Positions 1 to 64,000 of a stretch of DNA of 64,000 nucleotides are shown here, piece after piece. Within the stretch, counting starts at the first letter, position 1. Each line of letters opens with the position of its first letter. The stretch is from Dysgonomonas mossii DSM 22836 (GTDB lineage Bacteria > Bacteroidota > Bacteroidia > Bacteroidales > Dysgonomonadaceae): positions 248,001 through 312,000 of the forward strand of contig NZ_GL892004.1 in assembly GCF_000213575.1 (NCBI RefSeq). The letters are read 5' to 3'. Position numbers and translations under genes: made by a program. The notes under the pieces are model-generated. The model was not told the origin of the DNA and did not search any database. It saw nothing but the letters and a program-made list of their open reading frames with translations.

Positions 1-1275
1 CTCTTTGGCTGCTACAGAAGGTGTTACCCTTTGCTGAACGGGAGGTTGTTGAGCAGGCTGCGGGCTCTGCGCCGCGGGCCTCTGATTTGTAGTCGGTGCA
101 GCCGCTTGTACAGGTTGTTCCTGCTTGGAGAAAATCGGATCAATTACCTGCTTTTTTTTTTGATCTTCAATTCCTGCTTGAGGTGAAGATAATTGGCAAA
201 GCCTAATTATTGTCAAGTCGGAGAGTAATCGCTTATTTCGGCTATATTTATAATTAAGGTCACTTTCGTTGACCAACTCGATGGCTTTATACAAAAATTC
301 GTTAGTACATTTTTTCGCTGTTTCTATATAACGATCTCTGATGGAAGCTCCTACTTCAAACAGTTCTGCGGTCTTGGCATCTTTGCAGAGCAATAAATCC
401 CTAAAATGCGAGGCAATACCTGTTATCACATTATTACCATCAAAACCTTTGCTAAGGATCTCATTCAGAATCAACAAACCCTCTACCACATTGTTGGTTA
501 AAATAGAATCTGTCAATCGGAAATAATATTCATAATCCAGAACATTCAGATTCTCGATAACAGCTTTGTACGTTACATTACCCCCTGTAAAACTTACTAC
601 CTGATCGAAGATAGACAAGGCATCACGCATTCCTCCATCTGCCTTTTGAGCCAAAACGTTCAAGGCTTCGGGCTCTGCCTTTACATGCTCCTGATCGGCC
701 ACATACTGAAGGTGCTCTACTGTATCTTTGATTGTAATACGGCTGAAATCGTATATCTGGCAACGAGAAAGTATTGTTGGAAGTATCTTATGCTTTTCGG
801 TTGTAGCCAATATAAAAATAGCATGGTGAGGCGGTTCTTCCAATGTTTTCAGGAAAGCGTTAAATGCAGCCTGCGAAAGCATGTGCACCTCATCTATTAT
901 ATATACCTTATATTTTCCTATCTGCGGAGGGATGCGCACTTGCTCGATCAAAGATCGGATATCGTCTACCGAGTTGTTAGACGCAGCATCCAATTCGTGT
1001 ATATTGAAAGACCGCTGTTCGTTAAAGGCAACACACGATTCGCACTGATTACAAGTTTCGCCATCGGGAGTTGGAGAGAGGCAATTTATGGTTTTCGCAA
1101 AAATACGGGCACATGTTGTTTTACCAACACCTCTAGGTCCACAAAAAAGATATGCATGAGCCAGCTTGCCCGACATTATCGCATTCTTTAGTGTAGTGGT
1201 TAATGCCCTTTGCCCCACAACCGAGTTGAAAGTCATAGGACGGTATTTCCTTGCCGAAACTATATAATTATCCAT
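1..1275 (-). CDS. dnaX: DNA polymerase III subunit gamma/tau (3' end cut by window edge)
   Basis: This is the clamp-loader ATPase that assembles the sliding clamp and, as tau, tethers the polymerase cores. About 425 residues are visible. They begin MDNYIVSARKYRPMTF, followed by a Walker A motif GPRGVGKTT (residues 46-54), a four-cysteine zinc module (CLSPTPDGETCNQCESC), the Walker B region IIDEVHML and the sensor SRC. After domain III there is a Pro/Gln/Ala-rich linker, which runs off the left edge, so the tau-specific C-terminus is not seen. The chosen ATG is directly followed by the conserved family N-terminus. An A10 run on the coding strand near residue 372 could make a short gamma form; it is listed separately. 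The family call is certain from motifs. Confidence 0.97.
   Translation of the reverse strand, partial: MDNYIVSARKYRPMTFNSVVGQRALTTTLKNAIMSGKLAHAYLFCGPRGVGKTTCARIFAKTINCLSPTPDGETCNQCESCVAFNEQRSFNIHELDAASNNSVDDIRSLIEQVRIPPQIGKYKVYIIDEVHMLSQAAFNAFLKTLEEPPHHAIFILATTEKHKILPTILSRCQIYDFSRITIKDTVEHLQYVADQEHVKAEPEALNVLAQKADGGMRDALSIFDQVVSFTGGNVTYKAVIENLNVLDYEYYFRLTDSILTNNVVEGLLILNEILSKGFDGNNVITGIASHFRDLLLCKDAKTAELFEVGASIRDRYIETAKKCTNEFLYKAIELVNESDLNYKYSRNKRLLSDLTIIRLCQLSSPQAGIEDQKKKQVIDPIFSKQEQPVQAAAPTTNQRPAAQSPQPAQQPPVQQRVTPSVAAKE
152..161 (-). other. Candidate dnaX slippage site (A10 homopolymer)
   Basis: The coding strand reads CAA AAA AAA AAG CAG GTA ATT GAT, encoding QKKKQVID at about residues 372-379, just after domain III. 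A slip to the -1 frame gives GCA GGT AAT TGA, and a slip to the +1 frame gives AGC AGG TAA, so both alternative frames stop within four codons. That is the layout known for dnaX genes that make gamma by ribosomal frameshifting (E. coli) or transcriptional slippage (Thermus). Use of the site here is inference. Confidence 0.55.
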
Positions 1276-1412
1276 TCTTGATTTTTCTTCTTTGGTATCA
1301 CAAAGCTATGAAAAAAAATGGAAAGATAAAATGTAAAAGAAAGCGAGATGGTGACCTTTTTAGCATCTAAAATGTTATATTGATATCAACGTTTTTAAAA
1401 CTATCATCTATT

Positions 1413-1607
1413 ATGGAAAAGGATGAAACATTATTGAAAATCAAAGTGATTCCTAATGCGCCGCTATTGGTGGAAGGAACTGTAGAACTAATTTTAGCAG
1501 ACGGAACCTCAGTGATTAAAGACAAACCGCATCTTTGCCGTTGTGGCGGATCGCAAAACAAACCGTATTGTGACGGTACACATGCTAAAATTGGCTTTAA
1601 AGGCTAA
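1413..1607 (+). CDS. CDGSH-type iron-sulfur protein
   Basis: This small protein (64 residues from the chosen ATG) consists mainly of one CDGSH iron-sulfur domain. The C-terminal motif CRCGGSQNKPYCDGTH supplies the three Cys and one His that ligand a 2Fe-2S cluster in this family. A beta-rich N-terminal part (IKVIPNAPLLVEGTVELI) matches single-domain bacterial members. An in-frame ATG 33 nt upstream would add MISTFLKLSSI, but the MEKDETLL start looks more natural because the extension has no family resemblance. Electron-transfer or redox-sensing roles are known for the family; the specific partner is unknown. The gene stands alone between dnaX (divergent) and tRNA-Leu. Confidence 0.85.
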   Translation: MEKDETLLKIKVIPNAPLLVEGTVELILADGTSVIKDKPHLCRCGGSQNKPYCDGTHAKIGFKG

Positions 1608-1688
1608 TTTATAAGAATTTATTTACGGGATAAGAGCATCTAAATTAAAATATTAGTTTAAATGCCCTTATTTTTTTATGATTAAGTG

Positions 1689-1718
1689 TTGGATGAAACA
1701 CATTTTATTATATCTTTG
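1689..1718 (+). promoter_or_regulatory. Promoter of tRNA-Leu
   Basis: A Bacteroidota-type promoter: TTG at 1689-1691 and the -7 box TATCTTTG at 1711-1718, with 19 nt between them. The tRNA begins 22 nt after the box. This matches the TTTG / TAnnTTTG consensus of the phylum. Confidence 0.8.
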
Positions 1719-1740
1719 TACCCGCTAACGCAAATTAGCC

Positions 1741-1822
1741 GCGGATGTGGCGTAATTGGTAGCCGCGCCAGACTTAGGATCTGGTGCCGAGAGGCGTGGG
1801 GGTTCGAGTCCCTTCATCCGCA
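1741..1822 (+). tRNA. tRNA-Leu, anticodon UAG
   Basis: An 82-nt class II tRNA. The acceptor stem GCGGATG pairs with CATCCGC, with discriminator A at 1822. The anticodon stem CCAGA/TCTGG encloses the loop CTTAGGA, giving anticodon TAG (Leu, CUN codons). A long variable arm (GCCGAGAGGC) and the T loop TTCGAGT are present. The T stem includes two G-U pairs. CCA is not encoded, as the sequence continues CAGAG. It has its own promoter and terminator, and an accessory HEPN gene lies convergently just downstream. Confidence 0.97.
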
Positions 1823-1827
1823 CAGAG

Positions 1828-1860
1828 AGCCTGACAGAGAAATCTGCCGGGCTTTTGCTT
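1828..1860 (+). terminator. tRNA-Leu terminator
   Basis: The 11-bp stem AGCCTGACAGA / TCTGCCGGGCT has one wobble and one mismatch and a GAAA loop. It is followed by TTTGCTTTTG, six bases after the tRNA 3' end. Confidence 0.75.
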
Positions 1861-1895
1861 TTGTAAATAGTTACTGAAAATATTTTTAAACGTAC

Positions 1896-1918
1896 CAGCG
1901 TGCAATTTTTGCACGCTG
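1896..1918 (-). terminator. Hairpin downstream of the HEPN gene
   Basis: A perfect 10-bp stem CAGCGTGCAA / TTGCACGCTG with a 3-nt loop begins 5 nt after the HEPN gene stop. The following T-tract is weak on the minus strand, so it could be a terminator or a transcript-protecting hairpin. Confidence 0.6.
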
Positions 1919-1923
1919 ATAAA

Positions 1924-3369
1924 TTAATCATTATCATTTGCCCTATCAATATATCTAAAAAAATTACCATTTTTAACAGGCTCACAACTTCTTACCATTC
2001 TCCATTTAATAACTTGAGTCAACCCCTTGTCAATTACATATCCTCCATAATTTGCTAATTTTAATAATAGCATCGCACTTAACATGACTAACCTATTTGA
2101 GACAACATCTAACAATTCATTTTCTGAAAGATTTGACAGATTCATGTCTCTTGGAGGCTTGGGTAATCTCCCATGCAAAAATAGATTTCGACACTTAATA
2201 CAATATAGTTCTTCTTCATCTAAATTTATACCAATAAGCTTAAATGCTTCTGAAAGTTTATCTGCATTAGGAATATTATTGATGTTTTCCAACTTTATTT
2301 TTAACTTATCGTGCTGTTGCTGTTTTATTTGAGATGAAAATTCTTTTAGGGTTTTCTTCAACTTATATCTAATTGAATTTATAGTATCTTTATCTTCAAT
2401 AATAACTTTTGATGCAAGTTTATCGCCGATAGTACCTGTGATTGTTTCTAATGCAACTGCTCCTAATGTCGCTTTTGACAATCCATTAATATTCCCTGCC
2501 TCAATTAGCAAAAATGCAGACCTCTTATATTCTTCATGCTTATATAATAATTTAACCAAATTATTAAACTGAAAACTTGTTAGTTGTAGCTTTTCGTTAG
2601 GTATATTTTCATATATTCCTGTGCTTATAATTGGTGAGCCTGAATTGATTACTTTATTAACATTCTCATAACGATAAGTAAGGCTTTCAACACCCTTTGA
2701 CTTTTGTGCAACAAAATATATAGTTTCAGCCATATAATATCCACTTAATAAACCGAAAGCTACCATTATAGCATCAATTATCTTTCTAAATTTAGCATAA
2801 TCAATTACACCATTAGGCTTAAATATATAATATCCATTTTTACTATCAATCAATACATAATAAAATACTAAGTCCACACCATCTACCTTAAGATTAATCG
2901 CATTATAAGACCCATTATCTTTTTGATTTGTGGTTAAATCGAAAAGAACCCCCAATTTATACGGCTCAAACTTATCTTTGTCAAATTTCACATAGGCAGT
3001 TTGCTTTGATTGTATCCATAAAGAGTCTTTAGTATCAACATCTCCTTTAAATGCTTTACATTCTACAGCAAATTTTTGAGGATATTTACCATTATGATGT
3101 TTAGCTTTAACGATATCGTAATTTTGAACTGATATCTTTTGTCCTCGAGATAAAAGAATAAATGGTCGTGTGAAAAAATAATCGATATCAAGACCTTTAG
3201 ATTTGTCTTGTTCTTGTAATTCAAACCTTAACAAGTAGTTACCATTATCTTGTATACTAAAAGATGAGTCAATAAACAAATTAGGGATTGTTGTTGCCAA
3301 CTTATAGACATTTTTTTCGTCCTCAAGTTGTTTAATGAAATTTATAACTAATCTATCAGGTTCTAACAT
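1924..3369 (-). CDS. HEPN-domain protein, possibly ApeA-like defence RNase
   Basis: A 481-residue soluble protein without signal peptide or membrane segment. The C-terminal helical part (about residues 270-450) ends in CRNLFLHGR: R394-N-x3-H399, the R-x4-H catalytic motif of HEPN ribonucleases, followed by the usual Gly. Upstream, GAVALETITGTI resembles the ALE helix seen in ApeA-type HEPN proteins. The N-terminal 200 residues are beta-rich and not recognised; ApeA-like proteins have such a domain. Known HEPN RNases act in phage defence or toxin systems by cutting RNA. The gene sits convergent to tRNA-Leu with its own promoter and hairpin, is more AT-rich than its neighbours, and has no MNT antitoxin partner. 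The HEPN assignment is fairly sure; the ApeA relationship is inference. Confidence 0.6.
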   Translation of the reverse strand: MLEPDRLVINFIKQLEDEKNVYKLATTIPNLFIDSSFSIQDNGNYLLRFELQEQDKSKGLDIDYFFTRPFILLSRGQKISVQNYDIVKAKHHNGKYPQKFAVECKAFKGDVDTKDSLWIQSKQTAYVKFDKDKFEPYKLGVLFDLTTNQKDNGSYNAINLKVDGVDLVFYYVLIDSKNGYYIFKPNGVIDYAKFRKIIDAIMVAFGLLSGYYMAETIYFVAQKSKGVESLTYRYENVNKVINSGSPIISTGIYENIPNEKLQLTSFQFNNLVKLLYKHEEYKRSAFLLIEAGNINGLSKATLGAVALETITGTIGDKLASKVIIEDKDTINSIRYKLKKTLKEFSSQIKQQQHDKLKIKLENINNIPNADKLSEAFKLIGINLDEEELYCIKCRNLFLHGRLPKPPRDMNLSNLSENELLDVVSNRLVMLSAMLLLKLANYGGYVIDKGLTQVIKWRMVRSCEPVKNGNFFRYIDRANDND

Positions 3370-3408
3370 AAAGTTTTTATTTATTCATTTTAGTACATCT
3401 AAGATAAT

Positions 3409-3416
3409 CAAACATA
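3409..3416 (-). promoter_or_regulatory. Candidate -7 box of the HEPN gene
   Basis: TATGTTTG on the minus strand matches TAnnTTTG and lies about 39 nt before the HEPN gene ATG. No clear -33 element was found, so it is moderate evidence for an independent promoter. Confidence 0.45.
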
Positions 3417-3558
3417 TTCAAATAACTAATATTCATAGCTTCACTATCCACTCTCTTAACTCATAAATCAAATCCAAATCTTCAAAAAATCGGTACGAAA
3501 ATATCAACCTCCCCAAAAACCTATATAATAATCCAATACCACCCACACCATATCACAC

Positions 3559-3600
3559 AAAAAGCGACAAACCAAAGAAATCTTTAATTTGCCGCTTTTT
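3559..3600 (-). terminator. Helicase gene terminator
   Basis: AAAAAGCGACAAA pairs with TTTGCCGCTTTTT, with one A-C mismatch and a 16-nt loop. On the minus strand the stem ends in a T run, 27 nt after the helicase stop codon. Confidence 0.65.
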
Positions 3601-3626
3601 TATTTATTCTTTCTAATGGGTGAAAA

Positions 3627-4967
3627 TCAATCAGTCTTCTTGATAACGTTTCTTGCCACTTCTATCTTATATTTCTTACCCTTCATCTTCTCATCTCTGA
3701 TATTACCCAAAAGAGTTTTTACGGCAGATGTTCGCACTGCAACAAAAGAGATAAAGTCTTTAACGTCAATCAATCCCAAGTCTGATTTATCTAACTTCCC
3801 TTTTTGCAAGAAGAAGCCGACAATATCACTCTTATTTAGTTTATTCTTCTTACCTCCACTAATATATACAGTCTGATATTCAGGGCGGTTTGGCAAATTT
3901 TTCCCCGCCGCAACTTTCAGAATATCCAAAGTATCGGAGATATAATCGGGCATTTTTTCGTCTTTGAATTGTATGATATACGAGGTTCCTGAAGCATGCA
4001 TACGAGCTGTGCGCCCGTTACGATGAACAAATTCGCTCTCTTTAGCCGGAAGATGATAATGTATCACATGTTTCATTTCGGGAATATCCAATCCTCTGGC
4101 TGCCAGATCGGTGGTAATCAAATAATTCAGACTGCCATTTCTAAATTGGATTAAGATTCTTTCCCTGTCATCCTGATCCATACCTCCATGATAATATCCT
4201 GTTTGTACCCCTTTCTTGTTCAACAAATCACTAATACGCTCCGTAACTTCTCTATGATTGCAGAAAATAAGTGCCGGCTCAGAATTAAATGAACATATTA
4301 AGTGGAATAAAGATTCTATCTTGTCTTTTTCGGGAGATAAAACGAGTTTAATTGAAAGGTTATCGCTTTTTTCTTCTTGTATATAATCAAGAACTACCGG
4401 CTTTTGCATTCCTACAAATTCAGGAATTTCCACATCGGAAGTAGCCGAGAGAAGAACCCTTTTTTGCAGGTTGGGCAGTTGGCTAATGATGGTATCCATT
4501 TCCTCCTGAAAACCTAATTGTAACGATTTATCAAATTCATCGAGAACCAGAATACGAATAGAATCTGTATCAAAAGATTTCCGTTCCAGGTGGTCGGTCA
4601 ACCTGCCCGGAGTACCAATAAGTAAAGCGGGAGGATTGCTTAGGTTTTTCAACTCGGTATCAATAGAGTGCCCGCCATAACAAACATTTACTTTGAATTG
4701 TGTACCCATCTTTTTCCAAACTTGCTCTATCTGAAGAGCCAACTCCCTTGATGGAACAATTACAAGGCATTGTACTTTCTTTATATCCTCTTTCAGCAAT
4801 CGGAAGATAGGCAGTAAGAAAGCAAGCGTTTTGCCCGAACCTGTAGGAGATAATAGCAATGTGTTTTGACTATCGATTATCGCCTTTTGAGCTGCAAACT
4901 GCATTTTATTCAGATTGCCAATCCCCAGATTGGATAATATGTCTATATGTTGATTTTCTGTATTCAT
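3627..4967 (-). CDS. DEAD-box RNA helicase, DbpA-like
   Basis: An ATP-dependent RNA helicase of 446 residues. It shows Q-motif context (LNKMQFAAQKAI), Walker A SPTGSGKT, motif Ib GTPGR, the DEAD-box variant LDEFD (DEFD instead of DEAD), SAT (LLSATSD), motif V TTDLAARGLDIP and motif VI HRNGRTAR. The C-terminal about 75 residues (from VYISGGKKNKL to the end) match the DbpA RNA-binding domain, which in E. coli targets helix 92 of 23S rRNA. A role in 50S assembly is therefore likely. A longer reading frame would add 18 residues. I chose MNTENQHIDIL because the promoter -7 box lies immediately upstream and homologues begin here. It stands alone between two accessory loci. Confidence 0.93.
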   Translation of the reverse strand: MNTENQHIDILSNLGIGNLNKMQFAAQKAIIDSQNTLLLSPTGSGKTLAFLLPIFRLLKEDIKKVQCLVIVPSRELALQIEQVWKKMGTQFKVNVCYGGHSIDTELKNLSNPPALLIGTPGRLTDHLERKSFDTDSIRILVLDEFDKSLQLGFQEEMDTIISQLPNLQKRVLLSATSDVEIPEFVGMQKPVVLDYIQEEKSDNLSIKLVLSPEKDKIESLFHLICSFNSEPALIFCNHREVTERISDLLNKKGVQTGYYHGGMDQDDRERILIQFRNGSLNYLITTDLAARGLDIPEMKHVIHYHLPAKESEFVHRNGRTARMHASGTSYIIQFKDEKMPDYISDTLDILKVAAGKNLPNRPEYQTVYISGGKKNKLNKSDIVGFFLQKGKLDKSDLGLIDVKDFISFVAVRTSAVKTLLGNIRDEKMKGKKYKIEVARNVIKKTD

Positions 4968-4971
4968 CCCA

Positions 4972-4979
4972 CAAAGGTA
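4972..4979 (-). promoter_or_regulatory. Helicase promoter -7 box, unusually close to ATG
   Basis: TACCTTTG on the minus strand ends only 4 nt before the chosen ATG. If it is the true -7 box, transcription would start at or within the start codon, giving a leaderless mRNA. It also rules against the longer upstream reading. Confidence 0.55.
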
Positions 4980-5227
4980 ATATATTATCTTATAGCGCTC
5001 TATTTCGTTTCTTATTTTCAATCTTAGCTTGTGTTTCTATTTCGTGGGCAAAATTTTCTACTTCATAGTCTATGTATTGTTCGAAAAGGAAGAAATGATA
5101 ATGGAAATAAAGAATAGGAAATTATTAAAAGATAATTATCAAAAAAATATGATATAAAATACATATAATCAGATGAAACCATTAAAAATGTTTACTTATC
5201 TTTACAATAGTTAAATGAACATAATCT

Positions 5228-5842
5228 ATGGCTAGTGAAAATTCAAAAGATATTAACAATTTGAGAATCATTCCGCAAATTGGTTTGTTTATAACATCAT
5301 ATACCCCATTATTCCTTATTATTATTATAAAAGTTATTGCAAAAAATTCAGACTTTTTATATTGGGGCGGATTTAATTGGTACTCTTTCCAAACGTTTCT
5401 TTCGAAGTTTGGTTTAGTTACAGGTGCTACTCTTATAATTTTACTCAGTTTTCTAATAGTAAAGCTAACATTAATGAATTTAGAAGCCTCAATCGATAAT
5501 GGTTTTTTAGTTAGAGTTAATAATGTGAATAATAAAAGTTCTGAGATAATTAGTTACATTGCCACATACATTATTCCATTTGTATATGATGCTAATGAAC
5601 CGCTCGATTTTCTAATAATGTTCTTACTTATTGCAATTATATTTGCTATATATATCAATTCTCCATTACTGATTGTAAATCCAATTTTAGGTCTAAAATA
5701 TGGAATATATGAAGTTACATTTATGCAAAACGGAGCTTCAAAATCTGCAATTGTTTTATCAAAAGACAAATATTTATTAGAAGGAAATGTAATAAAATTA
5801 TTATCAATAGGCCATAAAATTTATTATTCAAAAAAAATCTGA
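5228..5842 (+). CDS. kwaA: Four-helix membrane protein, Kiwa KwaA-like
   Basis: A 204-residue integral membrane protein with about four hydrophobic segments: near residues 16-38 (IGLFITSYTPLFLIIIIKVI), 61-82 (LVTGATLIILLSFLIV), 105-120, and 126-155 (IMFLLIAIIFAIYINSPLLI). A polar C-terminal tail of about 45 residues follows. Size, topology and its position just before a KwaB-like gene match KwaA, the membrane sensor of the two-gene Kiwa anti-phage system. KwaA senses phage attachment or injection at the inner membrane and works with KwaB. The call rests on architecture and gene pairing more than on sequence motifs. Strong AT bias suggests an accessory origin. Confidence 0.6.
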   Translation: MASENSKDINNLRIIPQIGLFITSYTPLFLIIIIKVIAKNSDFLYWGGFNWYSFQTFLSKFGLVTGATLIILLSFLIVKLTLMNLEASIDNGFLVRVNNVNNKSSEIISYIATYIIPFVYDANEPLDFLIMFLLIAIIFAIYINSPLLIVNPILGLKYGIYEVTFMQNGASKSAIVLSKDKYLLEGNVIKLLSIGHKIYYSKKI

Positions 5843-5848
5843 TACACC

Positions 5849-6880
5849 ATGTTGCAAGAATTATTAAATGACATTAAAGATTCGGACAAAAAAAATCTAT
5901 GCCTTTTTTTCATAAATCGTACACTAAAACCGAACGTAAGAAGTAGAGACAGAGTCTTAGAAAAGTATGATTATAAAGTCTTTCAGGTAAATATAGATGA
6001 TGAAATCAGGAGTTACTTGTATTCTTTAAGCTTAGAGCAAATAGAGTACGCTATAAAGAAAAAGTTTGATATTGTTGAATATGATATTATATCAGACAGT
6101 ACGGATCAACTATATACATACCAAATGATCAATAAAACAATGTCATTTGTATCTGTTGTAAATGATCAATTACCAGATAGATCTTCAATACCTCAGCTAC
6201 AAAACCTTAGCGAACTAATTGAAATAGGGTCACTTTGGGCTTATTGCGTAGGATATTTACCCGATATTGCTAAACCAGAAGACTGGATATATACTTTTAG
6301 AAAGATTGCAAATACTAAACTTGTAATTGACGAAAAAGATGCAGATAATAAAACCATAAAGCAAAAATTCATAAGAGTATTCTTTAATAATAAAAGCAAT
6401 AAATTGCAATTTTTACATGGCGAAACAATTACATTAGACAAACAAATAGATTGTATCTATAAAGTAGACACATTCTACATCTTAAAGAAGAGGGAGTTTG
6501 AAAGGATGGTAGGTCTTGAAGAAGATTTTAAACAGCAAGCAGAAGAAACAATTGACAAAATGGCTGAAACTAATATGTTTAAAGGGCTCGATTTTATAAG
6601 AAAAGAAATAGAGGAATCTCCATCAATACATAAGAAGCTGATAAAAATACAAAAACTTGAGACTTACCAAGGGTTAAAACAGTCAGATATAAAAAGGATG
6701 GAAAAAACAGCTCGTCTATTTGGGAGTAAGCTTAAAACGGATGACGGTAAAATTGTCATTGAAGATAAGGCTGACATTGAACTTGCAATAAGATTATTAT
6801 GTGAATATTACAAAGAAGGGATGGTTACAAAGAAAAAATTTGGTACTTATTCAGGTAAAATAATGAAAACTTCAGAATAA
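5849..6880 (+). CDS. kwaB: DUF4868-like protein, Kiwa KwaB-like
   Basis: A 343-residue soluble protein that starts 6 nt after the membrane gene and is clearly co-transcribed with it. The central and C-terminal part (about residues 190-340) reads like DUF4868: IDCIYKVDTFYILKKREFER, then a charged helical segment, then a terminal region with IEDKADIELAIRLLCEYY and a final basic stretch. DUF4868 is the domain of KwaB, the DNA-binding effector of Kiwa, which limits late phage replication. The N-terminal half is less recognisable. No nuclease motif is seen. Together with the upstream four-helix protein this makes a complete candidate Kiwa operon, closed by a strong terminator. Family recognition is from memory of the pattern and needs a profile search. 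Confidence 0.65.
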   Translation: MLQELLNDIKDSDKKNLCLFFINRTLKPNVRSRDRVLEKYDYKVFQVNIDDEIRSYLYSLSLEQIEYAIKKKFDIVEYDIISDSTDQLYTYQMINKTMSFVSVVNDQLPDRSSIPQLQNLSELIEIGSLWAYCVGYLPDIAKPEDWIYTFRKIANTKLVIDEKDADNKTIKQKFIRVFFNNKSNKLQFLHGETITLDKQIDCIYKVDTFYILKKREFERMVGLEEDFKQQAEETIDKMAETNMFKGLDFIRKEIEESPSIHKKLIKIQKLETYQGLKQSDIKRMEKTARLFGSKLKTDDGKIVIEDKADIELAIRLLCEYYKEGMVTKKKFGTYSGKIMKTSE

Positions 6881-6995
6881 AATTATAAATCTTATATTGA
6901 AATTTATTTTCTTTTTTACGCCAAAACTAACTACCAAAGTTCTGCTTGCTTCTTTTAGAGAATTTATAAGGTGAATAGAATCCTTTCATCAGCAC

Positions 6996-7033
6996 AAAAA
7001 GAGCTTTTAATCAGCTGATTAAAAGCTCTTTTT
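6996..7033 (+). terminator. Bidirectional terminator, perfect 38-nt palindrome
   Basis: Arms AAAAAGAGCTTTTAATCAG and its exact complement meet with no spacer. It closes the kwaAB-like operon on plus and, 3 nt beyond the small ORF stop, that gene on minus. Both ends have A/T tracts. Confidence 0.85.
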
Positions 7034-7035
7034 AT

Positions 7036-7167
7036 TTAATCCCCTTTTTTATGTTTATGAGGTTTAAGAGAAGGGGTATTGCCTGGAGTATTCTTATTAT
7101 CCCTCTGACGTCTGTCTGGCTCTCCTGTGGTCTTAGCAATTCTTTTAGGTCCTGGTTTGATTCCCAT
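7036..7167 (-). CDS. Small basic protein, 43 residues, unknown
   Basis: A 43-codon reading frame begins MGIKPGPKRIAKTTGEP and ends PHKHKKGD. It is rich in Lys, Arg, Pro and Gly with no hydrophobic segment, so it is probably an RNA- or ribosome-associated or disordered protein (inference). A purine-rich stretch (AAAAAAAGAAAA) lies just before the ATG. The stop codon is followed within 3 nt by a strong terminator shared with the convergent kwaB-like gene, which supports it as a real gene. I do not recognise a family. Confidence 0.6.
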   Translation of the reverse strand: MGIKPGPKRIAKTTGEPDRRQRDNKNTPGNTPSLKPHKHKKGD

Positions 7168-7519
7168 AGTTTTCTTTTTTTATAGGTTAAACAATTAATT
7201 ACCATAAACTTAACATCAATTATCGTGCCATAATACATTTTGGCAGGGCTTTTTTATCTAATTGCCCCATACTTCATAACCCCTCTCCCCCTCCTACAAA
7301 AACATCCCTCCACATCCATAAAAAATACCCCTTGAAAAATAAAAGGGTACTCCAACACTATATTTTTGTTAATAGTTAAATAATCTGACGTCTTATCATT
7401 TTACGCTAAAAGTTGGGCTTCTAACAAATCATCTCTTAATAAATCTTTTTTTTAACAACCAAATGGCGAGGCTCATTGTTTAGATATGAGTTATAAACAT
7501 AATTAAAATCAGACTAGCT
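7168..7519. other. Gene-free stretch, extreme C excess
   Basis: No ORF or RNA gene is seen. The block 7261-7320 holds 28 C and only 1 G on the plus strand, the strongest strand bias in the window. The stretch must hold the upstream regions of both the small basic protein (minus) and the OmpA lipoprotein (plus), but no clear TAnnTTTG box stands out; TAAGTTTA is a weak candidate for the small gene. Confidence 0.6.
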
Positions 7520-8407
7520 ATGAAGTATTCTTTTTCCTTGCTGGTATTAACTGCGAGCATTATTTTTACTAGTTGCGTTAGTAAAAAGCAGTTTACGAAT
7601 TTAGAAACGGACTATAATCGCCTGCAAACAGAACAGAAAGATTTACAAAGAAATTATCAGGAAAGCCAACTGCAATTAGCAGAAAGCCGTACCCGGGTAG
7701 CAAGCCTTGAAGAACGATTGGCAGAAGCCCGAAAAAACAATGAAGATTTGCGTGCTGCCTATGCCGAGATGCAAGGTTTGTTGAACAAGAGCCTTTTGCA
7801 AAACACGCAAGGCAATGTAAACATCACGAAGTTGGTAGATGAGATCAATTCGTCTAACCGCTTTATACAGCATTTGGTACAGGCCAAAAACCGATCCGAC
7901 TCTTTGAATATCGTAATGATAAATAACCTCACACGTTCGCTTACACGCGACGAAATGCAGGATTTGGATATCAAGGTATTGAAAGGCGTTGTATATATTT
8001 CTTTGGATGACAGAATGCTATACCGTTCGGGTGGTTACGAGATAAGCACCAAGGCGGGAGAAATTCTTAGCAAGATCGCTAAAATCATTATGGATTATAA
8101 GGATTATAGCGTGTTGGTGGAAGGAAATACCGATACAGACCCTATTTCGCGTCCTAATATCCGTAACAACTGGGACTTGAGTGCTTTGCGTGCTTCTTCT
8201 GTGGTTCAGGCACTTCAAAACAATTATGGTGTCGATCCTAAACGTCTGACAGCAGCAGGACGTGGAGAATATAATCCGATAGCAACAAACAGCACTGCCG
8301 AGGGAAAAGCTCTCAACCGCAGGACTCAGATAATTATCACTCCAGAACTGAATCAATTTATGGAACTTATCGATCAGGCTCCAAAAGGCCCTTCGAATAT
8401 AGATTGA
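7520..8407 (+). CDS. OmpA-family lipoprotein with coiled coil
   Basis: A 295-residue envelope protein. The N-terminus MKYSFSLLVLTASIIFTSC is a lipoprotein signal with Cys19 as the likely lipidation site. Residues about 25-90 form a heptad-rich coiled coil (QTEQKDLQRNYQESQLQLAE). Residues about 165-280 form an OmpA-like peptidoglycan-binding domain, with VEGNTDTDP, the helix LSALRASSVVQAL and AAGRGEYNPIA ... LNRRTQI. It probably anchors the outer membrane to peptidoglycan, in the manner of Pal and the MotB C-terminus. Transcribed alone and closed by a hairpin. Confidence 0.9.
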   Translation: MKYSFSLLVLTASIIFTSCVSKKQFTNLETDYNRLQTEQKDLQRNYQESQLQLAESRTRVASLEERLAEARKNNEDLRAAYAEMQGLLNKSLLQNTQGNVNITKLVDEINSSNRFIQHLVQAKNRSDSLNIVMINNLTRSLTRDEMQDLDIKVLKGVVYISLDDRMLYRSGGYEISTKAGEILSKIAKIIMDYKDYSVLVEGNTDTDPISRPNIRNNWDLSALRASSVVQALQNNYGVDPKRLTAAGRGEYNPIATNSTAEGKALNRRTQIIITPELNQFMELIDQAPKGPSNID

Positions 8408-8440
8408 TAATTCTTACACAAATAATTTATATAGACCAGT

Positions 8441-8505
8441 AAAGAGGTTATCCAACGAGTAAAACAGCATTAGCTAAACGTTACTTTTAGGATAGCCTCT
8501 TTCTC
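8441..8505 (+). terminator. Terminator after the OmpA gene
   Basis: AAAGAGGTTATCC pairs with GGATAGCCTCTTT (one wobble) across a 36-nt loop, followed by TTTCTC. The long loop makes it a moderate call. Confidence 0.5.
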
Positions 8506-8526
8506 ATAGACAAGTATAAGTAACCT

Positions 8527-9258
8527 TTATTTGTTCTCCTCAGGCAAAGCAGATTGAATAGTTGAATACACTTTATCCATCAATTCTGCAATATCATCCG
8601 CTTTAAGATCCTTAGTTTCTATAGGGTCATGAAATGTCAATTTTATCTTTGCCGGACTCATTTTCCAAGAGTGTGTTGGCAAAACTTTATATGCCCCATC
8701 AATCGTAAGAGGTACAATCGGTAATTTCAAGCTCACTGCTGTCTGAAAAGCCCCTTTCTTAAATTCTGCCATCCGTCCGTCCGGTGAGCGATGCCCTTCG
8801 GGGAAAACCACGGTAGACATTCCGTCTTTCAGAGTATTCTTCGTATTTCTCATTGTATCTACAATGCCTTTCCTTGTAGTAGAATCTACAAAAACATGTC
8901 CTGCTTTAGCTGACGCAAAACCTACTAATGGCATTTTTTTGAGAGCCTGTTTCATCAACCACTTAAAGTTGTGATCGAGATAACCATATATAAGAAATAT
9001 ATCGAATGCTCCCTGATGATTGGCTACAAAGACATACGATTGGTTTTTATCCAATTTTGAATTTCTATTCACTTTGATCTTCAACAGAGCAGCCATACAA
9101 ACAAAACGCCCCCATATCACTCCGGGATAGTATCCCCAAAACTTATTGTTTCCTAAGGTAGATCCGATAATAATAGTAAGGGTACACCAAATGGTAGCTA
9201 ATATTAATAGCGGAACAAATATGATCCATTGGTATAAGAGGTAGAGAATCTTTATCAT
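8527..9258 (-). CDS. plsC: 1-acyl-sn-glycerol-3-phosphate acyltransferase
   Basis: The enzyme transfers a second acyl chain onto lysophosphatidic acid in phospholipid synthesis at the inner membrane. The 243 residues contain an N-terminal membrane segment (ILYLLYQWIIFVPLLILATIW), the catalytic H-x4-D box NHQGAFDIF, and the substrate-binding block FPEGHRS. Two more family blocks are visible around VFVDSTTRKG and KLPIVPLTIDGAYKVLP. It follows valS on the same strand but valS has its own terminator, so it is probably transcribed separately. A paralogue acting on other lipids cannot be excluded. Confidence 0.9.
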   Translation of the reverse strand: MIKILYLLYQWIIFVPLLILATIWCTLTIIIGSTLGNNKFWGYYPGVIWGRFVCMAALLKIKVNRNSKLDKNQSYVFVANHQGAFDIFLIYGYLDHNFKWLMKQALKKMPLVGFASAKAGHVFVDSTTRKGIVDTMRNTKNTLKDGMSTVVFPEGHRSPDGRMAEFKKGAFQTAVSLKLPIVPLTIDGAYKVLPTHSWKMSPAKIKLTFHDPIETKDLKADDIAELMDKVYSTIQSALPEENK

Positions 9259-9305
9259 TCGTTTAAGTTTGAATAATTTTATTTGAAACTATATTCTGTG
9301 TAAAA

Positions 9306-9329
9306 AGGAGCTATCTGAACATAGCTCCT
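9306..9329 (-). terminator. valS terminator
   Basis: AGGAGCTAT / ATAGCTCCT, a perfect 9-bp stem with a 6-nt loop, followed on the minus strand by TTTTTA, 14 nt after the valS stop. Confidence 0.8.
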
Positions 9330-9342
9330 CTCCTACTTAATA

Positions 9343-11958
9343 TCATTTGTTTAGATTTGCAATACTTTCCTTAATCGTCTTTATCTTGCTTTCGGCATCA
9401 GCTTGCTTTTTACGCTCGTTGTCTACAATTTCGGGCTTAGCATTGGCTACAAACTTTTCGTTGCTTAATTTCGCCGCAACTGATTTTAAGAAGCCTTCGA
9501 GATACTTAAGCTCGTCATTCAGTCTTTTCAATTCGGCTTCTATATCTATATTATTTCCAAGTGGAACAGAAAACTCTGTAGTGCCAACAAGGAAAGAAAC
9601 CGAAGTAGGATCTTTTTCGGCAACAATATTGATCGAAGTAAGGTTACCCATCTTAGAGATCACGGTATCGAAATCTGTATTATATTGTCCTATTACATCC
9701 AATGATAATTCTTCTTTATTCGGAATATTCTTTTGCAAACGAATCGTACGCACACCTGCAATTACGTCTTTTACTTTTTCGAAAGTATCAATCAGATCAT
9801 TACTGAAAGAAACCTCTTTCGGCATTTCAGATACCATGATACTCTCACCCTCTTTACGTTGGGCAAGAGCCTGCCATAGTTCCTCTGTAATAAACGGCAT
9901 AAATGGGTGAAGCAAACGAAGCAGGGAATCGAAGAAACCTAATGTTGCTTCATAAGTCTTCTTATCGATAGGTTGCTGATAAGCCGGTTTTGCCATCTCA
10001 AGATACCAAGAAGAGAACTCATCCCAGAAAAGCTTATAGAGAGACATTAAAGCCTCAGAAAGGCGATATTTTCCAAACAAATCGTCAAGCTCCGAAGCTG
10101 TCTTAGCCAATACATTCTGGAACCATTCTATTGCTATTCTCGACGACTCAGGCTGTTCGATAGAGTCGCTTACCTCCCACCCTTTTACCAGGCGGAAAGC
10201 ATTCCATATTTTGTTATTGAAATTACGTCCCTGTTCGCAAAGACTTTCGTCAAAAGGCAAGTCGTTACCCGCCGGAGCTGTAAGTAACAAGCCCATACGA
10301 ACACCGTCGGCTCCGTACTTTTCCATCAGTTCGATAGGATCGGGTGAGTTGCCAAGTTGTTTAGACATCTTGCGTCCCAATTTGTCGCGAACGATACCTG
10401 TAAAGTATACATTGTTAAAGCATGCTTCGCCACGATACTCATATCCTGACATAATCATACGTGCCACCCAGAAGAAAATAATATCCGGGCCGGTAACAAG
10501 ATCATTCGTTGGGTAATAATATTTAATATCCTTATTGTCCGGATTATTTATACCATCGAATACCGAAATAGGCCACAACCATGACGAGAACCATGTGTCG
10601 AGACAATCCTCATCCTGACGTAGATCTTCCATCTTGAGGTTTGGATTTTGCTTTTGAGCCTCTGCCAATGCTTTCTCAGGGGTCTCTCCTACTACAAAGC
10701 CACCTTCGGGCAGATAGTAAGCCGGAATCTGATGTCCCCACCACAACTGGCGGCTGATATTCCAGTCCTTTATATTTTCCATCCAGTGACGGTAAGTATT
10801 CTTAAACTTCGCAGGATGAAATTTGATTGTATCATTTTCCACAGCCTCCAAAGCCGGCTTTGCCAGATCTTCCATCTTGAGGAACCATTGCATAGAAAGT
10901 TTTGGTTCGATAGGTACATTCGTACGTTCAGAATAACCCACACTATTTGTATAAGCCTCTGTTTTTTCCATCAAGCCTAATTCTTCAAGGTCTTTTTCGA
11001 TTTTCTTACGCACATCGAAACGATCCATCCCTTCGTATTGAAGTCCATGAGAGTTTAACGTTCCATTATCGTTGAAGATATCAATAACTTCAAGATTATA
11101 TTTTTCGCCCAGCATATAGTCATTTACATCATGGGCAGGTGTTACTTTCAAGAATCCTGTACCGAATTCCATATCCACATATTCGTCTTCGATAATAGGT
11201 ACTACACGATTAGCAATCGGCACGATCACTTTCTTGCCTTTCATGTGTGCAGTCTTCGGATCATTCGGATTGATACATACCGCAATATCTCCAAAAATTG
11301 TTTCGGGACGGGTGGTAGCTATTACCGCATAGCCATCTTCACCTTCCACTTTATATCTTAAATAATATAATTTACCATTTACTTCGTGATGTATAACTTC
11401 CTCATCCGAAACAGCAGTTTTAGCTGACGGATCCCAGTTTACCATTCGTATTCCACGATAGATAAGCCCTTTGTTATAGAGGTCTACAAAAACTTTCAGT
11501 ACGCTTTCGGAGCGTTTCTCATCCATCGTGAAGCAGGTGCGATCCCAGTCACATGAGGCGCCTAGTTTTTTCAACTGCTCGAGAATAATACCTCCGTGCT
11601 TGTGAGTCCACTCCCAAGCATGTTCAAGGAATGCTTCACGGCTCAGGTCGTTTTTGCTTATTCCTTCGGCAGCAAGTTTACCCACTACCTTTGCTTCTGT
11701 GGCGATAGATGCATGGTCTGTTCCCGGTACCCAACACGCATTCTTACCCATCATACGGGCACGGCGTACAAGTATATCCTGTATCGTATTATTCAGCATA
11801 TGTCCCATATGAAGGACACCTGTGACGTTTGGTGGAGGAATGACGATTGTATAAGGTTCGCGACTATCAGGTTCTGAATGAAAGAACTTATTCTCTAACC
11901 AGTATTTATACCATTTATCCTCTACTTCGGCAGGATTATACTTACTTGCAATTTCCAT
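9343..11958 (-). CDS. valS: Valine--tRNA ligase
   Basis: Charges tRNA-Val. At 871 residues it is the usual length of the bacterial enzyme. It has the class I signature [13 protein letters not shown] (HIGH variant HMGH, about residues 45-55), the CP1 editing domain with [11 protein letters not shown], the KMSKS loop [14 protein letters not shown], an anticodon-binding domain (from about residue 600) and the C-terminal coiled-coil arm ([17 protein letters not shown] to ESIANLNK). It lies downstream of thiL, separated by a terminator. A TATTTTTG box upstream suggests its own promoter. Confidence 0.98.
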
Positions 11959-11987
11959 ATTATGTGGTTAATATATATTTTGAGGTA

Positions 11988-11995
11988 CAAAAATA
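11988..11995 (-). promoter_or_regulatory. valS promoter -7 box
   Basis: TATTTTTG on the minus strand fits TAnnTTTG and lies 29 nt before the valS ATG. No clear -33 element was found at the usual distance. Confidence 0.5.
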
Positions 11996-12032
11996 CAAAA
12001 TAGTTGCTTATATTTTTGTATTTTCCTTTTTA

Positions 12033-12069
12033 TAAAAAGCCTCAGATACTCGAAGATGAATACCTGAGG
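12033..12069 (-). terminator. thiL terminator
   Basis: On the minus strand CCTCAGGTA pairs with TATCTGAGG (one wobble) across about 12 nt, followed by CTTTTTA. It lies about 135 nt beyond the thiL stop. Confidence 0.5.
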
Positions 12070-12203
12070 TATTTGTATTATATCATAAATTTCAATTCGT
12101 GGGCAAGATCTTAGCTTCCACATATTCGTAGATGTTTTGCTGCTCCATATGTCAATTGAAACATAACATGCATGATTTGTTGCGTCCTACAAAAATTATG
12201 AGC

Positions 12204-13235
12204 TTACTCCTCTCCTATCGAATCCCAGCCTTGCGCTTTTATTTCTATTTCTGCCCCATCTCGGGTTTCAAGAATAAAGCCATTTCCATCTTTGGTGATA
12301 TGACCGATCACATGCACTCCCTTTATCTTCGATACTTTGTCGTGCATAAACAGAGGAACAGTAAACAACAATTCATAATCCTCTCCCCCATTCATTGCCA
12401 CAGTAGTTACATTCATATTGAACTGTTCGGCCATCATGGCTGTCTGATAATCGATAGGGAGTCTTTCTTCATAGATATGACATCCTACATTACTTTGTTT
12501 GCAGATATGTTTCAGCTCGGAAGATAATCCGTCTGAAATATCGATCATGGAAGTCGGCACAACCCCTTCTTCAGCAAGAAATTTCACAATATCTTTCCGT
12601 GCTTCGGGTTTCAATTGTCGTTCCAAAAGATACTCTTTTCCTGTAAAATCGGGCTGAAAATCTTTTTTCCCATCATATACAGCCTTTTCGCGTTCTAGTA
12701 ATTGAAGCCCCATAAATGCAGCACCCAAATCTCCTGAAACACAAACCAGATCTGTTTCTTTTGCTCCGTTACGATACACAATTTTTCCTTCTTCTCCTTC
12801 GCCAAGGCAAGTAATACTGATAGCCAAGCCGGTAAGCGAAGCCGAAGTATCGCCACCAACAAGATCTACGCCATATTCCTGACAAGCAAGGGCAAGACCA
12901 TCATAAAATAATTCTAAATCTTCAACAGAAAATCGCTTTGAAATACCCAACGATACGGTCACTTGTTTTGGTTGCCCGTTCATTGCATAGATGTCTGAAA
13001 AATTGACTATCGCCGATTTATATCCCAAGTGTTTCAGGGGAACATACATCAGATCGAAGTGAATCCCTTCGAGCAGCAGATCGGTTGTTACAAGTGTCTT
13101 CTTATTTCCATACGACAAAACAGCAGCGTCGTCCCCTACCCCTTTTTCTGAACTTGAATTTTTTAGTTCTATATTTTTTGTCAGATGATCTATTAGACCA
13201 AATTCTCCTAGACTGGCAATTTCTGTTCTTTTCAT
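12204..13235 (-). CDS. thiL: Thiamine-monophosphate kinase
   Basis: Phosphorylates thiamine monophosphate to thiamine diphosphate, the active cofactor. The 343 residues show the ThiL hallmarks: N-terminal GEFGLIDHLT, the ATP/Mg region VGDDAAVL and TTDLLLEGIHFDL, LGYKSAIVNFSDIYAMNGQP, the glycine/aspartate block VDLVGGDTSAS, and MIDISDGLSSELKHIC. The length is typical. It is a single gene convergent with nothing, upstream of valS on the same strand; other thi genes are not in the window. Confidence 0.95.
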   Translation of the reverse strand: MKRTEIASLGEFGLIDHLTKNIELKNSSSEKGVGDDAAVLSYGNKKTLVTTDLLLEGIHFDLMYVPLKHLGYKSAIVNFSDIYAMNGQPKQVTVSLGISKRFSVEDLELFYDGLALACQEYGVDLVGGDTSASLTGLAISITCLGEGEEGKIVYRNGAKETDLVCVSGDLGAAFMGLQLLEREKAVYDGKKDFQPDFTGKEYLLERQLKPEARKDIVKFLAEEGVVPTSMIDISDGLSSELKHICKQSNVGCHIYEERLPIDYQTAMMAEQFNMNVTTVAMNGGEDYELLFTVPLFMHDKVSKIKGVHVIGHITKDGNGFILETRDGAEIEIKAQGWDSIGEE

Positions 13236-13328
13236 TTATCTAAAAATTAATTGAATACAAAAATAGTGATTCTATCCTACAATGGCAGTAAAACAAACCT
13301 CCCTTTTTTATATATCAATATTTAAGTC

Positions 13329-13336
13329 TACATTTG
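13329..13336 (+). promoter_or_regulatory. Promoter -7 box of the Fsr-like gene
   Basis: TACATTTG fits TAnnTTTG, 20 nt before the ATG at 13357. It lies inside a longer reading frame that begins at 13282, so it decides for the shorter start. Confidence 0.6.
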
Positions 13337-13356
13337 CAGACTTTTACTCCATTTTG

Positions 13357-14553
13357 ATGAAAACAACAACGCAAACAGGAACAGCTTTTGCTATACTTTC
13401 GATGTTGGCTGCATGCCATATGTTGAACGATATGCTGCAATCTATTATTTCGGCGGTATATCCCTTACTGAAAGATTCGCTATTGCTCAACTTTACCCAG
13501 ATAGGGCTTATCACACTGGTCTTTCAGTTATCTTCGTCCATATTCCAGCCTGTAGTAGGACTTATCACAGATAGACGACCTCAACCCTATTCTTTGCCGA
13601 TAGGAATGGCATTTTCGATGATCGGTATACTTTCTCTTTCATTTGCAGGAAGCTTTATTCACGTGTTGATCGCCGTATTTCTTACAGGACTTGGATCATC
13701 TATTTTCCATCCTGAAGCATCCCGCTTGGCCTATATGGCTTCGGGAGGAAAAACAGGATTGGCACAATCTATTTTTCAGGTAGGGGGAAATTTCGGATCA
13801 TCCGTAGGCCCATTATTAGCCTTATGGATAATTACGCCATACGGTCAACAGAATATCAAGTGGTTGTCGCTAATAGCTCTTGTATGTATTGGCATTATGC
13901 TTGTTATAAGCAAATGGTATAAGAGCAATCTTTATAGACTGAAACCTGCCAAAAAAGATGATAGTCCGATAGAAAAACAATCTATATATTCTTCGGGTAA
14001 AGTAGCCTTTGCCATCACGATTCTGCTTATACTCATATTTTCGAAATATGTATATATGGCAAGCCTGAACAGCTATTACATGTTTTATCTGATCGATAAA
14101 TTTGGCGTTTCGGTAAAAGATGCACAGCTATTTTTGTTTGCATTCTTATTTGCTGTGGCACTTGGCACAATTATAGGTGGTCCTATAGGAGACCGTATCG
14201 GACGAAAATATGTGATTTGGGTATCGATATTGGGTACAGCTCCATTCGCTCTCATCATGCCCCATGTAGGGCTTGTATGGACATGCGTATTGAGCATCTT
14301 TATAGGATTTATACTTTCTTCCGCCTTTTCGGCAATTCTGGTATATGCACAAGAACTTGTTCCCGGAAAAGTAGGGTTGATTGGTGGTTTATTTTTCGGA
14401 CTGGCATTTGGCATAGCCGGTATAGCATCTGCCATACTGGGAAAGATAGCCGACGAAACCAGCATACAGCATGTATATGATATTTGTGCTTATTTGCCAC
14501 TAATCGGATTGGTAGCAGCATTTTTACCAAATACCAAGAAGGAAAAAGCTTAG
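13357..14553 (+). CDS. MFS transporter, fosmidomycin-resistance (Fsr) family
   Basis: An inner-membrane drug/proton antiporter with about 12 membrane helices. The Fsr family signature is visible in the N-terminal half: CHMLNDMLQSIISAVYPLLK, FQPVVGLITDRRP (motif A-like loop) and GLGSSIFHPEASRLA. The second half repeats the motif at GGPIGDRIGRKYVIW. Length from the chosen ATG is 398 residues, typical for Fsr. The start is chosen because a promoter box lies just upstream inside the longer frame and the extension is not family-like. Substrate is not deducible; fosmidomycin export is known for E. coli Fsr. Its 3' end overlaps the convergent transglutaminase gene by 4 nt. Confidence 0.85.
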   Translation: MKTTTQTGTAFAILSMLAACHMLNDMLQSIISAVYPLLKDSLLLNFTQIGLITLVFQLSSSIFQPVVGLITDRRPQPYSLPIGMAFSMIGILSLSFAGSFIHVLIAVFLTGLGSSIFHPEASRLAYMASGGKTGLAQSIFQVGGNFGSSVGPLLALWIITPYGQQNIKWLSLIALVCIGIMLVISKWYKSNLYRLKPAKKDDSPIEKQSIYSSGKVAFAITILLILIFSKYVYMASLNSYYMFYLIDKFGVSVKDAQLFLFAFLFAVALGTIIGGPIGDRIGRKYVIWVSILGTAPFALIMPHVGLVWTCVLSIFIGFILSSAFSAILVYAQELVPGKVGLIGGLFFGLAFGIAGIASAILGKIADETSIQHVYDICAYLPLIGLVAAFLPNTKKEKA

Positions 14554-15992
14554 TTCAAATATTCTACATCAATATCCCAACTCCATTGGTTGAAATAAAT
14601 ATTTCCTCCCCGCCATTCGAGTTCACCTCGCTGAAAATCGACAGTTTCGCTTCGAGGATATATTTTTTCAGGGAAAAGAGGTTGTGAATAATCATCGTTT
14701 ACAATCCAGCGGTATGCATCGATACCATTGGCATAGAAATATTTTATATCGTTACTCATTTCTAAGTCTCGTCTACCAAAAGATTGGTCGACAGGCACCC
14801 ACCCTACACCCTCAAAATAAACCTCTGCCCAGTCATGTAAATTGAGCTCATTGGGATGCATCATAAATCCGCTTTGCCATTTTGCCGGAATACCGTTGTA
14901 ACGGGCAAGAGTAATGAAAAGTAAGGATACTTGCCCACAGTCGCCATGATGGTTTTCAATCACATACTCAGGTATATTGGGTATTGTAGAATATTCACGA
15001 GCACCTGCCCAAGGATAGTTATCGCTGATGAAGTCGAATATCTTCTTAGCTTTCAGGTATGGATTCTTTTCATTCCCTATGATTCGATCAGACAATCGTT
15101 TTATCTGATCAGTAAAAATTATATGAGCCTCCCTCTCCGATGTATATTCTTTATACAAATCTGAATTCGTATCATAATCTCTTATACTTTCAGGTTTTAT
15201 ATTGAACCATTCGGCCGCCGAAGCATAAGAAAATTCGAATGAAAAGGTTAACGGTTTATCCTTTTCTGCTACTTTTTGCATATACAATGTCCGTTGAGCA
15301 TAATCGGATGGGGATATAACATAGTTATCATCATTTACAGAGAGTAACTTTACGTCTGTCTGCCGACGATTATCTTCACGCGGATAAGGCAGCCAACATC
15401 GTACCATTTCTCCGGCTGGAAGAACATTCGGCTTAAGGGTTACAGTATATTTTACTTTCATTTTCACAGGGGACATTTGCGTGTTTCCTGTATTTTTCAA
15501 ACCATCTACAACAAATGGTAAATGTGTTTTCAGTACATTTTGTAATTCATCTTTTTGGTTTCCGTCTACTTCCAATTTGCGTTTTATCGCTTGTTTATTT
15601 ATTCTGAATAGATTTGGAGCAGCTCTGCTCATATACTTTTTTTCTCCATTGATAATCATCGATTCGAGAGATTTCTCACTTTCCCACTCGGACAGCATCT
15701 TATCATTTACATCAGGATAATATTTTTTAATGAACTCAACAACATCAGATTTGTTTTTCGAAAAATCTATCGCTATCCTATCCAGTACTTCTTTCTTAAA
15801 ATTCAGATTATAAATTTCCTCTGACGATAAACTGTTTTGAGCAATGTACAAGTCTATCATTTTTTTCGATTTATCGAAGTTTCCCTTCGATATTTCAGCA
15901 TTTATCTGATTTATTGTTACTTGCTGCTGCGCGTAAGATACAGTGGAAACACAAAAATATAAGATGATAATAGATAGAATGTATGCTTTCAT
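14550..15992 (-). CDS. Secreted transglutaminase-like protein
   Basis: 480 residues with a signal peptide (cleavage near VSYAQQQ). The N-terminal 130 residues are helical and unrecognised. A beta-rich middle (KVKYTVTLKPNVLPAGEMVR) precedes a transglutaminase-like cysteine-peptidase domain with the triad in order: Cys in HHGDCGQVSLLFI, His in NLHDWAEVYF and Asp in WVPVDQSFG. Such periplasmic proteins are common in Bacteroidota and may act as peptidases or amidases on proteins or glycans; the substrate is unknown. Its stop overlaps that of the convergent MFS gene. Confidence 0.85.
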   Translation of the reverse strand: MKAYILSIIILYFCVSTVSYAQQQVTINQINAEISKGNFDKSKKMIDLYIAQNSLSSEEIYNLNFKKEVLDRIAIDFSKNKSDVVEFIKKYYPDVNDKMLSEWESEKSLESMIINGEKKYMSRAAPNLFRINKQAIKRKLEVDGNQKDELQNVLKTHLPFVVDGLKNTGNTQMSPVKMKVKYTVTLKPNVLPAGEMVRCWLPYPREDNRRQTDVKLLSVNDDNYVISPSDYAQRTLYMQKVAEKDKPLTFSFEFSYASAAEWFNIKPESIRDYDTNSDLYKEYTSEREAHIIFTDQIKRLSDRIIGNEKNPYLKAKKIFDFISDNYPWAGAREYSTIPNIPEYVIENHHGDCGQVSLLFITLARYNGIPAKWQSGFMMHPNELNLHDWAEVYFEGVGWVPVDQSFGRRDLEMSNDIKYFYANGIDAYRWIVNDDYSQPLFPEKIYPRSETVDFQRGELEWRGGNIYFNQWSWDIDVEYLN

Positions 15993-16037
15993 AAGAAATG
16001 GATTTGAATAAAACCTATCTATAAAGATAAATAAAAA

Positions 16038-16060
16038 AGGATACAGAAAATCTGCATCCT
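16038..16060 (-). terminator. Purine nucleoside phosphorylase gene terminator
   Basis: AGGATACAGA / TCTGCATCCT with a 3-nt loop and one mismatch. On the minus strand it is followed by TTTTTTAT, 25 nt after the stop. Confidence 0.7.
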
Positions 16061-16085
16061 ATATATTTCTAATATTTTCAATTTG

Positions 16086-16901
16086 TTAATTCAGTCTCTT
16101 TATCACCTCCTGCATAATATAGGCCATCTTGGGCTGTGCTATTTTAGCGGCTTCCTGCACATCTTGGTGTGTCACCTCAACAATCTTTCCAATAATACCT
16201 ATATCAGTGATTATAGAAAATGCCAGTACTTTCATTTTTGCGTGATTGGCAACAATTACTTCAGGCACTGTAGACATGCCAACGGCATCGCCACCGATGA
16301 TCTTAAACCAATTATATTCGGCAGGAGTTTCGAATGTAGGGCCTTGTGTACCTATATAAACTCCGTGCTGCAACTTAATATTATTTTCTTTGGCAATATT
16401 CATAGCCATCAGGCGAAGTTCTTTGTTATACGCTTCGCTCATATCCGGAAAGCGAGTGCCAAGCTCTTTGTAATTCTTACCTCTTAGTGGATGTTCGGGA
16501 AACAAATTTATATGATCATCGATAAGCATGATATCACCTATATCGAAGCTTCCGTTCATTCCTCCTGCTGCATTTGATACAAACAAGTACTGAATACCCA
16601 ATGCCTGAAAAACACGAATAGGGAATGTTACCTCTTGCATAGTATACCCTTCGTAGTAATGAAACCTTCCTTGCATGGCCAATACGGGCTTTCCTCCAAG
16701 CTCTCCAAAAATAAGTTTTCCGCTATGCCCTTCTACTGTAGAAAGTGGGAAATTAGGAATTTTCTCGTATGGTATTTCTTTCTTATCGCTTATTTCGTGT
16801 ACTAATTCTCCCAAACCTGTGCCCAAAATAATAGCTATATTGGGTACAGTACCCACAACATTTTTTATAAACGATGCTGTTTCGTATATTTTTTCTAGCA
16901 T
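16086..16901 (-). CDS. Purine nucleoside phosphorylase (trimeric type)
   Basis: Cleaves guanosine or inosine with phosphate to base and ribose-1-phosphate in purine salvage. The 271 residues match the PNP-I trimeric family: phosphate loop ILGTGLGELVHEI (about residues 25-37), GHSGKLIFGELGGKPV, MQGRFHYYEGY, SNAAGGMNGSFDIGDIMLI, TQGPTFETPAEYNWFK and the base-binding VGMSTVPEVIVANH. It is the first of three minus-strand genes lying between the candidate origin and the transglutaminase, 26 nt from lpxK. Confidence 0.94.
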   Translation of the reverse strand: MLEKIYETASFIKNVVGTVPNIAIILGTGLGELVHEISDKKEIPYEKIPNFPLSTVEGHSGKLIFGELGGKPVLAMQGRFHYYEGYTMQEVTFPIRVFQALGIQYLFVSNAAGGMNGSFDIGDIMLIDDHINLFPEHPLRGKNYKELGTRFPDMSEAYNKELRLMAMNIAKENNIKLQHGVYIGTQGPTFETPAEYNWFKIIGGDAVGMSTVPEVIVANHAKMKVLAFSIITDIGIIGKIVEVTHQDVQEAAKIAQPKMAYIMQEVIKRLN

Positions 16902-16927
16902 ATTTTATTTCTTACTCTTAAAACAGT

Positions 16928-18013
16928 TTAGTTAAGTTTAAATCTACTGTCTTCTACGTGCTTTAATATTTTATCTTCAAAATCGTCTCCCTTGTCCATA
17001 AATGCAACTTCGATAGGAAGATAATACAGATGTTTTCTTATTTCTTCATCTATATCTTTCAAAACTAATCGGCTTGCATCTTTTTCTGTCACCAGAATTA
17101 TTTTTTTGTCTGAACTTATATTTCTAAACTTATCGGAAATATATTTAATATCCTTTGTCTTAAAATTATAATGATCAGGATATGTTATTGTTTCTATCTT
17201 ACGGGTATACTCCGATAGTTTTTTTATTATCACTTTAGGCGAAGCTATACCGGTAGCCAATAAAACAGTTTTGTTTCGTAAAAAATCTAACGACCTGTTT
17301 TCTCCACTATTGCGAAATACAGGTTTTAATTCTAAATAATCGAAAGTAGTAAAATAGAGGCTCTGATATGGGAAAGGATTCACATCATGCAAAATAATGC
17401 GATAATCGATAGGCTGCAAGTCCAAAGGACATTTAGTTACGATTATCATATTTGCATCATCTATCTTTGAAAAAGGTTCCCGCAAACGTCCTGCAGGAAG
17501 CAAAGCATCTGCATATATAGGACGATTAAAATCTGACAGGATAATTGTAAAAGAAGGTTTTACATAACGGTGCTGAAAGGCATCATCCAATAAGATTATT
17601 TGAGGTGGGTTTTTTAGCGATAAAAGCTTTTTTATACCTCTACGCCTGTCTCCATCGACAGCAACGATAACATCCGGAAACTTGTTTTTTATTTGGAACG
17701 ATTCGTCCCCAATGTCCTTACTGGTAGTATTGTCATCTGCAAGAACAAAGCCTTTGGTTCTGCGCTTATATCCCCTGCTTAGTACCCCTACCCTATATTT
17801 ATCCTTCAACAAACGGATAACGTACTCGGTATGCGGAGTTTTTCCCGTACCTCCTACAGTGATATTTCCTATACAGATAACAGGGATATCAAACTCTTCT
17901 TGCTTGAGTATTCCCCAATCGAAAAACTTATTTCTAAAAAATACAATCAGCCCGTACAACCACGAAAATGGTAGCAGCCATTTGTTGATATGCACGGGCT
18001 GTTGTTTTATCAT
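16928..18013 (-). CDS. lpxK: Tetraacyldisaccharide 4'-kinase
   Basis: Adds the 4'-phosphate to the lipid A precursor at the inner membrane, sixth step of the Raetz pathway. The 361 residues have an N-terminal membrane-associated helix (WLLPFSWLYGLIVFFRN), the Walker A loop GNITVGGTGKTP, GVLSRGYKRRTKG, the DGDRRRGIKKL block and LLDDAFQHRYVKPSF. The window shows no other lpx gene. It starts 17 nt after sppA, so the two are probably co-transcribed, with the PNP gene possibly joining. Confidence 0.95.
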   Translation of the reverse strand: MIKQQPVHINKWLLPFSWLYGLIVFFRNKFFDWGILKQEEFDIPVICIGNITVGGTGKTPHTEYVIRLLKDKYRVGVLSRGYKRRTKGFVLADDNTTSKDIGDESFQIKNKFPDVIVAVDGDRRRGIKKLLSLKNPPQIILLDDAFQHRYVKPSFTIILSDFNRPIYADALLPAGRLREPFSKIDDANMIIVTKCPLDLQPIDYRIILHDVNPFPYQSLYFTTFDYLELKPVFRNSGENRSLDFLRNKTVLLATGIASPKVIIKKLSEYTRKIETITYPDHYNFKTKDIKYISDKFRNISSDKKIILVTEKDASRLVLKDIDEEIRKHLYYLPIEVAFMDKGDDFEDKILKHVEDSRFKLN

Positions 18014-18029
18014 TATACAGTTATAATAT

Positions 18030-19784
18030 TTATCTTATGCTTATGTCATAAGGCATGCGAGCTTGAACAAAATCTTGTTCCTTTATCTCTTTTATAGTCT
18101 TGAATAATTCATAATCCTTACCAAGGTATTCTTTCATTGCCTTTGTTGCAAATTCTTCTTTCTGGTTGGATAATAAACTTTCTAAAAAGTCAACTTTTTT
18201 AGGATAATCCTGCAAAGAATAATCATCAAGTTTGGCAAGTTTTGCTGCTTCTTGTATCGCAGTATCTATATTTCCAAGAGCATCTACCAATCCTATCTTT
18301 AGGGCTTGATTGCCTGTCCATACCCTACCCTGAGCAATATGATCCAGCGAATCTTTCGGAATATTACGCCCTTCTGAACAACGAGTTAAAAACAGGTCAT
18401 AGCCATGTTCAATATACTGCTGCAATATTACTTTTTCCTCAGGTCTCATCGGACGGGTAGCGTCACCAAAATCAGCAAATTTATTTGTTTTCACATTATC
18501 AAACGATAATCCTACCTTTTTAGTCAATCCCTCAAAATTTGGGAACATACCAAAAATACCAATTGAACCTGTCAATGTATTTGGTTGAGCAATAATTTTA
18601 GAAGCATTACATGCAATATAATAGCCTCCCGATGCCGCATAGTCTCCCATAGATACTACCACCGGTTTCTTTGCTTTCAGGTCGGTAATGGCTTTCCATA
18701 TTTGTTCCGAAGCATAAGCACTTCCTCCCGGCGAATTAACACGGAAAACTACAGCTTTTACTTTATCGTTATCTTTCAGTTTTTCAATTTCCTTCACATA
18801 TCTCTTATCAGTTATACCATCTTTACCGGATCCATTGTTGATAGATCCTTCGGCATAAAGTATAGCAATAACATCTTTAGAATTACTTTCTTTTACAAAT
18901 GATACGGAAGTCATATCCTTGATAGATGCCATTCTCACATCTTTTACTTTTTCTACTTTGAGCAAATCTTTCAGATATTCTTTTACTTCTGTCTCATACA
19001 TCAACGTATCTACAAGCCCATCGGTAACTGAAGCATTGGCTAGTTTGAATGTTTGCAAAGAATCTGTCAGTTGGTTTATTTTATCTACTGATATTTTTCT
19101 GGAGTCTGATATTTCGGATGTGATAGTAGACCATATATCGTTTATATATGCTGTAACCTGCTCTCTATTTGCATCACTCATTTTATCAAGCATAAAAGGC
19201 TCAACCGCAGATTTGAATGTACCTACTTTAAAAATCTGCATCTCTATACCTATTTTATCAAGTAGCCCTTTGTAGAAAGTAGGTGAAGATGAAAGTCCAT
19301 GCAAATCGAGATTACCCTGAGGGTTCATTATTACTTTGTCTGCTACTGACGATAAGTAATAGCATCCTTGTGAATAAACATCGGCGTAAGCAATAATAAA
19401 TTTTCCACTTTCTTTAAAGTCTGCTAACTGATCGCGTATTTCTTTCAACGAAGCATTAGAAGCAGCAAATGCACCGGCATTAATATAAATACCCTTTATA
19501 TTATCATTCTCCTTTGCTTTCTTTATAGAAGAAAGAATATCATCCAATCCTATTTCTAAATCCGTATTTTGACCTATCAAGTCTAAAAACGAATTTGGTT
19601 CTACTCTTTCAGACAGAGTACCTTCAAGTTTCAATGTCAATACAGTATTATCTTTCAAATTATATTTATCAGATGAGCCAAAAGACATAGCGGCTATTAT
19701 AAGAATAAATATAAAAATAAATATACCTATAACGATGGAACAGCCTACTATAGAGGCTAATAAACTCTTAAGAAAACCTTTCAT
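18030..19784 (-). CDS. sppA: Signal peptide peptidase SppA, 67 kDa type
   Basis: An inner-membrane serine protease that degrades cleaved signal peptides. 584 residues comprise an N-terminal anchor (VGCSIVIGIFIFIFILIIAAM) and two tandem ClpP-fold domains. The general-base Lys is in the first domain (KVGTFKSAVEPFM) and the nucleophilic Ser in the second (MGDYAASGGYYIAC), as in the E. coli tandem enzyme. GSIGIFGMFPNFEGL is a further signature. It heads the sppA-lpxK run and its start borders the gene-free origin candidate, so its promoter lies within that region. Confidence 0.94.
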   Translation of the reverse strand: MKGFLKSLLASIVGCSIVIGIFIFIFILIIAAMSFGSSDKYNLKDNTVLTLKLEGTLSERVEPNSFLDLIGQNTDLEIGLDDILSSIKKAKENDNIKGIYINAGAFAASNASLKEIRDQLADFKESGKFIIAYADVYSQGCYYLSSVADKVIMNPQGNLDLHGLSSSPTFYKGLLDKIGIEMQIFKVGTFKSAVEPFMLDKMSDANREQVTAYINDIWSTITSEISDSRKISVDKINQLTDSLQTFKLANASVTDGLVDTLMYETEVKEYLKDLLKVEKVKDVRMASIKDMTSVSFVKESNSKDVIAILYAEGSINNGSGKDGITDKRYVKEIEKLKDNDKVKAVVFRVNSPGGSAYASEQIWKAITDLKAKKPVVVSMGDYAASGGYYIACNASKIIAQPNTLTGSIGIFGMFPNFEGLTKKVGLSFDNVKTNKFADFGDATRPMRPEEKVILQQYIEHGYDLFLTRCSEGRNIPKDSLDHIAQGRVWTGNQALKIGLVDALGNIDTAIQEAAKLAKLDDYSLQDYPKKVDFLESLLSNQKEEFATKAMKEYLGKDYELFKTIKEIKEQDFVQARMPYDISIR

Positions 19785-20426
19785 CTTTTACATTATTATA
19801 TTAATGAATAACAAAATTATATATTTATCTGTGAATATGCTACTTAAATTAGTATTTCTTATCAATTGTTTCTTATTCTTATTTACATATTTCAATTATC
19901 AAAAAAGATTGTTGATAAACTGTTGATAACTGTTAATACATTTTTAAAACAAAATCAATTGTTTTATGAAACTAAACAACATATATGAAATAAGTCGCAG
20001 ATAACAATTAAAAATCACAGGCTTTTATCATTCTGCTATGAAAGGTTTATCAACAATTATTAATAGATTGAAAAATGAAAAATTATCAACAACTATAGTT
20101 ATTAACATTGTTTTAATAAAGTTCATAATACGCTTTATATAAATAATTTGTATAATTTTACTCTGTTTAATAACTCACATTTATACGTGAATGAACTTTT
20201 AATATCGATATTTACAAGTATTCTTCAAAAAAAGAATAAACACAATTAACAGTCTATTACAAACACAATGATTTTTTGTTAAGTTTAAATTAAAAATTAA
20301 TTATATATATAATGTTTAATAAACTCATCTTAGTTCTTAAATATATTCTTTTTATAATAGCATGTTGTTTTGTCACCACCTCTAATTGGTGCAATCGGGT
20401 AAATAATCAGATCATTTATAATTGAG
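19785..20426. other. Candidate chromosomal replication origin (oriC)
   Basis: A 642-nt gene-free, very AT-rich region between divergent genes. It holds four identical nonamers TTATCAACA, one mismatch from the DnaA box TTATCCACA: two inverted at 19910-19918 and 19921-19929, and two direct at 20047-20055 and 20083-20091. Near-matches such as TTATTAACA (20099-20107) follow. An extremely A/T stretch at about 20281-20330 could be the unwinding element. Intergenic composition changes from C/A-rich on the left flank to G/T-rich on the right flank, and gene orientation switches here. parS sites lie 16-25 kb away. No dnaA gene is in the window. A promoter region for sppA and the SGNH gene is also expected here. 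Confidence 0.65.
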
Positions 20427-21167
20427 ATGAAAAAGAAATTTATTTATAGCATTTTTGTTATATCTGTATTACTTAATTTGATATTGATACCATACGTAGG
20501 ATATCGGTTATACAAAGACAAATTGAACAACGATATTTTTAAGCTAAATGCTTATGCATGGGCTAATAGTGAACTGAAAATGACTGAAGTTAAAGAAAAC
20601 AGGGTCGTGTTTATAGGTAATTCTATCACCGAAAATTGGGTACATTTACGATACAAATTTTTTGTAGATAATAATTATGTATGCAGGGGAAAGGGTGGAC
20701 AAACAAGTTCATTGATGCTTTTACGTTTTAGGCAAGATGTTGTAGAATTACATCCTAAAGCTGTTGTTATAAGCGCAGGTATAAATGATATAGCCGAGAA
20801 AACAGGTGAATATGATCCTGTGTTTACGATGGATAATATAAAATCGATGGCCGAATTGGCTGATATGAACGACATAAAAGTAATATTGGTTTCTCTTCTG
20901 CCATGCAAAGGTCATGGATGGGAACCTATCAAAGATGTACCAGAGAAAATAGATGAACTAAATGAACGTATAAAAATTTATGCTGCAGAGAAAGATTATT
21001 ACTATTTAGATTTGAATACTCCTATGCGCGATAGTGAAAGCGGTATGATAAATAATTATTCGCTTGATGGATTGCATCCTAACGAAGAAGGGTATAAAAT
21101 AATAATGGAACCTTTGGTAAAAAAGGCTATTAATGAAGTTTTGAGTAAAAATGATAAAACCGAATGA
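20427..21167 (+). CDS. SGNH/GDSL hydrolase, membrane-anchored
   Basis: A 246-residue lipase/esterase-fold protein with an N-terminal membrane anchor (IYSIFVISVLLNLILIPYVG) and no obvious cleavage site, facing the periplasm. SGNH blocks: Ser in FIGNSITENW, Gly in GKGGQTSSL, Asn in SAGINDIA, and the Asp-x2-His pair in LDGLHPNEEGY. This is the PAF-acetylhydrolase-like subgroup; relatives deacetylate glycans or sialic acids. The substrate is unknown. It is followed by a barrel gene with one base between stop and start, and by a second SGNH gene, so the three probably form an operon. Confidence 0.88.
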   Translation: MKKKFIYSIFVISVLLNLILIPYVGYRLYKDKLNNDIFKLNAYAWANSELKMTEVKENRVVFIGNSITENWVHLRYKFFVDNNYVCRGKGGQTSSLMLLRFRQDVVELHPKAVVISAGINDIAEKTGEYDPVFTMDNIKSMAELADMNDIKVILVSLLPCKGHGWEPIKDVPEKIDELNERIKIYAAEKDYYYLDLNTPMRDSESGMINNYSLDGLHPNEEGYKIIMEPLVKKAINEVLSKNDKTE

Positions 21168-21168
21168 T

Positions 21169-21702
21169 ATGAAAAAAGTAATTTTGATTCTGTCTTTAAT
21201 ATTAAGTACCGGTCTTGCGTATTCGCAATATGGAGGAAGTTATAAATCGAGTTCCGGCTTTGATCCTTCTAAACTTACTTTCGGAGGTAATATGAATTTA
21301 CAATTCGGGAATTATACAGCTGTGGGTATTTCTCCTCAGGTTGGTTATAATTTTTCTAAATATTTTACTGCCGGGGTAGGATTAGGATATAACTATTTCA
21401 GAGAGAAAAATTATGATGTTAAATGGAGCAGGCATTATGTAAGTTTTGATGTTTTTGGACGTTTTTATCCTGTTGATTTTCTTGTTATAAGCGTTCAGCC
21501 CGAGGCCAGCCGTGTATGGGAGACTATAGAAAATAGTGGAAATAAATATAAAACGAATAAATTTGTACCGTCTGTTCTTATAGGAGGAGGTTTGCGGTAC
21601 ATGAATATGATAGCCATGATACAATACGATGTAGTACAGGAAGAGTATTCGCCTTATGGTAATAATCTTTTCTATAGCATAGGATATTCATTCAATTTTT
21701 GA
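21169..21702 (+). CDS. Outer membrane beta-barrel protein
   Basis: 177 residues with a signal peptide (MKKVILILSLILSTGLAYSQ) and alternating aromatic beta strands (NLQFGNYTAVGISPQVGYNF, FTAGVGLGYNYF), ending in a C-terminal Phe (FYSIGYSFNF), as outer membrane barrels do. It belongs to the small eight-strand-like barrel families of Bacteroidota. I chose the ATG one base after the upstream stop because the signal peptide begins there; the longer frame would overlap the hydrolase. Its place between two SGNH hydrolases suggests a shared envelope role, otherwise unknown. Confidence 0.82.
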   Translation: MKKVILILSLILSTGLAYSQYGGSYKSSSGFDPSKLTFGGNMNLQFGNYTAVGISPQVGYNFSKYFTAGVGLGYNYFREKNYDVKWSRHYVSFDVFGRFYPVDFLVISVQPEASRVWETIENSGNKYKTNKFVPSVLIGGGLRYMNMIAMIQYDVVQEEYSPYGNNLFYSIGYSFNF

Positions 21703-21722
21703 AATATAAATACTTATTTATC

Positions 21723-22412
21723 ATGAAAAAAGTAATTTTAATTATGTCTTTTTTTTCCTTTTTTGGATTGTTCTCTCAAGCACAAGAATTTAATAAACTT
21801 ATAAATCTCGATAGGTATGCCGAAGCGAATGCTGCATTGCCAGCACCTGCCAAAGGTGAAAAGAGAGTTGTATTTATAGGAAATTCTATTACTGATGGAT
21901 GGCCTAATGCACACCCTGATTTTTTTAAATCAAATAATTATGTAGGTCGTGGAATAAGTGGACAAACCAGCCCGCAATTGTTGTCTCGTTTTCGTCAGGA
22001 TGTAATTAATCTTAAGCCGGTTGCAGTATTGATAAATATAGGTACAAATGATGTTGCTCAAAATACAGGCCCATATAATGAAGAATTTACTTTAGGAAAT
22101 ATCATGTCGATGGCCGAACTGGCTGATGCTAACGGCATAAAAGTGATATTATCATCTGTAACACCTGCAGGCGAATATCCTTGGAGAAAAGAGATAAAAG
22201 ACGTACCTCAAAAAATAATGTCTCTGAATGCGAAAATAAAAGCTTATGCTAAGGAAAAAGGATTTTCATATATAGATTATTTTTCGGTGATGTGTGACGA
22301 AAATAATGCTTTGAAAAGCAATCTAGGTACTGATGGAGTACATCCTAATGAAGAAGGTTATAAGATAATGGAAGCTACAGCTAAAAAGGTAATAGATAAA
22401 GTAATAAAATAA
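21723..22412 (+). CDS. SGNH/GDSL hydrolase, secreted
   Basis: 229 residues with a cleavable signal peptide (MKKVILIMSFFSFFGLFSQA). SGNH blocks: FIGNSITDGWP, GRGISGQTSPQL, INIGTNDVAQNTG and GTDGVHPNEEGYKIM. It is closely related to the gene two positions upstream, sharing SMAELAD, KVILSS/KVILVS, IKDVPQKI/IKDVPEKI and HPNEEGYKI, so a duplication is likely. The start at 21723 is chosen for the signal peptide; eight residues more are possible. A hairpin with a T7 tract follows. Confidence 0.9.
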   Translation: MKKVILIMSFFSFFGLFSQAQEFNKLINLDRYAEANAALPAPAKGEKRVVFIGNSITDGWPNAHPDFFKSNNYVGRGISGQTSPQLLSRFRQDVINLKPVAVLINIGTNDVAQNTGPYNEEFTLGNIMSMAELADANGIKVILSSVTPAGEYPWRKEIKDVPQKIMSLNAKIKAYAKEKGFSYIDYFSVMCDENNALKSNLGTDGVHPNEEGYKIMEATAKKVIDKVIK

Positions 22413-22437
22413 GATATTTTTATTCTTAATTATTTGG

Positions 22438-22469
22438 AGAGTGTCCTTCGTTTAGGATGCTCTTTTTTT
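22438..22469 (+). terminator. Terminator of the SGNH operon
   Basis: AGAGTGTCC pairs with GGATGCTCT (two wobbles) across 8 nt, followed by TTTTTT. Confidence 0.75.
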
Positions 22470-22574
22470 GTATAGAAGTATTTATCGATTAAATATACCT
22501 ATATGTAGATATTGTTTGAATGATCATTACAATTATTATAAACTTGGTTTTTAAAAAATAAATGAAAACCAGAA

Positions 22575-23522
22575 ATGATTAACTTTTTTGATACTTTATA
22601 TACATTTATACATATAAAACATAATCCTTTATCCAGATATTTCTTATATCCATTTCTACGTATTCCGACTCTCTATTTTGTCAATTTGTTTGTTCCAATC
22701 TATTTCAGAATAACAGCAAATAAAGATGAATATAAATTGAAAAAATCGGATAAAGCAAGTAATCGTATTATAGTTTCATTGACCTCTTTTCCTCCACGCA
22801 TAAATAGAGTATGGCTTGTGATAGAATCTATCATGAGGCAGAAATTAAAACCTGATAAGATTTTACTATGGTTATCTAAAGAACAGTTTTCCTCGTTATC
22901 AGAATTACCAAAAAACTTACTTCGTCTACAGGATAGAGGACTCGAAATAAGGTTTTGTAATGAAGACCTGAAGGCACATACAAAATATTATTATGCTATG
23001 CAGGAGTTTCCTGATGATATTATTATAACTGTTGATGATGATATTTTATATAATTCATATATAACACAACATCTCATCGAGTTATCTCAAAAATATCCTC
23101 AAACTATTTGCTGTTGCCGCGGATGGGAAGTAAAGATTAATGGGAGTAATCTGGCAAAGTATAATGAATGGAAAATGATAAAAGATGCGAAGTCACCTTC
23201 TATTGATATATTCCCCACCGGTGTAGGAGGAGTACTTTATCCTCCTCATTCTTTGCATAAGGATGTCTTTAATATTGATTTACTAAGAGGATTATGTTTT
23301 TATGCAGATGATGTTTGGTTGAATGTTATGGCACATCTGAAAGGAACTAAATACGCTAAAACTGAATATTCGTCACACTATCTACCTATTAAATTTAAAA
23401 ATAGAACCCGACTTAGAGATACGAATGTAACAGAATCTGCCAATGATACCCAGATAAATAATCTCCGAAATTATTATAAGAAGATATTAGATAAAGATCC
23501 TTATCATATGTTATTTAGATAA
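22575..23522 (+). CDS. Glycosyltransferase, GT-A-like
   Basis: 315 residues. After a hydrophobic N-terminal patch (FLRIPTLYFVNLFVPIYF) comes IIVSLTSFPPRINRVWLVIESIM, a nucleotide-sugar-binding start seen in family-2-like and related transferases, then LKPDKILLWLSKEQF and the metal-binding acidic motif ITVDDDILYN. TGVGGVLYPPHSL and FYADDVWLNVMAHL resemble acceptor-site blocks of capsular or LPS glycosyltransferases. Donor and acceptor sugar are unknown. With the acyltransferase and GT11 genes downstream it points to surface-glycan synthesis, although ychF intervenes. Confidence 0.75.
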   Translation: MINFFDTLYTFIHIKHNPLSRYFLYPFLRIPTLYFVNLFVPIYFRITANKDEYKLKKSDKASNRIIVSLTSFPPRINRVWLVIESIMRQKLKPDKILLWLSKEQFSSLSELPKNLLRLQDRGLEIRFCNEDLKAHTKYYYAMQEFPDDIIITVDDDILYNSYITQHLIELSQKYPQTICCCRGWEVKINGSNLAKYNEWKMIKDAKSPSIDIFPTGVGGVLYPPHSLHKDVFNIDLLRGLCFYADDVWLNVMAHLKGTKYAKTEYSSHYLPIKFKNRTRLRDTNVTESANDTQINNLRNYYKKILDKDPYHMLFR

Positions 23523-23581
23523 TTATTTACGGAGATCTTTACTTCGTAAAATCAAAAAACTGTATGTCATTGATTTTTCAC

Positions 23582-23589
23582 TACCTTTG
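23582..23589 (+). promoter_or_regulatory. ychF promoter -7 box
   Basis: TACCTTTG fits TAnnTTTG and lies 29 nt before the ychF ATG. A matching -33 element is not clear. Confidence 0.6.
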
Positions 23590-23618
23590 TACCCTGAAAA
23601 AATAATTTATATAAAATA

Positions 23619-24722
23619 ATGGCATTACAATGTGGTATTGTAGGACTTCCTAATGTGGGTAAGTCTACTCTTTTCAACTGTTTATCGAACGCAAAAGCAC
23701 AATCGGCAAATTTTCCTTTTTGTACAATAGAACCAAATGTAGGAGTAATAACCGTTCCGGACGAGAGATTAAATAAATTAGCGGAATTGGTTAAACCCAA
23801 TCGTATTTTGCCTACAACAGTAGAAATAGTAGATATAGCCGGGCTCGTTAAAGGAGCTAGCAAAGGGGAGGGGCTTGGTAATAAATTCCTTGCCAATATA
23901 CGTGAAACGGATGCAATTATTCATGTACTTCGTTGTTTCGATGATGATAATATCACTCATGTGGATGGAAGTATAAATCCTGTGAGAGATAAAGAAATTA
24001 TAGATATAGAGCTGCAACTGAAAGATTTGGAAACAGTACAATCTCGTATTCAGAAAGTAGAAAAACAAGCGAAAACAGGAGGAGATAAAGAAGCGAAACG
24101 TGCCTATGATATCTTGGTTCAGTTCAAAGAAGCGCTTGAGCAAGGTAAGTCGGCCCGTACTGTTAAATTTGATAACAAAGAGGATGAAAAAATAGCGAAA
24201 GAGCTTTATCTTCTTACATACAAACCTGTACTTTATGTATGCAATGTAGATGAAGCCAGTGCTGTTTCGGGAAACAATTATGTAGAGCAAGTACGTGAGT
24301 CTGTAAAGGATGAAGATGCTGAAATTCTTATTGTAGCTGCAAAAATAGAGTCTGAAATAGCTGAATTTGAATCTTACGAAGAGCGTCAAATGTTTCTTGA
24401 AGAAATTGGACTTAATGAATCGGGAGTAGCAAGACTGATTAAATCGGCTTACAAGCTTCTCGGATTGCAAACATATTTTACTGCCGGAGTTCAGGAAGTA
24501 CGTGCTTGGACATTCACTTCAGGATGGAAAGCTCCTCAGTGTGCAGGTGTTATACATACCGACTTCGAAAAAGGATTTATCCGTGCCGAAGTTATAAAAT
24601 ACAATGATTTTATAACATTGGGTTCGGAAGCTGCCGTGAAGGAAGCCGGTAAAATGAATGTAGAAGGAAAAGAATACATCGTTCAGGATGGTGATATAAT
24701 GCATTTCAGATTTAATGTATAA
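23619..24722 (+). CDS. ychF: Redox-regulated ATPase YchF (Obg-family)
   Basis: A universally conserved Obg-family P-loop protein that binds ATP rather than GTP and associates with ribosomes and stress responses. The 367 residues show G1 GLPNVGKSTLFN, the SANFPFCTIEPNVG switch region, G3 DIAGLVKGASKGEGLGNKFL, and the altered G4 (YVCNVDEA instead of NKxD) that explains ATP preference. A central coiled coil (about residues 125-200) and a C-terminal TGS-like domain (FTSGWKAPQCAGVIHTDFEK) complete it. It has its own promoter. Confidence 0.97.
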   Translation: MALQCGIVGLPNVGKSTLFNCLSNAKAQSANFPFCTIEPNVGVITVPDERLNKLAELVKPNRILPTTVEIVDIAGLVKGASKGEGLGNKFLANIRETDAIIHVLRCFDDDNITHVDGSINPVRDKEIIDIELQLKDLETVQSRIQKVEKQAKTGGDKEAKRAYDILVQFKEALEQGKSARTVKFDNKEDEKIAKELYLLTYKPVLYVCNVDEASAVSGNNYVEQVRESVKDEDAEILIVAAKIESEIAEFESYEERQMFLEEIGLNESGVARLIKSAYKLLGLQTYFTAGVQEVRAWTFTSGWKAPQCAGVIHTDFEKGFIRAEVIKYNDFITLGSEAAVKEAGKMNVEGKEYIVQDGDIMHFRFNV

Positions 24723-24782
24723 TGTTTTTTTGTCATAAATATTCTAATATTATAACTGAATACGAATCAAAGATCTGATATT

Positions 24783-25865
24783 ATGACAAGAGACAGATTA
24801 TATTCTGTTCAGTACCTTAGAGGTTTTGCTGTTATTATTGTTGCTTATATCCATGGTGTTATATTACAGATGGGTTCTGGTACTGAGTCTTATCAGCAAA
24901 AATTTAACTTTATGATAGGTGCTTTCAGTGTAGATATGTTCTTTATCATATCCGGATTTATAATGTGCTACGTATTCGGAAAATATTCGGGTATAAAAGA
25001 TTTTATTAAATATCTAAAGAAGAAATTTATAAGGATAAATGTAGTCTATTATTTTACTTCCTTAGTAATGATTCTTTGTCTTTTTATATTCAGTCCTGGA
25101 GAAATTTCATTAGAAAATATTATAAAAACCTTAACTATAATTCCCATTTTTGATTCAGGAGATGAATTTACTTATCCTCTCATTTATGTAGGATGGACAT
25201 TAAGTTATGAATGGTTTTTTTATATTTTATATGCTGTATTTATAATTCTCTCCATTGTAAAAAGGCGTGAGATATACCTTATATACATATTTTTTGCTCT
25301 TTTTATTATAGGTTTTTTCTTCCCTATCAGAGAAATACATTACATTTTTGTAACTAATCCTATGTTTCTCGAATTTGGAATAGGGATGGCAATAGCTGTT
25401 ATTTATAGAAATGTAAAAAAAGTGCATATTTCCATACCCGTGATATTAGGTGTTGTTACCCTGTTTATATTCATTTATCTTATCAATAATGGTATTGGTA
25501 AAACAGGGGAAGCATATCTTATCAATAAAGGAATATATGCATGGCATAGGGTCTTTACATTAGGAATTCCTGCCGCTTTATTATTTGCCACTTTGTTGTT
25601 TTTGGAGAAGAGAACAACATTCAATTTTTATAAAAGTGATAAATTAGCATTTCTAGGAGATGCTTCTTACTCTATTTTTCTTACGCATCCTATCTTATAT
25701 TTTTTTATTAGTCGTATTCCTCATAGTATATTATTATTAGTAAATCCTGATCTATTGATAATACTTAATCTTCTTATAGTCATAGGTTTTGGTATTCTAT
25801 ATTATAAATTTATAGAAAAAAAGCTTATTTCGATATTTAATAATCTATTATTAAGAAGAAACTAA
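24783..25865 (+). CDS. Acyltransferase family 3 (OafA/YrhL-like) membrane protein
   Basis: 360 residues, about ten membrane helices. The family start DRLYSVQYLRGFAVIIVAYIHG carries the conserved Arg-Gly and the catalytic His (YIHG). DMFFIISGFIM is the second signature and YVGWTLSYEWFFYI the third. Such enzymes O-acetylate or O-succinylate cell-surface sugars. The target is unknown; the neighbouring glycosyltransferases suggest a surface polysaccharide or lipopolysaccharide. Confidence 0.9.
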   Translation: MTRDRLYSVQYLRGFAVIIVAYIHGVILQMGSGTESYQQKFNFMIGAFSVDMFFIISGFIMCYVFGKYSGIKDFIKYLKKKFIRINVVYYFTSLVMILCLFIFSPGEISLENIIKTLTIIPIFDSGDEFTYPLIYVGWTLSYEWFFYILYAVFIILSIVKRREIYLIYIFFALFIIGFFFPIREIHYIFVTNPMFLEFGIGMAIAVIYRNVKKVHISIPVILGVVTLFIFIYLINNGIGKTGEAYLINKGIYAWHRVFTLGIPAALLFATLLFLEKRTTFNFYKSDKLAFLGDASYSIFLTHPILYFFISRIPHSILLLVNPDLLIILNLLIVIGFGILYYKFIEKKLISIFNNLLLRRN

Positions 25866-25932
25866 AATATAGCTGTAAAAAATAAGTAAGTTATAATAAT
25901 TTATAACTTTACCAATTCTCACTAATATTCTT

Positions 25933-26754
25933 ATGATTATTAACTACGATTCTCCGGGTCAGTTGTGTAACAGAATATGGTCTCTTATTCCATCGATAGC
26001 TTATGGATTGAAGTACGAAGAGAAAGTATTGGTTATAAATTTCGATGAATATTTACCTGTTTTTTCCAATCTGAACAGAAATAAATTTATACGTTTTAAG
26101 TCTAAAAAACTTCTGCAAAAGATATTCCTTTCACTCAAGGCAAGAGGATATATACAAAATGGAAGATCTAATATATTCAGAAAATTATTTAATCTTAATT
26201 TGATAGAGGGCTGGTCTAATCGTCTCGGAAATAGAGAAATGGTAATAGATCAGTCGGATAATATACGTCCTTTATTTGATTTCAGAAAAGATGTAGAGAT
26301 TGCTGTAAACGATTTTTTATTTTCTCAAGAAAAAGCTGTTATAATTGGCGTACATATACGTAGAGGAGATTATAAAGAGTGGCTCGATGGTATATACTAT
26401 TTCTCTGACGGAGCTTATTATCAGGTAATGAAAAGTTTAGAAAAGCAGCTTTTAGACAAAGGGGAGAGGGTTAAATTTTTGATTTGTTCCAATGAAAAAA
26501 TAAACCTTAATTCTTTTTCAGAATTAGATTGTTTTGTCATACCCCAATCATCTTCAGAAAAAGATTTATATGCTTTATCTAAAAGTGATTATATAATAGG
26601 TCCTCCAAGTTCATTCTCACAATGGGCTTCATTTTATGGAAAAGTACCGATCTGTTATATGATGTGTGAAAATAAAGAATTAAAACTTTCTGATTTTTCT
26701 AGAATCATATCTTTTAATACCTTTGAAAACGGAAACATTCTTAATATAGACTAA
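25933..26754 (+). CDS. Glycosyltransferase family 11-like (alpha-1,2-fucosyltransferase type)
   Basis: 273 residues. The GT11 signature HxRRGDY is present in IIGVHIRRGDYKEW, and DYIIGPPSSFSQWASFYGKV is the second conserved block of GDP-fucose transferases. The N-terminus YDSPGQLCNRIWSLIPSIAYG corresponds to the GGLGNQ-like start of the family but is altered. Donor is probably GDP-fucose (family knowledge), acceptor unknown. Cytoplasmic, likely acting on a surface-glycan repeat unit. Confidence 0.75.
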   Translation: MIINYDSPGQLCNRIWSLIPSIAYGLKYEEKVLVINFDEYLPVFSNLNRNKFIRFKSKKLLQKIFLSLKARGYIQNGRSNIFRKLFNLNLIEGWSNRLGNREMVIDQSDNIRPLFDFRKDVEIAVNDFLFSQEKAVIIGVHIRRGDYKEWLDGIYYFSDGAYYQVMKSLEKQLLDKGERVKFLICSNEKINLNSFSELDCFVIPQSSSEKDLYALSKSDYIIGPPSSFSQWASFYGKVPICYMMCENKELKLSDFSRIISFNTFENGNILNID

Positions 26755-26778
26755 AGTTTAACCTAAATAATTTACACT

Positions 26779-27207
26779 ATGATTAGTTCTGCTGACAAAA
26801 AAGATTACCCTGTATTAATAGATATTTGGGAGAGTGCCGTAAAGGCTACTCATGATTTTTTATCAGACGAAGATTTTGAATTTTATAAAACTCATATTCC
26901 TATCTATTTTCACCATGTTTCTCTATATGTTTATAGAAATCAGAAGGGCATTATAAAAGGATTTCTAGGTATAAGTGATAATAGCATAGAAATGCTTTTT
27001 GTGGAAAATGAAAGTAGGGGAGAGGGTATAGGCAAAATCTTGATGGACTATGCTGTAAACACATTGAATGCACGAAAAGTGGATGTAAACGAACAAAATA
27101 CACAAGCCTTGGATTTTTATTATCATTTAGGATTTAAAGAAGTGGGCAGAGACGAATATGATGGAGAGGGGAAAGGATATCCCATATTGCATTTAGAGAA
27201 AAGCTAA
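26779..27207 (+). CDS. GNAT-family N-acetyltransferase
   Basis: 142 residues covering one GNAT domain. Motif A is ENESRGEGIGKILMDYAV (the R/Q-x-x-G-x-G/A acetyl-CoA loop) and motif B is NTQALDFYYHLGFKEVGRDEYD. The length is that of stand-alone acetyltransferases of the PA4866/YhbS type. Its substrate is unknown. It sits 24 nt after the GT11 gene and may be co-transcribed. Confidence 0.88.
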   Translation: MISSADKKDYPVLIDIWESAVKATHDFLSDEDFEFYKTHIPIYFHHVSLYVYRNQKGIIKGFLGISDNSIEMLFVENESRGEGIGKILMDYAVNTLNARKVDVNEQNTQALDFYYHLGFKEVGRDEYDGEGKGYPILHLEKS

Positions 27208-27241
27208 TATTTTAAAATACTAATCATTAACATTTATTTTT

Positions 27242-28036
27242 ATGAAAAAACTACTAATTGCCTTAACACTAATTTTAATATGTTCTCACACTGCAAATGC
27301 GCAGCTGGGAGGACTAAAGATTAATAAAAAGCATCTTGACGCAGCTACTAAAACAGCAAAGGCATTAACACTTACCGACGAACAAATAGCTACCTATTGT
27401 CAGGAGTATATTGACTGGATGGATGCTCATAACCCGGTTTGTAAAACAACCGATTCTGATCCCGGAATGAAAGCCGTAGCAGACCGTCTCGAAAAAATAA
27501 AAGCAACGATGCCTTCAGATGTAAAGCTTGATATTCAGGCTTATTATGTTGTAGATCAGAATGCTTTTGCTTGTGCAAACGGAAGTATCCGTGTATTTGC
27601 AGGCTTAATGGAATTGATGACAGATGACGAAATATTGGGAATAATAGGTCATGAAGTAGGTCATATCGTTAATAAGGATTCTAAGGAAGCATTCAAAAAA
27701 GCATTACTTACTTCTGCACTCAAAGATGCAGTAGGATCTACCGGCGATGTAGCAGCTGCACTGACCGATTCTCAGTTGGGAGAACTTGGAGAAGCTCTTG
27801 CCGGTGCTCAATTTTCTCAAAAGGCAGAGTATGCCGCTGACGATTATGGTTATGAATTCTTGAAAAAGAGTGGTAAAGATCCGATGGGGATGGTAACAGC
27901 TTTACGCGTTATTCAAAAATTGTCTGACGATGCAGGTGTAGATAAAAGCAAGGCTAAACAATTGTTTTCTACTCATCCCGAAAGTGGGAAGAGAGCCGAC
28001 AAACTTGAAGCCAAATATAAGAAGGAATATAAATAA
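27242..28036 (+). CDS. Secreted M48-family zinc metallopeptidase
   Basis: 264 residues with a signal peptide (ALTLILICSHTANAQ). The zinc motif is IIGHEVGHIVNKDS (HExxH, about residues 138-142), and a distal Glu-containing KAEYAADDYGYEFL supplies the third ligand typical of M48. There is no membrane helix, so it resembles the LoiP/YggG class of periplasmic or outer-membrane proteases rather than HtpX. Role probably in envelope protein quality control (inference). Confidence 0.9.
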   Translation: MKKLLIALTLILICSHTANAQLGGLKINKKHLDAATKTAKALTLTDEQIATYCQEYIDWMDAHNPVCKTTDSDPGMKAVADRLEKIKATMPSDVKLDIQAYYVVDQNAFACANGSIRVFAGLMELMTDDEILGIIGHEVGHIVNKDSKEAFKKALLTSALKDAVGSTGDVAAALTDSQLGELGEALAGAQFSQKAEYAADDYGYEFLKKSGKDPMGMVTALRVIQKLSDDAGVDKSKAKQLFSTHPESGKRADKLEAKYKKEYK

Positions 28037-28059
28037 GAAATTATAGGCTACAATATCTT

Positions 28060-28091
28060 AAAAACGGGGACATCATCATGTTTCCGTTTTT
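28060..28091 (+). terminator. M48 gene terminator
   Basis: AAAAACGGGGACAT pairs with ATGTTTCCGTTTTT (two wobbles) around a CATC loop, 24 nt after the stop. Confidence 0.8.
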
Positions 28092-28180
28092 ATTTTATGA
28101 TGATATATAGCAGGATTCCCAATAAAATTATCTTACTTTGTTCAGTTTTTATTATTAGCTAATAGTATTAATAAAATAAA

Positions 28181-28831
28181 ATGGCAAAAAGTAAAATAAC
28201 AACCGTACTGTTTGGTTTAGATGGTGTTGTCGTAGACACAGAGCACGCTTATGATGAGTTTTGGAGTAAGATAGCACAAGAGAATGAGTTGAAAATTAAT
28301 AACTTTTCGGACGTAATAAAGGGAATGACATTGAGTTCTATCATTGAACTTTATTTTACGATTTCAACTCTCGAAGAAAAACAAGCTATAAGAGATGCAT
28401 GTTCGAAAATGGAACAAGCCATTGATTATAAAGAAACGGTTATTCCCGGCGTTCTTGATTTTATCAAATACCTTAAAAATGAAGGTTATAAAATAGGTCT
28501 TGTTACCAGTTCTCCTTCCAGTAAAGTAAAAGTTGTATTAGACCAATTGTCATTAGGCGATACTTTCGATACAATAATTACATCAGATAGTATAAAGAAA
28601 GGGAAACCAGACCCGATGGGATATGTATTGGCTAAGACAAATCTTGGAGTACAATCGGGGGAGTGTATCGTATTCGAAGATGCATTTACCGGTATCAAAG
28701 CTGCTACTTATGCATTTATGCGTGTAATAGGGGTATCTACAACCTTATCTGTCGATTTCCTGAAAGACTATACATACGGAGTGATAGCTGATTTTACTGA
28801 TACAGAAAAGCTAAAAAGTTTGATGGCTTAA
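28181..28831 (+). CDS. HAD-superfamily protein lacking the nucleophilic Asp
   Basis: 216 residues with the beta-phosphoglucomutase-like HAD fold. Motif I reads VLFGLDGVVVDT: the expected D-x-D-G has become G-x-D-G, and the codon is GGT in the sequence. Motif II (LVTSSPSSK), motif III Lys (KKGKPDPMGY) and motif IV (VFEDAFTGIKAA) are intact, and the cap domain is present (residues about 16-85). Without the nucleophile, canonical phosphohydrolase or mutase activity is not expected; a binding, regulatory or altered role is possible. Closest intact families act on sugar phosphates or pyrophosphate. Confidence 0.85.
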   Translation: MAKSKITTVLFGLDGVVVDTEHAYDEFWSKIAQENELKINNFSDVIKGMTLSSIIELYFTISTLEEKQAIRDACSKMEQAIDYKETVIPGVLDFIKYLKNEGYKIGLVTSSPSSKVKVVLDQLSLGDTFDTIITSDSIKKGKPDPMGYVLAKTNLGVQSGECIVFEDAFTGIKAATYAFMRVIGVSTTLSVDFLKDYTYGVIADFTDTEKLKSLMA

Positions 28832-28855
28832 AGAGTCTATAAAAATAGAATAAAG

Positions 28856-28886
28856 AAAAGAGAGCATCATTTAGGTGCTCTCTTTT
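28856..28886 (+). terminator. Terminator of the HAD gene
   Basis: AAAAGAGAGCA / TGCTCTCTTTT, a perfect stem with a 9-nt loop and T tract, 24 nt after the stop. A/T flanks may let it also serve the convergent ispB-like gene. Confidence 0.85.
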
Positions 28887-28943
28887 TGTTGTTTTCTAAT
28901 AAATAGCAAATTTAGAAAAGTAACTTTTTGGAGTTGCTATTTA

Positions 28944-29915
28944 TTAATATACTCTTTTTATAATATAATCTACTGTGGCTTCGAGTGCTTCACGCACATC
29001 AGAATCAGGAATAGTTTCTATAATTTTTTCGGCTTGTTCCTTAAATTCTTCTATTTTCCTGTATGCATAATCTATTCCTCCATGCTCTTTGGCATAGTGG
29101 ATCAGATGCTGAATATTTTCGTCCGTATAGTTATAAGAATATACGATAGATAGTATTTCCTTTTTTTCTTCTTCGGAGGCATTTTTAATAGCATACAGAA
29201 GAGGTAAAGTTATTTTCCCTTCCCGTATATCATTTCCTGTTGGCTTGCCAATAGCATCGGTAAAATAATCGAAAATATCATCACGTAATTGAAAGCACAA
29301 TCCAAATAATTCTCCCAAACGGGTAAATTTTTCTATTTCTTCTTCCGAAGCATTTACAGATATTGCGCCTATACGCATGCATACCGACATCAGAGAGGCG
29401 GTTTTTTTCTTTATTACCTGAAAATACTCATCTTCGTCAATGATCAGTTCTTTCACCAGCGAAAGCTGATTAAGTTCTCCTTCGGCCAAATCGCGCCCTA
29501 AGTCAGATATATTGGATATGATTTCTATGTTTCCTGTCAACACGCTCTTAATAAGAGCTGTAGATAAAAAGTAATCACCTGCTAGAACAGCCATTTTATT
29601 ATCATAAATAGCGTTCAATGAAGCCTTTCCCCTTCTTATTTTTGATTCGTCTACAACATCATCGTGTATAAGCGAAGCGGTATGCAAAAGTTCTACAGTG
29701 ATAGCAGCGTTGTAAGTAATGTTATTGATCTCGCCACAGGCTTTAGCAGCCAGAAGCAGCAAAATGGGACGGATTCTTTTACCATCCGATTTCATAATGT
29801 GATCTATAATTTCCTGAATCCTTACATTATTGCAAAAAACAGAATCTTTGTAATAAGTATTGAATATTTTTAATTCCTCCGCTACAGGTTTAGCTATTAA
29901 AAGCTTTTTATCCAT
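28944..29915 (-). CDS. Polyprenyl diphosphate synthase
   Basis: Trans-type long-chain prenyltransferase, which extends farnesyl or geranylgeranyl diphosphate to make the isoprenoid tail of menaquinone. 323 residues with the first aspartate-rich motif LLHTASLIHDDVVDES (DDxxD), the second QLRDDIFDYF (DDxxD) and KKTASLMSVCMRIG. The length is typical for octaprenyl or heptaprenyl synthases; chain length cannot be read from the sequence. Convergent with the HAD gene; its promoter faces polA. Confidence 0.92.
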   Translation of the reverse strand: MDKKLLIAKPVAEELKIFNTYYKDSVFCNNVRIQEIIDHIMKSDGKRIRPILLLLAAKACGEINNITYNAAITVELLHTASLIHDDVVDESKIRRGKASLNAIYDNKMAVLAGDYFLSTALIKSVLTGNIEIISNISDLGRDLAEGELNQLSLVKELIIDEDEYFQVIKKKTASLMSVCMRIGAISVNASEEEIEKFTRLGELFGLCFQLRDDIFDYFTDAIGKPTGNDIREGKITLPLLYAIKNASEEEKKEILSIVYSYNYTDENIQHLIHYAKEHGGIDYAYRKIEEFKEQAEKIIETIPDSDVREALEATVDYIIKRVY

Positions 29916-30272
29916 ATCTTGTTTTGTTGAGTTGCAAATTTAAGAATATTTCGGCTTTAAGCATTATATATGGGTAACTTTAGATATATATAAGGAATTT
30001 TTTAAAGAATAATTGCATTTTAATGTTTTTGAATTCTTTTTTAGTACTTAGTATCCCCCAATAGTCCTTGATATTTGGTTCTATTACTCTGTTATTTTAC
30101 TTTTTTGTAAAGAGGAATATGAATAAGTAAAGCTGTTTATTTTTTCTTTTCACTTGCCTGTTGATAGTAAGCACTGTGGTTGGGATTGATTATCTATTTT
30201 AATTTGTCTCTTTTGTAGTTCATCAGTTTTTCCTTAACTTTCCACTGTTTTATAATATAAATATATTCCCCA
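29916..30272. other. Divergent promoter region, ispB-like gene / polA
   Basis: A 357-nt gene-free stretch. It holds the -7 box TAAATTTG at 29935-29942 for the prenyl synthase on minus. No clear TAnnTTTG box was found for polA. No ORF, RNA gene or repeat is seen. G and T exceed C and A on the plus strand (for example G 16, C 12 in 29941-30060). Confidence 0.6.
29935..29942 (-). promoter_or_regulatory. Prenyl synthase promoter -7 box
   Basis: TAAATTTG on minus fits TAnnTTTG, 19 nt before the ATG. Confidence 0.55.
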
Positions 30273-33074
30273 ATGAAATTATTCCTATTAGACGCGTATG
30301 CGCTCATATACCGTTCTTACTATGCATTTATAAAGAATCCGAGGGTTAACTCTAAGGGTCAGAACACATCTGCTGTGTTTGGTTTTGTAAATACATTAGA
30401 GGAGCTTCTCCGCAAAGAAAACCCCACACATATTGCTGTAGCATTCGACCCTCCGGGAGGAACTTTCCGTCACGATGCTTATGAGAAATATAAAGCGCAG
30501 CGTCAGGAGACCCCCGAAGATATAAGGGCGGCCGTTCCTATTATCAAGGAGATTATCGCAGCATATAATATCAAAGAACTGGAAGTTCCTTATTATGAGG
30601 CTGACGATGTAATTGGTACTATTGCGAAGAAAGCAGAAAAGGAGAATATAGATGTTTATATGATGACCCCCGACAAGGATTATGGTCAGCTTACATCCGA
30701 TCATGTATTCATGTACAAACCAAAGTTTGCAGGATCCGGATTTGATGTATTAGATGCTAAGGCAATCATGGAGAAATATGAGCTATCTTCTCCCGATCAG
30801 ATGATCGATTTACTGGGTCTTATGGGTGATGCTTCCGATAATATACCCGGATGTCCCGGTGTAGGTCCTAAAACTGCTCAGAAGCTGTTAGAGGAATACG
30901 GAACTATCGAAAACCTCCTTGAACATACATCGGAGATCAAAGGAGCATTAAAACAACGATTGGAAGATAATAAAGAGCAAATCATATTCTCAAAATTTCT
31001 GGCTACAATCAAGACTGATGTTCCTATCGATTTCAACAAAGATGAATTTGCACGTAGAGAAATAAATGCTGAAAAAATAAGTGCTATTTTCGAAGAACTT
31101 GAATTCAGGACACTAATCAACAGGGTTCTCAAGACTGATAGTATCCCATCACACCCGGTTAGGAATACTACAACACATGAAGCTATACAGGGCGATTTAT
31201 TTGCAGAATTATTGCCGCCTGTAGACTCTTCTTCAGATACTACAACCGTTAACTACTCCGCCTTACAGGAGCTGAAAGATATACCTCACTCTTATCATCT
31301 TGTAGAGGAAGAGAAAGAGATTTTGGAACTCATAAGTACTCTTTCTAATCAGGAATCTTGCTGTTTCGATACCGAGACTACAGGTCTCGACCCTATAGTG
31401 AGCGAATTGGTCGGGATGTCCTTTGCCTTCAAAGAGGGAGAAGCTTATTACGTTCCCGTTCCTGCCGACTTTGACGAAGCAAAGAAACTGATAGACAAAT
31501 TCCGTCCGTTTTTTGAAAATGAGAAGATACTGAAAATAGGGCAGAATATAAAATACGATATTATTGTTCTCAAAAAATATGATATTCATGTACGAGGCAA
31601 ATTATTTGATACAATGATTGCTCATTACCTTATCAATCCTGAGTTGAGACACAATATGGATTATATGGCAGAAACTTATCTGAAATACAGAACAATACAT
31701 ATTGATGAGCTGATAGGTGCTAAGGGTAAAAATCAGTTGAATATGCGTTCTCTGCGTCCTGATCAGATTAGCGATTATGCATGTGAGGATGCAGATGTTA
31801 CATTGAAACTGAAGAGGATACTCGAAAAGGCTATCGAAAAACAGGATTTAAGTAAATTATTTTACGAAATAGAGTTACCCCTTATTTATGTTCTTGCAGA
31901 CATGGAATTTACCGGCGTAAGGCTCGATACGGTTGCTTTAGGAGAGTATTCAAAAACGCTTACTATAGAATTGCAGAACATTGAATCGGAAATATTTAAA
32001 CTTGGAGAAACAGAATTTAATATAAATTCGGCGAAGCAGGTAGGAGAGGTGCTTTTCGACAAATTAAAGATTATAGACAAGCCCAAAAAGACTAAAACAG
32101 GACAGTATGTAACCAGTGAAGAGACATTGGAAAGCATTAAAAATACACATCCGATTGTAAATAAAATATTAGAATACAGAGGTCTTAAAAAACTTCTTAG
32201 TACATATATTGATGCACTTCCGCTGCTTGTTGAGCCCAAAGATGGAAAGATACATACATCATTTAATCAGACAGTAACAGCTACCGGAAGACTAAGTTCT
32301 ACTAATCCCAATCTTCAGAATATTCCTATACGAGATGCACAAGGAAGAGAGATTCGGAAATCATTTATTGCCGACGAGGGATGCTTATTTTTTTCTGCCG
32401 ACTATTCCCAGATCGAGCTACGTATTATGGCACATCTTAGCCAAGACCCATCGATGGTAGAAGCCTTCAATAGCGGGGAAGACATACATGCTGCAACGGC
32501 CGCTAAGATTTATAAATTGAAGATAGATGAAGTGACAAGCGATATGCGTCGCAAGGCAAAGACAGCCAACTTTGGTATCATATACGGTATTTCTGTTTTT
32601 GGATTGGCCGAACGCCTTACCATTCCAAGAGGAGAAGCCAAAGAACTTATTGACGGTTATTTCGAGACCTATCCGAAGGTAAAAGAATATATGGATAAAT
32701 GTATAACCGATGCACGTGAGAAAACTTATGTAGAAACTGTTTTTGGACGAAAAAGATACTTACCCGATATCAACTCCCGTAATGCAACTGTACGTGGTTA
32801 TGCCGAGCGAAATGCTATAAATGCACCTATACAGGGAAGTGCGGCTGACATCATAAAAGTGGCTATGAATAATATTTTTAAGCGCTTCGAAAAAGAGAAT
32901 ATCAAATCCAAGATGATTCTTCAGGTACATGACGAGTTGAATTTTAATGTTCTTGAAAATGAAATTGATAAGGTTCAAAAGATAGTAATTGAAGAAATGG
33001 AAAATGCATATAAACTGGCAGTTCCCCTAAGAGCCGATTGCGGAAAAGGAAAGAACTGGCTGGAAGCGCATTAA
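30273..33074 (+). CDS. polA: DNA polymerase I
   Basis: Removes primers and fills gaps in lagging-strand replication and repair. The 933 residues are full length with three domains. The 5' nuclease has LLDAYALIYRSYYAF, YEADDVIGT and GDASDNIPGCPGVGPKTA. The 3'-5' exonuclease appears active because CFDTETTGLDP and the later DTMIAHYLINPE and SDYACEDADVTL blocks keep the acidic residues. The polymerase has motif A SADYSQIELRIMAHLSQD, motif B RRKAKTANFGIIYGIS and motif C LQVHDELNF. It is a single-gene unit. Confidence 0.98.
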   Translation: MKLFLLDAYALIYRSYYAFIKNPRVNSKGQNTSAVFGFVNTLEELLRKENPTHIAVAFDPPGGTFRHDAYEKYKAQRQETPEDIRAAVPIIKEIIAAYNIKELEVPYYEADDVIGTIAKKAEKENIDVYMMTPDKDYGQLTSDHVFMYKPKFAGSGFDVLDAKAIMEKYELSSPDQMIDLLGLMGDASDNIPGCPGVGPKTAQKLLEEYGTIENLLEHTSEIKGALKQRLEDNKEQIIFSKFLATIKTDVPIDFNKDEFARREINAEKISAIFEELEFRTLINRVLKTDSIPSHPVRNTTTHEAIQGDLFAELLPPVDSSSDTTTVNYSALQELKDIPHSYHLVEEEKEILELISTLSNQESCCFDTETTGLDPIVSELVGMSFAFKEGEAYYVPVPADFDEAKKLIDKFRPFFENEKILKIGQNIKYDIIVLKKYDIHVRGKLFDTMIAHYLINPELRHNMDYMAETYLKYRTIHIDELIGAKGKNQLNMRSLRPDQISDYACEDADVTLKLKRILEKAIEKQDLSKLFYEIELPLIYVLADMEFTGVRLDTVALGEYSKTLTIELQNIESEIFKLGETEFNINSAKQVGEVLFDKLKIIDKPKKTKTGQYVTSEETLESIKNTHPIVNKILEYRGLKKLLSTYIDALPLLVEPKDGKIHTSFNQTVTATGRLSSTNPNLQNIPIRDAQGREIRKSFIADEGCLFFSADYSQIELRIMAHLSQDPSMVEAFNSGEDIHAATAAKIYKLKIDEVTSDMRRKAKTANFGIIYGISVFGLAERLTIPRGEAKELIDGYFETYPKVKEYMDKCITDAREKTYVETVFGRKRYLPDINSRNATVRGYAERNAINAPIQGSAADIIKVAMNNIFKRFEKENIKSKMILQVHDELNFNVLENEIDKVQKIVIEEMENAYKLAVPLRADCGKGKNWLEAH

Positions 33075-33214
33075 ATTTTTAATTTGAGTACGATTAGATA
33101 TTACATGATTCTAATAAAAAGATCTTTTTGTTTTTTTACTCACAATGACAATCTAGGTGTATAAAATAGTGAAATAAATCTTTCTGATTATCTTTACCTA
33201 AATTTACTTGGTTT

Positions 33215-34888
33215 ATGAATAATCTTTTAGACAAAATAGCACAAAAGAAAAAGTATCATTTTCTCATATTTTTCGTTGTATTAGTTTTATTATCTTTAGC
33301 CATGATGGTTCTCTACAAACCTTTATGTCCAGGAGATGATTTCTTTTTTCATTACAGACGGTTACAAGCATTAATGGATGGTCTGAAAGAAAGTCCATGG
33401 CTAATTTATCTCGATTATAATGCTATCGATGGTTATGGCTATTTTACGAAGGCTTTTTATTCCGACTTCGTACTTATTCCATTTGCTTTTATCGGAAACC
33501 TCTCCGATGTTGTGTTTGCATATCAGTTTATGATATTCTCCATGACTATCTTATGTGGGGTATTTACCTATATTTTTATTAATTCCGTCTATAAAAATAC
33601 TTTTGCTGCAACAATAGGAGCTTTATTATTTACATTTTCCTCTTACAGGCTACTTGATATATATTTCAGAGCGGCATTAGGAGAATCGCTGTCTTTTACT
33701 TTTGTTCCTCTTGTTTTTCTGGGTTTGTATCATATTATCAAAGGAGATTATAAGAAATGGTATATTCTCTCTATTGGCTGTAGCCTGATGGTTTTTACGC
33801 ATTTAATCTCATCGGTCTTAATTTTTATTCTAATTTTTATTTTTCTCGTTATTTATTGCAAATCTATATTTAGGGAACCCCAACGTATACGTTATTTATT
33901 TCTGGCAGCGTTGATTACAGTAGCCATTACGGCGTATTATACTTTCCCTATGTTTGAGCAGATGTTTTCCAACGCATTCTATTACCAGAGTAGGCAAATA
34001 ATGTCTAAAACACAGGATACTGTGATGGATTTTCACTGGATTTTGTGGGGTATGTTTAAGGGTTTTACTATACATGAACAGGCCTTTATTCCCGGAATAG
34101 GATTGTTGCTTACTTGTGCCATTGCCTTACGTTTGTTTGTGTATGACAAATCAGAAAAGCTGCGGAGCGTAGATATCGGAGTACTTATCGGACTAATTTT
34201 TATATTCGCTTGTACTCGTTTTTTTCCATGGTCGATATTTCCTTTCAGCATGTTGAATTTTATACAATTGCCATGGCGACTGTTTGAGTTTTCCAGCTTT
34301 TTCTTTGCTATTGCCGGAGGATATTATCTTTCGCTTATTTTAAAGACGAATAAGCGTGTTTTATTTACAGTGGGGTTACTTATCACTCTTATTGTATTAA
34401 TGTTTGCAAACGAATCGAAAGTCTATCATAAGTACCGTTGTTGGAGGGAAATAACAGATGAGCCCACAGTGTTTAATGGCTATCATCTGGGAGGACTGGA
34501 ATATATTCCCGATAGAGTCCCTTCTGTAGAATTTCTTCATCAGAGAGGAGACAGTGTGAAGTCAAACTATGCAGGGATGCAGATATCTGACTTTAAACGG
34601 TCAGGAAGAGTAACGACTTTTAACCTCAATGCAACCAATGGTGAAGCCTTAGAATTGCCATTGATTTATTATAAAGGTTATACCGCCAGCCTTGATGGGA
34701 GGGCTATTCCTGTTTCGGAAAGTGATAATGGTTTAGTTCAATTATCCCATATTCAATCGGGTGGGGTAGAGGTATATTATGGGGGAACTTTGGTACAAAA
34801 ACTTAGTTTTTATATTACTATTCTAAGTATATTTGTGCTGTGTTCATATATTTTTCTTCAAAGAAGAAAGGACAAACATCTTAAATAA
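33215..34888 (+). CDS. Polytopic membrane protein, GT-C / PTPS-related type
   Basis: 557 residues with about ten membrane helices, then a C-terminal periplasmic beta-rich part (residues about 420-535) and a final helix (FYITILSIFVLCSYIFL). The first periplasmic loop carries PGDDFFFHYRRLQALMDGL, an acidic motif placed like the catalytic Asp of GT-C glycosyltransferases. The overall pattern recalls the 6-pyruvoyl-tetrahydropterin-synthase-related membrane proteins, many of which are predicted glycosyltransferases. Donor and acceptor unknown. Followed closely by two small membrane-protein genes, probably one operon. Confidence 0.6.
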   Translation: MNNLLDKIAQKKKYHFLIFFVVLVLLSLAMMVLYKPLCPGDDFFFHYRRLQALMDGLKESPWLIYLDYNAIDGYGYFTKAFYSDFVLIPFAFIGNLSDVVFAYQFMIFSMTILCGVFTYIFINSVYKNTFAATIGALLFTFSSYRLLDIYFRAALGESLSFTFVPLVFLGLYHIIKGDYKKWYILSIGCSLMVFTHLISSVLIFILIFIFLVIYCKSIFREPQRIRYLFLAALITVAITAYYTFPMFEQMFSNAFYYQSRQIMSKTQDTVMDFHWILWGMFKGFTIHEQAFIPGIGLLLTCAIALRLFVYDKSEKLRSVDIGVLIGLIFIFACTRFFPWSIFPFSMLNFIQLPWRLFEFSSFFFAIAGGYYLSLILKTNKRVLFTVGLLITLIVLMFANESKVYHKYRCWREITDEPTVFNGYHLGGLEYIPDRVPSVEFLHQRGDSVKSNYAGMQISDFKRSGRVTTFNLNATNGEALELPLIYYKGYTASLDGRAIPVSESDNGLVQLSHIQSGGVEVYYGGTLVQKLSFYITILSIFVLCSYIFLQRRKDKHLK

Positions 34889-34896
34889 TAACGAGT

Positions 34897-35112
34897 ATGC
34901 GTAATTTTATTTATCTCGATCTCTTATATCCTGTCTTTATGTTTATTTTCGGTATTGTAATGATATCGAGCCCCCGTTCTTTGATGCGTAAAGCAAAATA
35001 CGACGAAGAAAGTCTAAAAACCGAGTCGTGGGTAAAGAAGCTCGGTATAGGAATGTGTGTATTTGCTGTTGGTTTTGGGATATATATATTCTATAAGTTG
35101 AAATATGCTTGA
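34897..35112 (+). CDS. Small membrane protein, two helices
   Basis: 71 residues: a first helix LLYPVFMFIFGIVMIS, a charged loop SPRSLMRKAKYDEESLKTE, and a second helix LGIGMCVFAVGFGIYIFYKL. No family recognised. It lies 8 nt after the large membrane protein gene and overlaps the DedA-like start by 8 nt, so translational coupling is likely. Confidence 0.75.
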   Translation: MRNFIYLDLLYPVFMFIFGIVMISSPRSLMRKAKYDEESLKTESWVKKLGIGMCVFAVGFGIYIFYKLKYA

Positions 35113-35548
35113 CGGATTTGTAGAGTATGGCTACATCGGTCTGTTTTTGGCATCTTTTCTTGCGGCTACTATATTGCCTTTCGGTTCCGAAGTCGTTTTT
35201 GTAGGTCTTATTGCCGCCGGTCTTAACGGTTGGTCGTGCGTTTTCATAGCTTCGGTGGGAAACTGGTTAGGGGGAATGACTAATTACTCCTTAGGGCATC
35301 TCGGAAAGGTAGAATGGATAGAGAAATACCTGAAAGTAAAGAAAGATAAAATAGATAAAATGCAGCGATGGTTAGAAGGGAAAGGTGCTGCAATGGCATT
35401 TTTTAGTTTTCTGCCTGTTGTAGGTGATATTATAGCCCTTGCCTTAGGTTTTATGCGTGCCAATGTTTATATCGTAAATGCAACCATGTTTGCCGGTAAG
35501 TTTGTGCGCTATGTACTGATAATGTATGGCGTAAATTGGATTATCTAG
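35105..35548 (+). CDS. YqaA/DedA-type (VTT domain) membrane protein
   Basis: 147 residues, four or five hydrophobic segments. The VTT-domain hallmarks are visible: ATILPFGSEVVFVGLIAAG in the first re-entrant region, ASVGNWLGGMTNYSLGHLG in the middle, and FFSFLPVVGDIIALALGFMR near the C-terminus. DedA-superfamily proteins transport undecaprenyl phosphate or phospholipids and are linked to membrane homeostasis; which applies to the small YqaA group is unknown. Last gene of the operon, followed by a hairpin. Confidence 0.88.
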   Translation: MLDGFVEYGYIGLFLASFLAATILPFGSEVVFVGLIAAGLNGWSCVFIASVGNWLGGMTNYSLGHLGKVEWIEKYLKVKKDKIDKMQRWLEGKGAAMAFFSFLPVVGDIIALALGFMRANVYIVNATMFAGKFVRYVLIMYGVNWII

Positions 35549-35594
35549 TTATGTAGATTCCTGTTTTTTTCATATCGAATACAATGCCCCGTTA

Positions 35595-35624
35595 AATAAG
35601 ACAGAGCTTCTCTTCTGTTTTATT
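35595..35624 (+). terminator. Terminator of the DedA operon
   Basis: AATAAGACAGA pairs with TCTGTTTTATT (one wobble) across 8 nt, 46 nt after the stop. Confidence 0.65.
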
Positions 35625-35782
35625 CTCAAAAAAATTATCTATTTATATCGATCTTCTTGTCATGCTGACGAAGAAGAGATCAATTAAGTACTTGATAAAA
35701 AAAGGATAAGAGCGAATGCGACAACAATTGCTTTTTATACTCATTATTGAGAATATAAAGTGACAGAATAAAACAGCTAAAT

Positions 35783-35808
35783 AAGTGTCACTTTTGTCAC
35801 CTTTTTAT
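35783..35808 (+). repeat. 26-nt intergenic element, copy 1
   Basis: Identical over 26 nt to 54017-54042. The core is GTCAC-TTTT-GTCACC, a direct repeat of GTCAC. An upstream AAAGTGACA (from 35757) is the exact inverse of TGTCACTTT inside the element, so a hairpin can form. Confidence 0.75.
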
Positions 35809-35883
35809 ATTTAATATTCATTAAATCAGTTTGATATGTATATTTCTGTTTGTCAACTTTTGAAGCGAAATATTGTTGTGCTT

Positions 35884-35899
35884 CGTTTCATGTGAAACA
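35884..35899. promoter_or_regulatory. parS-like site
   Basis: CGTTTCATGTGAAACA matches the ParB-binding consensus TGTTTCACGTGAAACA at 14 of 16 positions. One of the two mismatches is in the central CG step, so binding may be weaker. Confidence 0.5.
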
Positions 35900-36064
35900 A
35901 AAATGGAATTTGTTAATTTTTAGGTCTTTATTCTCGCTGTATATTCTATTTCTGTTAAAACTCCAAGATTGTAGAACCGAAAAATCGATGTGTTTATATT
36001 GCAGAGAGTGATAAAGCAGTAACTTTGTATATTATTAAAAATTAGAGCTTAGAAATATAATAAT

Positions 36065-36850
36065 ATGTCAACTATATTGTTTCATGAAATAGTGTTTGGT
36101 CCTATACACAGTCGTCGTTTGGGATCATCTTTGGGTATGAATTTGCTTCCGTACGATGGTAAGTTGTGCTCGTTCGATTGTATCTATTGTGAATGTGGGT
36201 ATAATGAAAATTTTAGGACAAAAACTAAATTGCCTACACGAGAGAATGTTAAAGCTGCTCTGGAAGACAAACTAATACATTTGCAAAAAGAAGGAACAGC
36301 ATTGGACGTAATCACTTTTGCTGGTAATGGAGAGCCAACGATACATCCTCAATTTGCTGAAATTATTGATGATACAATTGAACTTCGGGATACGTATTAC
36401 CCTCAAACTAAAATAAGTGTGCTTTCGAACGCAATGCATGCCGGAAAGGAGAAGGTATTTAATGCACTCAAGAAGGTAGATAATAATATACTAAAGCTCG
36501 ATTCGGCATGTATTGATACTGTGCGGTTGATAGATCGTCCTAATTCGCCAGAGTATAGTATAGAAAAGCAGATAGAACTTTTTAAACGCTTCGAAGGCAA
36601 TTTTATTATGCAAACAATGTTTGTAAGAGGTAGCCATAAGGGTAGGGTAGTAGATAATACAACAGAGGGCGAAGTTTTGGCTTGGTTAGAGGCTGTTAGA
36701 GCGACAAAACCTCGTGAGGTAATGATTTACACTATCGACAGAGAAACCCCTGAAAAAAACCTTGAGAAAGTGCCTGTGGAAGATTTAAAAAAGATAGGAG
36801 ACCGTGTAGAAGGGCTTCGTCTTGGTATTGAAGTTTTGGTTACGGCATAA
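36065..36850 (+). CDS. Radical SAM protein (COG0731-like)
   Basis: 261 residues. The cluster motif is CSFDCIYCECG (C-x3-C-x2-C, about residues 35-42), followed by the SAM-binding glycine motif TFAGNGEPTIHP. GPIHSRRLGSSLGMNLLP at the N-terminus is typical of this family, which is related to wyosine-synthesis enzymes but is widespread in bacteria with unknown reaction. No extra iron-sulfur cluster motif is seen. Substrate unknown. Probably co-transcribed with the oxidoreductase 25 nt downstream. Confidence 0.88.
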   Translation: MSTILFHEIVFGPIHSRRLGSSLGMNLLPYDGKLCSFDCIYCECGYNENFRTKTKLPTRENVKAALEDKLIHLQKEGTALDVITFAGNGEPTIHPQFAEIIDDTIELRDTYYPQTKISVLSNAMHAGKEKVFNALKKVDNNILKLDSACIDTVRLIDRPNSPEYSIEKQIELFKRFEGNFIMQTMFVRGSHKGRVVDNTTEGEVLAWLEAVRATKPREVMIYTIDRETPEKNLEKVPVEDLKKIGDRVEGLRLGIEVLVTA

Positions 36851-36875
36851 GTTTGAATTATATAAATAAAAAGAT

Positions 36876-37430
36876 ATGGTAACAATCGTTTTTGCTCATC
36901 CTTGGCATGGTAGTTTTAATAAAGCAATATTGGATGCAATTATTGACGAATATGATAATAATAATGTGGCTTATGAGGTATTAGATCTCCATAAAGATAA
37001 CTTTAATCCGGTGTTTACAGAAGATGAATTGTCTGTATATAACAAGGGAAAAGTACTTGATCCATTAATTCTTAGATATCAGCAAGTAATAAAAAAATCT
37101 GACAAAATGATATTTATTTTCCCCAATTGGTGGAATACTATGCCTGCAATTTTGAAAGGTTTTTTTGATAAAGTATTATTGAAAGATTTTGCTTTTAATT
37201 ACGAAGGAGGCTTTAATGCACTTTTGGACATAGAGCAATCCCTTATTATTACTACGTCTGAGCATCCGAGCCCTAACTTTAAGAATACGATCGAAAATGG
37301 CCTTATCGGAGATATGCTCAAGCCGGTTGGTATCCGTAACAGTGTTTGGTTGAGCTGTGAAGGAACATCAAAAGGAACTGACGAAATGCGAGAATCCTTT
37401 ATTGATCTTGTAAAACAGGCTATTAGGTAG
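36876..37430 (+). CDS. NAD(P)H-dependent flavin oxidoreductase (flavodoxin-fold)
   Basis: 184 residues of the NQO/KefF/MdaB type. The N-terminal FMN/FAD loop is IVFAHPWHGSFNKAIL, and the second signature IFIFPNWWNTMPAILKGFFDKV is the quinone-reductase block with the Pro and Lys-Gly-Phe-Phe-Asp. It probably reduces quinones or nitro compounds in the cytoplasm. Members that regulate Kef channels exist but no kef gene is near. Confidence 0.9.
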   Translation: MVTIVFAHPWHGSFNKAILDAIIDEYDNNNVAYEVLDLHKDNFNPVFTEDELSVYNKGKVLDPLILRYQQVIKKSDKMIFIFPNWWNTMPAILKGFFDKVLLKDFAFNYEGGFNALLDIEQSLIITTSEHPSPNFKNTIENGLIGDMLKPVGIRNSVWLSCEGTSKGTDEMRESFIDLVKQAIR

Positions 37431-37671
37431 TGCTTTGCCGGACTTTTATAGGCTGCTATTTTTACTTTTGATACTAGATTATGACATTTTGATCTAATTA
37501 TATGTTAAATTAAGTTTTTTTCAGATTTTTTGATTGATACAGTATCTATTTTTATTTTATAAACAGTGCATTTGTATACCTTTTAAACGAAGAAAATATT
37601 CTTTAGTAATACTTACACAAAGTGGCTTTTTTTTTAACGCGGTTTAACCTGTGTTAAGTCAAAAACCAGCA

Positions 37672-37679
37672 TACATTTG
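37672..37679 (+). promoter_or_regulatory. Promoter -7 box of the Lys/Ala-rich gene
   Basis: TACATTTG fits TAnnTTTG and lies 48 nt before the ATG. Just upstream, TTAAC-GCGG-TTTAACC-TGTG-TTAA forms repeated TTAAC units that could bind a regulator. Confidence 0.5.
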
Positions 37680-37727
37680 TTGCGTATTTAAACAGTATAG
37701 TTTAACACTTTTAATTAAGTATTATTT

Positions 37728-37994
37728 ATGAAAAAGATTATTCTTTCAGGTATCATGGCTATCGCATTAATCGCCTCTACCAGTGTAATGGCTCAAGATG
37801 TAAAAACAGCTAATCAAGCAAAAAAAGCCCCTAAAACAGAAGTTAAGGAAGCCAAACAAGCAGCTAAAACTGAAGTGAAAGAAGCTAAAGAAACTGCAAA
37901 AACAGAAAAGAAAGCAGCTAAGACAGAAGTGAAAGCAAAAAAGGAAGAAGCTAAAGGTAACGTGAAAGCAGCAAAGGCTGAACTGAAAAAGTAA
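37728..37994 (+). CDS. Secreted Lys/Ala/Glu-rich repeat protein
   Basis: 88 residues. A signal peptide (MKKIILSGIMAIALIASTSV, cleaved near MAQ) is followed by about 65 residues made almost only of K, A, E, T and V. An 11-residue unit KTEVKEAK-x2-A is seen twice and degenerates after that (KTEKKAA, KTEVKAKKEEA). It would form a highly charged helix, resembling LEA-like 11-mer repeats. Function unknown; an envelope stress or desiccation protectant is one guess. It has its own promoter and terminator. Confidence 0.8.
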   Translation: MKKIILSGIMAIALIASTSVMAQDVKTANQAKKAPKTEVKEAKQAAKTEVKEAKETAKTEKKAAKTEVKAKKEEAKGNVKAAKAELKK

Positions 37995-38044
37995 ATAGCT
38001 CACTGTGAACCTTTTCACAGTTATCAGAATCTCATTCTGAAAAT

Positions 38045-38079
38045 AAAAGATCGGTACGATTTTCGTGCCGATCTTTTTT
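38045..38079. terminator. Bidirectional terminator
   Basis: AAAAGATCGGTACGA / TCGTGCCGATCTTTT, a 15-bp stem (one wobble) with a TTT loop and T/A tracts on both sides. It serves the Lys/Ala-rich gene and the convergent deoC. Confidence 0.85.
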
Positions 38080-38103
38080 ATGTGTGTTATGGAAAGGTAT
38101 CTT

Positions 38104-38967
38104 CTAATTAATACTTTCCAATAGGTTGTTCGCTAATCTGCTTGCTCCTATACGGAAATATTCCTTATTCAGATATTCATCGCCCAGTAGTTCTTTTACT
38201 ATGGTATAGTACTTTACAGCATCTTCTGTTGTAGAAATACCTCCCGAAACTTTAAATCCGGCTTTATTCCCTGTTTTCTGGTTATATTCTTTAATAGCAG
38301 TGCACATAACGTATGCTGCTTCGAGGGTAGCACCTTCATAGACTTTTCCTGTTGAGGTTTTTATAAAATCCGCACCTGAATATAATGCTAGGATAGAGGC
38401 TTTCATTATATTCTTAGCACTTTTTAGTGCCCCTGTTTCAAGTATCACCTTTAGCTTTGCGTCACGGCATGCGTTCTTTATTTCGTCTATTTCTTCACAA
38501 ACATCTTCGTAGTTTTCTTCCAGGAAGTATCCGAGATTAAGTACAATGTCTATTTCATCGGCTCCACTTGCTACAGCAAGTCCTGTTTCGGCTATTTTCA
38601 CTTCGGTAAATGTTTGAGATGAGGGGAATCCTCCTGCTACTGCGGCTATATTTACATTTGCCGTTAAAGCCTCTTTTACTGTTTCTACGAAGTTAGGGTA
38701 GACGCATATTGCTGCTACATTGTCTACATCGCTTGATCCTTCGAAGTCGTTTACTCTCTCTGTAAAATTCCAAATTTCTTCGCGTGTGTCCGTTGCATTC
38801 AAGGATGTGAGATCTATGCAGGAATATATCCTCTTATATACCTCTTTGGTATTATTCTGATCGAATTTCTTGCTGATTATCTCATTTACTTTCTGAGTGA
38901 TATCAGCATCTTTGATGTCTGTTTTATATTTTTTTAGAGTATCTCTGTATTTATCTACTTCTGCCAT
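38104..38967 (-). CDS. deoC: Deoxyribose-phosphate aldolase
   Basis: Splits 2-deoxyribose-5-phosphate into glyceraldehyde-3-phosphate and acetaldehyde in deoxynucleoside catabolism. 287 residues, class I TIM barrel. The Schiff-base Lys is in SGADFIKTSTGKV, and VCVYPNFV-like AAICVYPNFVETVKEAL, AGGFPSSQ, ADEIDIVLNLG and FKVSGGISTTEDA are family blocks. It is the third gene of a tight dtd-mazG-deoC operon with one-base gaps. Confidence 0.96.
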   Translation of the reverse strand: MAEVDKYRDTLKKYKTDIKDADITQKVNEIISKKFDQNNTKEVYKRIYSCIDLTSLNATDTREEIWNFTERVNDFEGSSDVDNVAAICVYPNFVETVKEALTANVNIAAVAGGFPSSQTFTEVKIAETGLAVASGADEIDIVLNLGYFLEENYEDVCEEIDEIKNACRDAKLKVILETGALKSAKNIMKASILALYSGADFIKTSTGKVYEGATLEAAYVMCTAIKEYNQKTGNKAGFKVSGGISTTEDAVKYYTIVKELLGDEYLNKEYFRIGASRLANNLLESIN

Positions 38968-38968
38968 T

Positions 38969-39295
38969 CTATTTCAATTTTTCGTTGTTTATATGCCTGT
39001 CTTTATCTCTGTTAGTCTTTTTTTCAATATTCTTTTTTAGGGCGTCTGTAAGATCTATGCCTGTTTGGTTTGCGAGACAGATAAGTACCCACAATACATC
39101 GGCCATCTCGTCTCCAAGATCTTTGTTCAGGTCAGACTTCTTGAAAGATTGATCACCGTAAGTACGTGCCATGATGCGGGCTAATTCGCCTACTTCTTCG
39201 GTGAGGATAGCCATGTTGGTTAGTTCGCTGAAATAGCGTACGCCCACGGTTTTTATCCATTGGTCTACCTCCTGTTGTGCTTCTTTTATTGTCAT
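38969..39295 (-). CDS. MazG-like nucleotide pyrophosphohydrolase
   Basis: 108 residues, a single MazG/dUTPase-like four-helix domain. The metal-binding acidic motifs are EEVGELARIMA and LGDEMADVLWVLICLAN. The size matches the small MazG-like proteins (iMazG type) that hydrolyse non-canonical NTPs. The gene lies between dtd and deoC, one base from each, so a house-cleaning role with dtd is plausible. Confidence 0.9.
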   Translation of the reverse strand: MTIKEAQQEVDQWIKTVGVRYFSELTNMAILTEEVGELARIMARTYGDQSFKKSDLNKDLGDEMADVLWVLICLANQTGIDLTDALKKNIEKKTNRDKDRHINNEKLK

Positions 39296-39296
39296 A

Positions 39297-39749
39297 TTAT
39301 TCTTTTACTTTCGAGTCGATCCATATAGTTACAGGACCGTCATTTATGAGTTCTACCTTCATATCTGCTCCAAATTCGCCTGTTGGTACCGGTTTACCTA
39401 GCTTGTTGCTCAAAACGGCACAAAATTCTTCGTACAAAGGTACAGCAATTTCGGGTTTTGCGGCATATATGTAGGACGGACGATTTCCTTTTTTAGTAGA
39501 AGCATGTAAGGTAAATTGCGATACTACAAGTATTTCGCCATTGATATCTTTTATTGATAAATTCATTACACCTTCCTTATCGTCAAATATCCGAAGATTT
39601 ACAGCCTTGTTGCAGAGCCACTCTATATCTTCCTTACTATCTGTATTTTCTATACCTACAAGGATAAGAAGCCCTTGATTTATTGCTGATTTTATACTGC
39701 CGTTGATTGTAACTGATGCTTTACTTACTCTTTGAATTAATATCCTCAT
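39297..39749 (-). CDS. dtd: D-aminoacyl-tRNA deacylase
   Basis: Removes D-amino acids (and glycine mischarged on tRNA-Ala) from tRNA. 150 residues, the typical length. Signature blocks are MRILIQRVSKASVTI, LVLVGIENTDS-like LLILVGIENTDSKED, the catalytic VVSQFTLHASTKKGNRPS and the cross-subunit Gly-cisPro motif INDGPVTIWID. First gene of the dtd-mazG-deoC operon. Confidence 0.97.
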   Translation of the reverse strand: MRILIQRVSKASVTINGSIKSAINQGLLILVGIENTDSKEDIEWLCNKAVNLRIFDDKEGVMNLSIKDINGEILVVSQFTLHASTKKGNRPSYIYAAKPEIAVPLYEEFCAVLSNKLGKPVPTGEFGADMKVELINDGPVTIWIDSKVKE

Positions 39750-39883
39750 GTTTGATAAAATAGAGTCGCATAATTAGATATGGACTTTAAAATTAGAGAT
39801 TAATTTGCAAATATACCTAAGTTGATTCATTTATTAATAACAGGGATTGAGGTTAATAATTATTTGTATAATCTGCTATAAGA

Positions 39884-40726
39884 CTATTGATATACTTTAG
39901 CTGCTTCCCATCCGATCATAGACGTTTTGCGGATATGTCCCCAATGATAGTCTCCCAGAGCCCCAGTGGACTGTATTATTCGGTGGCAAGGGATGAGATA
40001 TGCTACCGGGTTTTGCCCCACTGCATTTCCCACAGCCCGGCTTGCTTTAGGGTTGCTTATCAGATTAGCAATATTCTGGTATGATGATAATTGCCCCATC
40101 GGAATATTTAGCAAAGCTTGCCACACTTTAAGCTGAAAATCAGAACCTTTGATATGTAATTTAATTTTATCAAGGCTCTCCCAATCCAGATTAAAGATGC
40201 GTATTGCATTCTTTTGGATTTCATCTGTTGAATTCTGATAATTTGCTTTAGGAAAAATACTTGTCAGATTTGTAATTGCTTCTTCGTGGTCTTCTGCAAA
40301 TGCCATATGGCAGATCCCTTTTGGGGTTGAAGCCACAATTATTTCTCCAAATGGACTGAGTGCAAAGCTATAGTTTATAGTAAGATAGCTTCCTTCATTT
40401 TTGTATTCAGCGGGAGTCATTCCTTCTATATTTATAAACAGATCATGCAACCTGCTTGTGCCTGATAAGCCAACTTCGAATGCCGTATCGAATAGTGTTG
40501 CTTGTGTTTCTCTTAGGATCTGTTTTGCATGTTGTATACTTATATATTGTAGGAAGCGTTTAGGGCTCACTCCTGCCCATTCTTTGAATAATCGCTGAAA
40601 ATGGTAGGGACTAAGATGTATATGTTCTGAAATCTTGTCCAAACTAGGCTGATATTTGTAGTTTTCACTAATATATTCTATTGCCTTTTTGATGCGGTTG
40701 AAGTCTAACGATTCTTGATTAAGCAT
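39884..40726 (-). CDS. AraC-type regulator fused to O6-methylguanine-DNA methyltransferase (Ada-like)
   Basis: 280 residues from the chosen ATG. Residues about 8-100 are an AraC/XylS helix-turn-helix pair (LDKISEHIHLSPYHFQRLFK, ISIQHAKQILRETQATL). Residues about 115-275 are an MGMT domain with the alkyl-acceptor Cys in LIPCHRIIQ and the preceding VGNAVGQNPVAY. The Ada N-terminal zinc domain that senses methyl-phosphotriesters is absent. The longer frame (19 more residues) would include the promoter box, so MLNQESLDF is the start. The gene is divergent from an SDR gene across a symmetric promoter region, suggesting mutual regulation. Confidence 0.9.
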   Translation of the reverse strand: MLNQESLDFNRIKKAIEYISENYKYQPSLDKISEHIHLSPYHFQRLFKEWAGVSPKRFLQYISIQHAKQILRETQATLFDTAFEVGLSGTSRLHDLFINIEGMTPAEYKNEGSYLTINYSFALSPFGEIIVASTPKGICHMAFAEDHEEAITNLTSIFPKANYQNSTDEIQKNAIRIFNLDWESLDKIKLHIKGSDFQLKVWQALLNIPMGQLSSYQNIANLISNPKASRAVGNAVGQNPVAYLIPCHRIIQSTGALGDYHWGHIRKTSMIGWEAAKVYQ

Positions 40727-40747
40727 AGTTTTGGTTTTTATACTGTA

Positions 40748-40876
40748 CAAAGCTACATAGTAGTTTATACTTATAGAATCCATTTCTTGCTGAATTTGTT
40801 CGCTTTTAGTGTAATTACTTTTTCTCTATAATAGCAAGAAATGGATTTTAAGAGACTCTATGACAGAATATATTTG
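40748..40876. promoter_or_regulatory. Symmetric divergent promoter with inverted-repeat operator
   Basis: Two TAnnTTTG boxes face outward: TAGCTTTG on minus (40748-40755) and TATATTTG on plus (40869-40876), both followed by TAC(A/T)GT. The inverted repeats AATCCATTTCTTGCT (40777-40791) and AGCAAGAAATGGATT (40833-40847) are perfect over 15 bp. Each half-site ends exactly 21 nt from its own -7 box, placing it at the -33 position of each promoter. This looks like a paired binding site for one regulator. Confidence 0.7.
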
Positions 40877-40901
40877 TACTGTTTAATTAAATAAAACAAA
40901 T

Positions 40902-41657
40902 ATGAAAAAGCTAGAAGGAAAAGTAGCCCTTATAACAGGAGCTACAAGCGGTATAGGTAAGGCGACAGCTATCGATTTTATTGAGAACGGAGCCAAGGTA
41001 ATTTTTACAGGACGCTATCAAGAGACAGTACATAAAACAGTAGCTGAATTAGGAAATAAGGCTGTAGGTTTTGTTTCAGATAGCGGGAATATGTCTGATT
41101 TATTGGCTATTAATGAAAATATTAACTCCATTTCGCCTCGGATAGATATCCTGTATGTAAATGCAGGTTTTGGGAAATATGCGCCTATTGAGGCGGTCAC
41201 AGAAGAACATTTCGATGGCATGTTTAATGTGTTGGTAAAAGGAACTTTGTTTACGGTACAACAAGTATTACCATTGATGGGAGAGGGGAGCTCCATAATA
41301 TTGAATTCTTCGAACGTGACAAAGATGGGAATGCAGAACTCTTCTGTTTATTCTGCTGCCAAATCAGCTATTTTATCCTTTGTGAAGACGTTTGCGGCAG
41401 AATTATCTTCGAGAAATATCCGTGTAAATGCAGTAAGTCCGGGGCCGGTAAGTACAAATTATTTCGATCGATCTAATCTTTCTAAAAATCAGATAGATAG
41501 TATTGTAGAATATGTGTTGCCTCAAGTTGCACTCAAGAGGTTTGCACAGCCTTCTGAAATTGCTAAAGTGATAACATTCCTTGCATCTGATGACGCCTCT
41601 TTTATACAAGGAGCAGAAATATCTGTAGATGGTGGTTTTCCGGAAGTTAGGGTGTGA
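40902..41657 (+). CDS. Short-chain dehydrogenase/reductase (SDR)
   Basis: 251 residues, classical SDR. Cofactor motif ITGATSGIGKATAIDF (TGxxxGIG), NAG in YVNAGFGKY, the catalytic Ser in ILNSSNVTKM, and YSAAKSAILSF (YxxxK). TGRYQET after the second strand suggests NADP(H) preference (inference). The substrate is not deducible. It shares a symmetric promoter region with the AraC-MGMT gene, and a strong terminator follows. Confidence 0.93.
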   Translation: MKKLEGKVALITGATSGIGKATAIDFIENGAKVIFTGRYQETVHKTVAELGNKAVGFVSDSGNMSDLLAINENINSISPRIDILYVNAGFGKYAPIEAVTEEHFDGMFNVLVKGTLFTVQQVLPLMGEGSSIILNSSNVTKMGMQNSSVYSAAKSAILSFVKTFAAELSSRNIRVNAVSPGPVSTNYFDRSNLSKNQIDSIVEYVLPQVALKRFAQPSEIAKVITFLASDDASFIQGAEISVDGGFPEVRV

Positions 41658-41672
41658 TCCATACAATGTGAT

Positions 41673-41701
41673 AAGAGGTGTCTTAAAAGTAGACACCTCT
41701 T
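41673..41701 (+). terminator. SDR gene terminator
   Basis: AAGAGGTGTCT / AGACACCTCTT, perfect 11-bp stem with a 7-nt loop, 15 nt after the stop. Confidence 0.8.
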
Positions 41702-41741
41702 AACCTTTTGTTCCAAAAAATTAAATGTTATTTCATTCTAA

Positions 41742-42341
41742 CTATTCGTTATGTATTTCTTCTTCAATCTTTTCCATTTCCTTGTGAAGAGATTTTAATC
41801 TCATTCCAAGGTATATTCTGAAGAAACCATAAGAGATGAACGAAATACTAATGAGCGCTACTATAAATCCTGATGTTAGAACAGGACTCATTATGAAAAT
41901 AAATGACAGAATTACACCTAAAACAGCTAATATAAGTAGCCATCCCCAGCCTTTAGCTCCATTTCTCCGTAGTTCTACAGCTCCTCCTATTCCCCAGATA
42001 GACTGAAACATTACCCAGAATCCAACAAAATATGAGAGTACGATTGCGATTACTGCAGGTGACATTGATATAAGAATGATACCGAATAATAAGTCTATAA
42101 TACCACTTACTAAAGTCCACCCCCAGCTCTTGAGTGTATTTCTATTTGACACAGCAAATATTATTTCGAAAACACCACTTACAAAGAAAGTTACGGAAAA
42201 TACAATTGATAATGCTGTAATTGTAGTCCACGGAGATGTTAAACACCAAATTCCCAGCATTATAGCTAGTAGTCCGATTAGCAATGAAACCCACCAGTAT
42301 TTGACGGCTTGTTTTACAGAGTAAAATAAATCATTTCTCAT
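41742..42341 (-). CDS. HdeD-family (DUF308) membrane protein
   Basis: 199 residues with six hydrophobic helices in three similar pairs, for example WVSLLIGLLAIMLGIWCL and GWTLVSGIIDLLFGIILIS, and a charged C-terminal tail (KSLHKEMEKIEEEIHNE). This is the DUF308/HdeD pattern, a family linked to acid resistance in E. coli but of unknown mechanism. Single gene, convergent with the SDR gene. Confidence 0.85.
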   Translation of the reverse strand: MRNDLFYSVKQAVKYWWVSLLIGLLAIMLGIWCLTSPWTTITALSIVFSVTFFVSGVFEIIFAVSNRNTLKSWGWTLVSGIIDLLFGIILISMSPAVIAIVLSYFVGFWVMFQSIWGIGGAVELRRNGAKGWGWLLILAVLGVILSFIFIMSPVLTSGFIVALISISFISYGFFRIYLGMRLKSLHKEMEKIEEEIHNE

Positions 42342-42515
42342 GTGTACGTTATTTTTTAATTAGTTTATGTATTATACTATTATAACGTCTACCAACTTAT
42401 TTAGTTTCGAGAAAGTTAAATGTTATGAATGGGCTGTACGTTGTTTTAGTCCAAATTTTTCAGGTATAATTTATTTATTCTTTCTTCCAAGTGCAAGGTT
42501 TTATTGTACAGATAT

Positions 42516-44330
42516 TTAATTTTGTGACTCTTTTTCTTCGGTAAAATATTTATCAATTAATGTAGCTTTGTGTTTACCGACTACTTTTTCTATTTCTTCG
42601 CTAGAAGCTGATTTTATTCTCTTTACGCTTTTGAATTCTTTCAGTAGAAGACGTTTAGTCTCTTCACCGATACCTTTGATATTATCTAATTCAGATTTTA
42701 CCTGTCCCTTACTTCTTTGGTTGCGGTGAAAAGTGATTCCAAATCTATGAGCTTCATCCCTAAGGTGTTGTATAATCTTCAAAGATTCACTGTTTTTGTC
42801 CAGATAGAGTGGGATAGAGTCTTCTGGATAGTAGATTTCTTCCAGTCTTTTTGCAATGCCAACAATGGCAACTTTGCCATAAATACCGAGCTCTTTTAAC
42901 GATTCACAAGCTGCACTTAGCTGACCTTTACCTCCGTCGATAACAATAAGCTGGGGTAGGGGACTTCCCTCTTCTATAAGTCTGTGGTATCTGCGATATA
43001 CGACCTCACGCATTGTTGAAAAATCGTCAGGTCCAATTACTGTTTTAACATTGAAGTGGCGATAGTCTTTTTTTGAAGGTTTTCCCATTTTGAAGACAAC
43101 ACATGCCGATACGGGGTTGGTTCCCTGTATGTTGGAGTTGTCGAAACATTCAATGTGTGATGGCAAGTCTTTGAGGTTCAGATCTTTTTGCATTTCTTTC
43201 AGGATGCGAGTACCTCTTTGTTCAGGATTTAAGCTTTCTGCCCTTTTTAATTTGTCTACTTTGTATTGTCTTACATTCTGGGTTGAAAGAAGCAATAGTT
43301 TTTTCTTATCGCCTCGTTGAGGAATGTTAATTTCTATACCATCTAATTTCAGGTCGGGGAGAAATGGTACAACAATTTCTTTCGCTGTAGAGCCAAATCT
43401 TTTTCTTACTTCAATAATACCTAAAGCAAGTAATTCCTCTTTTTCTTCTTCTATCCGTTTTCTATATTCGAATGTATATGCCTGTATAACAGCACCATTA
43501 TACACATTCAAATAGTTGATATATCCTGCATCTGCATCTTCGTCATAGCTGAATACATCAATGTTATATTTGATTGAACTTACTACGGTTGATTTATTTT
43601 TGAAATTCTCAATTAATATGAATTTTTCTTTTAATTTATTCGCTTCTTCAAATTCTTGCTTCTCAGCCAGTGCCTGCATTTCTGAATAGATTGACTCGCT
43701 TACAAGATTGGTATTCCCTTTTAAGATTTCCTGGATAGCATTTACATTTTTAATATATTCTTCAGAATCCTGTAAACCAACGCAAGGCCCCTTGCATCTT
43801 TTTATATGATACTCTAAACAGACTTTATATTTTCCTTCTGCAATTTTCTCCGGCGTAAGATTTAATGAGCATGTGCGGATAGGATACAATTTGTGGATCA
43901 ACTCCAGGAGAGTCTTTACACTCAGTACATTAGAGTATGGTCCGAAATATTTAGAGCCATCTTTTAGTATTTTTCTTGTTATTTCTATACGTTGGAAATA
44001 TTCATTTCTAATTACAATAGACGGATATGATTTATCATCTTTCAGCATTACGTTGTATCGTGGCTGAAATTCTTTGATCAGGCTATTCTCCAGTAGGAGA
44101 GTGTCTTCTTCTGATTCAACAATGATATATTTAATATCTTTTATTTTGCTGACTAGTATCCTTGTTTTCGGACTGTCCTCATGGTTTTTTGTGAAATATG
44201 AAGAAACTCGTTTTTTTAGATTTTTTGCTTTCCCTACATATATAATTACTCCCTTGGCGTCATAATATTGATAACAACCGGGCTTCTGTGGAATATTTCT
44301 AATGATATTTTTCAAAGAATCATTAATCAT
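42516..44330 (-). CDS. uvrC: Excinuclease ABC subunit C
   Basis: Makes both incisions in nucleotide excision repair. 604 residues, full length. Domains in order: GIY-YIG nuclease (PGCYQYYDAKGVIIYVGKAK, about residues 15-35), a cysteine cluster (CSLNLTPEKI ... CLEYHIKRCKGPC), the UVR UvrB-binding helix pair (AEKQEFEEANKLKEKF), the RNase-H-like second nuclease (ECFDNSNIQGTNPVSA, VIDGGKGQLSAA) and C-terminal helix-hairpin-helix (IKGIGEETKRLLLKEF). uvrA and uvrB are not in the window. Confidence 0.97.
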   Translation of the reverse strand: MINDSLKNIIRNIPQKPGCYQYYDAKGVIIYVGKAKNLKKRVSSYFTKNHEDSPKTRILVSKIKDIKYIIVESEEDTLLLENSLIKEFQPRYNVMLKDDKSYPSIVIRNEYFQRIEITRKILKDGSKYFGPYSNVLSVKTLLELIHKLYPIRTCSLNLTPEKIAEGKYKVCLEYHIKRCKGPCVGLQDSEEYIKNVNAIQEILKGNTNLVSESIYSEMQALAEKQEFEEANKLKEKFILIENFKNKSTVVSSIKYNIDVFSYDEDADAGYINYLNVYNGAVIQAYTFEYRKRIEEEKEELLALGIIEVRKRFGSTAKEIVVPFLPDLKLDGIEINIPQRGDKKKLLLLSTQNVRQYKVDKLKRAESLNPEQRGTRILKEMQKDLNLKDLPSHIECFDNSNIQGTNPVSACVVFKMGKPSKKDYRHFNVKTVIGPDDFSTMREVVYRRYHRLIEEGSPLPQLIVIDGGKGQLSAACESLKELGIYGKVAIVGIAKRLEEIYYPEDSIPLYLDKNSESLKIIQHLRDEAHRFGITFHRNQRSKGQVKSELDNIKGIGEETKRLLLKEFKSVKRIKSASSEEIEKVVGKHKATLIDKYFTEEKESQN

Positions 44331-44465
44331 CGTGTTCTTTTCTTTACTAATTGTATTTTATGTGAAATTATTAATTTGTTTTCTATACTACAAATGAATG
44401 TCTATTTATAATCAAAAAAGGGAAGAATTCTTTTTTCTCCCCTTCTCCAAAATTATTTATATAAT

Positions 44466-45017
44466 TTAAATATCGTAATGAATCAAAGAGTTAATTCCGA
44501 TTTCTTTAGGAAATAGCTTTCTGCCCTCTAGTGCATCCAGCTCAATGATAAAGTTGACATATATCTTTTTTACTCCCATGTCCTTCACTAACTTGTATGC
44601 AGCATACATGGTACCTCCTGTGGCTAATAGGTCATCATGGATCAATACCACGTCATCTTTTGACAGAGAGTCTTTATGTATTTGAATTTTATCTACTCCA
44701 TATTCTTTTTCATATTCTTGTTCGAATACTTCTGCCGGCAATTTTCCGGGTTTGCGAATTGGAACAAAACCAGCTCCAAGTTCTAAGGCCATAATTGGAC
44801 CCATGATAAAACCCCTTGATTCTATGCCAACAACTTTTGTTATTCCTTTATCTTTGTATTCATCTAAAAGAACTTCTGTGAGATTTGATAGAGACTCTTT
44901 TGTTTTAAATAACGGAGTGACGTCCTTGAATTGAATTCCCGGTATTGGGAAATCTGGTATGTTTCTTACCGTTTCTCGGAGTATTAAAAGCTTTTCTTCC
45001 TTTTCTTTTTTGTCCAT
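44466..45017 (-). CDS. apt: Adenine phosphoribosyltransferase
   Basis: Salvages adenine to AMP with PRPP. 183 residues. IRNIPDFPIPGIQFKDVTPLF-like start (VRNIPDFPIPGIQFKDVTPL), GIESRGFIMGPIMALELG and the PRPP-binding loop VLIHDDLLATGGTMYAA are present. It is downstream of mnmG on the same strand; the two are separated by a pair of parS sites, so co-transcription is possible. Confidence 0.97.
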   Translation of the reverse strand: MDKKEKEEKLLILRETVRNIPDFPIPGIQFKDVTPLFKTKESLSNLTEVLLDEYKDKGITKVVGIESRGFIMGPIMALELGAGFVPIRKPGKLPAEVFEQEYEKEYGVDKIQIHKDSLSKDDVVLIHDDLLATGGTMYAAYKLVKDMGVKKIYVNFIIELDALEGRKLFPKEIGINSLIHYDI

Positions 45018-45039
45018 TTTTTTTGTTTAGTATTAGCGG

Positions 45040-45055
45040 TGTTTCACGTGGAACA
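45040..45055. promoter_or_regulatory. parS site 1 (ParB-binding)
   Basis: TGTTTCACGTGGAACA is the exact reverse complement of TGTTCCACGTGAAACA, the canonical chromosomal parS of Bacillus subtilis. It lies in the 78-nt gap between mnmG and apt, 17 nt from the second site. Confidence 0.85.
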
Positions 45056-45072
45056 ATTTTTATTTTAGCATA

Positions 45073-45088
45073 CGTTCCACGTGAAACA
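45073..45088. promoter_or_regulatory. parS site 2 (ParB-binding)
   Basis: CGTTCCACGTGAAACA differs from canonical parS only at the first base. It is in inverted orientation to site 1, and the pair also forms a 14-bp inverted repeat that could fold into a hairpin in the mnmG transcript. Confidence 0.8.
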
Positions 45089-45095
45089 TTTTCAT

Positions 45096-46970
45096 TTATC
45101 TGCCTAGCAGCACAAGGAGAATGGAGATGTCGTTGGGGGAAACACCGGGAATTCTGCTTGCTTGAGCAATTGTTTCTGGATTTATTTTTGATAATTTTTG
45201 TCGTGCTTCTGTTGATAGGGATGAGATATTTTCGTAATCAAACTTGTCTTTAATTCGAATATTTTCCAATCTTGTTATCTTGTCAGCGATCGTTTGTTCA
45301 CGTTTTATATAGCCGTCATATTTGATTATGATCTCTGCAGCTTCTATTATTTCTTCTCTTCTGTTCGGAATTTTATCAAGTTCTACCTTGAATGCAGGGA
45401 TATATTCTGCGATGCTTTTTATTGTAATTTGTGGGCGAGTAATTACATCTTTTAGCTTCATGCCTTGCTTGAGCGGATTAGTTCCTAGTTTGGATAATCC
45501 TTCATTGATGTATTCCGGTTTGAGGGAATAATTAGCCACGAAGTTTATTATCTTTTGAACCTCTTCTTTTTTCTCGTTCAATAGGGCAATTCTTTCTTGT
45601 TTTGCCAACCCTATGTTGTATCCCTTTTCTGTTAGGCGTACATCTGCATCATCTTGGCGAAGAAGAATTCTATATTCTGCCCTTGATGTAAACATCCTAT
45701 ACGGTTCGTCTACGCCTTTTGTTACAAGGTCATCTATCAGTACACCTATATATGCTTCATCTCTTTTTAAGACAAATTCGTTGCCTCCGTGGGTATTGAT
45801 ATGCGCATTTATTCCTGCTATTAATCCTTGTCCTCCCGCTTCTTCGTAACCTGTAGTCCCATTGATTTGACCGGCAAAAAACAGGTTTTTAACGAGCTTC
45901 GTTTCCAACGTATGTTTTAATTGAGTAGGGTCGAAGAAGTCGTACTCTATTGCATATCCGGGTCTATATATATGTATATTTCTGAATGCCGGTATTTTCT
46001 GTAAAGCCTCAATTTGAGTATGGAGTGGGAGGGAAGAAGAGAACCCATTTAAGTAGTATTCTTGTGTGCTTTCTCCTTCCGGTTCGAGAAATAGTTGGTG
46101 AGATGTCTTCTCTTCGAAAGTGACTATCTTTGTTTCTATACTTGGGCAATAACGGGGGCCAATACTTTTTATCTGTCCATTGTATAGTGGAGAATCATCC
46201 AATCCATCGCGTAATGTGGCATGGGTATCATCGTTTGTATACGTTATCCAGCAACTAAGTTGTTTCAAGGTGCGTGGTTCATAGTCAAGATATGAAAACT
46301 TGTGAAAGTCATCGTCACCTTTTTGTTCTTCCATCAGGCTAAAGTCAACGCTTCTTCCGTCTACACGAGCAGGTGTTCCTGTTTTCATCCTGTCGGTGGT
46401 GAACCCAAAATCCCTCAATTGTTCGGTGATTCCGAATGAAGCGGGTTCAGAAACACGTCCTCCTCCGAGCTGTGTTTTGCCTATATGCATCAATCCATTC
46501 AAGAAAGTTCCATTGGTTAGTACTACGGCTTTGGCTGAAAATTCAACACCCATTGCTGTTTTTACTCCTGTTACTGTTTTGTCTTGAACAATGAGTGAAG
46601 TGACAGTGTCTTGCCAAATAAAAAGATTATCGGTGTTTTCAATAATCTCTCTCCACTTCATAATAAATCGGGCTCTGTCACTCTGAGCTCTCGGGCTCCA
46701 CATTGCCGGCCCTTTCGATTTATTAAGCATGCGAAACTGTATTGCTGTCTTGTCTGTAACGATGCCCATTTGCCCTCCAAGCGCATCGATCTCACGAACG
46801 ATTTGCCCTTTTGCAATTCCCCCTACTGCGGGGTTACAGCTCATTTGGGCAATCTTATTCATGTCCATTGTTATGAGCAAGGTCTTCGAGCCCATATTGG
46901 CTGCGGCAGCGGCTGCTTCGCAGCCTGCATGACCTGCCCCAACGACAATTATATCATATTTGAAATTCAT
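45096..46970 (-). CDS. mnmG: tRNA uridine-5-carboxymethylaminomethyl modification enzyme, FAD subunit
   Basis: With MnmE, modifies U34 of certain tRNAs. 624 residues, typical length. FAD-binding VVGAGHAGCEAAAAAANMG (residues about 9-28), CNPAVGGIAKGQIVREIDAL, FAGQINGTTGYEEAAGQG-like FAGQINGTTGYEEAGGQ, FTSRAEYRILLRQDDADVRL, and the C-terminal helical domain ending ASRIPGVSPNDISILLVLL. In many bacteria mnmG (gidA) lies near the origin with parAB; here parS sites follow its stop codon, while parA, parB and mnmE are not in the window. Confidence 0.98.
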   Translation of the reverse strand: MNFKYDIIVVGAGHAGCEAAAAAANMGSKTLLITMDMNKIAQMSCNPAVGGIAKGQIVREIDALGGQMGIVTDKTAIQFRMLNKSKGPAMWSPRAQSDRARFIMKWREIIENTDNLFIWQDTVTSLIVQDKTVTGVKTAMGVEFSAKAVVLTNGTFLNGLMHIGKTQLGGGRVSEPASFGITEQLRDFGFTTDRMKTGTPARVDGRSVDFSLMEEQKGDDDFHKFSYLDYEPRTLKQLSCWITYTNDDTHATLRDGLDDSPLYNGQIKSIGPRYCPSIETKIVTFEEKTSHQLFLEPEGESTQEYYLNGFSSSLPLHTQIEALQKIPAFRNIHIYRPGYAIEYDFFDPTQLKHTLETKLVKNLFFAGQINGTTGYEEAGGQGLIAGINAHINTHGGNEFVLKRDEAYIGVLIDDLVTKGVDEPYRMFTSRAEYRILLRQDDADVRLTEKGYNIGLAKQERIALLNEKKEEVQKIINFVANYSLKPEYINEGLSKLGTNPLKQGMKLKDVITRPQITIKSIAEYIPAFKVELDKIPNRREEIIEAAEIIIKYDGYIKREQTIADKITRLENIRIKDKFDYENISSLSTEARQKLSKINPETIAQASRIPGVSPNDISILLVLLGR

Positions 46971-47073
46971 CTTATTTAAAAGGGGATAATAATTATTTGC
47001 ACTGCAAAGTTAGCACTTTTTGTTTTCTTTTTTATGCGCTAATTTACAGTACAATATAAATTAACAATATTCT

Positions 47074-47814
47074 TTATGCTTTGTTGGCATTTTCTATTGC
47101 TAATTTTATTTTTTCGGCGTCCGATAGCAATATCGAATACTCCTCGTTGAAGTTGTCGAAGATGGGAGATTGGTATTGCATTTCTCCTGTATACCGACTT
47201 CTGAAAGAACCGTGAAACTCTTTCAAGCCTGTAGCCTTTGCAAGATCTGCAATGTTATTTTCTGTAATTCCTCCACCCGGCATAATGATGATGCGGTTGT
47301 TTGCTTGTTCTATTAATTGCCTTAAAATATCTTTTCCTTCAGGGGCTGTTTTCATTCCGCCGGAGGTAAGTATTCTATCACATCCCAGTTCGATAATATC
47401 TTCGAGAGATTTATTCAAATCAGAGCATCTGTCGAATGCTCGATGGAAAGTAGTACTCATACCATATTGGTGAGCAATTTCAACCAGTTCTTTATTTCTT
47501 AATTTGTCTATTGTTCCATCAGTATTTAAAATGCCAAAAACTACTCCGTCACATTTTGCCTGTCCGCAATGATGGATGTCTCTTTTCATCATTTCAAATT
47601 CCAGGTCATTATATAAGAAATCACCTCCGCGCGGACGTATGATTACATTCACCTGTATATTCAAATTTTTTCGTGTGAATTCTATTTGCGAAAGGGCAGG
47701 GGTTGTTCCCCCTTCTTCGAGATTATCACATAATTCTACCCGAACAGCTCCTCCCTTTTGAGCTTCGATTGCTGATTGTGCTGAATTTGCACAAACTTCG
47801 GCTACTATATTCAT
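47074..47814 (-). CDS. cutC: CutC-family protein
   Basis: 246 residues forming a TIM barrel. Blocks visible: EVCANSAQSAIEAQKGGAVR, RVELCDNLEEGGTTPALSQI, VIIRPRGGDFLYNDLEFEMM, FHRAFDRCSDL, ILTSGGMKTAPEG and IMPGGGITENNI. CutC was named for copper homeostasis in E. coli, but direct copper handling is disputed and the reaction is unknown. Single gene. Confidence 0.92.
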   Translation of the reverse strand: MNIVAEVCANSAQSAIEAQKGGAVRVELCDNLEEGGTTPALSQIEFTRKNLNIQVNVIIRPRGGDFLYNDLEFEMMKRDIHHCGQAKCDGVVFGILNTDGTIDKLRNKELVEIAHQYGMSTTFHRAFDRCSDLNKSLEDIIELGCDRILTSGGMKTAPEGKDILRQLIEQANNRIIIMPGGGITENNIADLAKATGLKEFHGSFRSRYTGEMQYQSPIFDNFNEEYSILLSDAEKIKLAIENANKA

Positions 47815-48078
47815 TGTAACTTGCTTATTATTAATTAATTATTCTGTTTTTTTATTTTTGAAGTTCCAAATATAAAGAATAATTTATTATTTAAACAAAT
47901 ATTCAGATGCTTTGGTTATGTGATGCTTAATTGTCTTAATTATTATAATTTTTTGATCTTATCATTGTAATTGTAATATAATCAGAATGTTAGCTGTATT
48001 TGTTGCGTGACGATATTGAAAATATGATAACAATGAAAATGAAATATTAACTTTGCTGACTTTCGCACTGAAAATATA

Positions 48079-48960
48079 ATGAGTAAATCAAAAGGAATTG
48101 CATTGGCGTTGATATCATCCGGAACTTTCGGGCTGATAGCATTTTTCTCTATTCCCTTATTGAAATCAGGGATGCATATTCCTTCTATATTGTTTTATCG
48201 GAGTTTGTTGGCAGCAGCTTTTCTGGGTATTGTATGTCTTATTCGGAAAAGAAATTTTAGAATCTCTCCTAAATTGGCTACTCAGTTGCTATTCTTGGGG
48301 TTGCTTTATACGATGACGTCGATGGGTTTAATTTACTCTTATAATTTTATCTCCAGCGGAGTTGCTACTACTATCCATTTCCTTTATCCTGTGGTAGTTG
48401 CGTGCATGATGATCATATTTTATAAAGAGAAATTATCTCGTAACTTGTTGTTTGCTGCCTTTTTAGCTTTAGTCGGAGTTGCTTTGTTATGCTGGAGCGA
48501 TACTGGATTTATTAATACCAGAGGGCTTTTATCGGTATTAATGACTGTTTTTACATACTCTGCTTATATTGTCAGCTTAAACAGGAATAGTATAAAAAGC
48601 CTAGATCCGGAGGTGTTTACTTTTTATGTAATGCTTTTCGGTGCATTTATTTTCTCTGTGTTTTCATATTTTACCACAGGTATAGAAATAGTTCCGAATG
48701 CAATGTCGTGGTTTAATCTGATCGGATTGGCCTTATTTGCGACCGTTCTTTCGGGATTGGCTTTGGTTTCGGCTGTTAAGTATGCCGGATCTACCATCAC
48801 GTCTATCTTGGGATCGATGGAGCCCGTAGTGGCTACTTTAGTTGGTATATTACATTTTGGAGAACCATTCGGGTGGAACAGTTTCTTTGGCTTGGCTCTT
48901 GTAATAGGTGCTGTTACATTGGTAATAGTCACAAGTAAGGAAAAATCCTTAGAAGATTGA
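48079..48960 (+). CDS. DMT-superfamily (EamA) transporter
   Basis: 293 residues with ten membrane helices in two EamA repeats. The first runs from IALALISSGTFGLIAFFSIP to about residue 140 and includes YSYNFISSGVATTIHFLYPV. The second includes LVSAVKYAGSTITSILGSME and GVATLVG-like VATLVGILHFGEPF. Probably an inner-membrane metabolite or amino-acid exporter; substrate unknown. Its 3' end overlaps the convergent dacB by 12 nt. Confidence 0.9.
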   Translation: MSKSKGIALALISSGTFGLIAFFSIPLLKSGMHIPSILFYRSLLAAAFLGIVCLIRKRNFRISPKLATQLLFLGLLYTMTSMGLIYSYNFISSGVATTIHFLYPVVVACMMIIFYKEKLSRNLLFAAFLALVGVALLCWSDTGFINTRGLLSVLMTVFTYSAYIVSLNRNSIKSLDPEVFTFYVMLFGAFIFSVFSYFTTGIEIVPNAMSWFNLIGLALFATVLSGLALVSAVKYAGSTITSILGSMEPVVATLVGILHFGEPFGWNSFFGLALVIGAVTLVIVTSKEKSLED

Positions 48961-50394
48961 TAATAAAAGGGCGTCTATTGCTTTTACTATCTCGCTACGT
49001 GATCCCGTAAATTTATTTACCATAATTGTAAATGCATACTTTTCGTCTCCGTTTATATAATAACCTGCAAAGCATTGCACTCCTCCGATACTCCCGCTTT
49101 TCATCGATATTTTTCCTTCGAGTTGTGTGCCTTTCAATCGATTTCTTACTGTACCGTCTTTTCCTGCTTTGGGTAGAGATTCTAAGAAGGCATCAGCATA
49201 TTTGCTTTTTGTCTGCATATAAACGAGAAGGTCACACATGAAGTTGGGGCTTACTGCATTAGCAGGAGATAATCCGCTTCCATCGTACATTATTAGTGCT
49301 TCCGAGTCTAATCCTCTGCTTTTCCACAGGTCGTTTACTCTTTCTATTCCTGCATCGAGAGCAGAATAATAAATGTCATTGTTTTTATCTCGTCCTATTG
49401 TGCGTATCAAGTGCTCGGCATAATGGTTATTGCTTCTTACATTGGTATCCTTTATAATATCTTTCATAGGGAATGATAGGTGGGTATAGAATACCTTTTC
49501 ATCGAAATATTTCTTTTCTTTCTGATACTTCTGACTAAAATATTGTTCATAGGTGTTATTCACCGTGCCGACTTGATATTTGTTTTCTTGCAATCGTTTA
49601 CTTATTGTCTGACCTAAATAAAGCCCCGGATTGGGGATATCTCCCTTTATGCTGAACGATGCCTTTCCTGCGGGGATATCTCCCGTTAGAAGCCTTTTAT
49701 TTGACATGGGAGACCCATGTATGTATCCGTTATCTGCATCATTATTGTTTAGCTTGAGCCTATTTTGGAAATCGATGTTTATTTCGGGTTCAGTTTTTAC
49801 AATCAGGGGACAGGTGTCCGCATTTATCGTATTGAAGTAAAGCTTATAGGTATTATCGAAGATGCTTATTCCGTATGACCCTGAAGCATAATAATTTCCG
49901 ATATCCTGATAAGTCCATTGCTCCGAAATTCCGTCATATCCAAAGTAGTTGTCTATAACGGTGATGTCGATTTTGTCGTTGGAATGAAAGTTTTCTTTTA
50001 TTTTGTCTATCCACTGAGAAAGAAATATGGAAGGGGTATTATCCAGAAATTCTGTTCCTAGGGTGGGATCTCCATATCCATGAATCAATAGGTTCTTTTT
50101 ATTGTTTTTATCCTTTGCCAATGTTGTTTTATATCTATAGTCGGGTCCAAATACTTCAAGTGCGCTGGCCGTAGTTACTACTTTGAGTATGGATGCCGGA
50201 GTATAAGCTTTATCCGGATCGTTTGATATTATTTCTTTCCCCGAAAAATCTTTTACGCAAATTCCAACAGAGGCGTGTTTTAAACCTTTGTTATTTAAAA
50301 ATTGTTGTAGACTTTGTTCTCTTGTTTGTGCTGACAAAGTGTAATATCCTAGAAGAAAGAATATTAATAAATACTGTATTTTCAACTTCTTCAT
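48949..50394 (-). CDS. dacB: D-alanyl-D-alanine carboxypeptidase/endopeptidase (PBP4 type)
   Basis: A periplasmic low-molecular-mass penicillin-binding protein that trims peptidoglycan cross-links. 481 residues from the chosen ATG, with a signal peptide (IQYLLIFFLLGYYTLSAQ). Catalytic motifs: SxxK in YTPASILKVVTTAS, SxN in VRSNNHYAEHLI, and KSG in ISMKSGSIGG. The large insert between the first two motifs is typical of the PBP4 (S13 peptidase) group. An ATG two codons upstream is equally possible. Confidence 0.93.
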   Translation of the reverse strand: MKKLKIQYLLIFFLLGYYTLSAQTREQSLQQFLNNKGLKHASVGICVKDFSGKEIISNDPDKAYTPASILKVVTTASALEVFGPDYRYKTTLAKDKNNKKNLLIHGYGDPTLGTEFLDNTPSIFLSQWIDKIKENFHSNDKIDITVIDNYFGYDGISEQWTYQDIGNYYASGSYGISIFDNTYKLYFNTINADTCPLIVKTEPEINIDFQNRLKLNNNDADNGYIHGSPMSNKRLLTGDIPAGKASFSIKGDIPNPGLYLGQTISKRLQENKYQVGTVNNTYEQYFSQKYQKEKKYFDEKVFYTHLSFPMKDIIKDTNVRSNNHYAEHLIRTIGRDKNNDIYYSALDAGIERVNDLWKSRGLDSEALIMYDGSGLSPANAVSPNFMCDLLVYMQTKSKYADAFLESLPKAGKDGTVRNRLKGTQLEGKISMKSGSIGGVQCFAGYYINGDEKYAFTIMVNKFTGSRSEIVKAIDALLLSIF

Positions 50395-50477
50395 GAGCAA
50401 AATGCTGAAATTAAATTAGAAAAATAAATATCTTTGTAAAGATATATAAATAAAATAATTAAGAAGCTAAACAGATT

Positions 50478-51608
50478 ATGAACCAGCCTTTTGAAAAACC
50501 TTTTACATTCGACAGGACCATCCGTATGCTCATTAGTGTTCTTGCAATAGGGGGAGTTTTATATTTTCTGTATATTTTGAAGGATGTTTTACTGCCCTTT
50601 CTTATTGCATGGCTATTGGCTTATATGCTAAACCCTTTGGTTCGATTCTATCAAAAGAGATTGAGGTTGGCTCACTCTCTGGCTGTTGTTCTAACGCTTC
50701 TTTCTGTTGCCGGGTTTATTACTTTATTGGGTTTTATATTAGTTCCGCTTATAGAGAATGAAATATGGCAAATAAATAGTTTAATCGCTACTTATGATTT
50801 GTCTTCTATCAGTCACGATGGCATCCCGATGAGTATTGCAGATATATTTTCGCGCTATGTAGATTTTAAGGAAATACAAGATAGTTTATCTAGAGACAAC
50901 CTGATAGAAATTGTTCAATACCTGAGCCCCGCTGTTGAAGCAATATTCTCTAATACTATTTCTTTCTTGGTTGGGCTTACTGTCGTTTTTATCGTCCTTT
51001 TGTATTTAATATTTATTCTTCTCGATTATGATAAAATAAACGAATTGTGGAGATACCTCATTCCTCCAAAATACCGCCCTGTGGTAAATCGTATTACATT
51101 GGATGTGGAAACCAGTATGAATAAATACTTCAGGCATCAGGCTTTTATCTGTGTGATTCTTGCTGTTTTGTATGCTACCGGATTTCAGCTCATCGGATTA
51201 CCGTTGGCTATTATGTTCGGTATTATTGTAGGACTTGTGCACATGATTCCATATTTGCAGGTTATCACATTCCCTCCGGCAATATTGCTTTGCTGGTTGC
51301 GAGCTTCACAGACAAACGATAGTTTTTGGATGATGCTCGGACTAGTTGCACTTATATACATTATTGTTCAGTGTATCATGGATTTGTTTCTTGTCCCTCG
51401 TATAATGGGTAAGGCCATGGGGTTGAATCCTGCGATCATTCTTCTTTCTCTTTCGGTGTGGGGATCATTGCTTGGCATAGTGGGAATGATTATCGCAATA
51501 CCTCTTACAACTTTACTTTTGTCATACTATAAAGAATTTATAGCTTCCGCCGAAAGGATACAGGCAGAAGAGAATGCAAAGCACAATATCCCTACTGATG
51601 AAACTTGA
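50478..51608 (+). CDS. AI-2E/PerM-family transporter
   Basis: 376 residues with about seven membrane helices. The family pattern is visible: an N-terminal helix pair (DVLLPFLIAWLLAYMLNPLV), a periplasmic amphipathic domain (residues about 100-160), GLPLAIMFGIIVGLVHMIPY and LVPRIMGKAMGLNPAIILLS near the C-terminus. Members export AI-2 or exchange Na+/H+, or have unknown substrates; none can be chosen here. Divergent from dacB. Confidence 0.9.
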   Translation: MNQPFEKPFTFDRTIRMLISVLAIGGVLYFLYILKDVLLPFLIAWLLAYMLNPLVRFYQKRLRLAHSLAVVLTLLSVAGFITLLGFILVPLIENEIWQINSLIATYDLSSISHDGIPMSIADIFSRYVDFKEIQDSLSRDNLIEIVQYLSPAVEAIFSNTISFLVGLTVVFIVLLYLIFILLDYDKINELWRYLIPPKYRPVVNRITLDVETSMNKYFRHQAFICVILAVLYATGFQLIGLPLAIMFGIIVGLVHMIPYLQVITFPPAILLCWLRASQTNDSFWMMLGLVALIYIIVQCIMDLFLVPRIMGKAMGLNPAIILLSLSVWGSLLGIVGMIIAIPLTTLLLSYYKEFIASAERIQAEENAKHNIPTDET

Positions 51609-51671
51609 TAGGTGCGGATTTTTTTGTACTTTTATGCTCCAATTTGAAAAATATAAAAGAAACTAACTATA

Positions 51672-52049
51672 ATGCAATTAACAGCGAAATTGATTCAAGT
51701 GATGCCTGTACAAACAGGTATGGGAAAGAACGGCGAGTGGAGAAAACAGAATATAATACTCGAAACAGACGGTATGTACCCTAAAAAAGTATGTGTTACA
51801 TTGTGGGGTGACAAAATTAACGAGTCTGTTTTGCAGGTTGGTAATATTCTTGATGTATCGTTCGATATAGAAAGCCGTGAATATAACGGTAACTGGTATA
51901 CAGACCTGCGTGCATGGAAGGTTGATCCGGCAGGAGCAGGAGCTCCCGAAGGCCCCCAAGCGGGATACGCTGCTGCACCTCAACAATCGGCTTCTTCTAC
52001 ACCTGTAGATTTTAGTAGTGGTGGCGATGGTGACGACCTACCATTCTAA
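51672..52049 (+). CDS. DUF3127 protein with SSB-like C-terminal tail
   Basis: 125 residues. The N-terminal about 85 residues are a small beta domain (AKLIQVMPVQTGMGKNGEWR, VCVTLWGDKINESVLQVGNI) recognised as DUF3127, probably OB-fold-like. A Gly/Ala/Pro/Gln-rich linker follows, and the protein ends GGDGDDLPF. That tip closely resembles the SSB C-terminal peptide (D-D-D-I/L-P-F) that recruits repair and replication proteins. This suggests binding to nucleic acid and to SSB partners, but no function is established. Closed by a strong hairpin. Confidence 0.82.
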   Translation: MQLTAKLIQVMPVQTGMGKNGEWRKQNIILETDGMYPKKVCVTLWGDKINESVLQVGNILDVSFDIESREYNGNWYTDLRAWKVDPAGAGAPEGPQAGYAAAPQQSASSTPVDFSSGGDGDDLPF

Positions 52050-52077
52050 GTAGAAATATAATATATATAATTTAAGT

Positions 52078-52127
52078 GTGTAAAAGCATGTTATCCATTT
52101 TGGATAAGGCTTTTACACATTTTTTTG
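52078..52127 (+). terminator. DUF3127 gene terminator
   Basis: GTGTAAAAGC / GCTTTTACAC with an inner TTATCC / GGATAA stem, then ATTTTTTTG. Confidence 0.9.
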
Positions 52128-52255
52128 TATATAAAAGTCATATTTTATTCTAATTTTAAAAGCTTAACGAATAGACAATTAGATAAATGCGGAATAATAA
52201 GGTAATATAAAGTCATATGTAGAATATTTAACTCTCTTCTTTTCCTTCTTATTTG

Positions 52256-52263
52256 TATTTTTG
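52256..52263 (+). promoter_or_regulatory. Promoter -7 box of the TonB-C gene
   Basis: TATTTTTG fits TAnnTTTG, 53 nt before the chosen ATG. Confidence 0.5.
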
Positions 52264-52316
52264 CCAGAAAGCGTATATGATTGATCTATAACAAACAAAG
52301 TTTATTCTTACTTGAT

Positions 52317-53483
52317 ATGAAGAAAGTACTGATAGCTCTTTTTTTGATCTTTTTTAATCCCATTTATGGACAAGAGCAAATAAGTTTTACTCCTCCTGCG
52401 GAAATAGATTTCTTAAAGGAAGATCCTAACATGATTTTCTTTATAGGGTTGATACAGAACGTTCAGACGGATTGGGGGAAACTTGGTGTGCGGGGAAAGG
52501 TAAAGAGGTTGATAGAAGAACAATATGCGAAGGATAATAAGACAAGGTTGTCTAAGATAATATATGATTTTGACGAAAAAGGGAAAATAAGGGCTATCAA
52601 GGTAGATTCTCTTTTTGGTAGGACCTACATATATTCAAATAAAGGGCAACTCGAACAAGAAATAACTTATCAAAAACCTTTAAAGGAATTAACTCACAAG
52701 TATGATTATAAAAACGGGAAATTAAAGAACGCTTTATATGAGGATGATGTGGTTACTGGCTATGGAAATGATAAGTTAAATTTGCGTTATAATTCACAGG
52801 GGCAAATAATAAAATCTGAAAATTTGGAGGATAGTGTATCTACAATTTATGATTATAATGGTGAAGGCCGACTTGTAGAAAAAAGAATAAGGAAGAATAA
52901 TCAATCGACTTCGGAGGTATATGTAAGTACGCTGATAGAATATAATGATAAAAGTGATATTGAGAGAAAGTTTACTAAATACCTTTCATCTAATCAAGGA
53001 GATACTTCTTTCATAATTGATCTGTATAAATATAAATACGACGACAATGATAATTGGATTGATTGTAAGCGTTTAGGCGGAGGTGATGTTCTATTTACTC
53101 ATCGACGTATATATTATCATGATGGGACTTATTCGGGAGATACATTGGATTCCGAAGACCGTAAACGTATTTATTCTATGGAGGAAGTCGATATTCCGGT
53201 ATGGCATCCTGATGGAGAATTACCTATGCTGGATTTTTTAACAAAAAATATAAAGCTATCCAGAGCCGTTCGATCTGTAGGTAGAGGGAAGGTGAAGATA
53301 AGCATTATTGTATCGGACAAAGGAATTATTTCTGATGTTAAGGTAGATGGTCTTAGTGCGGATCATTTAACTGATATTTTACCTGTAATTCCTAAGAAAT
53401 GTATACCAGCTAAGAAAAATGGTATAGACGTTGCTACCTATTTAGAAATAAATATAACATTTGGATTGGTAACATTACAATAA
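52317..53483 (+). CDS. Secreted protein with YD/RHS-like repeats and TonB-C-like domain
   Basis: 388 residues with a signal peptide (MKKVLIALFLIFFNPIYGQ). Residues about 55-230 hold repeated Y-x-Y/D strands of the YD or MORN-like kind (YDFDEKGKIRAIKVD, YSNKGQLEQEITY, YDYKNGKLKNALYE, YDYNGEGRLVEKRI). The last about 80 residues (VGRGKVKISIIVSDKGIISD, GIDVATYLEINITFGLV) resemble the TonB C-terminal fold seen in energy-transducer-like periplasmic proteins of this phylum. Function unknown. The start at 52317 is chosen for the signal peptide. Confidence 0.7.
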   Translation: MKKVLIALFLIFFNPIYGQEQISFTPPAEIDFLKEDPNMIFFIGLIQNVQTDWGKLGVRGKVKRLIEEQYAKDNKTRLSKIIYDFDEKGKIRAIKVDSLFGRTYIYSNKGQLEQEITYQKPLKELTHKYDYKNGKLKNALYEDDVVTGYGNDKLNLRYNSQGQIIKSENLEDSVSTIYDYNGEGRLVEKRIRKNNQSTSEVYVSTLIEYNDKSDIERKFTKYLSSNQGDTSFIIDLYKYKYDDNDNWIDCKRLGGGDVLFTHRRIYYHDGTYSGDTLDSEDRKRIYSMEEVDIPVWHPDGELPMLDFLTKNIKLSRAVRSVGRGKVKISIIVSDKGIISDVKVDGLSADHLTDILPVIPKKCIPAKKNGIDVATYLEINITFGLVTLQ

Positions 53484-53519
53484 ATCAAATGTTTTGGTCT
53501 TAAAAAGGTTTGTTGATTC

Positions 53520-53550
53520 TTTGTCTGTCAAAAAATAAATTATATCTTTG
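53520..53550 (+). promoter_or_regulatory. rpsO promoter
   Basis: TTTG at 53520-53523 and TATCTTTG at 53543-53550 with 19 nt between, a full Bacteroidota promoter. The ATG follows after 31 nt. Confidence 0.8.
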
Positions 53551-53581
53551 CACCTCGTTTATAAACAATTAAATAATTACT

Positions 53582-53851
53582 ATGTATTTAGATTCAGCTA
53601 AAAAGCAAGAACTCTTCGCTAAGTACGGAAAGTCTAACACTGATACTGGCTCACCTGAGGCTCAGATAGCATTGTTTTCATACCGTATTTCGCATTTGAC
53701 TGAACACTTGAAGTCAAATAAGAAGGACTATAACACAGAAAGATCACTTAAACGCCTTGTAGGTAAACGTCGTCGTTTACTTGATTATCTTACTGCAAAT
53801 GATATTGAAAGATATCGTGCGATAATCAAAGAACTAGGTATCAGAAAGTAA
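53582..53851 (+). CDS. rpsO: 30S ribosomal protein S15
   Basis: 89 residues, the usual length. SPEAQIALFSYRISHLTEHL, KKDYNTERSLKRLVGKRRRL and LTANDIERYRAIIKELGIRK are diagnostic. Binds 16S rRNA early in 30S assembly. It is a monocistronic gene with a strong promoter and terminator; pnp (polynucleotide phosphorylase), its neighbour in many bacteria, is not here. Confidence 0.98.
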   Translation: MYLDSAKKQELFAKYGKSNTDTGSPEAQIALFSYRISHLTEHLKSNKKDYNTERSLKRLVGKRRRLLDYLTANDIERYRAIIKELGIRK

Positions 53852-53870
53852 TTCTTTCCAGCGAAATTTT

Positions 53871-53905
53871 AAAGAGATTGTTTCATTCGATTCAATCTCT
53901 TTTTA
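53871..53905 (+). terminator. rpsO terminator
   Basis: AAAGAGATTG / CAATCTCTTT with a 12-nt loop and a T tract, 19 nt after the stop. Confidence 0.85.
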
Positions 53906-54016
53906 TTTTTGTATGCTCTGATATGAAGTTTCTCTATTATTTTGATGAAAAAATATCTAATATTGTAATACGTTCTGTAATTTGTAGAAAAAGTAACACC
54001 TAAAATAAGCGGTAAA

Positions 54017-54042
54017 AAGTGTCACTTTTGTCACCTTTTTAT
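54017..54042 (+). repeat. 26-nt intergenic element, copy 2
   Basis: Identical to 35783-35808. Here it ends 37 nt before the argB ATG, and the upstream partner is AAAGTAACAC (from 53987), one base different from the inverse of GTGTCACTTT. Confidence 0.75.
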
Positions 54043-54079
54043 CAAATAAAGTTTGAACAGCATAAATTATTTAATTGAA

Positions 54080-54847
54080 ATGGATAAGCTTACGATTATA
54101 AAAGTTGGAGGTAAGATTGTAGAAGAAGAACAATCTTTACGCCAGTTATTGAAGGATTTTTCCCAAATAGAAGGTTACAAAGTACTAGTGCATGGGGGAG
54201 GGCGTTCTGCTACCAAACTGGCGGAGAAGCTAGGTATAGAGAGCCGCATGGTGAATGGAAGGCGTGTAACCGATCGAGATACATTAGAGATTGTAACAAT
54301 GGTATACGGAGGCCTTGTAAATAAAAATATTGTTGCCGGTTTGCAAGCTCTAGGGGTAAATGCTCTAGGTCTTACCGGTGCAGATATGAACATCATACGA
54401 TCGGAAAAACGACCGGTGAAAGAGGTCGATTATGGCTTTGTTGGTGATGTGAAAGAGGTAAATTCTGAAACGTTGTCTTCCCTTATCCAACAAGGAATAG
54501 TACCTATTCTAGCCCCGCTAACTCACGATAAAGAAGGAAATATACTAAATACCAATGCTGATACCATAGCCGGAGAAACAGCGAAGGTTTTAGCTCTTAA
54601 GTTTGATATAACCCTTATTTATTGCTTCGAAAAAAAGGGTGTACTCATGAATGAGAATGATGATGAGAGTGTGATTCCTAACATAGATAAAGCTACGTTC
54701 GAGCAATTGGTTAAAGATGGGATTGTACAAGGAGGAATGATTCCAAAATTAGAAAATGCCTTTCAGGCGATAGAAAAAGGTGTGAAAGAGGTGATAATTA
54801 CGAGCGCTTCCGAATTTGGAGAAAATGCGGGTACACGAATTTGCTAA
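54080..54847 (+). CDS. argB: Acetylglutamate kinase
   Basis: Second step of arginine synthesis. 255 residues from the chosen ATG. IIKVGGKIVEE, VLVHGGGRSATKLAEKLG, VNGRRVTDRDTLEIVTMVYG, GLTGADMNIIRS, NTNADTIAGETAKVLAL and VQGGMIPKLENAFQAI are family blocks. The frame extends 9 codons upstream, but MDKLTIIKVGG matches the family start. The gene is alone; other arg genes are not in the window. The repeated 26-nt element sits in its promoter region. Confidence 0.95.
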   Translation: MDKLTIIKVGGKIVEEEQSLRQLLKDFSQIEGYKVLVHGGGRSATKLAEKLGIESRMVNGRRVTDRDTLEIVTMVYGGLVNKNIVAGLQALGVNALGLTGADMNIIRSEKRPVKEVDYGFVGDVKEVNSETLSSLIQQGIVPILAPLTHDKEGNILNTNADTIAGETAKVLALKFDITLIYCFEKKGVLMNENDDESVIPNIDKATFEQLVKDGIVQGGMIPKLENAFQAIEKGVKEVIITSASEFGENAGTRIC

Positions 54848-54977
54848 TACTCAGTAAGACAGATATTTTTCATAGAATATTCTTTTTTTAAGAAAATTTA
54901 ATTATATTTACATCTGTAATACTATATCAAACTATATTAGAGTTAAATTATTTAGTCATTTTTAAACTTTCAGAACT

Positions 54978-55535
54978 ATGAAAAAATTATTACTAGTCGC
55001 CGTTTTGGCAGTATTCAGTATGTGCATTAGTGCGCAAGGGCTTAAAGGTACTTGGTTTGCCGGAGGTGAAATTTCTTATTCAGATGTGAAGGACACAAAA
55101 TCTACAATGATTTTGCCTATTGTGGGCACATTTGTTTCTCCTAGTGTAGCTGTGGGAATTGGTGCAGGATATCTTAAAGAAGAAGGATTTATGGATGTTG
55201 CTGGAGAATCAGTTGCCTATGATGTTGATGCTTTTGTTGTTAAACCTCTTGTCCGTAAATATTGGAATATATCGGGTCCCATTTTCTTATTTGGACAAAT
55301 AGCGGCACCTTTGACTTTCTCTGATGATGTAAATACTTATGGTTTACAAGTATCACCGGGTATTGATTTTGTGGTAACAAGCTGGATGACAATAGAGACA
55401 TCGTTCTCCATTTTTGGAGTAAACATCACAGATGCCGATGGTAGTACAGATTGGAGTGTAGGAGCTAATCCTTTCAATTCTTTAACCGACAGAGAGGTTG
55501 GACAATTACAAGTTGGCGTTAAATTCCTATTCTAA
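54978..55535 (+). CDS. Outer membrane beta-barrel protein
   Basis: 185 residues with a signal peptide (LLVAVLAVFSMCISAQ). Beta-strand-rich barrel (SPSVAVGIGAGYL, WNISGPIFLFGQIAAPLTF) ending in GQLQVGVKFLF, with the C-terminal Phe typical of BAM substrates. A small barrel family of Bacteroidota; function unknown. It lies beside a second barrel gene of another subfamily. Confidence 0.85.
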   Translation: MKKLLLVAVLAVFSMCISAQGLKGTWFAGGEISYSDVKDTKSTMILPIVGTFVSPSVAVGIGAGYLKEEGFMDVAGESVAYDVDAFVVKPLVRKYWNISGPIFLFGQIAAPLTFSDDVNTYGLQVSPGIDFVVTSWMTIETSFSIFGVNITDADGSTDWSVGANPFNSLTDREVGQLQVGVKFLF

Positions 55536-55564
55536 ATATTAGATTAATCAATAATGAGGATAAA

Positions 55565-55595
55565 ATAAAAGTCTCACATTATGTGAGACTTTTAT
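55565..55595 (+). terminator. Terminator of the first barrel gene
   Basis: AATAAAAGTCTCACA / TGTGAGACTTTTATT, perfect stem with a 3-nt loop and T-rich flank, 30 nt after the stop. Confidence 0.85.
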
Positions 55596-55678
55596 TATTG
55601 TTACAATAGTAGAGTATCTTAAAAAAGAGTATATTTGTTTTGATCTTATTTAATTTACAAACTTAACTTAATTAACGT

Positions 55679-56338
55679 ATGAAAATGATTGCTAGAACTA
55701 CTTTGATTGTTGCTGCGATTTTGCTTACTATCGGAGTAAATGCTCAAGACAAACCTTTGACTTTTGGAGTAAAGGCCGGAATGAATATTTCTAACGTCAG
55801 TGGAGACTTTGAAGATGCAAAAGCAAAGATTGGATTTAATGCAGGGGTAACACTGGACTTCGCTTTAACTAACGATCTCTATTTGCTTACAGGCTTGGAG
55901 TTTACATCAAAGGGTGCAAAAGTAGAAGAGGATACTAACCTAAAGATGAGTTTGTCGTATATACAATTACCTGTTCATGCAGGGTATAAACTGACTGTAG
56001 CAAACGACACGCGTATTGTTTTTCATGCAGGACCATATATTGCTTATGCAGCAGATGGTAAATGGAAAGCGAAAGAGGGAGGATTAGAAGAGAGTGCAGG
56101 CATTTTTAGCGATGAGGCAGAAGCTGCAGGTCTAAAAATGAAAAGATTTGATTTTGGATTAGGATTTGGTGTTGGTGCTGAGTTTGGTCAGTTTAATGCA
56201 GGAGTTAATTGTGATTTTGGTCTAGTAAATATTGCTGATTTTGGAATAGTGGATTTTCCGGGATTTGGTCAAATTGATGCTAGCAGCGTATCAGTAAAAA
56301 ATATGAATGTAGGTATTTCTCTTGGATATAAGTTCTAA
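55679..56338 (+). CDS. Outer membrane beta-barrel protein, PorT-like
   Basis: 219 residues with a signal peptide (TLIVAAILLTIGVNAQ). The pattern FGVKAGMNISNVSG, NLKMSLSYIQLPVHAGYKL and DFGLGFGVGAEFGQFNAGVN is that of the PorT/OMP_b-brl_2 family. It ends GISLGYKF. Such barrels are abundant in Bacteroidota and usually of unknown role; PorT itself acts in type IX secretion, but most relatives do not. Confidence 0.88.
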   Translation: MKMIARTTLIVAAILLTIGVNAQDKPLTFGVKAGMNISNVSGDFEDAKAKIGFNAGVTLDFALTNDLYLLTGLEFTSKGAKVEEDTNLKMSLSYIQLPVHAGYKLTVANDTRIVFHAGPYIAYAADGKWKAKEGGLEESAGIFSDEAEAAGLKMKRFDFGLGFGVGAEFGQFNAGVNCDFGLVNIADFGIVDFPGFGQIDASSVSVKNMNVGISLGYKF

Positions 56339-56360
56339 TAAAGTATACCCATTATATACG

Positions 56361-56390
56361 AATAAGCCCGATAAAATCGGGCTTATTCTT
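56361..56390. terminator. Bidirectional terminator
   Basis: AATAAGCCCGAT / ATCGGGCTTATT, 12 bp perfect with an AAA loop, shared by the PorT-like gene and convergent thrC. Confidence 0.9.
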
Positions 56391-56391
56391 T

Positions 56392-57690
56392 TCATTTTAA
56401 TAGGAATTCTTTAAACTCTTCAAATGTTTTTCCCATACTGATACTTTTTTTTTCACCTTTCATAAAGGCTTGCAGTTTTTCGGGTATGGCAACCGATTTC
56501 TCGATAATGTCTTCTACGGTTTCCAGAAACTTTGCAGGGTGAGCCGTTTCTAAAAAAACGCCCGTTTCGTCTGCTTCTAGGGAATCTTCCAATGCAGAAT
56601 AGCCGCATGCCCCATGAGGATCGAGGAGATAGCCTGTTTGCTCGTAGGTGTCTTTCACCACTTTCCTGATTGTATCGTCATCATACCATTCTCCGGTAAT
56701 TTCTTTTTTTATCTTGTCCCAAGAATGTTCGTAAAGATCAAGTACACGTACAAAATTACTGGGATCACCTACATCCATTGCGTTTGCGATAGTCTGTACA
56801 GACGGACGAGGATTATACTTACCGGTTTGTAGGTACTCATAGAAAATATCATTGCTATTATTGGCTGCAATAAATCGCTTTACAGGCAATCCCATGCGTT
56901 TAGCTATAAGTCCTGCCGTAATATTGCCAAAATTGCCGCTAGGGACGCAAAAAATGATATTGTCAGCCTTTCCTTGCTTCTTCAGTTGAGCGTAAGCATT
57001 GAAGTAATAGAACGCTTGCGGTAGAAAGCGGGCAACATTGATCGAATTCGCAGATGTGAGATTTAGCTTTTTATTTAATTCTTCGTCTAAAAAAGCTGTT
57101 TTAACCAGAGCCTGACAGTCATCGAAAGTGCCATCTACCTCAATGGCTGTTATGTTTTGTCCCAGTGTTGTAAACTGACATTCTTGTATCGCACTTACTT
57201 TTCCTTTCGGGTATAGTACATATACATGTATTCCGTCAACGCCTAAAAATCCGTTTGCAACCGCACTGCCCGTATCTCCGGATGTGGCAACAAGGACTTT
57301 TACATCCTTTTGACCTTGTTTTTTGATAAAATATCCTAGTAGGCGAGCCATAAATCGACCTCCTACATCTTTGAAAGCGAGGGTAGGGCCATGAAATAGT
57401 TCGAGGCTGTAGATATTATCATTTACATGTACAACAGGCGTATCGAAGCTCAATGTGTCATATACTATTTCTTTCAGCGTTTCGGCCTCTATATCTTCGC
57501 CAAAAAACGCATCGGCTACGGTATACGCTATTTCCTGAAAGCTCATATTGCCAATATTATCGTAAAAAGATTGTGGCAATACTTTTATTTTTTCAGGCAT
57601 ATAGAGCCCTTTATCGGGGGCCAAACCTTTTACTACCGCTTCCTGTAAACTGACATTAGGAGCAAGTTTATTTGTACTATAATATTTCAT
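56392..57690 (-). CDS. thrC: Threonine synthase
   Basis: PLP enzyme converting O-phosphohomoserine to threonine. 432 residues from the chosen ATG (two codons more are possible). The PLP Lys is in HGPTLAFKDVGGRFMARL, with VLVATSGDTGSAVANGF, CVPSGNFGNITAGLIAKRMG, DVGDPSNFVR and LDPHGACGYSAL as further blocks. It is the class 1 (yeast/E. coli-like) enzyme. thrA and thrB are not adjacent. Confidence 0.96.
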   Translation of the reverse strand: MKYYSTNKLAPNVSLQEAVVKGLAPDKGLYMPEKIKVLPQSFYDNIGNMSFQEIAYTVADAFFGEDIEAETLKEIVYDTLSFDTPVVHVNDNIYSLELFHGPTLAFKDVGGRFMARLLGYFIKKQGQKDVKVLVATSGDTGSAVANGFLGVDGIHVYVLYPKGKVSAIQECQFTTLGQNITAIEVDGTFDDCQALVKTAFLDEELNKKLNLTSANSINVARFLPQAFYYFNAYAQLKKQGKADNIIFCVPSGNFGNITAGLIAKRMGLPVKRFIAANNSNDIFYEYLQTGKYNPRPSVQTIANAMDVGDPSNFVRVLDLYEHSWDKIKKEITGEWYDDDTIRKVVKDTYEQTGYLLDPHGACGYSALEDSLEADETGVFLETAHPAKFLETVEDIIEKSVAIPEKLQAFMKGEKKSISMGKTFEEFKEFLLK

Positions 57691-57796
57691 ATTCATCAGG
57701 TTAATGGAAGACGAAAGTAATAAAATGAAAGCAAAGAACCAATTAAATGGTTTTTTTATTTGTAAAAGAGCTCTAAATTAGTTAATTTGTTCTAAT

Positions 57797-57824
57797 AAAA
57801 AAAGCAGTTATTAATAACTGCTTT
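57797..57824 (-). terminator. Terminator of the DUF4251 gene
   Basis: AAAGCAGTTATTAATAACTG plus CTTT forms a perfect 24-nt palindrome, followed on minus by a T run. Confidence 0.8.
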
Positions 57825-57889
57825 CTCTTATTCTCTTTTTCTTTATTTACATTTTGGGAACGATTATTATGGAATAGATCGAACCTGCC

Positions 57890-58426
57890 TTATAAGGCAC
57901 GTCCCTTAAATACATTCGAGTCTTCTTCCTGATAAAGGCTTCCGCGGAAACTTATTCTATTACTATTGAAATTCGGAGTTACGACGGCATCACATTTATT
58001 GTCGCCTTTATATATTCTGATGAAGACATTCGCTGAAACTCCTATGCCCTGGACCATCATGCTGAATGTAACAACTCCTTTCTTATCCGTTTCCATCTTT
58101 ACGTTCGACGCGTTTCCGTCTACTGTAATTCCACCTATCCCATTTGGACCCGCATAGGGAGAGTTGAATGCCATTTGAATAGTTGCTTTATCTCCATTCA
58201 TGGAAATGAAATTAGTACTAGATGATACATAGGCAAAATTTCCATATTTAAAGTCAATTCTGTCTGCCTCTAATACAAATTTCCTCTCATTTAATGCCTG
58301 GATTGCTTTTTCTCCCCAATAAGCTCTTTCAGCATCAGCCACGGCCTTTTGTGCCGGATCCTGCTGTGTTTTACACCCTGTGAAAAACAACAAGCTTGTA
58401 ACTAAGATAAATACAATTTTACTCAT
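57890..58426 (-). CDS. DUF4251 lipoprotein
   Basis: 178 residues. N-terminus MSKIVFILVTSLLFFTGC is a lipoprotein signal with Cys18. The mature part (KFVLEADRIDFKYGNFAYV, STNFISMNGDKATIQMAF, GGITVDGNASNV) is a beta-rich domain recognised as DUF4251, common in Bacteroidales envelopes and of unknown function. Single gene with its own terminator. Confidence 0.8.
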   Translation of the reverse strand: MSKIVFILVTSLLFFTGCKTQQDPAQKAVADAERAYWGEKAIQALNERKFVLEADRIDFKYGNFAYVSSSTNFISMNGDKATIQMAFNSPYAGPNGIGGITVDGNASNVKMETDKKGVVTFSMMVQGIGVSANVFIRIYKGDNKCDAVVTPNFNSNRISFRGSLYQEEDSNVFKGRAL

Positions 58427-58583
58427 AGTGTTTACTTATATTATAATAATTATATAACGCTATAGAATAAAATTAAGTTTTGTATTTTTGAAATAATCAT
58501 ATCCAATCTATATGAATTTAGGATTATTCCCTAATTTATTAATATAGAATGATCTGTTTATTTCTGTCGATTTTTGCCAGTCT

Positions 58584-59189
58584 TTATTTGCAGTCTTCTC
58601 TCGACTTTTGACCTAAATACCCGCCGTGATGGCGTTTTGCATAGTCAACCTTCGTAAATCCTATTCTTTTCATGGTTCCCACTACGAGAATATCTCCTAT
58701 AACAGTCATTACTGTAGTTGAGGTAGTTGGCGTTAAGCCTAGGGTACATACCTCCTCAGGGCGTCCTGTATGAATAAATACATCGGCCTTCTGAGCAAGC
58801 AGACTTTCGGAATCACTGGTTATGACAATAAATTTTATCCCCGGAATAAGATCTTTTGCCAATGTAATAAGCTCAATTATTTCTCTTGTCTTCCCAGAGT
58901 TGGAGATAGCTAATACAATATCATTTTCTTGTAGGATACCTAAATCTCCATGTTGAGCCTCGCTTGGATGTAGAAATACAGCCGGTGTTCCGGTAGAGCT
59001 GAATGTAGTGGCAATGTTCTGCGCTATCTGTCCGGCTTTGCCCATGCCGCTTGTCACCAGCTTGCCTTTTTTCTGATTAACTTGTTCTACAATAAGGTCT
59101 ATGGCTCTGCTATATGCATCGCTGATAGGGATATTCAATATGGCAGAAGACTCATGTTCTAAAATAGAGCGTATTTCGTTTGTATCCAT
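58584..59189 (-). CDS. SIS-domain sugar isomerase, KdsD-like without CBS domains
   Basis: 201 residues comprising one SIS domain. KLVTSGMGKAGQIAQNIATT, FSSTGTPAVFLHPSEAQHGD, LGILQENDIVLAISNSGKTR and LTPTTSTTVMTVIGD match D-arabinose-5-phosphate isomerase, which makes the Kdo precursor for LPS. Typical KdsD continues with two CBS domains (about 320 residues), but here the protein stops soon after RHHGGYLGQK. A stand-alone SIS isomerase of this type is known in some Bacteroidetes (family knowledge); assignment to KdsD activity is inference. Confidence 0.8.
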   Translation of the reverse strand: MDTNEIRSILEHESSAILNIPISDAYSRAIDLIVEQVNQKKGKLVTSGMGKAGQIAQNIATTFSSTGTPAVFLHPSEAQHGDLGILQENDIVLAISNSGKTREIIELITLAKDLIPGIKFIVITSDSESLLAQKADVFIHTGRPEEVCTLGLTPTTSTTVMTVIGDILVVGTMKRIGFTKVDYAKRHHGGYLGQKSREDCK

Positions 59190-59280
59190 TTAATTTTTTT
59201 TTGCCAAAGATACAATATTATCCCGACTTTTTACAATAAGTGCTCAGGCTGATTATAAGCCCAATCTTACAATTTAAAAT

Positions 59281-59311
59281 AAGAAAGCATGGATATTTTC
59301 CATGCTTTCTT
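59281..59311 (-). terminator. purE terminator
   Basis: AAGAAAGCATGGA / TCCATGCTTTCTT, perfect 13-bp stem with a 5-nt loop, about 45 nt after the purE stop. Confidence 0.8.
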
Positions 59312-59356
59312 CTCTATATTTTTACTTACCCAAAAAGATCCAAGAAAGAGTATATC

Positions 59357-59863
59357 TTAGTTTGTCTTGAATTTAAACTGAATTTTTGACAAATCTTCGT
59401 TTGCCTTTTCAATCTTTCCTTTCAGGTTTTCTTTGTAAGCAACCAGCTTATTGTACAAAGCTTCGTCGCCTGTGGCAATCATCTGCAATGCAAGAATTCC
59501 CGCATTTAATGAACCATTTATCCCTACAGTAGCAACCGGTATTCCCGGAGGCATTTGTACGATAGCCAATAATGCATCCATACCATCTAGCGAAGCATCG
59601 ATAGGAACTCCGATTACAGGAATCGGGGTCATAGATGCAATCACTCCGGGTAGATGGGCAGCCATACCGGCAGCAGCGATAATTACTTTTATACCTCTCT
59701 CTTTTGCCCCTTTAGCAAAAGCTTCTACACGTTCGGGAGTACGGTGTGCAGACAAAGCGTTGATTTCGAATGGAACTTCCATCTCATCAAAAAACTTCGC
59801 TGCCTTTTCCATTACGGGAAGATCCGATGTGCTTCCCATAATTATACTTATAACAGGTTTCAT
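59357..59863 (-). CDS. purE: N5-carboxyaminoimidazole ribonucleotide mutase
   Basis: Purine synthesis step converting N5-CAIR to CAIR. 168 residues. IIMGSTSDLPVMEKAAKFF, INALSAHRTPERVEAF, IIAAAGMAAHLPGVIASMTP and ILALQMIATGDEALYNKL are diagnostic. Start at MKPVISIIMG avoids overlap with gcvH, 8 nt upstream. The gcvH-purE pairing links glycine cleavage (one-carbon units) with purine synthesis. Confidence 0.97.
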   Translation of the reverse strand: MKPVISIIMGSTSDLPVMEKAAKFFDEMEVPFEINALSAHRTPERVEAFAKGAKERGIKVIIAAAGMAAHLPGVIASMTPIPVIGVPIDASLDGMDALLAIVQMPPGIPVATVGINGSLNAGILALQMIATGDEALYNKLVAYKENLKGKIEKANEDLSKIQFKFKTN

Positions 59864-59870
59864 TTTTTTA

Positions 59871-60251
59871 TTATTTACCAATTAGGTTTTTGTAATCAGA
59901 AGCCGAAAGCAATGTCTCTAATTCAGAAGCATCGCTTACCGCTATTTTAATAATCCATCCTTTTCCGTATGGATCTTCATTTATTAGTTCGGGTTTTTCT
60001 TCCAATTCAGCATTTACTTCCAAAACTTCTCCGGATACAGGCATCAAAAGGTCTGATACTGTTTTTACAGCTTCAACGCTTCCGAATACACCGTTTTGTT
60101 CTATCGTTTCACCTTCGCTGGTTACATCAACATATACGATTTCGCCCAACTCACTCTGAGCAAATTCGGTGATACCTACAAGGGCAGTGTCGCCTTCTAC
60201 TTTTATCCATTCGTGGTCTTTGGAATACTTCAAATTCTCAGGAAAGTTCAT
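59871..60251 (-). CDS. gcvH: Glycine cleavage system H protein
   Basis: Lipoyl carrier of the glycine cleavage complex. 126 residues. [37 protein letters not shown] and the lipoylation site [19 protein letters not shown] (Lys in EAVKTVSD) are present, as is [15 protein letters not shown] and L proteins are not in the window. It is upstream of purE with an 8-nt gap, so they are probably one operon. Confidence 0.97.
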
Positions 60252-60276
60252 AATTCTCTTATTTTTAGTTTATATA

Positions 60277-61008
60277 TTATAAGTTTCTCAGAAACAAAAT
60301 CAAACTCCAGTATGTGCCGATATATACCCACAGATAGGAAACAACCGATCCGACCAGAAAACCCACATATACCTGTGCCGGAGTACTTCTGTTGAGCATC
60401 AGACGCGATACTCCTAAACACCCTGCTAAGATAAACAAAATCATGAATAAAACAGGTAGGTTGAGTCCTTTTATATTGTAGCAAACTGACAAGATGCAAC
60501 CAATCATTCCCCCTATGGCCATCATATACGCACTTATCTTCCAAAATCGTGAAATAATAGCATATATAACCAGCAATATTAAAGGAGTAAGTATAACGGC
60601 AAGAAACCAGATATACAATTTTGCAGAGAAGAAATAATAGAACAAAAGGGCATAAGAGAGGAAGAATACACTGAGAGGTAAAATCCACTCGCTCCTATTG
60701 TCCAGATGATAATCCTTGATAACATGCGTCAATCGCAGGAAGTAAATGCCTGAGACCGGAATAATGCACGAAAAAAAGATTACAGGCGTCATGAATCTTA
60801 TAAACTGATTGGCAAATAGGAATGTAAAATCAGTAGATAAAAAGATAACAGCTACACTGTATATAACCATGAAAACAGGATTGAGCACAAACGAAATTAT
60901 TTGAGGTAAAATCGGCTCTTTCTCTTGTGGTGGATTATATATAATAGATGCTCTCTGCTCTATATGGTTATTTTCTTCAACTAACGTGTACTCCTTTTCT
61001 TCTTTCAT
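60277..61008 (-). CDS. PAP2-like membrane protein with degenerate active site
   Basis: 243 residues with six or more membrane helices. The C-terminal part, GCLGVSRLMLNRSTPAQVYVG, aligns with the PAP2 C3 motif SR-x5-H-x3-D, but the His is Ser and the Asp is Gln. No KxxxxxxRP or PSGH motif is seen (GGMIGC instead). It is therefore probably a PAP2-fold protein without phosphatase activity, or a distant relative. Its start overlaps the rpoN stop by 4 nt, so it is translationally coupled to rpoN. Confidence 0.65.
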   Translation of the reverse strand: MKEEKEYTLVEENNHIEQRASIIYNPPQEKEPILPQIISFVLNPVFMVIYSVAVIFLSTDFTFLFANQFIRFMTPVIFFSCIIPVSGIYFLRLTHVIKDYHLDNRSEWILPLSVFFLSYALLFYYFFSAKLYIWFLAVILTPLILLVIYAIISRFWKISAYMMAIGGMIGCILSVCYNIKGLNLPVLFMILFILAGCLGVSRLMLNRSTPAQVYVGFLVGSVVSYLWVYIGTYWSLILFLRNL

Positions 61009-62462
61009 ATTTCTTTTCTTAGTCGGGCGACAGGCAGATTCATCTGTTCCCTATATTTTGCTACAGTACGGCGTGCTATGATGTATCCTCGTTCGTTTAA
61101 TATTTCGGATAGCTTGTCGTCTGTCAAAGGTTTCTTTTTATCCTCATTTTCGATGCATTCCTTTAGGATTGCTTTTACTTCACGGGAGGAAATCTCCTCT
61201 CCTGTATCGGTTTGCATAGATTCCGAAAAGAAATACTTTAATGAGTATATCCCAAAGCTTGTTTGCACGTACTTGCTGTTACTAACCCGAGAGATAGTAG
61301 ATATATCATAGCCGGTTCGCTGTGCAACATCTTTTAGTATCATCGGTTTTAACTGCGATTCGTCTCCCGTAAGGAAGAAGTCATATTGCATATCCATTAT
61401 TGCTTGCATAGTCCGTTGCAGAGTATCTTGCCGCTGTTTGATGGCATCAATGAACCAACGTGCCGAGTCTAGCTTTTGCTTTACAAACAATACTGTATTC
61501 TTACTGTCGGCAGACATACTTTCTTTGTTGTCCGAAAAACCTTTGAAAAGTTCAGAGTATTCGCGGCTGACTCTCAGATCGGGTATATTTCGGTTATTCA
61601 AACTCAGAAATAGCTCACCTCCATACGAATCTACAGTAAAGTCGGGTACAATCGTACTCAGAGTAATAGATAACGAATCACCCCAATTATTTCCCGGCTT
61701 GGGGTTTAAGGTCGTGATTTCCTGAATCACTTCTTTGAGTATCTCTTCGTCTATATTCAGTTGTCTGATTATCTTATCATAATGCCTTTTGGTAAATTCA
61801 TCGAAAAGGTTTGTTATGATATTTATTGCATAATCTACAATCTCTGATTTTTCTTTTCTCCCTAGCTGTAGCAGCAGGCATTCTTGCAGGTTGCGTGCGG
61901 CAATTCCGGCAGGTTCAAAGTCTTGAATCACTTTAAGTATCTCTTCCAGCCTTGAAACGGGGATATCTATGTTTTGCTGAAAAATAAGGTCATCCGAGAT
62001 TGCCGATAAAGAGCGGTCGAGATAGCCGCTTTCGTCAATGTTGCCGATAATATATTCTGCTACCTTTTGGTTTTCATCGTTCAACTCGCATTCGCCGAGC
62101 TGTTCGATAAGGTATTCATGTAGGGATGCTGCTACTGAAAACGGAATCTCCTCTTGTTTCCCTACTCCTTGCCTGTTGTTGTCGCGGAGTTGGTAATCAG
62201 GTATTTCGTCTTCGTTCATGTAGTCGCCTAGCGTGAGATCTTCCTGTGAGATATTTGTATCGTCCTCCGAACCATATTCATCGTCATATTCGGAGTTATC
62301 ATTTGGTTCGAGCCCTTCTTCCAATGCCGGATTTTCTTCGAGCTCCTGTTTTATTCGTTCTTCCAATTCAAGTACAGGCAATTCGGTTAATTTTATAACC
62401 TGCATCTGCATAGGCGAAAGCTTCTGCTGTTGTTTGAGCTGTAATTGTTGTTTTAGAGCCAT
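61005..62462 (-). CDS. rpoN: RNA polymerase sigma-54 factor
   Basis: 485 residues, full length. Region I is Gln/Leu-rich (QQLQLKQQQKLSPMQMQVIK and ELEERIKQELEENPALEE), then an acidic region II (about residues 50-85), a core-binding domain, and the C-terminal DNA-binding part with the RpoN box IARRTVAKYREQ. It needs AAA+ activators; none is in the window. The downstream PAP2-like gene overlaps its stop. Confidence 0.97.
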   Translation of the reverse strand: MALKQQLQLKQQQKLSPMQMQVIKLTELPVLELEERIKQELEENPALEEGLEPNDNSEYDDEYGSEDDTNISQEDLTLGDYMNEDEIPDYQLRDNNRQGVGKQEEIPFSVAASLHEYLIEQLGECELNDENQKVAEYIIGNIDESGYLDRSLSAISDDLIFQQNIDIPVSRLEEILKVIQDFEPAGIAARNLQECLLLQLGRKEKSEIVDYAINIITNLFDEFTKRHYDKIIRQLNIDEEILKEVIQEITTLNPKPGNNWGDSLSITLSTIVPDFTVDSYGGELFLSLNNRNIPDLRVSREYSELFKGFSDNKESMSADSKNTVLFVKQKLDSARWFIDAIKQRQDTLQRTMQAIMDMQYDFFLTGDESQLKPMILKDVAQRTGYDISTISRVSNSKYVQTSFGIYSLKYFFSESMQTDTGEEISSREVKAILKECIENEDKKKPLTDDKLSEILNERGYIIARRTVAKYREQMNLPVARLRKEI

Positions 62463-62532
62463 AAATACTACTGAATTCTATTAAAACAAAGATAATAATA
62501 AAAACAATATTACATTATCGATAGTTTTCTAT

Positions 62533-63027
62533 CTAATAAGAATTCACAATCTCTGCCAATATTTTCCATTGTTCTATTTTCTGATCCAAAGTCATTCTTG
62601 CATTCGCCGAACTGGGAGAGGGCAGGGTGATAAACTTCTTTTTTGTATCGAAACCCACATATTTTTTATAAAATTCTTCCGCTTTTTTACTGGTGAAAAA
62701 TATGTGTTCGATCTGAGGATATTCTTTGAAAAATTTCTTGAAATTGTTCGGCTTTTCATTTTTGATGCTGCTATCTAAGCTTCCCTTTCCTTCACACGAT
62801 TCGAGGACATCCCATATTGCTATATTTTTCTTTATCAGGAAATCGCTTTTTTCTTTGTAGCTATCCGGTAATTCTTCCCCGAAGAGGGTGAAAATTATTC
62901 TCCAAAACTGATTGCTTTTATGCCCGTATCTTTCTTGTTTGCGTAAAGACTCTTCGCTCGGCATTGTTCCAAGAATCAATACCTTGCAATCTTTATTTAC
63001 AATAGGGTCAAATGCAATTTTTCTCAT
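62533..63027 (-). CDS. DNA-deoxyinosine glycosylase (UDG family 6-like)
   Basis: 164 residues, uracil-DNA-glycosylase fold. LILGTMPSEESLRKQERYGH is the motif I region, KSNQFWRIIFTLFGEELPD follows, and LPSPSSANARMT is the second motif (in place of HPSP). This matches the hypoxanthine/deoxyinosine glycosylase family rather than classical Ung. It likely starts base-excision repair of deaminated adenine. It is 6 nt from the POT transporter gene. Confidence 0.88.
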   Translation of the reverse strand: MRKIAFDPIVNKDCKVLILGTMPSEESLRKQERYGHKSNQFWRIIFTLFGEELPDSYKEKSDFLIKKNIAIWDVLESCEGKGSLDSSIKNEKPNNFKKFFKEYPQIEHIFFTSKKAEEFYKKYVGFDTKKKFITLPSPSSANARMTLDQKIEQWKILAEIVNSY

Positions 63028-63033
63028 ATCTCA

Positions 63034-64000
63034 TTATTTTATACCATGCATCATTTTCAGCAATCTTCTGGAGAGGAAGAAAAGAATGACCGAAGCTGCT
63101 CCTGCCATGAATACGAATAACATAAAGAAGTCGTAAAGATTTGATATCTGATAGCCTATGAATGTCTTTGGATTTTCCAATTGTTGCTTCTCCAAATCCC
63201 GTTGTACTTCAGTCTTCAAATTCTGGTCTTCTATTTTAGAAAATGTTATTCGATCGAAAGGAACAACCGCTGTTCCGTCTTTTTGAGTTACCAACTCCTT
63301 AAAATCTTCAGGTAATAAAGTTAATGAATTTTCTTTTTCTACCGATTGTACCACTGATAGCTCAATGATTGGCTCAGGATAATAACTGCTTAATGTACCT
63401 GCAAACTTATTTGCCGCAGCCGTACTCAAATACCAAACAGCCATAAGCAGCGAAGCAAATCGGAGTGGAGCGAGCTTGTTAACCATTGATAATCCTATTG
63501 GCGATAAACACAATTCGCCGAAGGTGTGGATAACGTAGAGGCTGATAAGCCACAGCATACTTACTTTTACTCCCGGAGCGAGACCTTTTACTCCAAAAGC
63601 GATAATCAAATATCCTAGTGCTAATAGAAATAATCCGATAGCCTGCTTGATAGGTGATGCCGGCTCTTTTCCTCGTTTGCCCAGCTTTGTCCATAAAAAC
63701 ACAAACACAGGGGCAAAAACAATGATGGAAAGAGCATTTATTGCCTGAAAGTAAGATGTAGGGACGGTCCAGTTGAATAGTTGAATATGTCTTTCGGTCT
63801 GCTCTTCGGCAAAATAGGTAAGAGATGCTCCGGCCTGCTCGAAGGCTGCCCAAAAGAAAATCACGAAGAATGCGATGATATATATTACCCAGATACGTGA
63901 CTGTTCTATTTTTGTAAGTGAGGAGTCTGAAATAATATATCCGGGTGCTGCTACAGCTATAGAGAAAATGATAGCACCGATAATGTCTGTTTCGAGACCT
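63034..64000 (-). CDS. Peptide MFS transporter, POT/PTR family (5' end cut by window edge)
   Basis: The last about 320 residues of a proton-dependent oligopeptide transporter are visible; the frame stays open to the right edge (IIGAIIFSIAVAAPGYIIS ... IWVIYIIAFFVIFFWAAFEQ). The signature FFWAAFEQAGASLTYFAEEQ and LYVIHTFGELCLSPIGLSMV (helix 10) are typical of bacterial DtpT-like carriers. A soluble insert of about 75 residues (from YYPEPIIELSVVQSVEKENS) separates the last two helices, as in some Bacteroidota members. Inner membrane, di/tripeptide uptake. Confidence 0.92.
   Translation of the reverse strand, partial: GLETDIIGAIIFSIAVAAPGYIISDSSLTKIEQSRIWVIYIIAFFVIFFWAAFEQAGASLTYFAEEQTERHIQLFNWTVPTSYFQAINALSIIVFAPVFVFLWTKLGKRGKEPASPIKQAIGLFLLALGYLIIAFGVKGLAPGVKVSMLWLISLYVIHTFGELCLSPIGLSMVNKLAPLRFASLLMAVWYLSTAAANKFAGTLSSYYPEPIIELSVVQSVEKENSLTLLPEDFKELVTQKDGTAVVPFDRITFSKIEDQNLKTEVQRDLEKQQLENPKTFIGYQISNLYDFFMLFVFMAGAASVILFFLSRRLLKMMHGIK

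What the first reader, a model, noticed from the sequence alone, without database searches (positions are those of the whole stretch)
19785..20426. Probable chromosomal replication origin with four identical DnaA-box-like nonamers
Seen: a 642-nt gene-free AT-rich region holds TTATCAACA four times within 182 nt, two in each orientation, each one mismatch from TTATCCACA. Genes on the left run mostly minus and on the right mostly plus. Intergenic composition flips: 3421-3540 has C 32, G 4, and 7261-7320 has C 28, G 1, while 35821-35940 has G 21, C 13, and 37441-37560 has G 14, C 10 with T far above A. Known: leading strands are G (and often T) rich. Inference: replication diverges from about 20 kb. 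The absence of dnaA nearby makes this easy to miss in annotation.
Basis: partly seen in the sequence, partly recalled or inferred. Interest (0 to 1): 0.78.

Follow-up and report, generated by a model that had tools for sequence, protein, structure and literature searches.

The report
Replication origin of a Dysgonomonas chromosome
This stretch is very probably where the chromosome of a Dysgonomonas bacterium starts to be copied; that is ordinary, but its strand-opening module and the matching initiator protein both differ from the textbook version, which could mean a different reading code.

Summary
Observation confirmed, interpretation supported. Four TTATCAACA sites lie in 182 nt; 0 of 20,000 shuffles of the gap reach three. 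The G-C minimum of 464 kb of the contig falls at window 20,382; dnaA is on another contig without a skew switch. The object is larger than four boxes: a 381-nt conserved element (19,910-20,290) with five boxes at nearly fixed spacing in most of 19 same-genus loci. A model of it finds one copy in 13 of 15 genomes outside its training set, including Petrimonas and Bacteroides. In single-contig G029, with sppA 326 kb away, that copy sits on the skew minimum. So it is oriC; oriC far from dnaA is already reported for Bacteroidetes (PMC4755523). Possibly new: its right end resembles the basal unwinding system (box pair, spacer, triplets, DUE), but the invariant base is an A on the box strand every 3 nt (triplets 2-4: 31 of 31 loci), where known DnaA-trios conserve the opposite strand's A; and the B. 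subtilis DnaA residues that read the trio (N187, R202, E228) are absent in 16 of 16 Bacteroidales DnaAs read.

The parts
19910..20290 (+). conserved oriC element, one copy per genome where found
   Evidence: alignment A2 of 19 same-genus loci, own included; model R1 finds one copy in 16 of 18 distinct genomes, 13 of 15 outside the training set
19910..19918 (-). DnaA box 1, TTATCAACA
   Evidence: TT[AT]TNNACA class in 15 of 19 loci
19921..19929 (-). DnaA box 2, TTATCAACA
   Evidence: 17 of 19 loci
20047..20055 (+). DnaA box 3, TTATCAACA
   Evidence: 15 of 19 loci
20083..20091 (+). DnaA box 4, TTATCAACA
   Evidence: 16 of 19 loci
20099..20107 (+).
   Evidence: 19 of 19 loci in class, 6 of 19 exactly TTATCAACA
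20111..20122 (+). conserved AT-rich block TTTTAATAAAGT right of box 5; role unknown
   Evidence: A2 invariant columns
20234..20242 (+). weak DnaA-box-like site GAATAAACA (upstream member of a tandem pair); TTATCAACA in L201 and L264
20243..20251 (+). weak DnaA-box-like site CAATTAACA (DUE-proximal member of the pair); TATCAACA in several relatives
20252..20254 (+). 3-nt spacer GTC (GGC or GCC in most relatives)
20255..20272 (+). triplet repeat TAT TAC AAA CAC AAT GAT, A in the centre on the box strand (trio-like)
   Evidence: centre A in 27, 31, 31, 31, 30, 19 of 31 loci for triplets 1-6
20271..20321 (.). probable DNA unwinding element
   Evidence: least stable 50-bp stretch of the 64-kb window, by a hair (0.934 against 0.936 at 50411); at 100 bp the stretch 20260-20360 ranks third
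18030..19784 (-). sppA, left neighbour (in the window's genus)
   Evidence: TIGR00705; beside the element in G003 but not in G026, G029 or G033-G036
20427..21167 (+). GDSL-type hydrolase gene, right neighbour
   Evidence: PF13472
23619..24722 (+). ychF GTPase gene, which stays to the right of the element in the family
   Evidence: PF06071; right of the element in 7 of 7 fetched family loci, also Petrimonas and G028

Best explanation
It is the DnaA-dependent chromosomal replication origin (oriC) of a Dysgonomonas species. Shown by sequence: a 381-nt conserved element with two leftward and three rightward DnaA boxes, then at the right end a weak tandem box pair, a 3-nt spacer, six A-centred triplets, a T run and a very unstable AT stretch; strand composition flips at it. 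Inferred: DnaA fills the boxes, the pair at 20234-20251 guides a DnaA filament onto one strand of the triplets, the duplex melts at 20255-20321, helicases load and forks leave both ways. Inferred variant: the triplets are read by a DnaA pocket that differs from that of B. subtilis, because both the invariant base of the triplets and the pocket residues are changed.
For: Box cluster beyond chance (0 of 20,000 shuffles reach three). Paired exact boxes found only here in the own genome; model R2 scores E 5.7e-18 here against 0.087 for the next place (R2's training includes this locus). Box spacing 11/126/36/16 kept to within 1-2 nt in most loci while letters drift. G-C minimum at 20,382 over 464 kb. 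Single-contig G003: 8 of 10 samples left negative, 9 of 10 right positive, switch between 2.34 and 2.60 Mb, element at 2.518 Mb. Single-contig G029: element 1,652,478-1,652,853, G-C minimum 1,650,954, keto minimum 1,652,879 over 498 kb, sppA 326 kb away; 20 of 24 samples left negative, 12 of 13 right up to 3.0 Mb positive. Seven family loci of 12-20 kb: local G-C minimum within 1.6 kb of the element in 6 of 7. Petrimonas: local G-C minimum 494 bp away. 8 of 8 loci go from negative to positive G-C skew over 1.5-kb flanks. Unstable stretch beside it. Own DnaA has domains I, III and IV.
Against: No experiment. Own genome is a draft: 464 kb contiguous plus 100 kb of samples of the 829-kb contig and 120 kb of C2 were examined; the rest was not. 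In G003 the fine 180-kb G-C curve has its minimum at the block edge (2,426,000), not at the element; its keto minimum (2,513,236) is 5 kb away. Keto minimum of the own contig at window 13,383, 6.5 kb off; Petrimonas local keto minimum at the block edge, 8.2 kb off; B. xylanisolvens local G-C minimum 6.3 kb off; in the seven family loci the keto minimum is within 1 kb in 4 and 5-10 kb off in 3, and the G-C minimum of L229 is 4.9 kb off. G029's skew turns back between 3.0 and 3.3 Mb, not opposite the element at 3.8 Mb. 2 of 18 distinct genomes gave no R1 match: G019 (also without a good sppA or ychF match, so probably an assembly gap) and G028 (found by R2). For the unwinding module: in this window both tandem sites have 3 mismatches to TTATCAACA and 4 to TTATCCACA, and the canonical trio strand shows no run of three NAN there before the T run (read).
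Confidence: 0.95

Rival explanations
1. It is a DnaA-titration or DnaA-regulated site (datA-like, or a promoter region regulated by DnaA between divergent genes), and the true origin lies elsewhere.
For: A cluster of DnaA boxes between divergent genes fits such a site; no functional data; the own genome was not scanned whole for skew.
Against: G-C minimum at the element in the own contig and in G029; the element follows the skew minimum when its left-hand genes change; best place in the genome by far; a very unstable stretch adjoins it.
Confidence: 0.04
2. The conserved stretch is a promoter or leader of sppA or of the GDSL gene rather than an origin.
For: It lies between divergent genes; a separate block nearer sppA (about 19,808-19,848) is also conserved in much of the genus.
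Against: In six family genomes the same element has neither gene beside it; only ychF stays, 1 to 3.3 kb away.
Confidence: 0.01
3. The A-centred triplets are ordinary canonical DnaA-trios in another frame: with a 4-nt spacer the box strand reads ATY, so the opposite strand carries 3'-TAR-5' with a central A in the usual register, and DnaA reads them in the usual way.
For: Third-position T (A on the other strand) in 30, 23, 14, 11, 30 of 31 loci for triplets 1-5 and 7, 7, 5, 6, 6 of 7 further R2 loci (six other families and G028); Petrimonas (L264) and G034 (L201) fit it fully.
Against: In many loci, Dysgonomonas and Bacteroides among them, the central base of triplets 3 and 4 is G or even T on the trio strand, while the neighbouring base is the same in 31 of 31 for triplets 2-4; changing A to G or T at that base impairs B. 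subtilis origins (PMC10721633 section 10). DnaA residues N187, R202 and E228 are absent in 16 of 16.
Confidence: 0.45

Closest known systems
Predicted oriC of Prevotella intermedia OMA14 chromosome I, and Bacteroidetes oriCs of DoriC
   Same: Multiple DnaA boxes at a GC-skew transition, far from dnaA (PMC4755523, passage read)
   Different: That passage gives no module anatomy; its sequence was not compared here
Bacillus subtilis oriC incC / basal unwinding system (boxes 6 and 7, GC spacer, DnaA-trios, AT-rich DUE)
   Same: Order and spacing: tandem co-oriented boxes, short GC-rich spacer, about six triplets, T run, AT-rich DUE (the T run of B. subtilis is recalled)
   Different: Box strand conserves A every 3 nt instead of T (B. 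subtilis complement of the trios CTACTATTACTTCTACTA, PMC10201434 passage); trio-reading residues of DnaA differ; origin not beside dnaA
Helicobacter pylori oriC2 DUE module
   Same: Box, GC-rich spacer, about five triplets, AT-rich stretch (PMC8235120, passages)
   Different: Its trio is written CTA with a strictly conserved T; reversal of the trio polarity blocked unwinding there

Membership tests
DnaA-dependent bacterial oriC | cluster of DnaA boxes beyond chance in an intergenic AT-rich stretch | tested here: met
DnaA-dependent bacterial oriC | lies at the GC-skew minimum | tested here: met
   G-C: own contig (464 kb), G029, Petrimonas local; G003 only coarsely; keto minima agree in G029 but lie 5-8 kb off in own contig, G003 and Petrimonas
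DnaA-dependent bacterial oriC | single copy, conserved arrangement among relatives | tested here: met
DnaA-dependent bacterial oriC | adjacent low-stability DUE | tested here: met
   near tie with another 50-bp stretch of the window
DnaA-dependent bacterial oriC | initiates replication in the cell; bound by DnaA | not testable with these tools
   needs marker frequency and footprinting
DnaA-dependent bacterial oriC | beside dnaA (common, not defining) | tested here: not met
   dnaA at C2:335797-337164, another contig
Basal unwinding system (BUS) | DnaA box within 16 bp of the triplets, 2 mismatches at most (PMC8287927 section 13) | tested here: inconclusive
   met in relatives with TATCAACA (L201, L202, L203, L204, L264); in this window the nearest two sites have 3 mismatches to TTATCAACA
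Basal unwinding system (BUS) | at least three 3'-NAN-5' triplets on the strand opposite the box strand | tested here: inconclusive
   met in Petrimonas and G034, not in this window before the T run; NAN is met on the box strand instead, 6 of 6 triplets here
Basal unwinding system (BUS) | DnaA with trio-reading residues like N187, I190, R202, E228 of B. subtilis (PMC10721633 section 9 says their properties are generally maintained) | tested here: not met
   none of N187, I190, R202, E228 in 16 of 16 Bacteroidales DnaAs read; replacements V/I/Q/T, A/T/V, I/M/L, T/N/I; N196 kept in the 15 aligned

The most novel reading that the evidence does not exclude
Bacteroidales origins use a re-wired unwinding code: DnaA, having lost the N187/R202/E228 pocket, captures a different base of each triplet (an invariant T on the usual trio strand, or the A of the box strand), so DnaA and origin changed together in this order.
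Probability: 0.35. Interest if true: 0.75.

Novelty: new variant of a known kind. Interest (0 to 1): 0.5.

Why it matters
As an origin it is an expected object in an expected kind of place. What may matter is that it gives an alignable oriC family for Bacteroidales, usable to place origins in draft genomes and for growth-rate estimates from read depth, and that it offers a natural case in which both halves of a proposed broadly conserved system (trio and trio-reading residues) appear to have changed together. The claim that the unwinding system is broadly conserved then becomes directly testable outside the lineages assayed so far.

Tried and rejected
Linkage of the origin to sppA as a general rule: rejected; it holds in the window's genus, not in the other genera looked at. 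Linkage to ychF as a rule for the order: holds in the family; in the 19 loci of other families fetched no box cluster of three or more with an AT-rich stretch lies next to ychF, although in 4 of them (L240, L251, L255, L256) the local G-C minimum is within 1.3 kb of ychF, so this is not settled; 2 of the 21 other-family genomes with a ychF hit (G037, G046) were not fetched, because of the limit of 20 regions. An origin beside dnaA: no skew switch there, no R1 match in 100 kb around it. A left-hand DUE next to boxes 1 and 2: the stretch just left of box 1 is not conserved. Repeated word TTTAATAA as a second motif class: 3 copies against 0.7 expected, 31 of 1000 shuffles; weak. Literature: searches for sppA with oriC and Bacteroides, DnaA-trio with oriC and Bacteroidetes, Dysgonomonas with oriC, ychF with oriC and Bacteroides and DnaA-trio with Bacteroid gave nothing on this point; supplements could not be read, so the phylum logos of PMC8287927 and Figure S8 of PMC8235120 were not seen.

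Full report
What was checked. The four TTATCAACA sites are at the stated places and nowhere else in the window. Their number in 64 kb is only mildly unusual (3 of 100 shuffles reach 4), but their clustering is: in 20,000 dinucleotide shuffles of the 642-nt gap no shuffle reached three copies. The gap has no ORF of 80 aa or more and is 79.6% AT.

Where it is. The window is C1:248001-312000 of a 3.95-Mb draft of 28 contigs. Members of the same genus carry contigs that match, by length and place, records named Dysgonomonas (for example G011 and Dysgonomonas sp. BGC7, G012 and D. hofstadii). dnaA is on contig C2 and encodes a protein with domains I, III and IV. The left side carries thiL, pnp, lpxK and sppA on the minus strand; the right side GDSL-type genes, ychF and polA on the plus strand.

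Skew. Over C1:1-472000, without 8 kb (464 kb examined), the cumulative G-C minimum is at window 20,382. Five samples further right were positive in 4 of 5, and six 20-kb blocks around dnaA were all positive, so no switch there. The keto (G+T) minimum of the same 464 kb is at window 13,383, 6.5 kb off. In single-contig relative G003, 8 of 10 samples left of the locus are negative and 9 of 10 right of it positive; the fine G-C curve there is not clean (80 kb left of the locus is positive, minimum at the block edge), and its keto minimum, 2,513,236, is 5 kb from the element.

The element. Aligning the upstream region of sppA in 19 same-genus loci, own included, shows that the conserved thing is 381 nt long (19,910-20,290). 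Five boxes keep their places (spacing 11, 126, 36, 16, give or take 1-2 nt) in most loci while single letters drift: class TT[AT]TNNACA in 15, 17, 15, 16 and 19 of 19. The least stable 50 bp of the window, 20,271-20,321, adjoins its right end, though by a hair (0.934 against 0.936 at 50,411), and at 100 bp this place ranks third.

Independent test by relocation. A sequence-only model of the element (R1) was run on whole genomes: 10 of 12 and 8 of 9 had one match at E 0.001 or better, none had two. One match, in G010, is partial at a contig end. The misses are G019, which also lacks good sppA and ychF matches and so probably has an assembly gap, and G028, where the second model found the module 1.1 kb upstream of ychF. 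In single-contig G029 the element lies at 1,652,478-1,652,853 with sppA 326 kb away; G-C minimum 1,650,954 and keto minimum 1,652,879 over 498 contiguous kb; of the samples of that chromosome 20 of 24 left of it are negative and 12 of 13 right of it, up to 3.0 Mb, positive, after which 3 of 3 are negative again. In Petrimonas sp. IBARAKI (complete record) the local G-C minimum is 494 bp from the element, but the keto minimum is at the block edge; in Bacteroides xylanisolvens XB1A (complete record) the local keto minimum is 525 bp away, but the G-C minimum 6.3 kb off (18 kb each). Of seven fetched family loci, sppA is beside the element in one (G003); ychF lies 1.0 to 2.3 kb to the right in 7 of 7; the local G-C minimum is within 1.6 kb in 6 of 7, the keto minimum within 1 kb in 4 of 7. 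The origin therefore goes with the skew minimum, not with sppA.

The right-end module. In the alignment of 19 loci the A columns 353, 356, 359, 362 and 365 are invariant, exactly three apart; random placement of the same number of invariant A columns gives such a run in 329 of 100,000 trials (the pattern was seen first and tested afterwards). Across 31 loci (those 19 and 12 found by R1, including Petrimonas and Bacteroides) the module reads: weak or exact box, box ending AACA, 3-nt spacer (mostly GGC or GCC), then triplets with A in the centre in 27, 31, 31, 31, 30 and 19 of 31 for triplets 1-6, then mostly a T run. Related loci are not independent events. A second model (R2) found the module in 7 of 23 further genomes (six other families and G028) and again in Bacteroides; centre A there in 7, 7, 6, 6, 7 of 7, triplets read by eye. 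R1 and R2 contain the triplets, so loci found with them lean towards the pattern. 8 of 8 loci switch from negative to positive G-C skew over 1.5-kb flanks; divergent genes alone could contribute to that.

Comparison with the basal unwinding system. The published system is a DnaA box or box pair, a spacer and at least three 3'-NAN-5' triplets (consensus 3'-GAT-5') (PMC8287927: section 13 and the first of two parts of section 14 read). The complement of the B. subtilis trios is CTACTATTACTTCTACTA (PMC10201434, passage), the H. pylori trio is written CTA with a strictly conserved T (PMC8235120, passages). That the B. subtilis boxes point the same way is recalled and fits the passages, but was not read from a sequence. 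In the present element the box points the same way, but the invariant base on the box strand is A. If one counts a 4-nt spacer, the canonical central position falls on the third letter of each triplet: T there in 30, 23, 14, 11 and 30 of 31 for triplets 1-5. So the canonical reading fits Petrimonas and G034 well, and this window poorly.

The initiator. In B. subtilis the captured bases are held by N187, R202 and E228, with I190 and I193 flanking (PMC10721633 sections 9 and 10, read). Aligned to that protein (8btg), the own DnaA has V, I, T and A at 187, 202, 228 and 190. Of 17 DnaA loci looked at, 16 could be read: N187 in 0 of 16, R202 in 0, E228 in 0, I190 in 0; N196 is kept in the 15 aligned (one more read by eye). 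T. maritima keeps N187, R202 and E228. The box-reading helix of domain IV is similar throughout. This is a joint change of reader and read sequence; that the two are causally linked is inference.

Verdict. The locus is the chromosomal oriC with high confidence, an expected kind of object; oriC far from dnaA is already reported as common in Bacteroidetes (PMC4755523, passage). The unwinding module is best filed as a variant of the basal unwinding system, not as a plain member, because the residues that read the trio in B. subtilis were tested and not met, and the trio criterion is not met in this window. Whether the variant is known is uncertain: the one held paper that joins DnaA-trio with a word beginning Bacteroid is on legume nodules (listing only), but supplements of the two surveys were out of reach. 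For the papers PMC5771137, PMC10225481, PMC7561715, PMC6669920 and PMC5043019 I saw passages only.

Noticed in passing
G019 (same genus, listed 99% complete): No good match to sppA, ychF or the origin element; probably one missing stretch around the origin in that assembly.
   Followed up: partly
   Followed up: no
G029:C1:2988854-2990653 and G036:C14:7204-8994: A second full-length SppA paralogue in some relatives.
   Followed up: no
window 37816-37918: Tandem repeat of a 33-nt unit (3.1 copies) inside the 88-aa ORF 37728-37994; probably a Lys/Ala-rich protein repeat.
   Followed up: no
window 3421-3540 and 7261-7320: Intergenic stretches strikingly poor in G (4 G of 120, 1 G of 60), beyond the mean intergenic bias of that side.
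   Followed up: no
window 38104-47814: A mostly minus-strand gene block right of the origin, with AT skew down to -0.25, against the inferred replication direction.
   Followed up: no
window about 19808-19848: A second conserved block between sppA and box 1 (ACAAAATT..ATATATTTATCTG..) in many same-genus loci; perhaps the sppA promoter.
   Followed up: no
L009:3357-3708(-): Model R1 also matches the element weakly on the opposite strand (E 0.0014): the origin has some inverted symmetry.
   Followed up: no
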